The position numbers and the translations under genes were made by a program. Shown piece after piece: positions 1-38,170 of a stretch of DNA of 38,170 bases. The notes under the pieces were generated by a model, which was not told the origin of the DNA, ran no database searches, and was given only the letters and a program-made list of their open reading frames with translations. The number at the start of each line of letters is the position of its first letter. Position 1 is the first letter of the stretch. This DNA comes from Pseudoselenomonas ruminantium (lineage in GTDB: Bacteria > Bacillota > Negativicutes > Selenomonadales > Selenomonadaceae): NCBI GenBank assembly GCA_902781305.1, contig CACZIV010000048.1, forward strand, positions 1 through 38,170, given 5' to 3'.

Positions 1-194
1 CTATTTCTGTATCGGAAAGTAAGTTTGCTTAGGTTGCTTAGATTTTTTATCGGTTTTTATCAACTTTTTATAAGTTATGCTTGACTGTTAAAAGCCTCCT
101 TGCAGTTGTAAACAATATGAACAAACATTATTTCGCGAACCAAGCAACAAAATCCTGCCGATATTACAGTTTTTCCCAATTATAATTTGTAATA
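1..194. other. AT-rich window edge, no gene seen
   Basis: No ORF with a ribosome site, no tRNA-like fold and no clear terminator was found here. The stretch is AT-rich, with short direct repetitions of TTTTTATC-like sequence. It lies downstream of the leftward ROK kinase gene and may hold only its 3' untranslated end. Confidence 0.5.
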
Positions 195-1070
195 TTAAAA
201 AGCACGCAGATTAGCCACCGCTCCAAGCAGGTTGGCATCATTGCCATGCTGGCAGGGCAGCAACTTTGGCTTTACATGAGCCACGCCTACGCTCATGAGG
301 ATTTTCTGCAAGTGCTCATTTATGGTCGGGATAAAGTCCGGACGAGAGCTGATGGCACCGCCAAAGAGAATGGCTTCGGGATCAAAGGTATACTGGATGA
401 TATAGGCAGCCCTAGCCAGATATTCATACATCTGATCAATCAAGCGGGCTGCATCGACATCGCCCTGCTCTTTGAGCGCAAAAACCTTGCAACCATCATA
501 GGTATCCACCGGCACGTTACGGATTTTGGCCAACTGGCGGCAAAGACCGCCCGTAGAGCCCACTTCACTCAGGATATCATAGTCATCATTCATGACCATA
601 TAGCCAAATTCACCGCCATGCTGATGTGGGCCATGTATTATTTTCCCATCATGTACCAAAGCGCCACCAACGCCCGTACCAATCACGAAATACGCCAGGT
701 TCCGATACGCACGACCAGCGCCAGTCCATGCTTCGCCCAAAGCCGCACAGTTGGCATCATTTTCAATCGTGACCATCATGCCCAGCCGCTCCGACAACGC
801 CTGCCGGATGGGGAATTCATGGATGTAGTCCAAGGCGCTGCTGCCGCCGATAATCCCCGTCTGATTATTGACCGCTCCCGGCATGCTGAAACCAGCCCCA
901 CAGATTTCCCTGCCCTCGCTCAGCTGCTGCCGTACCTGCACAACCTCTTGATAGAACTGTTCCAAAGTTGCCGGCGTCGCAAAGCTTCCCTTTTCCTGCA
1001 AATTTCCACTTGCATCGACCAAAGCATACTTCACACTACTGCCGCCCACATCATAAGCCAGATAATTCAA
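195..1070 (-). CDS. ROK family sugar kinase (glucokinase-like)
   Basis: Predicted cytosolic ATP-dependent kinase of the ROK family, phosphorylating glucose or another hexose or amino sugar. The N-terminus has the ATP-binding motif AYDVGGSSVKYALVD. The middle has the ROK signature region GTGVGGALVHDGKIIHG followed by HGGEFGYM, where E and H sit in the sugar- and zinc-binding neighbourhood. The classic CxCGxxGC zinc knot is not evident; SEVGSTGGLC stands in its place, as in zinc-less ROK subgroups. I chose a TTG start at 1070 (about 291 aa) because AAGGAG lies about 10 nt before it. A GTG at 1079 is in frame but almost touches the ribosome site. The gene stands alone, so its substrate cannot be inferred from neighbours. 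Confidence 0.85.
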   Translation of the reverse strand: MNYLAYDVGGSSVKYALVDASGNLQEKGSFATPATLEQFYQEVVQVRQQLSEGREICGAGFSMPGAVNNQTGIIGGSSALDYIHEFPIRQALSERLGMMVTIENDANCAALGEAWTGAGRAYRNLAYFVIGTGVGGALVHDGKIIHGPHQHGGEFGYMVMNDDYDILSEVGSTGGLCRQLAKIRNVPVDTYDGCKVFALKEQGDVDAARLIDQMYEYLARAAYIIQYTFDPEAILFGGAISSRPDFIPTINEHLQKILMSVGVAHVKPKLLPCQHGNDANLLGAVANLRAF

Positions 1071-1259
1071 TTTCGTCACGCTCCTTCTTGATTCTTATTG
1101 TATCAAAAACCAGTCCAGGCAGGCAGTAGATTGTCAGAACTCTGATACATTGTTACAAAATTGGGCATGAATTCCAACGCAAATTGAAACCATGCCACAG
1201 AAATAGATAAATTGCAGTTTGTCGGTGCGTGCTAAATTTTTTTGTTACAGGCTCAGTTT

Positions 1260-1454
1260 GGGCGGAGGTGGTAATACTTTTCGCCGTTGCACTAAATGAC
1301 CCACAAGTAAATGTATGAGCTTTTTAGTTACCTGCGCCGGGCAAGACCGGCGGCGCGTATGTTCAGCGCAATATTTAGTCTATGCCGTTTGTGGGCCAGT
1401 CCTCACTGCGTTCGGACAGTCGTTCCACGGCGAAAAGCATCACCACCTCCGCCC
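1260..1454 (+). repeat. Structured palindromic element A (family 1)
   Basis: An element of about 195 nt is closed by a long imperfect stem: GGGCGGAGGTGGTAATAC at 1260-1277 pairs with the end of the element at 1428-1454, with only A/C mismatches. Inside lie a GC-rich mini-hairpin (GCGCCGG/CCGGCGG, about 1334-1355), a GACCCAC/GTGGGCC pairing, and the motif TCACTGCGTTC at 1403-1413 held between GTCC and GGAC. It aligns over its whole length with element B in reverse orientation, and the outer stems differ while still pairing. The function is unknown. It could be a structured RNA or a DNA-level palindromic repeat. Confidence 0.7.
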
Positions 1455-1562
1455 TAAGTTGCGTCTGTATAAAATGAATTTTTCTCGGTAATAAGCAGCA
1501 AGTACATCGATGTTCTCGTTACGAGGGTAACGCATTCGTGGCAATAACTTAATCCGTAACAT

Positions 1563-1756
1563 GGGGTGAACGGGGAGTGCTTTTTCTGTTAGGAGCGACT
1601 GCCTGAACGCAGTGAAGGCCGGCCCCATGTAGAACTTGGCTAAGCAAATACGCTGAAAGCAGCGCCGTTGGCCTGCCCGGCGCGGGTAACTGGACAGCTA
1701 TTTTTTCCGAGGGGGTCGTTTAGCGGAAAACAGAAAAAGTACTCCCCGTTCGCCCC
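1563..1756 (-). repeat. Structured palindromic element B (family 1, inverted copy)
   Basis: This element of about 194 nt is homologous to element A but lies in the opposite orientation. The outer arms GGGGTGAACGGGGAGTGC (from 1563) and its near-complement ending at 1756 share no sequence with A's arms yet pair over about 27 bp. Conserved with A on the minus strand are CTAAACGACCC, AGTTACCCGCGCCGGGCA, TTCAGCG, and TCACTGCGTTC (GAACGCAGTGA on plus at 1605-1615) flanked by complementary GCCT/AGGC. The 105 bp between A and B (1455-1562) show only small dyads such as CTCGTTACGAG. A 62-codon ORF across this region has no credible ribosome site and is left out. Confidence 0.7.
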
Positions 1757-1820
1757 TGACAACGTATGAACTGTATACCTTTATCACGAGCTCCCCCACA
1801 AACTGCAAGTTACATAAGTC

Positions 1821-3269
1821 TTAGAAGCGGAAATCCCGCTTGTCGGAATGTTTGATGGCTTCGATATGCTCAGCGGCAATCTGGCGCACTTTTTCCTTAG
1901 GGATTTTCTTGAGTTCTTCTTCCACGAGTTTATAGCCCAGTTCCCTGGTTTCCTCGCTGGCATAGTCCGTCAGATACTCGGTTAACGTCATCAATGCATT
2001 GGGATGGCAACAGTTGACAATCTGCCCGCTCTTGCACAGGCTCATGAAGCGGTCACCCGTACGCCCTTCCCGATAACAGGCCGTGCAGAAGGAAGGAATA
2101 TGTCCCGTTTCCATCAGCCATTTGATTACTTCATCAAGTGTGCGCTGGTCGGACACATTGAACTGTTCCGTATCCGTGGGCCGTTCCTTTTCCGTGTAGC
2201 CGCCCACGCTGGTACGGCTAGCACCGCTGACCTGGCTGATACCCACCTGCAACATACGCTCCCGCACCTGCTCAGACTCGCGGGTAGAGATAATCATGCC
2301 GGTATACGGTACAGCCAAACGAATGCAGGCCGCAATCTTCGTGAAGATTTCATCGCTGATGGAGTTGTCAAATGCTTCCGGGTCGATATCATCAGCCTTT
2401 TTCACACGCGGTACGGAAATGGTATGCGGGCCGACTCCATGCACAGCCTCAAGATGCTCTGCGTGCATGAGCAGGCCGGCAAACTCATACTTATAGCCTT
2501 CCAGACCAAAGAGCACGCCAAGGCCTACATCATCTATGCCGCCTTCCATAGCCCTGTCCATGGCTTCGGTATGGTAAGCATAATCGTGCTTCGGCCCCGT
2601 GGGATGGAGCCGCTCGTAGCTTTCCTTATGGTAGGTTTCCTGAAAGAGAATATAGGTGCCAATGCCTGCCTCTTTGAGCTTGCGGTAGTTTTCCACCGTG
2701 GTAGCCGCGATATTCACATTCACGCGACGGATAGCACCGTTTTTATGCTTAATGCTGTAAATCGTATGAATACATTCCAAAATATATTCCAACGGATTAT
2801 TGAAGGGGTCTTCGCCGGCTTCAATGGCCAGACGTTTATGTCCCATATCCTGCAACGCCATAACCTCGGCCCGCACTTCCTCCTGCGTGAGTTTCTTGCG
2901 GGGAATATGTTTGTTTTGTCCATGATAAGGACAGTAGACACAGCCATTTACACAGTAATTGGATAAATACAGCGGCGCAAACAGCACAATGCGGTTGCCG
3001 TAAAACGCCTGCTTGATTTCCTCGGCAATCGTGTACATGCGGGCAACCCGTTCCGGGTCTTCACAGGCCAGCAGTACCGAGGCCTCCCGATGGCTCAGGC
3101 CCTTGCAGGTATAGCCCGTACCCGTCTTGACTGGCCGGGCTTTTTCCAATATTTCATCAATCAGGGCAAAATTATCCTTGTTGGCTTCCGCATAGGCCAG
3201 CGTCTCGCGGATTTCTGCATCATTAATAAATTCTTCGGCACGCAAAGAATGGGGATTGTATTCTATCAT
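1821..3269 (-). CDS. hydG: [FeFe]-hydrogenase maturation radical SAM tyrosine lyase HydG
   Basis: HydG cleaves tyrosine to make the CO and CN ligands of the [FeFe]-hydrogenase H-cluster. The radical-SAM cluster motif CVNGCVYC sits at about residues 106-113. The C-terminus has the HydG-specific second-cluster motif CTACYREGRTGDRFMSLC, which separates it from its relative ThiH. At about 482 aa the length matches the family. The second ATG at 3269 is preferred over 3278, because GGAAG lies about 10 nt before it whereas the first ATG abuts the ribosome site. An upstream TATACT -10 box is visible near 3315. No hydE, hydF or catalytic hydrogenase is in the window, but a hydrogenase-like sensor lies at 10827-12587. 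Confidence 0.93.
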   Translation of the reverse strand: MIEYNPHSLRAEEFINDAEIRETLAYAEANKDNFALIDEILEKARPVKTGTGYTCKGLSHREASVLLACEDPERVARMYTIAEEIKQAFYGNRIVLFAPLYLSNYCVNGCVYCPYHGQNKHIPRKKLTQEEVRAEVMALQDMGHKRLAIEAGEDPFNNPLEYILECIHTIYSIKHKNGAIRRVNVNIAATTVENYRKLKEAGIGTYILFQETYHKESYERLHPTGPKHDYAYHTEAMDRAMEGGIDDVGLGVLFGLEGYKYEFAGLLMHAEHLEAVHGVGPHTISVPRVKKADDIDPEAFDNSISDEIFTKIAACIRLAVPYTGMIISTRESEQVRERMLQVGISQVSGASRTSVGGYTEKERPTDTEQFNVSDQRTLDEVIKWLMETGHIPSFCTACYREGRTGDRFMSLCKSGQIVNCCHPNALMTLTEYLTDYASEETRELGYKLVEEELKKIPKEKVRQIAAEHIEAIKHSDKRDFRF

Positions 3270-3364
3270 AATGGTCATCTTCCTTTCGCTTACAAAAGCT
3301 CTCTAACCATTAGTATAGCACAATCCCCATATTCATGATAATTAATTTTCGTGTTTTATCCTGT

Positions 3365-4711
3365 TTACACCCGAATCAGCTTAATATGCCCCCGGCAATA
3401 ACGATAAAGAATTCCGATAAAAATCCCCGTAATCAGCCAGCTCACGGGATAGCAGGCCATCAGCGTGCCATAGTCGGGACTGGCAGGGAAAAGCGTATAA
3501 AGCCAGGTAATGCGCACGCCGCAGATACCCACAAGCGCCAGCAGTGCCGGCGGCAGGGAAAAGCCATAGCCACGCAGAGCACCGGACAACACGTCGATAA
3601 ACACCTGCAAAAACTGCGGTGCCACGATATACCAAAAGCGGATAATGCCCAGTTCCACTACCGTTTCATCGGCATTGAACAAGGACAGGAACTCCCGCGC
3701 AAAGCCAATCACGATAACGCCCATCATCACGGTAAAGGCAATATCCAGCCCCATGCCCACCTTGGTAATCTGGAAACAGCGTGGGAGATTCCCCGCACCG
3801 TAATTCTGACTCACAAAAGTTGTCGTTGCCTGCGCAAAGGCGTTGAGCACGCAGTAAACATTGACCTCAATGGCAAAAGCCGCCGCCGAAGCCGCCATAG
3901 CATCCGGCCCCAAACTGTTCACTGCCGCCTGAATCAAAATATTGGAAAACGAAAAGACCATGCCCTGAATGCCCGCAGGCAGTCCAATGGCAACAATATC
4001 CCGCAGCAAATGCCCGTTCAGCGCAAAGCCGTCAAAATGCAGTCGCAAAATATCCTGCGAATGAGTCAAGAACCAGAACAGGATAAAGGCACTGACGCCA
4101 GTTGCCACAACCGTAGCGAGTGCCACGCCCATAACGCCCCAGCCCCAAAGGACAAAGAGCAAATCCAGCGCGATATTGACCACACTGGCCACAGCCAGCG
4201 CCAGGAGCGGCGTGCGCGTATCCCCGCGGGCGCGCAGGATAGCCGCTTCAAAATTATACATGCCGATAAAGGGCAGGCCCAAAAGATACACCCGCAAGTA
4301 AGTTTCTGCCATCTCCTCGACTTCAGCCGGTACATCCAGCCAGTTGATAATCGGCGTGGCCATCAGCTCACCAAAGAGCAGCAAAGCAAAGCCTGTCGCC
4401 ACCGCCAGGGCAAAGGACGTCTGCACCGCTGTGCCAACCTTTTCGGGCTTCTTCGCCCCGATAAAACGGGCAATCACCACATTTGAGCCAAGGGAAAGCC
4501 CCATAAAGAGGTTGACCAATATCCCGATAACGGAGATATTATTCCCCACAGCCGCCATGGCATTCTTGCCCACAAACTGCCCCAGAACGGCCACATCAGC
4601 CGCATTAAAGAGTTGCTGCAAAACGCCGGTAAGCGCTAACGGAATCGCAAAAATAATCAGCTTATCCCAAAAAGAGCCATGAAGCATATCCATGTCCCTT
4701 GTGTTTAACAT
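3365..4711 (-). CDS. MATE family multidrug/metabolite efflux transporter
   Basis: An integral inner-membrane cation-coupled exporter of about 448 aa with roughly 12 hydrophobic segments in two repeated halves. The start MLNTRDMDMLHGSFWDKLIIF, followed by ALTGVLQQLFNAADVAVLGQF, is typical of Firmicutes MATE proteins of the NorM/DinF superfamily; the substrate cannot be told. The ATG at 4711 follows GAGGTG. A GTG three codons earlier overlaps that ribosome site and is disfavoured. It has its own promoter (4757-4784) and is separated from hydG by 95 bp. Confidence 0.9.
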   Translation of the reverse strand: MLNTRDMDMLHGSFWDKLIIFAIPLALTGVLQQLFNAADVAVLGQFVGKNAMAAVGNNISVIGILVNLFMGLSLGSNVVIARFIGAKKPEKVGTAVQTSFALAVATGFALLLFGELMATPIINWLDVPAEVEEMAETYLRVYLLGLPFIGMYNFEAAILRARGDTRTPLLALAVASVVNIALDLLFVLWGWGVMGVALATVVATGVSAFILFWFLTHSQDILRLHFDGFALNGHLLRDIVAIGLPAGIQGMVFSFSNILIQAAVNSLGPDAMAASAAAFAIEVNVYCVLNAFAQATTTFVSQNYGAGNLPRCFQITKVGMGLDIAFTVMMGVIVIGFAREFLSLFNADETVVELGIIRFWYIVAPQFLQVFIDVLSGALRGYGFSLPPALLALVGICGVRITWLYTLFPASPDYGTLMACYPVSWLITGIFIGILYRYCRGHIKLIRV

Positions 4712-4756
4712 TCTATTCACCTCAATATACTTACGTCAACGTCAAAATGCTATCTT

Positions 4757-4784
4757 ATTATAACGCACCGCCAAAAATAAACAA
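4757..4784 (-). promoter_or_regulatory. Promoter of the MATE transporter gene
   Basis: On the minus strand, TTGTTT (4784-4779), a 16-bp spacer and a perfect TATAAT (4762-4757) precede the gene. The short leader contains a tandem TTGACGTTGACG, a possible operator. A dyad at about 4780-4815 (CACCTGC/GCAGGTG with a T-rich minus-strand tail) overlaps the -35 side and could stop antisense transcription. Confidence 0.6.
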
Positions 4785-4892
4785 CACCTGCCAGAAAATT
4801 TTTCTGCAGGTGCGTTGTCCCTTCTGATTTTATGTTACAATAGGGGCAGTGATTTACGCAAAAACTTCAATATATATTGCAGGAGGTACATG

Positions 4893-5675
4893 ATGGAAAA
4901 ACTCGGATTTATCGGCATGGGGAATATGGCACAGGCACTCGCCGCAGGTTTTATCAACGCCGGCGCCATTGCCAGAGAAAACGTCTACGCCTTTGCCCCC
5001 AATCAGGAAAAACTGGCTAAAAATGCCGCCGCTATCGGCTTTACCGCAGTTAAGACCGTGCAGAAACTGGCAGATACCTGTGATACATTGGTAATGGCCT
5101 GCAAGCCCTATCAGATTGAAAGCGTTTTGGCAGAGCTTGGCGACAGATTAAAGGGCAAAGCCCTAATCTCCATCGCCGCCGGCTGGGACTTTGCCCGCTA
5201 TGAAAAGTTACTGCCCCAAGGCACCCGCCTGCAGTTCATCATGCCCAACACTCCGGCAATGGTCGGTGAAGGGGTGCTGCTCTTTGAGGAAAAAAATACC
5301 CTTACGGCAGAGGAACACACAGAAGTCAAAAAACTCTTTGCCGCCGTGGGCTTGGTGCAGGAACTGCCCAGTCATCTCATGGGCATCGGCGGCACCGTCA
5401 CCGGCTGCGGCCCGGCTTTTGTCGACCTCTTTATCGAGGCTTACGGCGATGCAGCAGTAAAATACGGCTTAAAACGCGAAGATGCCTACAAGCTGATTTC
5501 CCAAATGGTGCTCGGCTCGGCAAAACTTCAGCTCGCAACTGGCACCCATCCCGGCGTGCTCAAAGATAATGTCTGCAGCCCGGCAGGAACGACTATTCGC
5601 GGGGTAACGGCACTTGAAGAATATGGTCTGCGAAACGCTTGCATTAAATCCGTTGATGCGATTATGAATAAATAA
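4893..5675 (+). CDS. proC: Pyrroline-5-carboxylate reductase
   Basis: Catalyses the last step of proline synthesis, reducing 1-pyrroline-5-carboxylate to L-proline with NAD(P)H, in the cytosol as a homo-oligomer. The N-terminal Rossmann motif is GFIGMGNMAQALAAGF. The C-terminal half carries the P5CR signature, starting at LKDNVCSPAGTTIRGV and continuing through ALEEYG. At 260 aa it is of normal length. The second of two adjacent ATGs (4890 and 4893) is chosen for spacing from AGGAGG. The gene is monocistronic, convergent with nirJ2, and followed directly by palindromic element C, which could act as its 3' end. Confidence 0.95.
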   Translation: MEKLGFIGMGNMAQALAAGFINAGAIARENVYAFAPNQEKLAKNAAAIGFTAVKTVQKLADTCDTLVMACKPYQIESVLAELGDRLKGKALISIAAGWDFARYEKLLPQGTRLQFIMPNTPAMVGEGVLLFEEKNTLTAEEHTEVKKLFAAVGLVQELPSHLMGIGGTVTGCGPAFVDLFIEAYGDAAVKYGLKREDAYKLISQMVLGSAKLQLATGTHPGVLKDNVCSPAGTTIRGVTALEEYGLRNACIKSVDAIMNK

Positions 5676-5683
5676 GAAAGATC

Positions 5684-5906
5684 GTACCTTCGAAGGCGGC
5701 GGAGCGGCCGGAAACTGGTCACGACTACGCTAAGACCGCTGGCTAAAAATCATTTTTGCCTCTTATAAAACGCATAGCATCTAAACTCACTGCGTTCAAA
5801 CAGTAGATGCTATGCGTTTTTTCTTGTGGTGGGCAAAAATGATTTTCTTTACGCCAGCGGCCATACGCTTCGCTGTGGCCAGTTCCCGGCCGCTCCGCCT
5901 TAGTAC
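5684..5906 (+). repeat. Giant hairpin element C (family 2)
   Basis: An imperfect palindrome of about 223 bp. From outside in it has: an outer stem (GGCGGAGCGGCCGG on the left, its complement ending GCCTTAGTAC on the right); an internal loop with CACGACTACGCT facing ACGCTTCGCTG; a stem AAATCATTTTTGCC/GGCAAAAATGATTT; a small internal loop; a 15-16-bp stem (AACGCATAGCATCTA and its complement); and an apical loop AACTCACTGCGTTCAAACAG (motif TCACTGCGTTC at 5787-5797). It begins 9 bp after the proC stop codon. No ORF inside it is credible. Confidence 0.75.
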
Positions 5907-6049
5907 CTGCTTTACTGATTGTTGTTCGCGACTTCACTGCTTCAATGCAGCCTACCGACCTTTTCTTCATTTGCCAACACGTTCATAACAGGCACGCCCC
6001 CCCCACCGCCGATGTAAACCAGCGCAAGGGAACCGATGCGCAAAGTAAC

Positions 6050-6259
6050 GTAGGGCGGGGCCGTCAGGCTTGCCGCAGCGAAGCGTTTGCTCTATCGCGT
6101 CAAGAAATCATTTTTTGCCCATTCCACTAAAAATAACGGGAAACGTCTTTGTTTGAACGCAGTGAGTTTAGACGTTTCCCGTTATATAAAAGGCAAAAAA
6201 TGATTTTAGCGAGAGAGCAAAGCGAAGTCGTGGCAAGCCTGACGGTCCCGCCCGACTAC
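6050..6259 (-). repeat. Giant hairpin element D (family 2, inverted copy)
   Basis: The reverse-orientation relative of element C, about 210 bp. Read on the minus strand it keeps the same conserved blocks as C (CACGACTTCGCT, AAATCATTTTTTGCC, apical AAACTCACTGCGTTCAAACA, the complement of the second block, ACGCTTCGCTG) in the same order. The outer stem (GGGCGGGACCGTCAGGCTTG) and the apical stem (ATAACGGGAAACGTCT) differ from C but remain self-complementary. It ends 25 bp from the nirJ2 stop codon. The C-D interval (5907-6049) has no ORF with a ribosome site and shows nothing else recognisable. Confidence 0.75.
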
Positions 6260-6284
6260 CACGAACCCACGGTGGTAATCAATC

Positions 6285-7283
6285 TTACTCTCCTCTGCGT
6301 CCATGATAGAGACACCAAGGCTCCTCCGCCATATAGTCCCCGCCATGGTAATATGCAGCTCTGGCCCGGCACCCGCCGCAGACACCTTTATAGTTGCAGC
6401 TGCCGCACCCGCCGCTATATTCGAGCGTACGCAGTTTTTTCAGCACTTCGCTGTTATTCCAGATTTCATCAAAGGGCGTATCATGCACATCACCCAATTC
6501 CATATTGAGGTAAGCACAGGGCTGTACCTTACCCCGCGGGCTGATGATGCAATAGCTAAGGCCTGCCAGACAGCCACGGTGGAATCGCGTCTTGATGCCC
6601 AGCTGGTCAGCAATGCGCAAGAACTGTGGTGCACAGGTCGGCTTTAACTCGATATCCACTTCCTGCTGTTTCTTCATAATGCGGGTCAGCACATCTTCAT
6701 ACTGCTCCGCCCGCAAGGATTCTTCCTCGATGGTCGCCGCTCTGCCGGTCGGCACCAGGAAGAAGAAATGATGGGCCTTAGCGCCGATTTCCACGGCAAA
6801 ATCCGTCATGGCTTCGAGTTCCTGCTGATTCCAATCCATCACCGTCGTATGAATCTGAAAGGGCAGGCCCACTTCGCGGCAGTTCTTCATGCCCTGCACC
6901 GCGCCATCCCAGCCACCGGGGAAGGCGCGGAATTTGTCGTGCTTTTCCTTGTCCAGCGAATCCAGCGAAATCCCCATGCCTCTAGCCCCGGCCTCTTTCA
7001 AGGCTTTGGCCATTTCGAGCGTAATCAGCGTGCCGTTGGTGCCAAACACCGGGAAAAGCCCCAAATCGGACGCATATTTCACCAGCTCCACAATATCCGG
7101 GCGGGTCAATGGTTCGCCGCCGGAGAAAATCATGATTTTAAAACCGGCCTTAGCGATTTCCCGCAGGAGTTTTTTAGCTTCTTCTGTGGAGAGTTCATCC
7201 TCTGCCTTGCAGCCTGCATCACGGTAGCAATGGGCGCAGTACATATTGCAGTTGTTGGTCGTATTCCAGGATACAATTTTCAT
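6285..7283 (-). CDS. nirJ2: Radical SAM/SPASM protein NirJ2 (AhbD-like, haem biosynthesis)
   Basis: A radical SAM enzyme of 332 aa with the cluster motif CNMYCAHC near the N-terminus, the SAM-binding SGGEPLTRPD, and a cysteine-rich SPASM tail (GCGSCNYKGVCGGCRARAAYY) for auxiliary clusters. The pair with the adjacent homologue matches the NirJ1/NirJ2 arrangement in Negativicutes and Heliobacteria. These are related to AhbC and AhbD of the sirohaem-dependent haem pathway, where AhbD decarboxylates Fe-coproporphyrin to haem b. The ATG follows GGAGGG at good spacing. It lies 34 bp downstream of nirJ1 in the same orientation, probably as one transcript with it. The exact porphyrin substrate is inferred from family and context. 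Confidence 0.82.
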   Translation of the reverse strand: MKIVSWNTTNNCNMYCAHCYRDAGCKAEDELSTEEAKKLLREIAKAGFKIMIFSGGEPLTRPDIVELVKYASDLGLFPVFGTNGTLITLEMAKALKEAGARGMGISLDSLDKEKHDKFRAFPGGWDGAVQGMKNCREVGLPFQIHTTVMDWNQQELEAMTDFAVEIGAKAHHFFFLVPTGRAATIEEESLRAEQYEDVLTRIMKKQQEVDIELKPTCAPQFLRIADQLGIKTRFHRGCLAGLSYCIISPRGKVQPCAYLNMELGDVHDTPFDEIWNNSEVLKKLRTLEYSGGCGSCNYKGVCGGCRARAAYYHGGDYMAEEPWCLYHGRRGE

Positions 7284-7317
7284 TTTGCGCCCTCCTCACT
7301 TGATGCCGATTTCTTCA

Positions 7318-8469
7318 TCAGCAGGAAGGGTCCGATTCCCAGAAGTCCCCCGTCACCGCTTCAGCACGCGTACGGAAGTTGCCGTTGCAGTTATCGAGGA
7401 ACTTGCACTTGGCGCAGCGGCCTTTGAGCAGGGGCTTTCTATCCTTCAAACCAGCCAGAATCGGGCTTGCCGAAACATCTGTCCAAATATCGCCGAACTT
7501 TCTTTCCCGCACATTGCCAAAGGTATGGTGCTGGGTAAACTGGTCCGGGTGGACATAGCCCAGCGGGTCAACCTCGCCAAAGGCAATACCGGAGCGGTTG
7601 CCGCCGTTCATGGAAATGTACTTCTTAATCTGCGCTGCCGTTTCATCACGGCCTTCGGCCAAGGCCTTCAGATACATATAGACGCCATCACAGTGATTGT
7701 CCACCGTGAGGATTTCCTTTTCGAGGCCCCGTTCTTCAAAGTCGCGGGTACGGCGGATAATCGTGTCCATCGCCTTGCGGGACTGCTCCGGCGTTACATC
7801 CTGATTGACCATCTTTTCCCCGCGGCCGGAGTATACGAGATGATAGAAGCATACGCGATTGATGCCCTTTTCCTCGATAAAATCGAAAATGTTGTCGAGT
7901 TCTTCAATATTATGGTGATTGATGGTAAAGCGCAGGCCCACACGCTGGCCTACAGCCACGCAGTTTTCAATGCCCTGCATGGCCTTTTCATAAGCGCCCT
8001 CCACGCCACGGAACTTATCGTTGACGTCTTTGAGTCCGTCCAAAGAAATGCCCACATAGCCCACGCCGATATCCTTGATGCGTTGGGCAACTTCCCTCGT
8101 AATCAAGGTGCCATTTGTCGAAAGGGTTGGCCTTACGCCCTTTTTCTGCGCGTATTCTGCCAACTCGAAAAAGTCCGGACGAATCAACGGCTCCCCGCCG
8201 GAGAACAACAGCACCGGCACATGGAAATCAGCCAAATCGTCAATAAACTTTTTGGCTTCTTCCGTCGTAAGCTCATCTTTGTACTTCTGCGCATCCGACT
8301 GCATATAGCAGTGCATGCACTTGAGATTGCAGGTTTTCGTGGAATTCCAGACCACCACCGGCCCCATGCCTTCGGCCGCCCCATTTCGCATCGTGTGGGC
8401 ATTTTTCGTATAGCGCAGATTATCCCCATAATATTCTCGCGCAAATAACAGCTTCGTTACACTAATCAT
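7318..8469 (-). CDS. nirJ1: Radical SAM/SPASM protein NirJ1 (AhbC-like, haem biosynthesis)
   Basis: A radical SAM enzyme of 383 aa. The N-terminal extension (MISVTKLLFAREYYGDNLRY) before the CNLKCMHC cluster motif is typical of NirJ1. SGGEPLIRPD and TLSTNGTLIT belong to the SAM-binding core, and the C-terminus has the SPASM cysteines CAKCKFLDNCNGNFRTRA. AhbC-type enzymes remove acetate side chains from a sirohaem derivative to give Fe-coproporphyrin, which NirJ2/AhbD could then turn into haem. The ATG is preceded by AGGAGAAGG. It is the first structural gene after the TetR regulator (30 bp gap), so the order tetR-nirJ1-nirJ2 probably forms an operon. Confidence 0.82.
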   Translation of the reverse strand: MISVTKLLFAREYYGDNLRYTKNAHTMRNGAAEGMGPVVVWNSTKTCNLKCMHCYMQSDAQKYKDELTTEEAKKFIDDLADFHVPVLLFSGGEPLIRPDFFELAEYAQKKGVRPTLSTNGTLITREVAQRIKDIGVGYVGISLDGLKDVNDKFRGVEGAYEKAMQGIENCVAVGQRVGLRFTINHHNIEELDNIFDFIEEKGINRVCFYHLVYSGRGEKMVNQDVTPEQSRKAMDTIIRRTRDFEERGLEKEILTVDNHCDGVYMYLKALAEGRDETAAQIKKYISMNGGNRSGIAFGEVDPLGYVHPDQFTQHHTFGNVRERKFGDIWTDVSASPILAGLKDRKPLLKGRCAKCKFLDNCNGNFRTRAEAVTGDFWESDPSC

Positions 8470-8499
8470 CTAAACCTTCTCCTAAAAACACAATACACA

Positions 8500-9108
8500 T
8501 TATTTCGGCTGCTTCTTAATCCCATCCAAGAGCAGTCGCATCTTCATCGCTACGTTTTCCTGAAAGGAAATCGAAAGCTTGCTGAACGCCGTCGCCTGAT
8601 AAATGGAATGGAACATCTCGGTGATAAGTTCAGCGGGCACATCATCACGCACCTCGCCTGCTTCTTGCCCCTCGCGCAAAATCCGCTCATACAGCGGCTT
8701 AAAGCCCGGCGTGGGCACTTTTTTGCGTTCCTCAGCATCTTCCGGCAGCCCCGAATGGTCCGCCGCCGCTAAGAACAACGGCAGAACATAGCGATTTTCA
8801 TCCAGGAACTTCGCCGTCATCATACAAGCAACGGACAGAAGCTCACAAGCAGGCCGGCCCTCTCCACGCAATTCCTCAATCGCAGTATTCACTTCGGCAA
8901 CAAAACGCCCCAAAAGATGCACCAGCAGCTCTTCCTTAGACTGAAAGTAATTGTAAAACGTTCCCGTGCCCAAATCCGCACCGTTCATAATATCCGCAAT
9001 GGACGCTTCACGAAAGCCCTTCTTGCTGAACACCACTACCGCCGCATCCAATATCGCCTGCCGGGATAACATCTTCTTCCGCTCCCGGCGGCCCATTTTT
9101 TCTTCCAT
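8500..9108 (-). CDS. TetR/AcrR family transcriptional regulator
   Basis: A one-component repressor of about 202 aa. The N-terminal helix-turn-helix is clear: RQAILDAAVVVFSKKGFREA, then SIADIMNGADLGTGTFYNYF, the usual TetR recognition helix. The C-terminal ligand domain is not informative. It sits upstream of nirJ1-nirJ2 in the same orientation and is divergent from dcuC, so it may control either. A TATAAT lies near 9150 on the minus strand, and a perfect 10-bp-arm palindrome (9182-9204) lies just upstream. The start is uncertain: ATG at 9108 or the in-frame ATG at 9096 (MGRRERKKML), neither with a strong ribosome site. Confidence 0.85.
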   Translation of the reverse strand: MEEKMGRRERKKMLSRQAILDAAVVVFSKKGFREASIADIMNGADLGTGTFYNYFQSKEELLVHLLGRFVAEVNTAIEELRGEGRPACELLSVACMMTAKFLDENRYVLPLFLAAADHSGLPEDAEERKKVPTPGFKPLYERILREGQEAGEVRDDVPAELITEMFHSIYQATAFSKLSISFQENVAMKMRLLLDGIKKQPK

Positions 9109-9181
9109 AACCGCACCGCCCCGTTTCTGTACATTTCATTCTGTTTTCTATTATATCGGAAAAAACCATCGCTGAAAAGGA

Positions 9182-9204
9182 AAAAATGAATTTGATTCAT
9201 TTTT
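9182..9204. promoter_or_regulatory. Perfect palindrome, candidate operator between tetR and dcuC
   Basis: AAAAATGAAT, a TTG centre, and ATTCATTTTT form a perfect 10-bp inverted repeat in the divergent tetR/dcuC region, upstream of the tetR -10 box. The size and place suit a TetR-type or Fur/FNR-like operator. Which protein binds cannot be told. Confidence 0.45.
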
Positions 9205-9259
9205 ATAACGAAACGCAATCGCAAAAACGCCTCTTGCAGTCAACCGCAAGTTATTATAT

Positions 9260-9276
9260 GATAAGTAAGTATTATC
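9260..9276. promoter_or_regulatory. GATAA-N7-TTATC dyad, candidate dcuC operator
   Basis: A short inverted repeat lies about 105 bp before dcuC. A second dyad (ATTGC-ATTA-GCAAT, about 9312-9325) lies nearer the gene. Either could bind a CRP/FNR-family activator, as dcuC is FNR-activated in enterobacteria. This is positional inference only. Confidence 0.3.
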
Positions 9277-9380
9277 TGATATTATTTCATAATAATTTTC
9301 ACTAATACAATATTGCATTAGCAATGCACAATAATAAATAAAGAAATGTAACATTGCTAATTACGGAGGTATTATTTTTT

Positions 9381-10766
9381 ATGTTAGGTCTTCTCATTGC
9401 CATCGTTGTGGTGGCCTGGGTTGCCCGCTTCGTGCTCAAAAAGTACCCGGCGCAGCCTGTACTCTTTACCGCCGGCATCGTGATGATGGTGCTGACACTC
9501 GTCTTCGGTCTGGGTGAAATTCTCCCAGCCAAACAGTCCACCGGCTCGCCCTGGCTGGATATCATTCAGTCCATCAGCCTGGCCTTTAGCAGCCGCGCGG
9601 CCAAACTCGGCATGATTATCATGCTGATTGGCGGTTTCTCCAAGTACATGGACAGCATTGGCGCCAGCACCGCTTTGGTACGCATCGCCATCAAGCCCTT
9701 GAAAAAACTCGGCCATCCCTATGTGGTACTGGCTCTGACTTCTGTACTCGGCAACTTCCTCGCCATGTTCATCAGCTCCGCCTCTGGCTTCGGGCTCTTG
9801 CTCATGGTGACCATGTATCCGGTACTGGTGCGTTTAGGCGTCAGCCGTATCGCTGCCTGCGCCGTTATCGCCACCACTTCTGCCCCCGGCTGGGGCCCGG
9901 CTGGTGCCGACAACATCTTTGCCGCTGAACTCATCGGCATGGAGATTGTGCCTTACTTCATGCAGTATCAGGTACCGGTCGGTCTCTGCACCATCGGCGC
10001 GCTGGCGCTTGCCCATTTCTTTGTGCAGAAACATCTTGACGTCAAGAATCCGGACGAAATGGCAGGCAAGGACGTATCCGCTGCCGTAACCGAGGAGCAG
10101 GCAAAAGCGCAGGAAACGCCCGCTGTGCCGTCCTTCTATGCACTTTTGCCCATGCTGCCGCTGCTGTTGGTGCTGTTCTTTGGCCTCAACGAACACACGG
10201 GCATCAAGATGGATATCAGCCTGGCTACGTTAATCAGTATTTTCCTGACCATGCTCATTGAATTCCTGCGCCATCGCGACGGGCTCAAAGCCTGCAAGGA
10301 TATCGGCGCTTTCTGGAACGGCATGGGCCTGCAGATGGCCACGGTTGTCACCCTCGTTGTTGCTGCCGAAACCTTCTCCAAGGGTCTTATCTCCCTGGGT
10401 GCCATTGACACCTTGATTACCAGCGCCCAAAACGCCGGCCTTGGCGGTATCGGCATGATGTTCGTCTTCGTCTCCATCATCATCGCCGCCACGCTGATCA
10501 CCGGCAGCGGCAACGCCACTTTCTTCGCCTTCGTGCCGCTGGCCCCAAAAGTGGCTGCCCTGTCCGGCATTGCTCCAGTGCTTTTGGTCCTGCCCATGAA
10601 CTTCGTGTCCAATCTGGCGCGTTCCCTCTCCCCAATCGCTGCCGTCATGATTGTCGTGGCTGGTGCCGCTGGCCTTTCGCCGATGGATTTGGCTAAACGC
10701 ACCTTTATCCCTGTGGCTGTGGCTACGGTAGTCAACATCGCGGTAACGTTGATATTGTTCTTCTAA
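9381..10766 (+). CDS. dcuC: Anaerobic C4-dicarboxylate transporter DcuC
   Basis: An inner-membrane carrier of 461 aa, the usual DcuC length, with about 12 hydrophobic segments. In anaerobes this family exports succinate or exchanges it for fumarate. Family-typical stretches are GNFLAMFISSASGFGLLLMV, TTSAPGWGPAGADNIFAA and LITGSGNATFFAFVPLAP. The ATG at 9381 follows ACGGAGG at 11-12 nt; a TTG at 9354 precedes that ribosome site and is rejected. The gene is divergent from the tetR-nirJ operon and ends in a strong terminator at 10774-10816. Confidence 0.88.
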   Translation: MLGLLIAIVVVAWVARFVLKKYPAQPVLFTAGIVMMVLTLVFGLGEILPAKQSTGSPWLDIIQSISLAFSSRAAKLGMIIMLIGGFSKYMDSIGASTALVRIAIKPLKKLGHPYVVLALTSVLGNFLAMFISSASGFGLLLMVTMYPVLVRLGVSRIAACAVIATTSAPGWGPAGADNIFAAELIGMEIVPYFMQYQVPVGLCTIGALALAHFFVQKHLDVKNPDEMAGKDVSAAVTEEQAKAQETPAVPSFYALLPMLPLLLVLFFGLNEHTGIKMDISLATLISIFLTMLIEFLRHRDGLKACKDIGAFWNGMGLQMATVVTLVVAAETFSKGLISLGAIDTLITSAQNAGLGGIGMMFVFVSIIIAATLITGSGNATFFAFVPLAPKVAALSGIAPVLLVLPMNFVSNLARSLSPIAAVMIVVAGAAGLSPMDLAKRTFIPVAVATVVNIAVTLILFF

Positions 10767-10773
10767 ATACCAA

Positions 10774-10816
10774 AATAGTCAATACATCACGCGCATGGTG
10801 TATTGACTATTTTTTT
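10774..10816 (+). terminator. Rho-independent terminator after dcuC
   Basis: AATAGTCAATACA pairs with TGTATTGACTATT around a 12-nt loop and is followed by a run of T. With A-rich flanks it may also serve the convergent sensor gene. Confidence 0.85.
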
Positions 10817-10826
10817 CATGCCAATA

Positions 10827-12587
10827 TTATTTAGCCTGTGCTTTCTTGAATTTCTTGGCATTATACAAGGCTCTGTCGCCCCGCTGAAAAATGGTCAGCG
10901 GAGTATCGTCTTTTTTGGCTTCTGCTATGCCAATGCTGGAAGTAAAAATCGCTCCCTCCGGCAGAACATTCGCCTTTCTGACGGATTCACGGATGCTCTC
11001 GGCGATTTCCTGTGCTCGTTCAAATTCCGTATTGGACAGGATAATCATAAATTCATCACCGCCCCAGCGACCGGCAGCATCCTTGCGGCTTATATGTTCA
11101 AGAATAGACTGGGCCACGGCCCGTAATGCCTCATCCCCGACATCATGCCCAAAGGAATCATTGACCTGCTTGAAATCGTCCACATCCATCATCAGCACAC
11201 ATACATTCTCCAGTTCGTTTATCTGATACTTCCAAAGGAACTGCTCCAAAGCCTCTTCCAGGCCAGCATGATTCAAAAGCGGCGTCAGCGTATCGTGCAG
11301 CAGGCCGCTGCGCTCATAACTGATGCAGTTTTCGACTACGTTAATCCCCAGTTTCACGGCCTGAGCGAATCGCTTGCAGCTGCCATAACCACAGGCATGG
11401 CAGTTGATTTCACGGGATTCCGGCGTATACTTACGCAGATGAATATAGATTTCTTCCAAATCTTCATCTTCAAAGAAGCCATTTTCAATTTTTCGGTTCG
11501 TATATTCGCGCCGGAAATCCTGCCAAGCCAGTGTTTCAGCAAAATACTGTTCAATGGCGTAGATTGTCCCTTCATCCTTTTCCGTAACCTGCTCGGCTAT
11601 CTTGTCCCGCTTGCGGGCATTAATCTTGTAATCCACATCATCCAGCGCTGTACAGTGGTCTGTCCCCGTACCAAAATTACAGCCGCCCCTGCAATTCAGG
11701 ATCTCCACCAGTTCCGGAACAGTTTTATGCTCCTTTTGACGGTTATGGTATTCGCGCAGATACGGATAGGAAACGCGCACAGAATCCAGCTGACGAATCC
11801 ACATATCCTTATTCGTCAGCCGAACCGTTTCGCTCAACCCGCCCGGCCGACTGTAAACATGGCCAATCCCGGAATTTTTTCCTGCAAATCCCACTTCAGG
11901 AAACTGGTCAATGGCGATATTTTCCGCCAATAGTTTCTGTTTTAATTTGTCAAATGTGACATTGTAGGCTACCTGCTGGCCCGTATTGGGGTCTTCTATT
12001 TCATCCGCCTTGGCAATGCAGGGCGACAAAAAGGCAATCTTCCCCTCTAAATGCTCAACCTGCCGCAAATAAATGGCCAGGCAGATTAACGGGCTTTGAA
12101 TCGGCGCCAGGGAGGGCAGAAGCTCCGGCAAATAACGTTCACAGTAATTCACAATAGATGGACAGGGCTGAGCAATCATGGAGTCCAAATGCAAGGCTTT
12201 TTTCGCCTGCAAATAGGCCCAGGTAGCAATATCTGCCCCCAAAGACACATCATAAATATTGCCTACGCCTAAGGATTTCAGCCAGCCAAACAGGCGAAAA
12301 AGCTGCGGAAAATTTACCTGCGCTGACGGTGCTGCCACCAGATGAATCGTTTCTCCTGCCGCCAAGTCCTCGAAAAAACGCTCCGTATCATCCCGATAGT
12401 CTCTGGCGCCATGGTCGCAGGCCTTAATACACGCGCCGCAGGAAATGCAGTACCGTTCACCTACCGCTACCTTACGTTCCCGGTCATACGCCCGATAAAC
12501 CTGATTGGCTGCATCTACGGGGCAGACTGCAATACATTTGTTGCAGGCCTTGCACTTCTCCTCAATCGTAAAAATTCTCCCCGACAA
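10827..12587 (-). CDS. Ferredoxin/hydrogenase-like H-cluster domain fused to a diguanylate cyclase (H2 or redox sensor)
   Basis: A fusion of 586 aa. Residues 1-60 hold two 4Fe-4S ferredoxin motifs (Cys12/15/18/22 and Cys47/50/53/57). Residues about 80-350 resemble the [FeFe]-hydrogenase large domain and keep the four H-cluster-anchoring cysteines: AQPCPS (Cys142), SPCIAKADE (Cys190) and NCRGGC (Cys299, Cys303). The proton-relay cysteine of the catalytic TSCCP motif is replaced by proline. Residues 396-421 form another four-cysteine cluster motif (CHACGYGSC...C). Residues about 460-585 are a GGDEF domain with intact GGDEF at 509-513 and no RxxD inhibitory site (SRKD instead). The likely role is a sensor that sets c-di-GMP output by H2 or redox state. 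The start is TTG with GGAGGG 6 nt upstream. Confidence 0.85.
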   Translation of the reverse strand: MSGRIFTIEEKCKACNKCIAVCPVDAANQVYRAYDRERKVAVGERYCISCGACIKACDHGARDYRDDTERFFEDLAAGETIHLVAAPSAQVNFPQLFRLFGWLKSLGVGNIYDVSLGADIATWAYLQAKKALHLDSMIAQPCPSIVNYCERYLPELLPSLAPIQSPLICLAIYLRQVEHLEGKIAFLSPCIAKADEIEDPNTGQQVAYNVTFDKLKQKLLAENIAIDQFPEVGFAGKNSGIGHVYSRPGGLSETVRLTNKDMWIRQLDSVRVSYPYLREYHNRQKEHKTVPELVEILNCRGGCNFGTGTDHCTALDDVDYKINARKRDKIAEQVTEKDEGTIYAIEQYFAETLAWQDFRREYTNRKIENGFFEDEDLEEIYIHLRKYTPESREINCHACGYGSCKRFAQAVKLGINVVENCISYERSGLLHDTLTPLLNHAGLEEALEQFLWKYQINELENVCVLMMDVDDFKQVNDSFGHDVGDEALRAVAQSILEHISRKDAAGRWGGDEFMIILSNTEFERAQEIAESIRESVRKANVLPEGAIFTSSIGIAEAKKDDTPLTIFQRGDRALYNAKKFKKAQAK

Positions 12588-12664
12588 ACATATCCCTCCA
12601 CAAACGACAAAAGGGCAACGACCTAAATGGCGTTTCCCCTTGTCATACGCTTCTCTATGCCCCG

Positions 12665-12693
12665 ATTATAGCACCGAAGGGCAATATTATCAA
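12665..12693 (-). promoter_or_regulatory. Promoter of the hydrogenase-like GGDEF gene
   Basis: On the minus strand, TTGATA (12693-12688), a 17-bp spacer and TATAAT (12670-12665). The leader of about 75 nt contains a weak AAGGGG/CCCTTTT hairpin (about 12607-12640) that could attenuate transcription. Confidence 0.7.
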
Positions 12694-12739
12694 GACAAGC
12701 AAAACAAAAGATATTTACTTTATTAATAACCACATTTAT

Positions 12740-12768
12740 TTGACAAAACTATCCTTGACCGCTAAACT
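12740..12768 (+). promoter_or_regulatory. Promoter of the thi operon
   Basis: TTGACA (12740-12745), a 17-bp spacer and TAAACT (12763-12768). Transcription would begin about 10 nt before the TPP riboswitch. Confidence 0.65.
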
Positions 12769-12785
12769 AAAGACATAATCACATA

Positions 12786-12875
12786 CACGGGAGCTCGCAG
12801 ACGGGCTGAGAGGAAGTTATGCACTTCGACCGCACCTGATTTGGATAATGCCAACGTAGGGAATTAGGAATAACG
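12786..12875 (+). ncRNA. TPP riboswitch (THI element)
   Basis: The conserved THI-box blocks are present in order: GGGAGCTC, the pyrimidine-sensing GGGCTGAGAGG, GACCGCACCTGATTTGGATA, and AATGCCAACGTAGGGAA. Thiamin pyrophosphate binding would favour the terminator just downstream and shut off thiM-thiE-thiD, a classic negative feedback on thiamin salvage genes. Confidence 0.96.
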
Positions 12876-12882
12876 TCATTCG

Positions 12883-12912
12883 GGACTATCCAAAAATTGG
12901 ATAGTCCTTTTC
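12883..12912 (+). terminator. TPP-riboswitch expression-platform terminator
   Basis: GGACTATCC pairs with GGATAGTCC and is followed by TTTTCGTTT. Its place between the aptamer and thiM makes it the regulated terminator. Confidence 0.88.
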
Positions 12913-12949
12913 GTTTGCCCTTTTCCCTCCAACTGAAGGAGGATGCAAC

Positions 12950-13768
12950 TTGTTTAACACCTGGGAAAACATCCGTAAGACCACGCCGCTGATTCATCAC
13001 ATCACCAACTATGTGACGGTAAATGATGTGGCCAATATCACCCTGGCATGCGGGGCAAGCCCCGTTATGGCCGATGATGCAGCCGAAGCGGCGGAAATCA
13101 CGAAGCTTGCCACAGGGCTATGTCTGAATATCGGCACGCTCAACGGGCGTACTATCCCGGCCATGCTGAGCGCCGCCCGCCAAGCAAAGGAATTAAACCA
13201 TCCGGTTGTGCTCGACCCGGTAGGGGCTGGTGCCACCACTCTGCGGACGCAGACTGCGCTGGATATTCTGCAGACCGGCAGCGTTACCTGCGTGCGGGGC
13301 AATATCTCGGAAATCAAGACCCTGATTCATGGCACAGGCAACACTAAGGGCGTAGATGCCGCCGCCGTGGACAGCGTAACCGAGGAAAACCTCGCAAGTT
13401 CCTGTGCATTTGCCAAGCAGGCCGCCCAACAGTTAAACACCATTGTGGCCATTACCGGTGCCATTGATTTGGTCGCCGACACGAAAAACTGCTATATCAT
13501 CCGCAACGGCCATCCAGAAATGAGCCGTATCACGGGCACCGGTTGTCAGTGCTCCGCCCTCGTTGCCGCCTGCATTGCCGCAAATCCCGCCAAGCCTTTG
13601 GAAGCCGCCGCTGCCGCCGTAATGGCTATGGGGTTGGCAGGCGAGCTTGCTCATAAGCATCTTCTCCCCCATGAAGGCAATGCCACCTACCGCAGCCGCA
13701 TAATCGACACCATTTACCACCTGACGGCAGAAGAACTAAATAAGGGGGCAAAATATGAAATCCGCTAA
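12950..13768 (+). CDS. thiM: Hydroxyethylthiazole kinase
   Basis: Phosphorylates 4-methyl-5-(2-hydroxyethyl)thiazole with ATP, the salvage route to the thiazole half of thiamin. Family motifs are the N-terminal PLIHHITNYVTVNDVANITLA, the substrate-site VVLDPVGAGATTLR, and the phosphate-binding ITGTGCQCSALVAA with the catalytic-site cysteine. At 272 aa it is normal. The start is TTG at 12950, placed by AAGGAGG seven nt upstream. It is the first gene after the TPP riboswitch and overlaps thiE by 14 nt, so translation is probably coupled. Confidence 0.94.
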   Translation: MFNTWENIRKTTPLIHHITNYVTVNDVANITLACGASPVMADDAAEAAEITKLATGLCLNIGTLNGRTIPAMLSAARQAKELNHPVVLDPVGAGATTLRTQTALDILQTGSVTCVRGNISEIKTLIHGTGNTKGVDAAAVDSVTEENLASSCAFAKQAAQQLNTIVAITGAIDLVADTKNCYIIRNGHPEMSRITGTGCQCSALVAACIAANPAKPLEAAAAAVMAMGLAGELAHKHLLPHEGNATYRSRIIDTIYHLTAEELNKGAKYEIR

Positions 13769-14399
13769 TATTACCGCTGACGCTTTACAGCTCTACGCCG
13801 TTACCGACAGCCGCTGGCTGAATGGCACCTCCCTTGCCGCAGCGGTAGAAAAAGCCCTGGCCGGCGGCGTAACCTGTGTACAGCTGCGGGAAAAGCACCT
13901 GTCCTTTGACGAATTTCTGCGCACCGCCAAGGAAATAAAAGCACTCTGCCAAAACTACCATGTTCCCTTTATCGTGGACGATAATCTGGACATTGCCCTG
14001 GCCTGTGATGCCGACGGGCTGCATATCGGCCAGAACGATATGCCCGCCGCCAAGGCTCGTGAGCTTTTAGGACCGGATAAAATTCTCGGCGTATCGGCCC
14101 AAACCGCCCAGCAAGCTATTGCAGCCTGCCGGGACGGCGCCGATTATTTAGGCGTAGGCGCCGTCTTTCCCACCGGCACAAAGACCGATGCCGTCGAAGT
14201 CCCTCTTGATACGCTAAAAGCCATTACAGCCGCTGTGGATATTCCCGTGGTGGCCATTGGCGGCATTGGCGCAGATAATATCGCCCAGCTTTCCGGCACG
14301 GGCATCGCCGGCGCCGCCGTTGTATCGGCAATCTTTGCCCAAGAGGACATCAAAAAAGCCGCCGCGAATTTGCGACAGCTTATTGCAAAGGAGCTTTGA
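13755..14399 (+). CDS. thiE: Thiamine-phosphate synthase
   Basis: Joins HMP pyrophosphate and thiazole phosphate to make thiamin monophosphate, in the cytosol on a TIM-barrel fold. Visible motifs are CVQLREKHLSFDEF (the VQLREK pyrophosphate contact), PFIVDDNLDIALACDADGLH, GVGAVFPTGTKTDA and the C-terminal VVAIGGIGADNIA phosphate loop. At 214 aa it is of normal length. It lies between thiM and thiD, with AAGGGGGC in the thiM tail as its ribosome site. Confidence 0.94.
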   Translation: MKSANITADALQLYAVTDSRWLNGTSLAAAVEKALAGGVTCVQLREKHLSFDEFLRTAKEIKALCQNYHVPFIVDDNLDIALACDADGLHIGQNDMPAAKARELLGPDKILGVSAQTAQQAIAACRDGADYLGVGAVFPTGTKTDAVEVPLDTLKAITAAVDIPVVAIGGIGADNIAQLSGTGIAGAAVVSAIFAQEDIKKAAANLRQLIAKEL

Positions 14400-14401
14400 T
14401 T

Positions 14402-15199
14402 ATGGAAAAAAAATGCGAACTCAAAACCGTTCTGACCATTGCCGGCAGTGACTCCAGCGGCGGGGCAGGCATTCAGGCTGACCTCAAAACCATGCTGGCG
14501 AGTGGCGTTTACGGCATGAGCGCCATCACCGCCCTGACTGCACAAAATACCACAGGCGTAACAGCCGTGGCCAGAACAGCCCCTGATTTTCTTGCCGCAC
14601 AATTAGACAGCGTCTTTACCGATATTTTCCCAGATGCCATCAAGACCGGCATGGTCTTTGACAGCGAACTGATTGCGGTTATCGCCGCTAAGCTCAAAGC
14701 GTATCACGCGAAAAACATCGTGGTTGACCCCGTAATGGTGGCCACCAGCGGAGCAAGGCTGCTGAATGAAGACGCCATCTCAGCATTGAAGGAACAACTC
14801 CTGCCGCTGGCCACAGTCATTACGCCCAATCTTATGGAAGCCGAGGTTTTGGCTGGTATGGAAATCAAGAGCCACGAAGATATGATACAAGCCGCCCAAA
14901 AACTTTACGAAACTTACGGCTGCAATGTACTCTGCAAAGGCGGCCACCGCCTGCAGGATGCCGACGACCTGCTCTATACCGCAGACGGCCCTCTGTGGCT
15001 GAAAGGCGAACATATCGACAATCCCAATACACACGGCACTGGCTGTACCCTGTCTTCCGCCATTGCGAGCAATCTGGCAAAAGGCGAAGAATTAACAACT
15101 GCCGTAAAGAACGCCAAAGCCTATATCACCGGTGCCCTGCAGGCTGGCCTCAATCTGGGGCATGGCGCAGGGCCGCTGCATCACGGCTGGGCTATTTAG
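14402..15199 (+). CDS. thiD: Hydroxymethylpyrimidine/phosphomethylpyrimidine kinase
   Basis: Phosphorylates HMP twice to HMP pyrophosphate, the ThiE substrate. The ribokinase-like motifs are LTIAGSDSSGGAGIQADLKT near the N-terminus, VDPVMVATSGARLL in the middle, and the C-terminal NTHGTGCTLSSAIA anion hole. About 265 aa from the ATG at 14402, preceded by AAAGGAG inside the thiE end. It is the last gene of the thi operon and overlaps the convergent flavoprotein gene by 8 bp at their 3' ends. The operon covers salvage and condensation only; no thiC, thiG or thiH is present. Confidence 0.94.
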   Translation: MEKKCELKTVLTIAGSDSSGGAGIQADLKTMLASGVYGMSAITALTAQNTTGVTAVARTAPDFLAAQLDSVFTDIFPDAIKTGMVFDSELIAVIAAKLKAYHAKNIVVDPVMVATSGARLLNEDAISALKEQLLPLATVITPNLMEAEVLAGMEIKSHEDMIQAAQKLYETYGCNVLCKGGHRLQDADDLLYTADGPLWLKGEHIDNPNTHGTGCTLSSAIASNLAKGEELTTAVKNAKAYITGALQAGLNLGHGAGPLHHGWAI

Positions 15200-16064
15200 T
15201 TCGCAGGTACTTCACGGCAGAAAGTCCTGCCTCCGCCCCCTGATATACCGCTTTGGCAATCTGCAGCAGTCCACCGGTGCAGTCGCCAGCCGCAAAGAGT
15301 CCCGGCACATTGGTGGCTCCATGCGCATCAATTTTAATATGATTCCCCTCAAGCCGGGCACCGATTTTTTTCGCAATTGCCGTGCTGCCGACCGTCCCCA
15401 GGGCAATAAATACACCGTCAAGGCTTAATGATGTTCCATCAGTAAAAACAATTTTTTCCACCCGCTTATCGCCGTCAATGACGGCGATTTTTGCCGTGCA
15501 GACGCGGATTTCCGGAGGCACTTCCGGCACAGGGTCTGCACCATTGGTCAGCATAATCACCTGCGCGGCATGAGGCAGGAGCGCCCGTGCCTCATGCAGG
15601 GCATAAGCACCAGCCCCCACCACAGCTACGGTTTTGCCGCGGTAAAAGAATGCATCACAGGTTGCACAGTAGCTTATGCCCTTACCCTCAAATTCTTTCA
15701 CGCCTGGTATGGGCAAAGATTGTCGGGCCGCCCCAGTCGCGACAATCACACTGTCTGCTTCCAGTTCATGTTTTTTACCAGTTACCTTAAAGCCCGTAAA
15801 ACTCTCATTAAACATCAAGCTTAACAGCTCATCTTCCACAAACTCCACGCCAATCTTCTTCGCCCCTTCAATTCCCCGTGCGTGTAATTCTGCTCCTGAA
15901 ATCGGCTCAGAAAGCCCATAATAATTTTCAATCTTCTCCGCTTTCTCCAGCCCGCTAAGGGACAGCCCCTTGCTGAACACCGTCACTTCTGCCCCGCCCC
16001 GCCGGGCATAAAGCGCTGCCGACACCCCCGCCGGCCCGGAGCCGATGATTACCACTTTACCCAT
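15192..16064 (-). CDS. Thioredoxin reductase-like FAD/NAD(P)H oxidoreductase
   Basis: A two-dinucleotide-fold flavoprotein of 290 aa. The FAD motif VVIIGSGPAGVSAALYARRG opens the protein, the redox-active pair is in YCATCDAFF, the second Rossmann motif is VAVVGAGAYALHEARALL, and the C-terminal FAD loop is GLFAAGDCTGGLLQIAKAVY. This is the pattern of low-molecular-weight TrxB. The GAGAYA in place of the usual GGGDSA, and the short length, suggest a divergent TrxB paralogue rather than the main thioredoxin reductase. No thioredoxin gene is adjacent. The ATG at 16064 has AGGAG upstream. Confidence 0.85.
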   Translation of the reverse strand: MGKVVIIGSGPAGVSAALYARRGGAEVTVFSKGLSLSGLEKAEKIENYYGLSEPISGAELHARGIEGAKKIGVEFVEDELLSLMFNESFTGFKVTGKKHELEADSVIVATGAARQSLPIPGVKEFEGKGISYCATCDAFFYRGKTVAVVGAGAYALHEARALLPHAAQVIMLTNGADPVPEVPPEIRVCTAKIAVIDGDKRVEKIVFTDGTSLSLDGVFIALGTVGSTAIAKKIGARLEGNHIKIDAHGATNVPGLFAAGDCTGGLLQIAKAVYQGAEAGLSAVKYLRTK

Positions 16065-16110
16065 AAGTCACAATCTCCTTCGACCATAAATACTCTGCCC
16101 TAAACATAAC

Positions 16111-16142
16111 AAAAGACCGCCCCACCGTAAAGTGAGCCGGTC
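16111..16142 (-). terminator. Terminator between the 104-aa gene and the flavoprotein gene
   Basis: On the minus strand GACCGGCTCAC pairs imperfectly with GTGGGGCGGTC and is followed by TTTTGTT. It lies just downstream of the stop codon at 16161. Confidence 0.75.
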
Positions 16143-16160
16143 ACGATTTATGCGATTTTC

Positions 16161-16475
16161 TTAGTAGCTGGGATGCTTTTTTACATAATCCACCGGTCTG
16201 CTCCAATCCACATGCACCTTCGTGTTGTTCCACAGACGGGTCAATGCCAGTTTGAAGCTTTTTACATCGGCCAGCGGGTCGATTTCTTCCGGCGTAAAGT
16301 CCATAAGGGTTTCATGAGGCACATTGATACTGTGTGTCTCTGACAGATATTTTTCCGTCAGGCTCTTAGCCTCTTCATTTTTGATATTAACCATTGCCGT
16401 CTTGCTCTCTCCATCATAATCTATCCACCCTAAATCATGGCCAAAGCTTATGGCTACGCTGAATTTATTTTCCAT
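16161..16475 (-). CDS. Small conserved-looking protein of unknown function
   Basis: A soluble, acidic 104-aa protein that I do not recognise. It starts MENKFSVAISFGHDLGWIDYD, has a charged middle rich in glutamate and lysine, and ends in WSRPVDYVKKHPSY. No signal peptide, membrane segment or metal motif is visible. The ATG has GGAG 8-9 nt upstream, and a terminator follows, so it is probably a real single-gene unit. Its neighbour upstream is the divergent 6S RNA gene. Confidence 0.7.
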   Translation of the reverse strand: MENKFSVAISFGHDLGWIDYDGESKTAMVNIKNEEAKSLTEKYLSETHSINVPHETLMDFTPEEIDPLADVKSFKLALTRLWNNTKVHVDWSRPVDYVKKHPSY

Positions 16476-16601
16476 GGCGATTTCTCCTTTTTGACATCAT
16501 TCTCTGTTTCTAATTATATATGATTCAGATCCTTTTTACAAATTTTTGGCCAAAATAACCAAATTAAGTAAATATTTTCAAAAGTTTGCATTTGTCAAGT
16601 C

Positions 16602-16630
16602 TTGCACTTGTATTTTTTTTGTGCTACTAT
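16602..16630 (+). promoter_or_regulatory. Promoter of 6S RNA
   Basis: TTGCAC (16602-16607), a 17-bp spacer, TACTAT (16625-16630). The predicted start falls at about 16636, the 5' base of the closing stem of the RNA. Confidence 0.75.
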
Positions 16631-16635
16631 ACTTA

Positions 16636-16822
16636 CAAAGAAGGATAAGCCTGGGGTGTGCGCGGGCTTTTGAAATGTCCAACCTACATTTTTTACAGGG
16701 AGCCTGATTTGATTTTAGTGGAAGTTCGCCTCGGCGTCTCGCGGAAGCTAAACTTAGGGCACCCACCTGCTGATCGCAGGTTTTGGGCATTTAAGGCAGC
16801 GGCAGTTTGGACCCCTTCTTTG
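16636..16822 (+). ncRNA. ssrS: 6S RNA
   Basis: An RNA of about 187 nt whose ends pair (CAAAGAAGG at 16636-16644 with CCTTCTTTG at 16814-16822). Inside is the Firmicutes 6S pattern: CCTGGGGTGTGCGCGG on the 5' side, ACAGGGAGCCTGA, GCCTCGGC, and AGGGCACCCACCTG with GCAGG on the 3' side, framing a large open central bubble. 6S RNA mimics an open promoter and holds sigma-A RNA polymerase in stationary phase. The promoter and terminator flank it closely. Confidence 0.82.
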
Positions 16823-16858
16823 AAAAGGGATTGCTATCCATGGGTGGCAGTCCCTTTT
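16823..16858 (+). terminator. Terminator of 6S RNA
   Basis: AAAAGGGATTGCTATCC pairs, with G-U pairs, with GGTGGCAGTCCCTTTT around ATG. It follows the closing stem of the RNA immediately. Confidence 0.75.
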
Positions 16859-16876
16859 CACGCATTTGCCAATAAA

Positions 16877-17140
16877 TTAATGCAAATACGGGCGCAGATT
16901 GATGGCTACCTCATTGATATGGGTAATCTTCGGATTCTGCGCCATTTTATTTACCGGAGCTTCTACCGGGCCGTCCACGATTTCGATATTATCCAGCATC
17001 TGCCGCATTTGGCCGCGAATTCCTTCCAAATAGATTTCCCGCAGGTTCTTCTGCTCCTGCTTTTCTTCATCATTCAAGCCCACAGAACGCTGCTTGCGGG
17101 ATAATTCATTTATCCGGGCAATTAATTCTTTGGTTATCAT
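16877..17140 (-). CDS. DUF896 (YnzC-like) family protein
   Basis: A small cytosolic protein of 87 aa. MITKELIARINELSRKQRSV and then LNDEEKQEQKNLREIYLEGI match the two-helix DUF896 pattern (INELA...EEKxEQxxLRxxYL). The family includes the Bacillus SOS-linked protein YneB/YnzC region products, but its biochemical role is not established. The C-terminal extension after the core is longer than usual. The ATG at 17140 has GTGAGG upstream; longer in-frame starts lack a ribosome site. Confidence 0.82.
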   Translation of the reverse strand: MITKELIARINELSRKQRSVGLNDEEKQEQKNLREIYLEGIRGQMRQMLDNIEIVDGPVEAPVNKMAQNPKITHINEVAINLRPYLH

Positions 17141-17308
17141 AAAAGCCTCACTTTCTCTAACAGCTTTAATACGCAATGCAAATATTATACCTTTCGGCCC
17201 TGACCTTGTCAAAAAATTCCTGCTCCCATTGCCAATCGATATTTTCATTTAGTATAATAATATAAGGTCTTATGACCAAAATATAATTCCATAGGAGGTT
17301 CGGACGTT

Positions 17309-17491
17309 TTGGAACCTGGCATTAACTTTTCTACGTTGGAGGAACAAATTCTCCTCCTGAAAGAAGCCACGGACGCAGTACTCCTGGACACAATCGGTCT
17401 GGGACAAAAAATGCAGGAAGCGTTTGGACAACATGCCGTCACTTCCCTCAGTTCGCAGATGTTGTGGACGACTCTGCAATCTGAACATTGA
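17309..17491 (+). CDS. Small 60-aa protein, function unknown
   Basis: Starts at TTG (17309) with ATAGGAGG ten nt upstream. The protein is amphipathic and helix-prone (FSTLEEQILLLKEATDAVLL, then GLGQKMQEAFGQHAV), without a signal peptide or cysteines. A strong terminator follows at 17533-17573. Length, ribosome site and terminator support a real gene; I know no family. It is followed by ald in the same direction, but the terminator separates them. Confidence 0.55.
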   Translation: MEPGINFSTLEEQILLLKEATDAVLLDTIGLGQKMQEAFGQHAVTSLSSQMLWTTLQSEH

Positions 17492-17532
17492 TGGCACAAT
17501 CGGGGCAGAAAACTACTGCCCCAACCCCAAAA

Positions 17533-17573
17533 CAGCCCGCAGGCTCGAAAAAGCCGGCGGGCTGCTTTTTTTT
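17533..17573 (+). terminator. Terminator after the 60-aa gene
   Basis: CAGCCCGC...GGCT pairs with AGCC...GGCGGGCTG around CGAAAA, followed by eight or nine T. Confidence 0.9.
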
Positions 17574-17672
17574 CGAAAACTAACCATACTTGAAGGGAAA
17601 TAAATAGCGCATGAAGAACTATTTAGGAAAATCAATGTCGATTTAACGTTGTTCTTTTATGGAGGCGATATC

Positions 17673-18794
17673 ATGCTGATTGGTGTACCAAAGGAAATCA
17701 AAAACAATGAAAACCGTATTGGCCTTACCCCCGCGGGGGCTGAGGCGCTGGTAAAAGCAGGCCATCAGGTTTTGGTGGAACAAGGCGGCGGTCTGGGCAG
17801 CGGTTTTGCCGATGAAGATTATGTTGCTGTTGGCGCATCTATCGCAACCGATAAAAAGCAGCTGTTTACGGATGCCGAAATGATTATCAAGGTAAAAGAG
17901 CCTCTACCGGATGAATATGACCTTTTCCATGAGGGCCAGATTCTCTTTACCTATCTGCATTTGGCACCAGAACCAGAGCTCACTGCCGCACTATTAAAAC
18001 ACAAAGTGACCGGTATTGCCTATGAAACCGTAGTGGGCCGGGATGGACGTTCACTGCCGCTGTTGGCGCCCATGAGTGAAATCGCCGGGCGTATGTCCGT
18101 GCAAATCGGCGCACAATTTTTGGAGAGCCGTTATGGCGGCGCTGGTGTTCTCCTGGGCGGTGTCAGCGGCGTAGCACCGGGGCAGGTCGTCATCATCGGC
18201 GGTGGCGTTGTCGGCACCAATGCCGCCAAAGTTGCCGCAGGTCTTGGCGCCCGCGTAACGATAATTGACCTGTCCATTGACCGCCTGCGCTATTTGGATG
18301 ACGTCTTTGGCGGGCGGGTAGCCACGGTAATGTCCAACAGCTACAATATCGCCGAATGGGTCGCACGAGCTGACCTGCTCATTGGCGCGGTTTTAGTGCC
18401 CGGTGCCAAAACTCCACAGCTCGTAACAGAAGATATGGTCAAGACCATGCGAAAGGGTTCCGTCATCGTCGATGTAGCCATCGACCAGGGCGGCAGCATT
18501 GCGACCTGTGACCGGGTGACCACGCACGAGAATCCCACCTTTACCAAACACGGCGTAGTGCATTATTCCGTGGCCAATATCCCCGGTGCAGTTTCGCGAA
18601 CCTCTACGCTGGCGCTGACGAATGCCACTCTGCCCTATGCCCTGAAAATCGCCGGTAAGAGCTGGAAAGAGGCCTGCATGGAAGATGCGGGACTTGCCGA
18701 AGGGCTGAATACGGTAGCAGGCAAATTAGTAAATCGTCCTGTCGCCGACGCCTTAGGTTTAGCGTTCACGGATAAAAAAGATTTTTTGCAGTAA
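17673..18794 (+). CDS. ald: Alanine dehydrogenase
   Basis: NAD-dependent interconversion of L-alanine with pyruvate and ammonia; cytosolic, usually hexameric. Motifs are [20 protein letters not shown] at the N-terminus, the catalytic lysine and histidine regions IKVKEPLP and [13 protein letters not shown], and the Rossmann loop [20 protein letters not shown]. At 373 aa it is typical. The ATG at 17673 follows GGAGGCG; an upstream in-frame TTG at 17649 lacks a ribosome site. It stands alone. It could feed alanine nitrogen into metabolism or make alanine for the cell wall. Confidence 0.95.
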
Positions 18795-18838
18795 TGCAGA
18801 GATAGTCGTAAATATAAAATTTCAGGACAGGAGGAAAA

Positions 18839-18943
18839 GTGACGCTGGAGATGGACTACAGGATGATTAATCTTGCAGGACGAAATTCAGATGGTATTGT
18901 TTCTGCTCCGCCGGTAAGATTATTTGGGAATACAAATTGGTGA
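18839..18943 (+). CDS. Possible 34-aa peptide gene
   Basis: GTG start with GGAGG five nt before it (GACAGGAGGAAAA). It encodes 34 residues beginning MTLEMDYRMINLAGRNSDGI and ending in PPVRLFGNTNW, then TGA. The ribosome site is as strong as those of proven genes nearby. It lies 45 bp after ald. The polar middle and conserved-looking aromatic end suggest a real peptide rather than noise, but I know no family and codon evidence from 34 codons is weak. Confidence 0.4.
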   Translation: MTLEMDYRMINLAGRNSDGIVSAPPVRLFGNTNW

Positions 18944-18971
18944 ACAAGTAAAGAAAAATACCGGGGCATCC

Positions 18972-19841
18972 TCAATGAGAGGCTGTCCCGGTATATTTTT
19001 GCTCTATTGCATCTAAATCCAATGCGGACAGGGGCTTTTCGCCCATTTTTATCTCCGTGTCTCCTGTAATAAACACAATATCCGGCAGTTTCCCAAAAAG
19101 CAGGATGGTTCCTTGTGGCGCAACCCTGACAAATGTCTCCGTGCCGCCCCAGAACCAGGCGAAAGCCTCATGGCCTTCCGGCCGTGGAAAGGCAAGACTA
19201 CTCCCCAGTTCAGCAGCAGTCAGCTTTATCCGGCAGCTTTCCGCAAGTTTTGCAGATAGCTGTTGAACGGAGAGCTTCCCCTCTTCGACTTGGGTGAAAA
19301 GTTCCAGAAATAAATCAGCATCATGCTCAATCTGCTCGGCCAAAATCTGCAGATTATCTACATAAGGATAATCTGCATAAGACGCGATAATACGTTTTCG
19401 CTCCTCCGTCAATTCCACTTCTTTTTTACGATCCAGCGGTACGGAAGCAGAGGCTATGCCCAGCAAAGGCGAAAACATACTGACCTTTTTTTCTGTTTGG
19501 CGCTGCGCCGCATTGCCCGGATTGGACAGCATTTCCTTCATATCCTCAGCCTTTTTGCGGGCCGCCTGCCAGTATTCACGCGATTCCTGCCGCAAGGCTG
19601 CCTTCGTGTCATGCCCCTTTATTTCCTCACGGGCAATGTTTTCTACAGACACTCTGCCCAGAATATAAACACGCAATACCTCTCGTCCCTGTTCTTCGGC
19701 CCTGAGTCGCTCAGAGGAAAGAGCAGGCAGTTCCGTAGCTTCGGTTGGCACAGGCAGGATGGGCTCCGGCTCATGGAAACCGATAACGGCAACAACCGCC
19801 CCGGTCAGAATCAGAATCATCAACAGACAAATCTTTTTCAT
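18972..19841 (-). CDS. Membrane-anchored or exported protein of unknown function
   Basis: A protein of about 289 aa. The first 25 residues (MKKICLLMILILTGAVVAVI) form an uncleaved-anchor or signal segment without a lipobox cysteine. A proline-rich linker (PEPILPVPTEATELPALSSE) leads to a charged, helix-rich domain with many glutamates (residues about 50-220), then a small beta-rich end containing FAWFWGGTETFVRVAPQG. No family is recognised. The ATG at 19841 follows GGGAGG. It is 27 bp downstream of the 202-aa membrane gene, suggesting co-transcription. Confidence 0.65.
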   Translation of the reverse strand: MKKICLLMILILTGAVVAVIGFHEPEPILPVPTEATELPALSSERLRAEEQGREVLRVYILGRVSVENIAREEIKGHDTKAALRQESREYWQAARKKAEDMKEMLSNPGNAAQRQTEKKVSMFSPLLGIASASVPLDRKKEVELTEERKRIIASYADYPYVDNLQILAEQIEHDADLFLELFTQVEEGKLSVQQLSAKLAESCRIKLTAAELGSSLAFPRPEGHEAFAWFWGGTETFVRVAPQGTILLFGKLPDIVFITGDTEIKMGEKPLSALDLDAIEQKYTGTASH

Positions 19842-19867
19842 AGAAACCTCCCGGACAACCAGCACCC

Positions 19868-20476
19868 CTAGCTTTTGGTATGGGCGCGAATAAAGTTCAG
19901 GACGAAATCGAAATCTTCATCTTCTGCATAGACCTGATTCTTATTCAGCAGCTCATTGACCTTGATAAGGTTACGCCCCGGACAGGACTCCACACTCCTG
20001 ACATCGGCAAAAGATGTGTACATACTGGTACGGGCCCCCGCCAACATACCTGTCCCCACTACACCGGGGCGGCCTGCCATAGCACCTGCCAACCTAGTCA
20101 AAATGCTGATGGCCTCTACCTTCTTAATTTGGGCCTTCATCTGAATATGATGGATACCCTTGTCATCCATTTCAAATAATACGCAGTACTTGCCCCCCAT
20201 AATCAATGCATAGAGCAGATACCCCAGCAGGCATATTAGACCAAAGCCCAGTGAAAAGAGCAGTAAGCCTACAGTTAGCTCGAAAAGATTATCCAGAGAA
20301 AGATTATCGTCAATAACCTCCAACACGACCATAAAAAGCCACAACGCCAAAAGAATACCGCCGAAAATCTTCCAAATCAAAAAGAGAATGGTGGGATTTT
20401 TGTAAAGGTTCAACTCATAGGCCCAGCGATAGACTCCGTCTGAATCAAACGTGATATTTTTCGACACATGGTTCAT
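19868..20476 (-). CDS. Two-helix membrane protein of unknown function
   Basis: About 202 aa. Two hydrophobic segments (TILFLIWKIFGGILLALWLF and LLLFSLGFGLICLLGYLLYA) are followed by a cytosolic-looking domain with a GMLAGARTSMYTSFADVRSV stretch reminiscent of PH-like membrane domains. I cannot name the family. The start could be ATG 20476 or GTG 20488; GGGGGAAGGAG precedes both. It lies directly downstream of the TRAP permease and upstream of the 289-aa protein, probably in the same operon. Confidence 0.65.
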   Translation of the reverse strand: MNHVSKNITFDSDGVYRWAYELNLYKNPTILFLIWKIFGGILLALWLFMVVLEVIDDNLSLDNLFELTVGLLLFSLGFGLICLLGYLLYALIMGGKYCVLFEMDDKGIHHIQMKAQIKKVEAISILTRLAGAMAGRPGVVGTGMLAGARTSMYTSFADVRSVESCPGRNLIKVNELLNKNQVYAEDEDFDFVLNFIRAHTKS

Positions 20477-20536
20477 GCCTCTGTTCACTCCTTCCCCCTT
20501 TGACTTACTCAGCCTCATTCCCTACAGCAATTTATT

Positions 20537-22350
20537 TCAATCAGTCACCAGATGCGGACGACGTTTCCACTGGCCAAAGATAATCAGCATAAAAATAGCC
20601 AAACCGATACCATCGGTAATGAGTCCCGGTTGAATCATCAGCAAGCCAGCCACAATAAGTACCAACCGCTCATAGCCCTTGCAGTCCACTGCCAGATAGC
20701 CAATCAGCGCGGAGCTTATCGCCACCATTCCACAAAGCGCCGTCACCGTAGACAGGATAAGTTCGCCCATGGTACCGCTCATCATCAGCAGCACCGGCGA
20801 CATCACGAAGATATAGGGAATGATAAAAGCGGCAATCGCCAGTTTTGAGGCGTTGACACCAGTCTTGAGCGCGTTGCCGCCGCTGATGCCTGCCCCGGCA
20901 TAAGCGGCCAGTGCCACCGGCGGGGTAACGTCAGCGATAATGCCGAAGTAGAAGACGAACATATGCGCCGCCAATACCGGCACGCCCATCTGCACCAAAG
21001 CAGGTGCTGCAATCGTGGAGGTGATGACGTAGTTCGCCGTAGTCGGCACGCCCATCCCCAAGATTATCGCCGTAATCATCGTAAAGAACATGGTCGGCAA
21101 AAGCAATCCACCCGAAAGGGTCAACAGCCCTGAAGCCAATTTCAGGCCCACACCAGTTTTCGTCACCACGCCGATGATGATACCGGCCGCCGCACAGGCC
21201 ACCAGTACGCCCAGCACATTGCGTGCGCCCTTTTCCAAACCGTTAACGATTTCAATTGGCTGCATACGGGTGGATTTCCGCAGTGCCGAACAGAGAATGG
21301 CCAGCACAATCGCTACCAGCGCCGCCCGCATGGGCGTATAGCCCGATACCAACAGATAGACGATGATAATCAGCGGCAAAGCCAGATGCCCGCGCTCTTT
21401 TAAGAGCGTGAAGAAATGCGGCAGCTGCTCACGGGGAATACCTTTGAGCTTGCCCCGCTTAGCTTCAAAATGCACGCCGAGCCAAACACCGGCAAAGTAC
21501 AAGAGGGCCGGAACCACCGCAGCCTTGACGATATCAATGTAGGGAACGCCCACAAACTCCGCCATCAGAAAAGCTGCTGCCCCCATTACCGGCGGCATAA
21601 GCTGTCCGCCAGTAGAAGCCGCTGCCTCTACGGCGCCAGCAAAGTTCTTGTGATAGCCCAGTTTTTTCATCATGGGAATGGTCAGCGAGCCTGTCCCCAC
21701 CACGTTTGCCACGGAACTGCCGGACACCGTGCCCATAAGTCCTGAGGACAGTACCGCCACCTTTGCCGGACCGCCGCTGGCCCAGCCGGCAATAGAGTTT
21801 GCCAAATCAATGAAGAATTTGCCCAACCCCGTGGACTCCAAATAGGCACCAAAAAGGATAAACAGGAAGATAAAAGTCGAAGACACGCCCAAGGGAATGC
21901 CGAAGATGCCTTCGGTCGTGTAGTAAAGATGGCCGACCAGCTGCCCGACCGTCAAGCCGCGATGCGCCAGGACACCGGGCATATAAGGGCCGGCAAAGGC
22001 ATAGGCCAAAAAGGCCAGTACCACGCAGACCATCGGCAGGCCAACCACGCGGCGAGCAGCTTCAATCACGAGCAAAATACCGATAGCACCAACAATTAAA
22101 TCTGTATCCGATACCAAACCAGCCCGCAGCACCAAATGCTGATACTCATAGATGATGTAAGCCGGTGCCGCCGCACCTAAAATGGCCAGCACTAAATCCA
22201 GCGGATGAAGCTTATGCCGCGAAATACGGAAAAGCAGATGGCGATAAACGCCACGATTTTCTTCATCAGCCCCGTGTATTCCATGGTGTCCGACTCTTTA
22301 TCGAACTCCTTGAGAACCGCATTCGCGGTCTTCGCATCATGTTCATTCAT
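20537..22350 (-). pseudogene. TRAP transporter fused permease (DctQM-like), deletion/frameshift near the N-terminus
   Basis: The large 12-plus-helix permease of a TAXI-type TRAP system. The main frame (20537-22192, about 551 aa) contains LGVSSTFIFLFILFGAYLES, VSGSSVANVVGTGSLTIPMM, GQLMPPVMGAAAFLMAE and IILGMGVPTTANYVITST, all hallmark DctM-like motifs. The ATG at 22350, overlapping the DUF1850 stop, opens a 52-codon frame (MNEHDAKTANAVLKEFDKES...IAICFSVF) that reads the normal family N-terminus. After FSVF it shifts to RGISFIRWI and stops at a TAG overlapping a GTG in the main frame. The other frame resumes at RHKLHPLDLVLAILGAAAP, so the piece normally joining the two (roughly 30-40 residues, one or two helices) seems deleted. 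The rest is intact, so the loss looks recent or the protein reinitiates. Confidence 0.72.
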
Positions 22351-22822
22351 GTATAACCAACCCTTTCCATAAAGGCATTAATTCCACTGTGACCAGAGTG
22401 CCCGGCGCGTATCGCTCATAAAGAGGAAAGCTGCGCCCACCAACATTTAAGGTAAGCTCAGTTCCCACTCCGGTGCGCAAATCCAGCCGTTCATAGGCCC
22501 GCTGCTGCCCCCGCAGCCAGTAATAATCGCCCTCTTGTTGAAATTCCCCTTCTTTCCGATCAAAGGGGAGTCCCACACCAAAGGACTGGTATTTTGTTGC
22601 GTTCAGGACAAAGCCCCGGCAACCTTCCTCCACGGCCAGAAACTCCTCTACCGGCGTCTTTTGGACAGAGTGAATAAAGCGCAGAGATAACGGGAAACCT
22701 GCTGCCACCTCACCGAGATAAAGGCGCTCTCCACCTGCCCTTAGCACCAGGCAGGGCAGCGTGAGCACCTGCCACAAGGCAAAAAATACCCCTATACCAC
22801 AAAGCAAAAATTCCTTCTGCAA
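22343..22822 (-). CDS. DUF1850 family protein of a TAXI-TRAP operon
   Basis: About 159 aa with one N-terminal hydrophobic segment (LLCGIGVFFALWQVLTLPCL). The DUF1850 core has FPLSLRFIHSVQKTPVEEFL, the usual SVxxTPVxE motif, and a C-terminal RSFPLYERYAPGTLVTVEL. DUF1850 proteins are regularly found beside TAXI-type binding proteins and fused TRAP permeases; their exact role is unknown. TTG at 22822 is preferred, since AAGG lies eight nt upstream and longer starts run through a terminator hairpin. Its stop overlaps the permease start, implying translational coupling. Confidence 0.85.
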   Translation of the reverse strand: MQKEFLLCGIGVFFALWQVLTLPCLVLRAGGERLYLGEVAAGFPLSLRFIHSVQKTPVEEFLAVEEGCRGFVLNATKYQSFGVGLPFDRKEGEFQQEGDYYWLRGQQRAYERLDLRTGVGTELTLNVGGRSFPLYERYAPGTLVTVELMPLWKGLVIHE

Positions 22823-22841
22823 AACACTCACCTTACCAAAA

Positions 22842-22870
22842 GGGCTGTCACACAACGTGCAACAGCCCCC
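22842..22870 (-). terminator. Hairpin terminator inside the TAXI-TRAP operon
   Basis: On the minus strand GGGCTGTTGCAC pairs with GTGTGACAGCCC and is followed by TTTTGG. It lies between the binding-protein stop and the DUF1850 start, so it should let the binding protein be made in excess over the membrane parts. Confidence 0.75.
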
Positions 22871-22884
22871 CATCAAACGTCATC

Positions 22885-23853
22885 TTATTCCTTAAAGAAC
22901 TTCTCTGCACCAGCATTGACGGGCAGCGGCATACCTTCCAGAGCCTTTTCCTTCAGGATAGCCTTAGCTGCAGAATGTGCAGCATGGATGCGGTCAAGAT
23001 TACCAAAGATTGCCTTGGCAATCGCATAGCCCAGACTGTCATCCACCTTGTCGTTAGCCACTAGCATAGCCATAACCGATACAGCCGGAACTTCCTCTTC
23101 AAAACCTGCATAGGTACCAGCCGGAATCACCGTCTTGGTATAGAAGGGATATTTGGCAATCAAAGCATCAGCCTTGTCAGCATCTACCGGCAGCAGACGT
23201 ACTTTATGCTGGGAAGCGATATCCTGTACAGCAGAAGTCGGATAACCGGCCGTGAGGAATGCAGCATCAATATTGCCATCCTTCAGCGCGTTAGCTGCTT
23301 CGGCAAAGGAAAGATACTGTGGCTGAATATCATTATACGTCACACCATAGGCTTCCAAAATCTGGCGGGCATTTGCTTCTACACCAGAGCCTGCGGCACC
23401 TACGGCCACTTTCTTGCCCTTCAAATCTGCTATCGTCTTGATGCCGGAGCTATCGAGCGTTACTGCCTGACAGGTTTCCGGATAGAGCGTGGCTATGCCC
23501 TTCAGGCTTTCCACTTTCTTATCCTTAAACATTTCCGTGCCGTTCACTGCATAGTAAGTAATATCATTCTGAACAATGGCCAAGTCCACAGAACCATCCT
23601 TCAGCATATTGATATTTGCAACAGACGCCCCGGTGCTCTGCGCACTGGCATTCATGCCGGGAATATCTTTATTCAGCACCTCTGCCATGGCACCACCGAT
23701 GGGGTAATAAGTACCTGCCGTACCGCCAGTACCAATATTTAAAAACTTCTTCTCGGCTGTATTGTCACCGCCACCACAGCCTGTCAGCACCGCTGCCATA
23801 GCCACAACCGCCAGCCCTGCCATCAGGGCTTTTTTCCAGTTTGCAAACTTCAT
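22885..23853 (-). CDS. TAXI family TRAP transporter solute-binding lipoprotein
   Basis: An extracytoplasmic substrate receptor of about 322 aa. The N-terminus is a lipoprotein signal ending in AAVLTGCGGG (Cys26). The mature part begins with the TAXI signature FLNIGTGGTAGTYYPIGGAM and has SVDLAIVQNDITYYAVNGT and LKGKKVAVGAAGSGVEANAR. TAXI receptors bind small organic acids such as glutamate or 2-oxoacids; the ligand here cannot be told. The ATG at 23853 has GGAGGGG upstream. It is the first gene of the operon, behind a consensus promoter at 23919-23947. Confidence 0.92.
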   Translation of the reverse strand: MKFANWKKALMAGLAVVAMAAVLTGCGGGDNTAEKKFLNIGTGGTAGTYYPIGGAMAEVLNKDIPGMNASAQSTGASVANINMLKDGSVDLAIVQNDITYYAVNGTEMFKDKKVESLKGIATLYPETCQAVTLDSSGIKTIADLKGKKVAVGAAGSGVEANARQILEAYGVTYNDIQPQYLSFAEAANALKDGNIDAAFLTAGYPTSAVQDIASQHKVRLLPVDADKADALIAKYPFYTKTVIPAGTYAGFEEEVPAVSVMAMLVANDKVDDSLGYAIAKAIFGNLDRIHAAHSAAKAILKEKALEGMPLPVNAGAEKFFKE

Positions 23854-23918
23854 ACTTACCCCTCCTATTGTGTCATTTGACCTTACAATTAAAACAATAC
23901 TTATATATTTCATATACC

Positions 23919-23947
23919 ATTATAGCATAGAGGGTATACACTGACAA
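23919..23947 (-). promoter_or_regulatory. Promoter of the TAXI-TRAP operon
   Basis: On the minus strand TTGTCA (23947-23942), a 17-bp spacer, TATAAT (23924-23919). About 60 nt of leader follow. Confidence 0.75.
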
Positions 23948-24010
23948 GCCTATTTCTGCAAAAAGCAGACATTTTGTAATGTATGTATGTATACATTGCA
24001 CAATTTAACG

Positions 24011-24049
24011 ACAAAGGCGTCATTTCCGATTGGGAAATAACGCCTTTTG
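24011..24049 (-). terminator. Terminator of brnQ
   Basis: AAAGGCGTTATTTCC pairs with GGAAATGACGCCTTT just past the brnQ stop codon. The stem is symmetric, so it may also act on plus-strand transcripts; the T-run is short on the minus strand. Confidence 0.65.
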
Positions 24050-24077
24050 CTAATATACAGCTTAATTGTATGTAATT

Positions 24078-25424
24078 TTACTGTTCTGCCGTCAATGCAT
24101 CATTATCGCGGGCATCGCGGAAGGAAGACACAACCCAGCCCAAAACAGCTGCCACTACAGCCGGGACGAACCAGCCCATGCCGATATCGTAGAACGGAAC
24201 ATACGCCGTCAGCACTTCCGTCAAAGCCGGGAACTTGATGCCAGCCGCAGCCAGACCATCCAGCACAGCAAAGAACAAGGTCACATTGATGGCCAGACGA
24301 TAAATGCTGTAACGCCAGCCGATAAGGCCATCAAAGAGGGAAAGTACCACGAATACGATAACCAGCGGATAAATCGCTACGAGGAACGGTACCGAAAGGG
24401 CGATAATCTGCGTCAGACCTACATTGGATACCACAAAGCTGAAAGCCGTGGACACCTGCACCAGACGCGCATAGGAAATGCGATTGTTCGACAGCTTGTT
24501 AAAGTACCAGGCCGTACCGGAAATCATACCGCAGGAGGTCGTCAGACAAGCCAGCGCGATGATGAACGCCACCAGCAGGTTGCCTGCCGGGCCAAAGAAG
24601 ATGCCTACAGCACCAGCCAGCAGCTGACCGCCATTTTCCACACCGCCCAATACGCTGGCGCTGGATGCGCCGATGTAAGCCAGCGAACCATAAACCAAAG
24701 TCATCAAGGCTACCGTGATAAAACCGGAGATGATGCAGATTTTGCTGACGGATTTGTTATCCGTCGTGCCGCGCATGCGAATGGCATTAACCACAATCGT
24801 ACCAATGGAAAGCGATGCCAAAAGGTCCATCGTCTGATAGCCATCCTGGAAGCCCTGGGAGAACGGCGCCGTAATGTAAGCGCCCGTTGCATCGAGCACT
24901 TCGCCCAGCGGCGTTACAAAGGATTTCACGAACAGGATAACCAAAAAGATTAAGAGTGCCGGCGTCAGCATCTTGCCTACACGGTCAATGAGCTTGTTCG
25001 GCGTCATCGCCAGATAATAGGTTGCGCCAAAGAAGAACATCGTGTAGATGAACTGTCCCAGGGTCAAATCTTCTGCCGCCAGGAAGGGACGAATACCGAT
25101 TTCAAAGGAAACTGCACCAGTACGCGGTACCGCAAACACAGGACCAATGGTCAAATAGAGAATAACGAGCAGTGCCGTAGCCAGCCACGGATAGGTTTTG
25201 CGGTTCATAAACTCCACATACTTACCGCCCTGCATGGCAATGGCGGTAATGCCCAAAAGCGGCAGCCCTACGCCTGTTACCAAAAAGCCCATCATGGCTA
25301 TAATGCTGTTTGAGCCGGCAGCCTGCCCCAAGGCAGGCGGAAAAATCAGATTGCCCGCCCCAAAAAAGATAGAAAACATCATCAGGCCGACGGTCAGGAT
25401 TTCGCCTTTGCTCATTCGCTTCAT
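24078..25424 (-). CDS. brnQ: Branched-chain amino acid:cation symporter BrnQ
   Basis: An inner-membrane LIVCS-family carrier of 448 aa with about 12 hydrophobic segments, importing leucine, isoleucine and valine with Na+ or H+. Typical family stretches are FFGAGNLIFPPALGQAAGSN at the N-terminus, TIGPVFAVPRTGAVSFEIG, and GFQDGYQTMDLLASLSIG. The ATG at 25424 lacks a ribosome site of its own. It starts 2 nt after the stop codon of a short leader ORF (25427-25531), so translation probably depends on that ORF. A terminator hairpin in the leader suggests attenuation. Confidence 0.92.
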   Translation of the reverse strand: MKRMSKGEILTVGLMMFSIFFGAGNLIFPPALGQAAGSNSIIAMMGFLVTGVGLPLLGITAIAMQGGKYVEFMNRKTYPWLATALLVILYLTIGPVFAVPRTGAVSFEIGIRPFLAAEDLTLGQFIYTMFFFGATYYLAMTPNKLIDRVGKMLTPALLIFLVILFVKSFVTPLGEVLDATGAYITAPFSQGFQDGYQTMDLLASLSIGTIVVNAIRMRGTTDNKSVSKICIISGFITVALMTLVYGSLAYIGASSASVLGGVENGGQLLAGAVGIFFGPAGNLLVAFIIALACLTTSCGMISGTAWYFNKLSNNRISYARLVQVSTAFSFVVSNVGLTQIIALSVPFLVAIYPLVIVFVVLSLFDGLIGWRYSIYRLAINVTLFFAVLDGLAAAGIKFPALTEVLTAYVPFYDIGMGWFVPAVVAAVLGWVVSSFRDARDNDALTAEQ

Positions 25425-25426
25425 AC

Positions 25427-25531
25427 TTACTCACACTCTTTTCTTACAAAATACACCTTTTGTCCACTCACAATGTACGCAAGTAAACATATAAAAAGCC
25501 CATGTCCCACTTTCCCGGACATGAACTCCAA
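25427..25531 (-). CDS. Leader peptide ORF upstream of brnQ
   Basis: A 34-aa frame starting at TTG (25531) with GAAGG six nt upstream, or at the internal ATG 25522. It reads MEFMSGKVGHGLFICLLAYI, then VSGQKVYFVRKECE. It is hydrophobic and rich in leucine, isoleucine and valine, the substrates of the transporter it precedes. Its TAA lies 2 nt before the brnQ ATG. A terminator hairpin covers its first codons, so ribosome occupancy should decide readthrough. Confidence 0.5.
   Translation of the reverse strand: MEFMSGKVGHGLFICLLAYIVSGQKVYFVRKECE
25494..25523 (-). terminator. Attenuator-like terminator in the brnQ leader
   Basis: On the minus strand CATGTCC pairs with GGACATG around GGGAAAGTG, followed by GGGCTTTTTAT. 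It sits about 30 nt after the predicted transcript start and before brnQ. Confidence 0.65.
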
Positions 25532-25558
25532 GGTTCACCTTCGTTTTAGGATAGGTGT

Positions 25559-25588
25559 ATTATAGCACAAAGACAAAAGACATTGCAA
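25559..25588 (-). promoter_or_regulatory. Promoter of brnQ
   Basis: On the minus strand TTGCAA (25588-25583), an 18-bp spacer, TATAAT (25564-25559). Confidence 0.65.
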
Positions 25589-25703
25589 GAGCCTTTTTGT
25601 TTTTTCAGTGTAAACTCGTAAACTTTTATTTCCTAGATATATCTGTTATACTGTAAACAAAATTGTCCACGAAAATACATAGATTTAAGGAGGAAATGCC
25701 AAA

Positions 25704-26141
25704 ATGGCTGAAGATAATGAAGAAAAAAAAGAACTTGACCCACTGATTACCCAGCCCCACGGCGTGGAACAGCAGGCAAAAATGGAAATCGTCCATATGA
25801 TTCACAGCGGAGAATCCCCCTTTGACATCATCTACCATATCGCCAAACGGCTGGAAAAGTCCTCCGGCGAACCGGGCTATGCCCAATATGTAGAAGACCA
25901 GATACGCGCCGTCTACGGCTTTGCCCTGGAGCATGTAAAACCCATGCAGGACGAACTGCGGGATGTTGAAGAACGCTTGGAACGCATCAAAAAATCCTAC
26001 GAAAATCCCGCCTTCACCGAGGAAGAACACATCCGTATTGGGTTCGCTATCGAACGCCACAAGAAAAATATCGAACGGCTCAAAATCATGATTCAAAAGG
26101 CAGAAGCCGACCACGCCGACATGACCATTGTCAAAAATTAA
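25704..26141 (+). CDS. Coiled-coil-like cytosolic protein of unknown function
   Basis: 145 aa, strongly charged. Residues about 20-80 look globular (MEIVHMIHSGESPFDIIYHI). From about residue 80 to the end there is a long heptad-like helical stretch (DELRDVEERLERIKKSYENP, then IERHKKNIERLKIMIQKAEA). There is no signal peptide or known motif. The ATG follows AAGGAGG. It has its own terminator, shared with the convergent EAL-domain gene. I do not recognise the family. Confidence 0.7.
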   Translation: MAEDNEEKKELDPLITQPHGVEQQAKMEIVHMIHSGESPFDIIYHIAKRLEKSSGEPGYAQYVEDQIRAVYGFALEHVKPMQDELRDVEERLERIKKSYENPAFTEEEHIRIGFAIERHKKNIERLKIMIQKAEADHADMTIVKN

Positions 26142-26176
26142 AGAAGCCGCTGCTCACCAAAGAGCAGCGGCTTCTT
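26141..26176. terminator. Bidirectional terminator
   Basis: AAGAAGCCGCTGCTC pairs with GAGCAGCGGCTTCTT around a short loop. It ends both the coiled-coil gene and the convergent GGDEF-EAL gene; the latter's stop codon lies within the loop. Confidence 0.85.
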
Positions 26177-27968
26177 CTTTCATTTTTTCTTCTATCGCAG
26201 CAATCTTATCCGGCGCAATCTCGCGCAATTCTTCCATCAGCATGCTCAGCTGACTGGAGAGAGTCAGCACCGTACCGCCTCCATGCTCCGAATAGAGCGG
26301 CTCCTTATGCTCTACGACATAATCGTTTTTGATGAGTTCCTGATAATGCTCACCAGGTACCGGCTCAGAGAAGAAATATCCCTGGACATATTCACAGCCA
26401 ATCAGCCGCAAAAAATCCACCTGCTTCTGCGTTTCCACACCCTCGGCAATCACCAGCAAATCCAGCCGTTTGGCCATGCGCACAATGGAATCCAGAATAT
26501 TATCCGCCCGGCCGTTCTCCACGCCCTGCGAATCCGCCAAAAAGCGCAAATCAATCTTCAGCACGTTCACCGGCAAATCCTTGAGCATATTCAACGAGGA
26601 ATAGCCGCTGCCAAAATCGTCCATCAGAATAATAAAGCCTTTGGACTGCAATTCCGCAATGATTTCAATAATCTGCTGCGGATTTTCCACATAGGCACTT
26701 TCGGTAAGTTCCAATTCCAGTAGGCGCGGGTCAAGGTTGTACTTTTTCACCAAATCCTCAAACACCTGCACCAGATTGGGGCTGTAAAAATCCACACGCG
26801 ATACGTTGATGGATACCGGCAAAACCGTACGCCCCTCATCAATATCTGCACGCAGCTGCTGGCAGACTTTCTCCCAGACATATTTATCCAGTTGATAGAT
26901 AAAACCGTTCTGCTCGAATATCGGCACGAATTTCGCGGGAGAGATAAACCCCAGTTTGGGATGTGCCCAACGCACCAAAGCTTCAGCACCCACTATCGTT
27001 TCCGTCAGCAAATCGTACTTGGGCTGATAATAAACGATAAATTCATCCCGTTCCAAAGAGCCATTCATATTGTTGACGATAACCTGCTCATTGACGATAT
27101 TGGCCCGCATATCTTCTTCATACACGCCACAAACGGACAAACCATTGCGCGAAGCCTTAAATAAGGCCATCGCCGCCCTGTCCAGCATAGAATTTACGGA
27201 CAACGTCCGATCTTTGACCGTATAAACGCCAAAGTAAAATTCAATACGATAGTCCAAAGCAAAGGACACGGCCAACATTTGCAAAGAATGAATCAGATGT
27301 TCCCGCAAATTTCCACGAGTGGGGTAACACAGCAGGAAATTATCCGCATAAAGCCGCCCATAAACACAGGGTGTGAGCTGAATACTGGACAAGAACTGTG
27401 CCACATAACGCAGGAGTTTATCCCCAGTATCCTCACCGAACAAGTCATTGATAACTTTAAAGCGGGCAATATTAAATCGCATGATTTCAAATTCCAGATC
27501 CGGATATTTTTCCAAAATTTCCGCAGCATTCCGACAGAACGCCTTTTTATTGTAAAGATTGGTCAACCGGTCATAATGCAGGTTGTACAAAAAGCTGGCA
27601 AACCCGCGCTGCACGTTAATACCGCAAAGCAGGTAGCCCTCCTCCCCCTCCCGGAACATCATCAGCAGGCGATGCGTGATGTGCTTGCGGTTATGGGTGG
27701 AAAACTCTACGGCCGCCCGTATGGTGAAGCCTTGCGCAGTCCCGACTTCTCCACAGGCAATTTTACACACTTTGACCATGGACAATTTATTCCGGTTAGC
27801 CGCCAAAAGCTCCATGACCGGCTCCCGTCCCTGAACGTAACTTAATGACCCCACGCCAAAGGCGATGACGTCTTCAGCCAACAAGTCATATATTCCAGTG
27901 GTACTACCGGATTCATAATATTCCTGGATAAACTTATTTACCAGACTTGTAATCTCGCTACGCTCCAT
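26154..27968 (-). CDS. c-di-GMP phosphodiesterase with NTF2-like N-domain, degenerate GGDEF and intact EAL
   Basis: 604 aa. Residues 1-125 resemble an NTF2/SnoaL-like fold, probably a ligand-sensing domain. Residues about 130-290 are a GGDEF domain whose signature has decayed to YADNF (207-211), so cyclase activity is unlikely. Residues about 305-560 are an EAL domain with EAL at 329-331, a DDFGSGYSSL metal/loop-6 motif and IAEGVETQKQ, so c-di-GMP hydrolysis is expected. No transmembrane helix is seen, so it acts in the cytosol. It stands alone. With the hydrogenase-like GGDEF protein at 10827-12587 the window holds one likely maker and one likely breaker of c-di-GMP. Confidence 0.9.
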   Translation of the reverse strand: MERSEITSLVNKFIQEYYESGSTTGIYDLLAEDVIAFGVGSLSYVQGREPVMELLAANRNKLSMVKVCKIACGEVGTAQGFTIRAAVEFSTHNRKHITHRLLMMFREGEEGYLLCGINVQRGFASFLYNLHYDRLTNLYNKKAFCRNAAEILEKYPDLEFEIMRFNIARFKVINDLFGEDTGDKLLRYVAQFLSSIQLTPCVYGRLYADNFLLCYPTRGNLREHLIHSLQMLAVSFALDYRIEFYFGVYTVKDRTLSVNSMLDRAAMALFKASRNGLSVCGVYEEDMRANIVNEQVIVNNMNGSLERDEFIVYYQPKYDLLTETIVGAEALVRWAHPKLGFISPAKFVPIFEQNGFIYQLDKYVWEKVCQQLRADIDEGRTVLPVSINVSRVDFYSPNLVQVFEDLVKKYNLDPRLLELELTESAYVENPQQIIEIIAELQSKGFIILMDDFGSGYSSLNMLKDLPVNVLKIDLRFLADSQGVENGRADNILDSIVRMAKRLDLLVIAEGVETQKQVDFLRLIGCEYVQGYFFSEPVPGEHYQELIKNDYVVEHKEPLYSEHGGGTVLTLSSQLSMLMEELREIAPDKIAAIEEKMKEEAAALW

Positions 27969-28096
27969 TCCCCATCGTCCCTTTCAGGATATTTTGACTC
28001 TTTTATTATTATATCATATCCATTCTCAAAAATGTGCTTATTTTTTAGCTTAATGCTATGAGTAGTTAGCTGCACAGGTACAACAATACGTCCTAC

Positions 28097-28387
28097 TTAC
28101 ATCATAAGAACCCCTTCTGCCTGATATCCTTCCTTAGCCCCAAAATGTTCAGCCTTTCCCTGATATTTATTACCCAAATTATAAAAACGCAGGCTATCCT
28201 TCTCTTCATCTATTATATTGAGCAGTTGATGCTGCATCTCTTTATACTGCGATTCGTCCAACACACATTCAAAAACGGAATTTTGTACGCGCTGACCGTA
28301 CTTTACACAGCACTTTGCCACTTTTCGCAAACGAGCCTGCCCCCCCTCAGACTCTGTATTCACATCATAAGTCACTAAAATCAGCAT
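28097..28387 (-). CDS. cas2: CRISPR-associated endoribonuclease/adaptation protein Cas2
   Basis: 96 aa, beginning MLILVTYDVNTESEGGQARL with the conserved aspartate after the first beta strand. With Cas1 it forms the spacer integration complex. The RLRKVAKCCVKYGQRVQNSV and FECVLDESQYKEM stretches match type I-C Cas2. The ATG follows GAGGG. Last gene of the cas operon, 9 bp after cas1. The 128 bp beyond its stop (27969-28096) show no clear terminator. Confidence 0.96.
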   Translation of the reverse strand: MLILVTYDVNTESEGGQARLRKVAKCCVKYGQRVQNSVFECVLDESQYKEMQHQLLNIIDEEKDSLRFYNLGNKYQGKAEHFGAKEGYQAEGVLMM

Positions 28388-28396
28388 ATTTTGCCC

Positions 28397-29428
28397 TCAT
28401 TTCCATAAAAATGTCGGATATTCATCTAAATCACCGCGTATGGTACGTACTAAAAGCAGCGACTGCACATAAGGTACCAACCCCCAAACAATTTTTTCTT
28501 CCAAAAATGGATGCACTATCGCCTCACGCTTTCTCTCCTGCCATTCCTGCAAGAAACGCCGCCTGCCACTATCACTTAAAAAAGTAACACCATTTTCCTT
28601 TTCATCAAAGTCATCAGGTTTAATCACCCGATTATTGATAAGTGTTATCACGAAACGATCCGCATATATCGCCCGTAATTCTTCCATCAAATCCAACGCA
28701 AGCGAAGTTCTCCCCGGTCTATCGGTGTGCATAAAGCCCACATAAGCATCTAAACCTACACTTTCCAAAGCCGATGCACAATCATGTGCTAAAAGCGTAT
28801 AAGCAAAAGAAAGCAACGCATTGACTCTACCAATCGGAGGTCGCTTGCTACGCCCCTTAAACGTAAAATCCTTTTTATTCTGCAAAATCAAGTCTTCAAA
28901 TACTGCAAAATACGAACTCGCTGCATTTCCTTCAATCCCTCTTAACTCATCAACATTTCCAGCCTTTCTTGCCGATTTTACCGCATACTTCAAGTCATTG
29001 CTGATTAAACGAAATTTTTCTCCATCAATATTTAGAGGATGATCCCTTCGTGCCCTTTCCAAAACAGACCTGGCATTATAAATCTTTCCTGCTATAAAGT
29101 TTCGTGCAAACCCGCAGCTTTTTTCTTTATCTTCAGATAATTTATATTGTTTCTTTCGCAGCAACACATTCCCCGGATTTTCTCCACAAACCCGCGCTAA
29201 AAAGCGACCATGTGTCGACAAAAAACAAAGTCCTATGCCTCTTTTCGCACATTCTCCCATTAAAAACGGACTGGCCCCCTTATAACCAAAATACAGAATA
29301 TTTTCCAATGTAAGCAACGGTACTCGCCCTAGAACTGTCTCTTCCTTTTTCACAACAATATTTTCATTTTCCAAGGCCAAATAAGCATCTTCCGTTAAAA
29401 TAAACAACGTATTGAGCAGCCGTCTCAT
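28397..29428 (-). CDS. cas1: CRISPR-associated integrase Cas1 (type I-C)
   Basis: 343 aa. The metal-binding active-site residues appear as the glutamate in ELRGIEGNAASSYF, the histidine in GFMHTDRPGR, and the aspartate/glutamate in LALDLMEELRAI. It starts MRRLLNTLFILTEDAYLALE, typical of I-C. The ATG at 29428 has GGAGG at good spacing and abuts the cas4 stop; the longer in-frame start at 29464 lies inside cas4. It inserts new spacers at the leader end of the array, which here lies beyond cas4 on the 32.1-kb side. Confidence 0.96.
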   Translation of the reverse strand: MRRLLNTLFILTEDAYLALENENIVVKKEETVLGRVPLLTLENILYFGYKGASPFLMGECAKRGIGLCFLSTHGRFLARVCGENPGNVLLRKKQYKLSEDKEKSCGFARNFIAGKIYNARSVLERARRDHPLNIDGEKFRLISNDLKYAVKSARKAGNVDELRGIEGNAASSYFAVFEDLILQNKKDFTFKGRSKRPPIGRVNALLSFAYTLLAHDCASALESVGLDAYVGFMHTDRPGRTSLALDLMEELRAIYADRFVITLINNRVIKPDDFDEKENGVTFLSDSGRRRFLQEWQERKREAIVHPFLEEKIVWGLVPYVQSLLLVRTIRGDLDEYPTFLWK

Positions 29429-29429
29429 A

Positions 29430-30095
29430 TTACAAATCCTCCACATACGCTTGATAGTACGCATTCACAGATTTTTTCTTAGCCAACTTCGGCAAGCATA
29501 AATCTTTCAAGGAACAGGAATTACATTTTTTATTTGAACGTACCTTTGGTGTAACACCTCTTGCATAATAATCATGCATCTCCAAAAACATATTCTTTAC
29601 TTCCTGGCGAAGTTCTGATGTCAGAACCACTCTTTCCCGACGATGTATTTCATCATAGAAGAGCTGTGCCTCAGGAATATCACAACAAAGCATTTCTTCC
29701 AAACACATAGCCTGAGCACACAATTGTAAAGCATCTGATTTATCCTGTTTCGGCTTTCCTCGTTTGTATTCCACAGGACAAGGTTGCCATGCGCCTTCAC
29801 GTCCTAAAAGGAACGCACCTGTTTCACCTTTTGTAAATTCCACCACATCACATTGTCCTGTAACCCCCATCCGCGATGAAAATACCCGCATTCCCCGGCA
29901 TATCAGCAAATCCCCTCGCTTTTCCGTAAACTTTTCGTCATGACATCGTTCATGTACAATTTTACCTTCCACCGTCCGTAGATTCTCCTGCCACTGCCAC
30001 TCCACATGAATAAGCGCCCATTGACGACGACAAAAGGCAAAATGCTGTATTCCTGAAATCATCAAATAATCCTCTTCCCGATATTCCATATTCAT
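29430..30095 (-). CDS. cas4: CRISPR-associated exonuclease Cas4
   Basis: 221 aa. A RecB-like nuclease that trims prespacers and helps select the PAM. The first cluster cysteine is in FCRRQWALIHVEW. The C-terminus has the remaining cysteines (CNSCSLKDLCLPKL) for a 4Fe-4S cluster. The nuclease core has VEGKIVHERCHD, CPVEYKRGKP and the LQLCAQAMCLEE helix. The start is ATG 30095. Only 23 nt separate it from the last CRISPR repeat, so no ordinary promoter fits there. It is probably read through from the array or from a promoter in old spacers. Confidence 0.94.
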   Translation of the reverse strand: MNMEYREEDYLMISGIQHFAFCRRQWALIHVEWQWQENLRTVEGKIVHERCHDEKFTEKRGDLLICRGMRVFSSRMGVTGQCDVVEFTKGETGAFLLGREGAWQPCPVEYKRGKPKQDKSDALQLCAQAMCLEEMLCCDIPEAQLFYDEIHRRERVVLTSELRQEVKNMFLEMHDYYARGVTPKVRSNKKCNSCSLKDLCLPKLAKKKSVNAYYQAYVEDL

Positions 30096-30118
30096 GCCAT
30101 CAACCTCATTTCACCCCA

Positions 30119-32104
30119 ATTTCAATCTACCCCCCGTAAAGAGAGCGACTTTTGCAGTGCCAGACATTCATCTGACCTATTGGTAAATTCAATCCACGCT
30201 CCCCGTGAAGGGAGCGACGTGTACTCCTTGCCATTCTCCTGTTCTTCCAACCATATTTCAATCCACGCTCCCCGTGAAGGGAGCGACAGCGTATTGGCGC
30301 CGCCCATGTCCCGGATTTTCTATTTCAATCCACGCTCCCCGTGAAGGGAGCGACGTAGTTGTTATTAACTGGAATAAGCTGGATGATATTTCAATCCACG
30401 CTCCCCGTGAAGGGAGCGACCAAACGTATCGCTAGAATAGCTTGAATCGTCAAATATTTCAATCCACGCTCCCCGTGAAGGGAGCGACCTTCATCGTAGC
30501 CTTCAAATTCTTCTTTTATCAGATTTCAATCCACGCTCCCCGTGAAGGGAGCGACGGCACAGTGATGCTTGACTTCTACGGCGAGTTCACATTTCAATCC
30601 ACGCTCCCCGTGAAGGGAGCGACAGCGCATCAAATCCAGCTCGAGTCATGTTAAGTATTTCAATCCACGCTCCCCGTGAAGGGAGCGACTTCCTTAATGG
30701 GCTGACGGGTATCAATGATATTATTTCAATCCACGCTCCCCGTGAAGGGAGCGACAGATATGAATTCCATTCTCGTGTCTCATATCAATCTATTTCAATC
30801 CACGCTCCCCGTGAAGGGAGCGACGTTGGAAATAGTTCACAGAAATTATTCCATAGATATTTCAATCCACGCTCCCCGTGAAGGGAGCGACCAATAATCG
30901 CGGGGAATTTAGCTGCATATAGTGATATTTCAATCCACGCTCCCCGTGAAGGGAGCGACCAGAGGATTCTGAAAATGGTATTATAGAGATAGGCAATTTC
31001 AATCCACGCTCCCCGTGAAGGGAGCGACCAAGATAAAGAGATGGGACAATCGATTATTAGGGATTTCAATCCACGCTCCCCGTGAAGGGAGCGACATTGG
31101 GCAGATATTCCTGCTGGTGATGGCGATGATATTTCAATCCACGCTCCCCGTGAAGGGAGCGACTGCGCTGTTAAATGCAAATAATCCTAATGATGATTTC
31201 AATCCACGCTCCCCGTGAAGGGAGCGACTGCCCGGCTGATGAACTGGCTATCGCTGGCAGCGGGATTTCAATCCACGCTCCCCGTGAAGGGAGCGACATT
31301 TGCCGTATTTTCCAGTATTTGCGGAATTTGTATTTCAATCCACGCTCCCCGTGAAGGGAGCGACCTAGCGGACGGGAATACGCCGCGAACTCTGACCTTA
31401 TTTCAATCCACGCTCCCCGTGAAGGGAGCGACAACAGCTCGGGTGCAACATATGGAGCAATGAAAAATTTCAATCCACGCTCCCCGTGAAGGGAGCGACT
31501 TGCAACAACTTCTGATGAGCGCACAAGCTCCAGTAATTTCAATCCACGCTCCCCGTGAAGGGAGCGACGTTGAGGAAACCTTTGATACCTACATAGGGTA
31601 CGAATTTCAATCCACGCTCCCCGTGAAGGGAGCGACCAGATAAGCTGCTCAATCTGAGCGCTCCTACCGGTATTTCAATCCACGCTCCCCGTGAAGGGAG
31701 CGACGAGAAGGTGCGGAAAAAGCGGAGGGCTGACAATATTTCAATCCACGCTCCCCGTGAAGGGAGCGACTACAACCCGAACAGCGTGGCACCGCCAGAG
31801 ATATTTCAATCCACGCTCCCCGTGAAGGGAGCGACATTTACAACTTAGGACTTTTTATTTTTTTTAGTTATTTCAATCCACGCTCCCCGTGAAGGGAGCG
31901 ACATCGAAAAAATGATTAAAGCAGATGCTATAAAAATTTCAATCCACGCTCCCCGTGAAGGGAGCGACCGGAACACCGTATCAGACATGGTCGGATGTAT
32001 GGGATTTCAATCCACGCTCCCCGTGAAGGGAGCGACGGTATCTGCTTGTCTGCATACAAAAATTCATCATCATTTCAATCCACGCTCCCCGTGAAGGGAG
32101 CGAC
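30119..32104 (-). CRISPR. Type I-C CRISPR array, 30 repeats and 29 spacers
   Basis: The repeat is 33 bp. On the minus (crRNA) strand it begins GTCGCTCCCTTCACGGGG and ends CGTGGATTGAAAT, the I-C consensus style with an 11-nt handle TGGATTGAAAT. I count 30 units starting at plus-strand positions 30119, 30186, 30255, 30322, 30388 and so on to 32072, with spacers of 32-36 nt. The unit at 30119-30149 is clearly degenerate (31 bp, five or more changes) and the one at 30186 has one change. These are the old, leader-distal end, so transcription runs right to left and the newest spacer is at 32037-32071. All other repeats look identical. Confidence 0.98.
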
Positions 32105-32256
32105 AGCCCAACATATGTGTTCCGAAAAAGAAGGCCTGTCACTTTATTTTTCGCGAACCTCTATATAAGGGCAATAAATTTGCTAATGCTCTTAGCTTAT
32201 CAAGCAATCTAAATCATGTGTGATTCAACTTCGCACATAACAGATTCATCTCAATA
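32105..32256 (-). promoter_or_regulatory. CRISPR leader
   Basis: The 152 bp between the cas7c stop and the first repeat are AT-rich and lack an ORF. On the minus strand a TTATATAG sits near 32162-32170 as a possible -10. Just downstream lies AAAAATAAAGTGA (plus 32139-32151), shared exactly with the start of the cas5c transcript. The leader-end position fits the intact repeats on this side. Confidence 0.75.
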
Positions 32257-33147
32257 TCAAATCAATTCCGTACAAGTGACACCATCAGGCATATCACTTT
32301 GATTAACTTTTATCTCGTAATCACCAAAGGAACGCGGCGTTTCGGTCTCTCGCCGTTGCACCGTAACACGATCAAACAACTGATAAGCAGGTGCATTGCC
32401 CAATTCACTTTCATGCTTGAATACAATAAGTTTCCTCACCGCCATATTGCCACGAGCCGCCGAATGGTCCAGTTCAAACATGTTGATGATAGCCTTCCAC
32501 AACAGTTCCAAATCTTCTTCGCTAAAACCGGTAGTCTTTCTGGCTAAATTGGCAGAGATATGACCCTCCACACGATAAAGGGCATACGGAACAATGAATT
32601 TCCGCCCCAGCATGGTATTCTTACCACTTTCCAATTCATTTTCTGTCGCAACCGTCAAACGAGAAATTGCAACTTCCTGCGGCATAATCGGGTCAATACT
32701 ACGTGCAAATCCTAATTGTACAGGGCCACGTACCTGCCCACAGTTTAATTTTGCCGCAGTGAATGTAGTCATAACCGCCCCAAAAGTTCTAATGTCAAAG
32801 AAATTCTTACACATGAAATCACGAATCTTCACATCCGCATCAGGGTCTTTCTTCTTGATATCTTTTGCCTCTGCATCACTAATCCCCAAATAAGCAAAAG
32901 CCTCTTTATTGCTCCGTTCCAAGGGAACGCGCTCTTTTACATAAATGCGGCAGCCTTCCTTCCCCTCACAGGCCGCTTCCACATAGTTACGAATCTTACG
33001 CTTTAGGCAAACATCTGTTACCAGCCCATGTCCGGTTTCCTGGTCAATCCGAGGCATATTTCCTGCATCCGGGTCGCCATTTGGATTGCCATTCTCCACA
33101 TCAAAAAACACCACAAAATCATAACGATTTTTGATAATCTCAGCCAT
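32257..33147 (-). CDS. cas7: Cascade backbone protein Cas7c (Csd2)
   Basis: 296 aa. Cas7 subunits polymerise along the crRNA in the type I-C Cascade. It starts MAEIIKNRYDFVVFFDVENG, then NPNGDPDAGNMPRIDQETGHG, the Csd2 signature, and has a central FFDIRTFGAVMTTFTAAKLN and VRGPVQLGFARSIDPI. The ATG at 33147 (AAGGAGG at 9 nt) is preferred over 33156, which abuts the ribosome site. It overlaps the cas8c end by 8 nt. Usually cas4 follows directly; here the leader and array intervene. Confidence 0.95.
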   Translation of the reverse strand: MAEIIKNRYDFVVFFDVENGNPNGDPDAGNMPRIDQETGHGLVTDVCLKRKIRNYVEAACEGKEGCRIYVKERVPLERSNKEAFAYLGISDAEAKDIKKKDPDADVKIRDFMCKNFFDIRTFGAVMTTFTAAKLNCGQVRGPVQLGFARSIDPIMPQEVAISRLTVATENELESGKNTMLGRKFIVPYALYRVEGHISANLARKTTGFSEEDLELLWKAIINMFELDHSAARGNMAVRKLIVFKHESELGNAPAYQLFDRVTVQRRETETPRSFGDYEIKVNQSDMPDGVTCTELI

Positions 33148-33511
33148 TGTCCTCATCCTCCTTCTTCGTATACCGTGCCTGTACTTGATGATAATAACCT
33201 AAAACAAACATACCTTGTTCTTTTAATGGCAAAATATTGGGTATCGCGCCTGCATCTATCTTTCCCATAAGTAAGGTCAGCTGTTTTTCAAAGTAAATCT
33301 TCTTGCCATCTTCCAGTTTTCGCAAATGATGACCAGATAGTTTCTGCAAAATCGGGAAAATCCTAGCTGGAGTTGCACACGCTGAGTCAAAATACTTATC
33401 CTTAATGGTCGCATTAACCCCTTTATTTGCCTCCGCTTGGATATGTTCCCAAACTGCAAACACTCGCCCCAACACATATGCTACATCATTTTCATTTTCA
33501 TTCAAAGCCAC
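33140..33511 (-). CDS. cas11: Small Cascade subunit Cas11c, internal translation of cas8c
   Basis: In type I-C the small subunit is made from an internal start in cas8c. Here GAGAGGG at plus 33518-33524 lies six nt before an in-frame GTG at 33511. The 123-aa product begins MALNENENDVAYVLGRVFAV, closely like the known Cas11c start (a short NxN stretch, then AYxLGRLFAV). Size and position match. It would line the Cascade belly and stabilise the R-loop. Confidence 0.75.
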   Translation of the reverse strand: MALNENENDVAYVLGRVFAVWEHIQAEANKGVNATIKDKYFDSACATPARIFPILQKLSGHHLRKLEDGKKIYFEKQLTLLMGKIDAGAIPNILPLKEQGMFVLGYYHQVQARYTKKEDEDNG

Positions 33512-34900
33512 AGTTATCCCTCTCTTTCCATTGCGACACAGATATGCCTTAATTATCGCACAACGCTCATAGGTTATTTTATATGACGGCGGGCTTGCCT
33601 CTGTATCATCCTGCTCCGAACGGATACGCAACATAACGTATTGAAAAAACGAAGCCGGATATCTGCTGCCTGTCAGTATAGATTTCAATACTGCTCCCGA
33701 TAAAAGTGGCGAAGCAGCCTTATCCTTCGATTTCGGCGATACTGTGGCTGCCAACATCTGCCATAATGGAATATGCTTCTTCTTTTTCGGTGGACGCACA
33801 AGCTCCATATTTTCCATATGTTTTGCGGCATTTTTTAGGATGTTTCCAAAAGTAGATTGCAAGAAAAACCGTACCGACAGCCGTGCCGCATTGGGTGACA
33901 AACCCAAAATATAAAACTTATTACTATACTTTATGTCTACGCCTTGAAAATTAATAGGTTCATCTTTTTTCAAGCAAGAGAATATATAATCCAGGTCTTT
34001 ATCTTCCATAATATTCTCATCTTGCAGACAAAAACCTCCAAAGCAGTTCTGATAGGTTTCGCTATCCTGCTCCGCCCAATAAACCAATGTAGTATCACCA
34101 AATACTTTTACATGGCTGCTATCTGCCAACAAAGCATTCAATGCCGTAGTATAGGCAAATGCCGCATATTCAGATACTGGTGCATTCAATCCTTGTCCAT
34201 TGTCACGCCCATAAGATTCATAAGCCGGTGCGTTGAAGGAAACCAGCGAAGCCCCAGAAGACTGCGCATTACGCACACCTTTTATGGAAGGGTGCAACCT
34301 GGCTACCGGGGATACTTCACCAGTAATCAGGCATTGCATTTTCACGGCTCCATCCTCTTGTTCACGATATCTCTGCCATGAATTACGGATTTCTTCATCT
34401 TCGATTGAAAACTTATCTCCCAACATGAAAATAAGATTACTGCTCTGCATCAATTCTTCCAAATCATCCTGTAAAACAGCACAAGAAGAAATTTCTGTTG
34501 GTTTCCAATTTGCAAAGAACTTCTTAATCGCTAACGCCATTTTTGAAGAACATTCAGACAAAATTTCCTGATGGAACTTTGCTGCGGCTTGGAAGCATTT
34601 TTCACTGCGCTCCGGTTTTCCCTTGTTATCTACCCCCAGCAAATAAGTAGAATTATCACAAAGGAACTGCGGGACTATTCCACTTGCTCGCTTAGACTGT
34701 TCCGGAACCCAATATTCGTTAGGAACTACGACAGATTTTTTCCCCCGCTGTTCCTCTTTACGCAAATCATGTACCTGCACCACCTTACCGTCATCGTCCA
34801 GACGCAAGGCAAATGACACTTTTGCCTTGCTCCAGCCTGGTCTGGGAACCTTCCCTTCAGCAGCCAGACTCTCATAATGTTTGACCAAAGCCTCCAGCAT
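33140..34900 (-). CDS. cas8c: Cascade large subunit Cas8c (Csd1)
   Basis: 586 aa. It recognises the PAM and recruits Cas3. Csd1 hallmarks are MLEALVKHYESLAAEGKVPR, NEYWVPEQSKRASGIVPQFL, KMQCLITGEVSPVARLHPSI and FYILGLSPNAARLSVRFFLQ. The start codon overlaps the cas5c stop (TAATG), and the 3' end overlaps cas7c, giving a tightly coupled three-gene interference operon. The last 123 codons double as cas11c. Confidence 0.96.
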   Translation of the reverse strand: MLEALVKHYESLAAEGKVPRPGWSKAKVSFALRLDDDGKVVQVHDLRKEEQRGKKSVVVPNEYWVPEQSKRASGIVPQFLCDNSTYLLGVDNKGKPERSEKCFQAAAKFHQEILSECSSKMALAIKKFFANWKPTEISSCAVLQDDLEELMQSSNLIFMLGDKFSIEDEEIRNSWQRYREQEDGAVKMQCLITGEVSPVARLHPSIKGVRNAQSSGASLVSFNAPAYESYGRDNGQGLNAPVSEYAAFAYTTALNALLADSSHVKVFGDTTLVYWAEQDSETYQNCFGGFCLQDENIMEDKDLDYIFSCLKKDEPINFQGVDIKYSNKFYILGLSPNAARLSVRFFLQSTFGNILKNAAKHMENMELVRPPKKKKHIPLWQMLAATVSPKSKDKAASPLLSGAVLKSILTGSRYPASFFQYVMLRIRSEQDDTEASPPSYKITYERCAIIKAYLCRNGKRGITVALNENENDVAYVLGRVFAVWEHIQAEANKGVNATIKDKYFDSACATPARIFPILQKLSGHHLRKLEDGKKIYFEKQLTLLMGKIDAGAIPNILPLKEQGMFVLGYYHQVQARYTKKEDEDNG

Positions 34901-35559
34901 TATGCATACACCTCCGGCTTCGTTACATCTAAGACACCATTTTTCAGCACTGCCCGAAAGAACATCGGCCGAATATCTTCAGGATTCGAATAGTCCATAT
35001 CATAGAGCATGAACCCCAAATCTTTTTCCTCGTCGGGATAGGCTGTGTTTATCTCTGTACCTTCATAAGGCCGCACATCTGCCGGAAATTCCCGGCACCC
35101 CAGATACGGCATATGATAACATTGCCCTTTCTTTAAGCGGCGTTGAAACATTTCATGAAATTTTGCGGTATTATCCGTAGCATTGGCCTTTTCCGTCATC
35201 ACAAAATGCGCATCAATCACATAGTGCACATCCCGCAGAACCATCGATGCCCTCTGCTGGATATTTTCTGTTGTCGCCAAATACAGTTCACCACTCCCCT
35301 GATTGGCTACCTTCAAGACATTGGCTGCGGAAATCTTGGCCTTGACTTCATTCCGACGAACATTGTCAAACTTAATCGGATTCAGAACATATATCCGGTC
35401 AATCTTGTATTGCATTCCCGGATGCCAAAAAATCGCCTCCAATATCCCTCTAGCCGCCGAAGGTGTGATGCAATCATAGCTCACACGCTCCACTTTCATC
35501 TCCGGGCGGGAGAACAAGGCATAGTCGCCTCGCACATCCACACGAAATCCATAACTCAT
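34900..35559 (-). CDS. cas5c: Cascade subunit and crRNA-processing endonuclease Cas5c (Cas5d)
   Basis: 219 aa. In type I-C there is no Cas6; Cas5c cuts the repeat at the 3' base of its hairpin and keeps the 11-nt handle. It starts MSYGFRVDVRGDYALFSRPE, then MKVERVSYDCITPSAARGIL, the family signature. It is first gene of the interference operon behind a perfect consensus promoter (35601-35629), which lies under the CreR-like target site. It should also process the degenerate repeat of that RNA if the hairpin is accepted. Confidence 0.95.
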   Translation of the reverse strand: MSYGFRVDVRGDYALFSRPEMKVERVSYDCITPSAARGILEAIFWHPGMQYKIDRIYVLNPIKFDNVRRNEVKAKISAANVLKVANQGSGELYLATTENIQQRASMVLRDVHYVIDAHFVMTEKANATDNTAKFHEMFQRRLKKGQCYHMPYLGCREFPADVRPYEGTEINTAYPDEEKDLGFMLYDMDYSNPEDIRPMFFRAVLKNGVLDVTKPEVYA

Positions 35560-35580
35560 CTTGTCACCACCATTTCTTTT

Positions 35581-35601
35581 TTCACTTTATTTTTATGTTA
35601 A
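35581..35601 (+). promoter_or_regulatory. CreR-like target site: TTC PAM plus protospacer in the cas5c promoter
   Basis: TTC at 35581-35583 (the I-C PAM) is followed by ACTTTATTTTTATGTTAA at 35584-35601. The guide of the adjacent small RNA reads ACTTTGTTTTTATGTTAA: 17 of 18 match and the one difference is position 6, a base normally flipped out in Cascade guides. The site starts on the last base of the -10 box and covers the predicted cas5c transcript start (about 35594). Confidence 0.85.
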
Positions 35602-35629
35602 TTATACATCTCTTATTTCTATATGTCAA
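35601..35629 (-). promoter_or_regulatory. Consensus promoter of cas5c-cas8c-cas7c
   Basis: On the minus strand a perfect TTGACA (35629-35624), a 17-bp spacer and a perfect TATAAT (35606-35601). Such a strong promoter would need a brake, which fits the overlapping target site. Confidence 0.88.
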
Positions 35630-35644
35630 TAAATAACCTGTCCA

Positions 35645-35673
35645 TAGACAACTGTTCTCTGATTTGTTATCAT
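35645..35673 (+). promoter_or_regulatory. Promoter of the CreR-like RNA
   Basis: TAGACA (35645-35650), a 17-bp spacer and TATCAT (35668-35673), each one base off consensus. It is divergent from the cas5c promoter with 15 bp between the two -35 boxes. The predicted start, about 35680, is the first base of the degenerate repeat. Confidence 0.72.
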
Positions 35674-35679
35674 ATACCT

Positions 35680-35780
35680 GTCGTCAAGTTTTTGACGTGG
35701 ATTGAAATACTTTGTTTTTATGTTAAGACAGGGAGCAAAGCAGGTTCAGAGTTTATTCTCTGCACCTGCTTTGCTTTTTA
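35680..35780 (+). ncRNA. creR: CreR-like crRNA-mimic RNA, predicted guide for cas autorepression
   Basis: The degenerate repeat at 35680-35708 keeps both ends of the array repeat, GTCG and CGTGGATTGAAAT. The 16-nt hairpin core is replaced by 12 nt, still forming CGTCAA/TTGACG with a GTTT loop and leaving the same 11-nt handle. The guide at 35709-35726 (ACTTTGTTTTTATGTTAA) matches the cas5c promoter beside a TTC PAM. A short linker leads into a strong terminator. No second repeat follows, so the 3' end comes from termination. Known precedents are CreA/CreR RNAs of other type I systems. The role as Cascade-loaded repressor is inference; the match and layout are direct observation. Confidence 0.85.
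35734..35780 (+). terminator. Terminator of the CreR-like RNA
   Basis: AGCAAAGCAGGTTCAGAG pairs with CTCTGCACCTGCTTTGCT around a short loop, followed by TTTTTAG. It overlaps the cas3 stop codon and may also end the cas3 transcript, though without a T-run in that direction. Confidence 0.88.
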
Positions 35781-38021
35781 GATAAATACGCCCTGCCCAT
35801 CTTCAATATTCAACTGCAAACCCATTGTATGGCTATAACTCTCCATATCAATCAGTATGGCCACACTATCATCTAAAACTTCTATTTTGTTCGCTGCGTT
35901 CAACTTTTCAAAATGACTTTTGTAATTATCACCACAGTATACATTGACCATATACTTCCCTGCCTCCCGCATCAGACGCCGCGACTTTATGCCCTGACGG
36001 AGCTGTTTTTCAATCTCCTGTCCTGCTTCATCATAAGGAATGAACACTGGTCGCGTAGGCGTATCTATCAGCACAAACTTCTTTGCCGCATCAGCAAAAG
36101 GCATGAATTGTTCTCGTATCATCTTCATGATCCCCTTGCAATCTAACTTATTCTCTGTCCACTCACCTCCATCTATCTTATGCAATTGATCAAAATAAGC
36201 CGTTATAGCTATTGGATTATCAATATCATCACAATGCAATTCACAAACATTCTTTGTTGCATCACTGCGAACTCTCAAACTATGCTGAGAATTCCCCATT
36301 GCCTTATCCGCCCAGGTAAAAACATACACCAAACTTTCCTCTTTTGCCCTGCGACCTTCACGGTTGCAGCGGCCTGCCGCCTGAATGATGCTATCCAAGC
36401 CCGCCATTTCCCGATAAACACAAGGGAAATCAACATCCACACCAGCTTCTATCAGACTGGTAGAAATTACCCGACATGGCTTGCCATCCAACAACGCTTG
36501 TCTTATCTGTGCTAATACTGCTTTACGATGCTGCGGACAAAGGTTAGTGGATAAATGGAAACAGTTCTCCGCCCCGTCCAAAGCCGCAAATAGTTCTCTG
36601 GCGGCTTTCTTCGTATTCACAATGCAAAGAACCTGTTTTTTCTCCTGCAAGCAATCAGCCATATCCGCCAAAGTCACCTTCTGCGGCAACAGTTCTATCT
36701 TCGTCCTTTTGAAAAACTCGTATTCCTCCGTAACATTTCTACATATTTCTTTTATTTCCCTCTGATAATCTTCCCCAAAAATTTTATTCAAGGAAGGCTG
36801 CGTAGCCGTACAAAGAACTGCCGTTGCCAGATAATGCTGTGTAAGCTCATGGATTGCCGCAAGACAGGGACGCAGGTAATCAATCGGCAGCATCTGAGCT
36901 TCATCAAAGATGATTACGCTGTCAGCAATATTATGCAGCTTTCGGCACCTTGAAGTACGGTTGGCAAACAATGACTCAAAAAACTGCACATTAGTCGTCA
37001 CGATTAATGGCGCATCCCAATTTTCAGTGGCCAGCTGTTTCTTCAACTGCTTGTCATAATCGCCATCATCAAATGCCGGCGAATAATCCACCTGACAATG
37101 GTGCTCAATAACATTTTCATCCCCCAGAATCTCCCGGAACACCTTGGCATTCTGCTCAATAATACTCGTATAGGGAATTACATAAATCACACGTTTTTTC
37201 CCCGTGCGCACGGCATGATGTAAGGCAAATGCCAATGATGCAATGGTTTTGCCACCGCCCGTGGGTACGGTAAGACTTAAAAGGCTTGAACCTTCATCCG
37301 CCTCTCCTGCCGCAATACACTCCCGCAGAATTTTTCGTCGGTGCTGATTGATAGGTTCGTCATAACGCTTGCCCTGTTCATTAAGAAATTTTTCCGATAT
37401 ATAGGCATCCAGTCTTTCCTTCAATTCTGATATAGACGCAAAATCTCCCCGTGCATTTTCTCCCAGCTGCATAAATTCTTCTGTATCCAAAAAATCTGCA
37501 TCTACCAAACAGGAAAAAAGCATACGCGTGTAAAACTGGCCAGCAAAAAAATCCCGGCCAAACCGTGGGATTAGCTGTGATTTGTCTACCTCAAGCACAT
37601 CAACCACTTCTTCCCGATATGCTTGATAGTTTGGTATATCCTGCCCCGGCTTCTTCTTTAAGCGCCCACACAAACTCCGACTTTCTTCCGTGTCCGCTTT
37701 TGAGTTTCCGCCATTCAACAAGCCGCTATGATGTCCGGCCACACAAAAAGCTGTTGGTATAGACAGCGGACTTTTCTTCTTCATTATCTCCAAGGCACCA
37801 GCCGTAGAATGATCAAACTTACGGCCGCCCCCTTGACGCAAATACGTCTGAAACTCCTGCGAGTATTTGCCGATATCATGATACAGCCCCACCATCCTTC
37901 CAGCTGCTTCTTCCCCAAAGGCAGCCGCGAAAGCGCCCGCCTTATCACTGACACCATGCAAATGATCAATCAACAGTTGTTCCCTTCCATTTTCTTCATC
38001 TCGATGTGCTAAATATTCCAT
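35778..38021 (-). CDS. cas3: CRISPR-associated helicase-nuclease Cas3 (type I-C)
   Basis: 747 aa. The N-terminal HD nuclease has IDHLHGVSDKAG, YHDIGKYSQEF (His48-Asp49), FDHSTAGALEIM and AGHHSG. The helicase has Walker A TVPTGGGKT, the DEAQ box IIFDEAQMLPIDYL, CTATQPSLNKIFG and the late VISTSLIEAGVDVDFP motif. Cas3 unwinds and degrades target DNA once Cascade has formed a full R-loop. The ATG follows AGGAAGGG. It is set apart from cas5c by the 218-bp CreR region, so it is probably transcribed from its own promoter and may escape the repression acting on the Cascade genes. Confidence 0.96.
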   Translation of the reverse strand: MEYLAHRDEENGREQLLIDHLHGVSDKAGAFAAAFGEEAAGRMVGLYHDIGKYSQEFQTYLRQGGGRKFDHSTAGALEIMKKKSPLSIPTAFCVAGHHSGLLNGGNSKADTEESRSLCGRLKKKPGQDIPNYQAYREEVVDVLEVDKSQLIPRFGRDFFAGQFYTRMLFSCLVDADFLDTEEFMQLGENARGDFASISELKERLDAYISEKFLNEQGKRYDEPINQHRRKILRECIAAGEADEGSSLLSLTVPTGGGKTIASLAFALHHAVRTGKKRVIYVIPYTSIIEQNAKVFREILGDENVIEHHCQVDYSPAFDDGDYDKQLKKQLATENWDAPLIVTTNVQFFESLFANRTSRCRKLHNIADSVIIFDEAQMLPIDYLRPCLAAIHELTQHYLATAVLCTATQPSLNKIFGEDYQREIKEICRNVTEEYEFFKRTKIELLPQKVTLADMADCLQEKKQVLCIVNTKKAARELFAALDGAENCFHLSTNLCPQHRKAVLAQIRQALLDGKPCRVISTSLIEAGVDVDFPCVYREMAGLDSIIQAAGRCNREGRRAKEESLVYVFTWADKAMGNSQHSLRVRSDATKNVCELHCDDIDNPIAITAYFDQLHKIDGGEWTENKLDCKGIMKMIREQFMPFADAAKKFVLIDTPTRPVFIPYDEAGQEIEKQLRQGIKSRRLMREAGKYMVNVYCGDNYKSHFEKLNAANKIEVLDDSVAILIDMESYSHTMGLQLNIEDGQGVFI

Positions 38022-38110
38022 AAGCTACCCTTCCTATTATTTTCGCCGAAATTCAATATCACGTTATAAAAGTAAGCGGTAAAACATCCGGTGTTATCAA
38101 TAGCTGAAAC

Positions 38111-38141
38111 GAGCCTGACCACGATATAGATGGTCAGGCTC
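38111..38141 (+). terminator. Hairpin terminator upstream of cas3
   Basis: GAGCCTGACCA pairs perfectly with TGGTCAGGCTC, followed by ATCTTTATTT on the plus strand. It probably ends the transcript of a gene beyond the window edge. The rest of 38022-38170 holds the cas3 leader; no clear -35/-10 pair was identified. Confidence 0.6.
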
Positions 38142-38170
38142 ATCTTTATTTGCATTTCTGCTGAACTTCT

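What the first reader, a model, noticed from the sequence alone, without database searches (positions are those of the whole stretch)
35581..35780. A crRNA-mimic RNA that appears to guide Cascade onto its own operon promoter (type I-C)
Seen directly: between cas3 and cas5c lies a complete mini-gene. It has a near-consensus promoter (TAGACA-N17-TATCAT), a single degenerate CRISPR repeat whose two ends (GTCG, CGTGGATTGAAAT) are identical to the array repeat but whose hairpin is rewritten (CGTCAA/TTGACG), an 18-nt guide, and a strong terminator. The guide matches 17 of 18 bases at 35584-35601, directly after a TTC PAM and overlapping the -10/start region of the divergent cas5c promoter. The only mismatch is position 6, which Cascade guides do not read. 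Known: CreA/CreR RNAs in other type I systems and the long-form tracrRNA of Cas9 repress in this way. Inference: Cascade loaded with this RNA represses cas5c-cas8c-cas7c. The short match would avoid cleavage by Cas3, and the loop would sense crRNA supply or anti-CRISPR attack. The rewritten stem may stop spacer acquisition at this solo repeat.
Basis: partly seen in the sequence, partly recalled or inferred. Interest (0 to 1): 0.95.

Follow-up and report, generated by a model that had tools for sequence, protein, structure and literature searches.

The report
Guide RNA silencing its own CRISPR operon
Between two genes of a bacterial type I-C CRISPR immune system lies a tiny gene for a guide RNA that matches the switch of the system's own genes, so the immune complex very probably turns down its own production; matching pairs that change together in many distant bacteria show that the match is real.

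Summary
A single degenerate CRISPR repeat (35680-35708, +) keeps the array repeat's 11-nt 3' end and a rewritten but pairing stem. An 18-nt guide follows (35709-35726). It matches 35584-35601 at 17 of 18 bases, behind a TTC PAM, at the -10/start of a perfect-consensus cas5c promoter. PAM plus seed occurs once in the 2.79-Mb draft genome; 1 of 10^6 shuffled guides matches as well. Relatives were decisive. Of 30 type I-C loci with a solo repeat between cas3 and cas5c, 24 guides match their own junction at a TTC site (>=12/18), against 17 of 870 cross-locus pairings; mismatches concentrate at guide positions 6, 12 and 18, replicated in held-out loci. By the same handle rule solo repeats occur in 39 of 52 junctions of 150-500 nt and 0 of 117 shorter ones. 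Most likely this is a CreR (cas-regulating RNA): Cascade loaded with it represses cas5c-cas8c-cas7c. A review names I-B, I-E and V-A for CreR; I saw no I-C case, but the key survey was not readable. Recognition of the promoter is well supported; repression and sensing are inferred. New member of a known kind.

The parts
35680..35708 (+). single degenerate CRISPR repeat (29 nt; array repeat is 33 nt): GTCG, stem CGTCAA/TTGACG, 11-nt handle
   Evidence: only non-array match of GTCG-N12..22-TGGATTGAAAY in the 2.79-Mb draft; fold
35698..35708 (+). crRNA 5' handle TGGATTGAAAT, identical to the array repeat's 3' end
   Evidence: sequence
35709..35726 (+). 18-nt guide
   Evidence: 17 of 18 identical to 35584-35601, mismatch at position 6
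35581..35583 (+). TTC PAM
   Evidence: across 42 solo-repeat loci (window included) 32 of the 40 best matches that reach 12 of 18 without a PAM rule sit behind TTC, background 2.1%
35584..35601 (+). target (protospacer) overlapping the last base of the -10 box and the expected start site of cas5c
   Evidence: unique in the draft genome
35601..35629 (-). cas5c promoter TTGACA-N17-TATAAT
   Evidence: 12 of 12 consensus
35645..35673 (+). promoter of the guide RNA, TAGACA-N17-TATCAT
   Evidence: 10 of 12; L084 keeps TAGACA-N17-TATTCT
35734..35778 (+). terminator hairpin plus T run ending the guide RNA, abutting the cas3 stop codon; symmetrical, could also end cas3 mRNA
   Evidence: fold, sequence; not listed by the simple terminator scan
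34900..35559 (-). cas5c, first gene of the regulated operon
   Evidence: NCBIfam TIGR01876
33140..34900 (-). cas8c
   Evidence: TIGR01863
32257..33156 (-). cas7c
   Evidence: TIGR02589
35778..38021 (-). cas3, upstream of the junction
   Evidence: TIGR01587/TIGR01596
30118..32104 (-). CRISPR array, 30 repeats (one degenerate end repeat), repeat GTCGCTCCCTTCACGGGGAGCGTGGATTGAAAT

Best explanation
[quoted passage not shown] Steps shown by sequence: promoter and terminator signals flank a solo repeat that keeps the crRNA handle and a hairpin ending exactly at the handle; an 18-nt guide matches a TTC-adjacent site at the cas5c promoter, and in relatives guide and target change together with the mismatch periodicity expected of Cascade. 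Steps inferred: Cas5c cuts the hairpin and keeps the RNA, Cas7/Cas8 assemble on it, the complex binds its own promoter and blocks RNA polymerase. cas5c-cas8c-cas7c are thus held at a level set by competition between this RNA and ordinary crRNAs for Cascade. The match of only about 18 nt would be too short to recruit Cas3 for cleavage. cas3 lies upstream of the junction; no second site above 12 of 18 behind TTC exists in the window, so cas3 is probably not repressed by this RNA.
For: Window: 17 of 18 match at a PAM and promoter, unique in the draft genome. Same-genus L084 keeps the layout with a different guide and target: both change at positions 2 and 14, and mismatches are at 6, 12 and 18. 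Discovery set: 24 of 30 own-junction matches >=12/18 at TTC, against 17 of 870 cross-locus; mismatches 15/24 at position 6, 20/24 at 12, 17/24 at 18, but 8 of 240 at positions 1-5 and 7-11. Held-out set: 9 of 12 at TTC (the other 3 reach 14-15 of 18 once four more triplets are allowed); mismatches 9/9, 6/9, 8/9 against 2 of 90. PAM found without being imposed: 32 of 40 TTC, 7 TTT, 1 AAC. Stems differ in sequence but pair: 33 of 42 have a perfect stem >=4 bp ending at the handle, 17.5% in shuffles. Solo repeat absent from 117 of 117 junctions under 150 nt by the same handle rule.
Against: No transcript, processing, binding or repression was measured. Eight long junctions show no element even under a relaxed rule (L026, L028, L051, L122, L168, L169, L193, L197), and three more (L006, L012, L187) only pairs that I judged to be array, low-complexity or implausible. 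Six of 30 discovery guides fall below 12 of 18 at TTC: L022, L087, L165 (11), L073 (9), L029 (8), L025 (7); L025 and L029 do match behind TTT. In L086 and L087 the match is only 11-12 nt long. Cross-locus control in the held-out set is 8 of 132, because related species share guides. The guide of the window can also fold onto its own 3' tail. Repression, rather than activation or no effect, rests on analogy.
Confidence: 0.87

Rival explanations
1. The RNA is a CreA-type antitoxin: Cascade represses a toxin transcribed from the same promoter, making the cell dependent on Cascade.
For: In some relatives a small open frame lies between the targeted promoter and cas5c: L011 encodes 29 aa resembling Hol_Tox (PF16935, E 0.003, below the curated cut-off); L046, L065 and L080 share a 24-25-aa frame ending EPP (seen; L065 and L080, not L046, pass the RBS filter).
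Against: In the window only about 33 nt lie between the expected start site and the cas5c ATG, with no room for a toxin frame; six of the seven micro-ORF peptides tried have no Pfam match at E <= 1.
Confidence: 0.05
2. The guide-target similarity is a duplicated operator for a protein regulator, or AT-rich chance.
For: The region is AT-rich; without the PAM rule shuffled guides reach 12 of 18 often (813 of 2100).
Against: With the PAM rule 1 of 10^6 shuffles reaches the window's match. Guides were chosen by their handle, so the handle itself is no independent evidence; but the TTC beside the target emerges without being imposed (32 of 40) and mismatches recur every sixth base, which an operator would not show.
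Confidence: 0.02
3. A decaying solo repeat or leftover self-targeting spacer without function.
For: Repeat differs from the array repeat.
Against: Only the stem region differs and it still pairs; handle and guide match are kept while guide and target sequences turn over.
Confidence: 0.03
4. An RNA anti-CRISPR (Racr-like) element that titrates Cas5c.
For: Racrs are solo repeats, one of them type I-C (PMC10651486, passages seen).
Against: It lies inside a host cas locus with the cas genes recognisable over their length and carries a guide matched to the cas promoter, which titration would not need.
Confidence: 0.03

Closest known systems
CreR, cas-regulating RNA (Liu et al. 2023: recalled, not held; seen only through passages of the reviews PMC13131331 and PMC12737573)
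   Same: crRNA-like RNA beside the cas genes, partly complementary to the cas promoter, no toxin
   Different: PMC13131331 names types I-B, I-E and V-A; this is I-C, where Cas5 processes crRNA (PMC10651486, legend seen), with one repeat and a terminator in place of a second repeat
CRISPR-derived regulatory elements (Shmakov et al. 2023, doi 10.1093/nar/gkad495; seen only as a reference title in PMC10651486, content recalled)
   Same: Stand-alone repeats with guides partly matching cas promoters, mostly type I (recalled)
   Different: Paper not held, so whether I-C examples are listed there is unknown
CreTA (CRISPR-regulated toxin-antitoxin; PMC9458426 abstract and passages, PMC10097628 abstract start in a listing)
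   Same: Cascade directed to a promoter by a degenerate-repeat RNA, TTC PAM in the haloarchaeal case
   Different: Target is the cas operon, no toxin in the window
Long-form tracrRNA of Cas9 (Workman et al. 2021, recalled; title seen in a reference list)
   Same: Effector represses its own promoter with a natural short guide
   Different: Class 2, unrelated RNA
RacrIC1 (PMC10651486, passages seen)
   Same: Solo type I-C repeat RNA
   Different: Prophage-encoded inhibitor, no promoter guide described in the passages seen

Membership tests
CreR | Ectopic, degenerate repeat next to cas genes that keeps the crRNA handle | tested here: met
   41 relatives besides the window by the handle rule
CreR | Guide with partial complementarity to the cas promoter behind a PAM | tested here: met
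   covariation
CreR | Generally no toxin gene coupled to it (PMC12737573) | tested here: met
   about 33 nt from expected start site to cas5c ATG in the window
CreR | RNA is made, processed and bound by the Cas effector | not testable with these tools
   promoter, stem and handle are only consistent with it
CreR | Represses cas expression; relieved by crRNAs or anti-CRISPRs | not testable with these tools
   inference from reviews
CreR | Mini-CRISPR with a second repeat after the guide (usual, not universal; recalled) | tested here: not met
   the guide is followed by a terminator hairpin; the abstract of PMC9458426 says that the related CreTA modules have one or two repeats, so this is not treated as excluding
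CreTA | Toxin RNA or protein gene repressed by the guide RNA | tested here: not met
   no room for a frame between promoter and cas5c in the window; a toxic RNA was not tested for
type I-C CRISPR-Cas | Cas5c, Cas8c, Cas7c, Cas1c present | tested here: met
   NCBIfam matches above cut-off

The most novel reading that the evidence does not exclude
Cascade-guided autorepression is a recurrent cassette of type I-C systems, gained or lost at least 15 times (the count forced by well-supported branches of a quick Cas5c tree). Its presence splits one cas3-cas5c operon into a free cas3 and a self-limited Cascade operon. In several loci whose records are titled as Pseudomonadota or Desulfobacterota the guide RNA lies inside the 5' leader of the very mRNA that it represses, so the transcript carries its own off-switch, in some cases together with a micro-ORF that may be a toxin.
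Probability: 0.4. Interest if true: 0.75.

Novelty: new member of a known kind. Interest (0 to 1): 0.62.

Why it matters
Type I-C is a common subtype with a minimal Cascade (PMC7684278, abstract start in the listing). If it represses itself through a natural guide, expression levels, anti-CRISPR responses and failures of transplanted I-C systems could have a simple explanation, and the RNA gives a handle to raise or lower Cascade. The many natural guide-target pairs also record which bases I-C Cascade reads: over both sets 10 of 330 cells mismatch at positions 1-5 and 7-11, against 24, 26 and 25 of 33 at positions 6, 12 and 18.

Tried and rejected
A first scoring that ignored positions 6/12/18 would bias the position test and was replaced by plain 18-base counts. 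The rules (threshold of 12; two handle variants with GATAGAAAT) were set after seeing and only then kept fixed for the held-out. Matching without a PAM rule is weak by itself: 813 of 2100 shuffled guides reach 12 of 18. I looked for a similar element upstream of cas3 in 76 loci, 47 with a junction under 150 nt; the only such hit printed below 0.05 was a weak one, L167, 12 of 18 (at most two hits per locus were printed). Rfam has no gathering-level match in the junction. Cross-locus controls in the held-out set are less clean (8 of 132). The loose stem test allowing mismatches separates poorly from shuffles (29 of 42 against 36%); only the perfect-stem test does. Literature searches for an I-C case; no I-C CreR in the listings or passages seen, but Liu 2023 and Shmakov 2023 were not read. 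Sampling limits: one search kept 80 of 583 relatives, one search left one match unfetched after, 10 of 45 plasmid records were fetched, 14 of 44 matching genomes were not fetched.

Full report
What is there. The window ends with a complete type I-C system on the minus strand: cas3, cas5c, cas8c, cas7c, a CRISPR array of 30 repeats, cas4, cas1c, cas2. The genome is a 2.79-Mb draft, 88.6% complete. It shares its family with a genome whose contig is deposited as an uncultured Selenomonadaceae bacterium (L091 of that family duplicates L013). Between cas3 and cas5c lie 218 nt. They hold, on the plus strand, a promoter (TAGACA-N17-TATCAT), a 29-nt solo repeat, an 18-nt guide and a terminator hairpin, and on the minus strand a perfect cas5c promoter.

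The match. The guide ACTTTGTTTTTATGTTAA equals the target at 17 of 18 positions; position 6 differs. The target follows TTC and overlaps the last base of the -10 box and the expected start site of cas5c. TTC is the PAM reported for one type I-C system (PMC8406640, start of abstract seen in the listing). One of a million shuffles matches as well in the junction. The PAM plus seed occurs once in the draft genome, and the solo repeat is the only one found.

Relatives. I collected 155 distinct loci with a cas5c relative (weak Cas5 hits above 1e-30 and four duplicates dropped), 146 with a mapped cas3 end. A solo repeat, chosen by its handle and not by its guide, occurs in 0 of 98 junctions under 100 nt, 0 of 9 of 100-149 nt, 2 of 3 of 150-199 nt, 25 of 30 of 200-500 nt and 3 of 6 longer ones. 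The handle rule had been widened by two variants after a first look. Of the 30 guides (window included), 24 match a TTC site in their own junction at 12 or more of 18, against 17 of 870 pairings with other junctions. Among these 24 the mismatches are 15 at position 6, 20 at 12 and 17 at 18, but 8 of 240 at positions 1-5 and 7-11. Of the six below 12, L025 and L029 match well behind TTT and L087 has an 11-nt match; L022, L073 and L165 stay weak.

Held-out test. With the rules unchanged I took 32 new loci, drawn from groups of the window's own phylum around two other genomes (14 of the 44 matching genomes were not fetched). Two were duplicates, leaving 30 distinct and 29 with a cas3 end. Solo repeats: 0 of 10 junctions under 100 nt, 12 of 19 of 150-500 nt. 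Of the 12, 9 match at TTC; the other three reach 14-15 of 18 once TTT, CTC, ATC and GTC are also allowed. Mismatches in the nine: 9 at position 6, 6 at 12, 8 at 18, and 2 of 90 at positions 1-5 and 7-11; positions 6 and 12 against the other positions 1-17, p about 2e-13. The held-out cross control is 8 of 132. Without any PAM rule 40 of all 42 best matches reach 12, 32 behind TTC, 7 behind TTT, 1 behind AAC; TTC background is 2.1%. That type I Cascade does not read every sixth base of the guide is recalled knowledge; the search of PMC7684278 for it found nothing.

Junctions without the element. Of the long junctions without a strict handle, L177, L194, L195, L196 and perhaps L061 show a guide-target pair behind a variant handle; L026, L028, L051, L122, L168, L169, L193 and L197 show none; L006, L012 and L187 only pairs that I judged to be array, low-complexity or implausible.

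Covariation. L084 (same genus, Cas5c 95% identical) has another stem and another guide; against the window, guide and target changed together at positions 2 and 14, and L084's guide and target differ from each other only at 6, 12 and 18. L086 changed together at 2, 5 and 7, then runs out of register after position 11. L085, also same genus and 95%, has a 20-nt junction and no element. Stems differ between loci, yet 33 of 42 have a perfect stem of at least 4 bp ending exactly at the handle (17.5% in shuffles).

Turnover. On a Cas5c tree of 170 of 175 loci (those with under 180 aa of Cas5c dropped; L022 and L073 counted as without, and L177, L194, L195, L196 as with the element) the element changes state 27 times, at least 15 times on starred branches. 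In 8-12 of 15 independent pairs, element and long junction go together, never the opposite. The tree is a quick FastTree and warns of long branches; it cannot tell gain from loss.

Two layouts. In 18 of the 30 discovery loci and all 12 held-out ones the RNA runs opposite to cas5c, as in the window. In 12 of the 30 it runs with cas5c. In seven of these (L041, L046, L052, L056, L065, L080, L165) the guide starts 69-88 nt before the ATG and 68-221 nt downstream of the target; the hairpin after the guide has no T run in L041, L046, L052, L056 and L165, so the RNA probably sits in the leader of the cas mRNA. L078 is similar but followed by two near-consensus repeats; L057, L066, L072 and L073 have other spacings. 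That the leader is co-transcribed is inference.

How it works. Best reading: Cas5c processes the RNA, Cascade forms on it, binds over the start of cas5c transcription and blocks it. Ordinary crRNAs compete for Cascade; fewer free complexes or an anti-CRISPR would lift repression, as reviews describe for CreR. None of this was measured here. Cascade with a guide matched at 18 nt is expected to bind without Cas3 cleavage (recalled from CreTA/CreR work).

Known or new. The kind is known. One review names I-B, I-E and V-A, another type I and V-A in general. In searches I saw no I-C case; the survey by Shmakov et al. is not held and may list one, and Liu et al. was not read. I therefore file it as a new member of a known kind. 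The extra value lies in the scale of the guide-target covariation, the presence/absence pattern and the leader-embedded layout.

Noticed in passing
L046, L065, L080 (cas3-cas5c junctions): A 24-25-aa frame with conserved FG..F..(F/L)E...EPP lies between the targeted promoter and the guide RNA; no Pfam match. Possible leader peptide or CreT/CreP-like toxin.
   Followed up: partly
L011, about 254 nt upstream of cas5c: A 29-aa frame resembling putative holin-like toxins (PF16935, E 0.003, below cut-off) downstream of a guide-matched site.
   Followed up: partly
L078 junction: The guide is followed by two near-consensus repeats, so this locus looks like a true mini-array.
   Followed up: no
window 35710-35733: The guide can pair with its own 3' tail (9 pairs in the predicted fold), which might hide the free RNA; by eye the pairing also seems possible in L084.
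   Followed up: no
L025, L029, L194 (TTT); L179, L183, L198 (triplet not printed): Guide targets behind a triplet other than TTC, suggesting a relaxed PAM for regulatory binding.
   Followed up: partly
window 16645-16817 and 12777-12879, +: 6S RNA and a TPP riboswitch by Rfam.
   Followed up: no
window 30118-30149: The repeat at the low-coordinate end of the array, the leader-distal end if the array is transcribed from the cas7c side, is degenerate.
   Followed up: no
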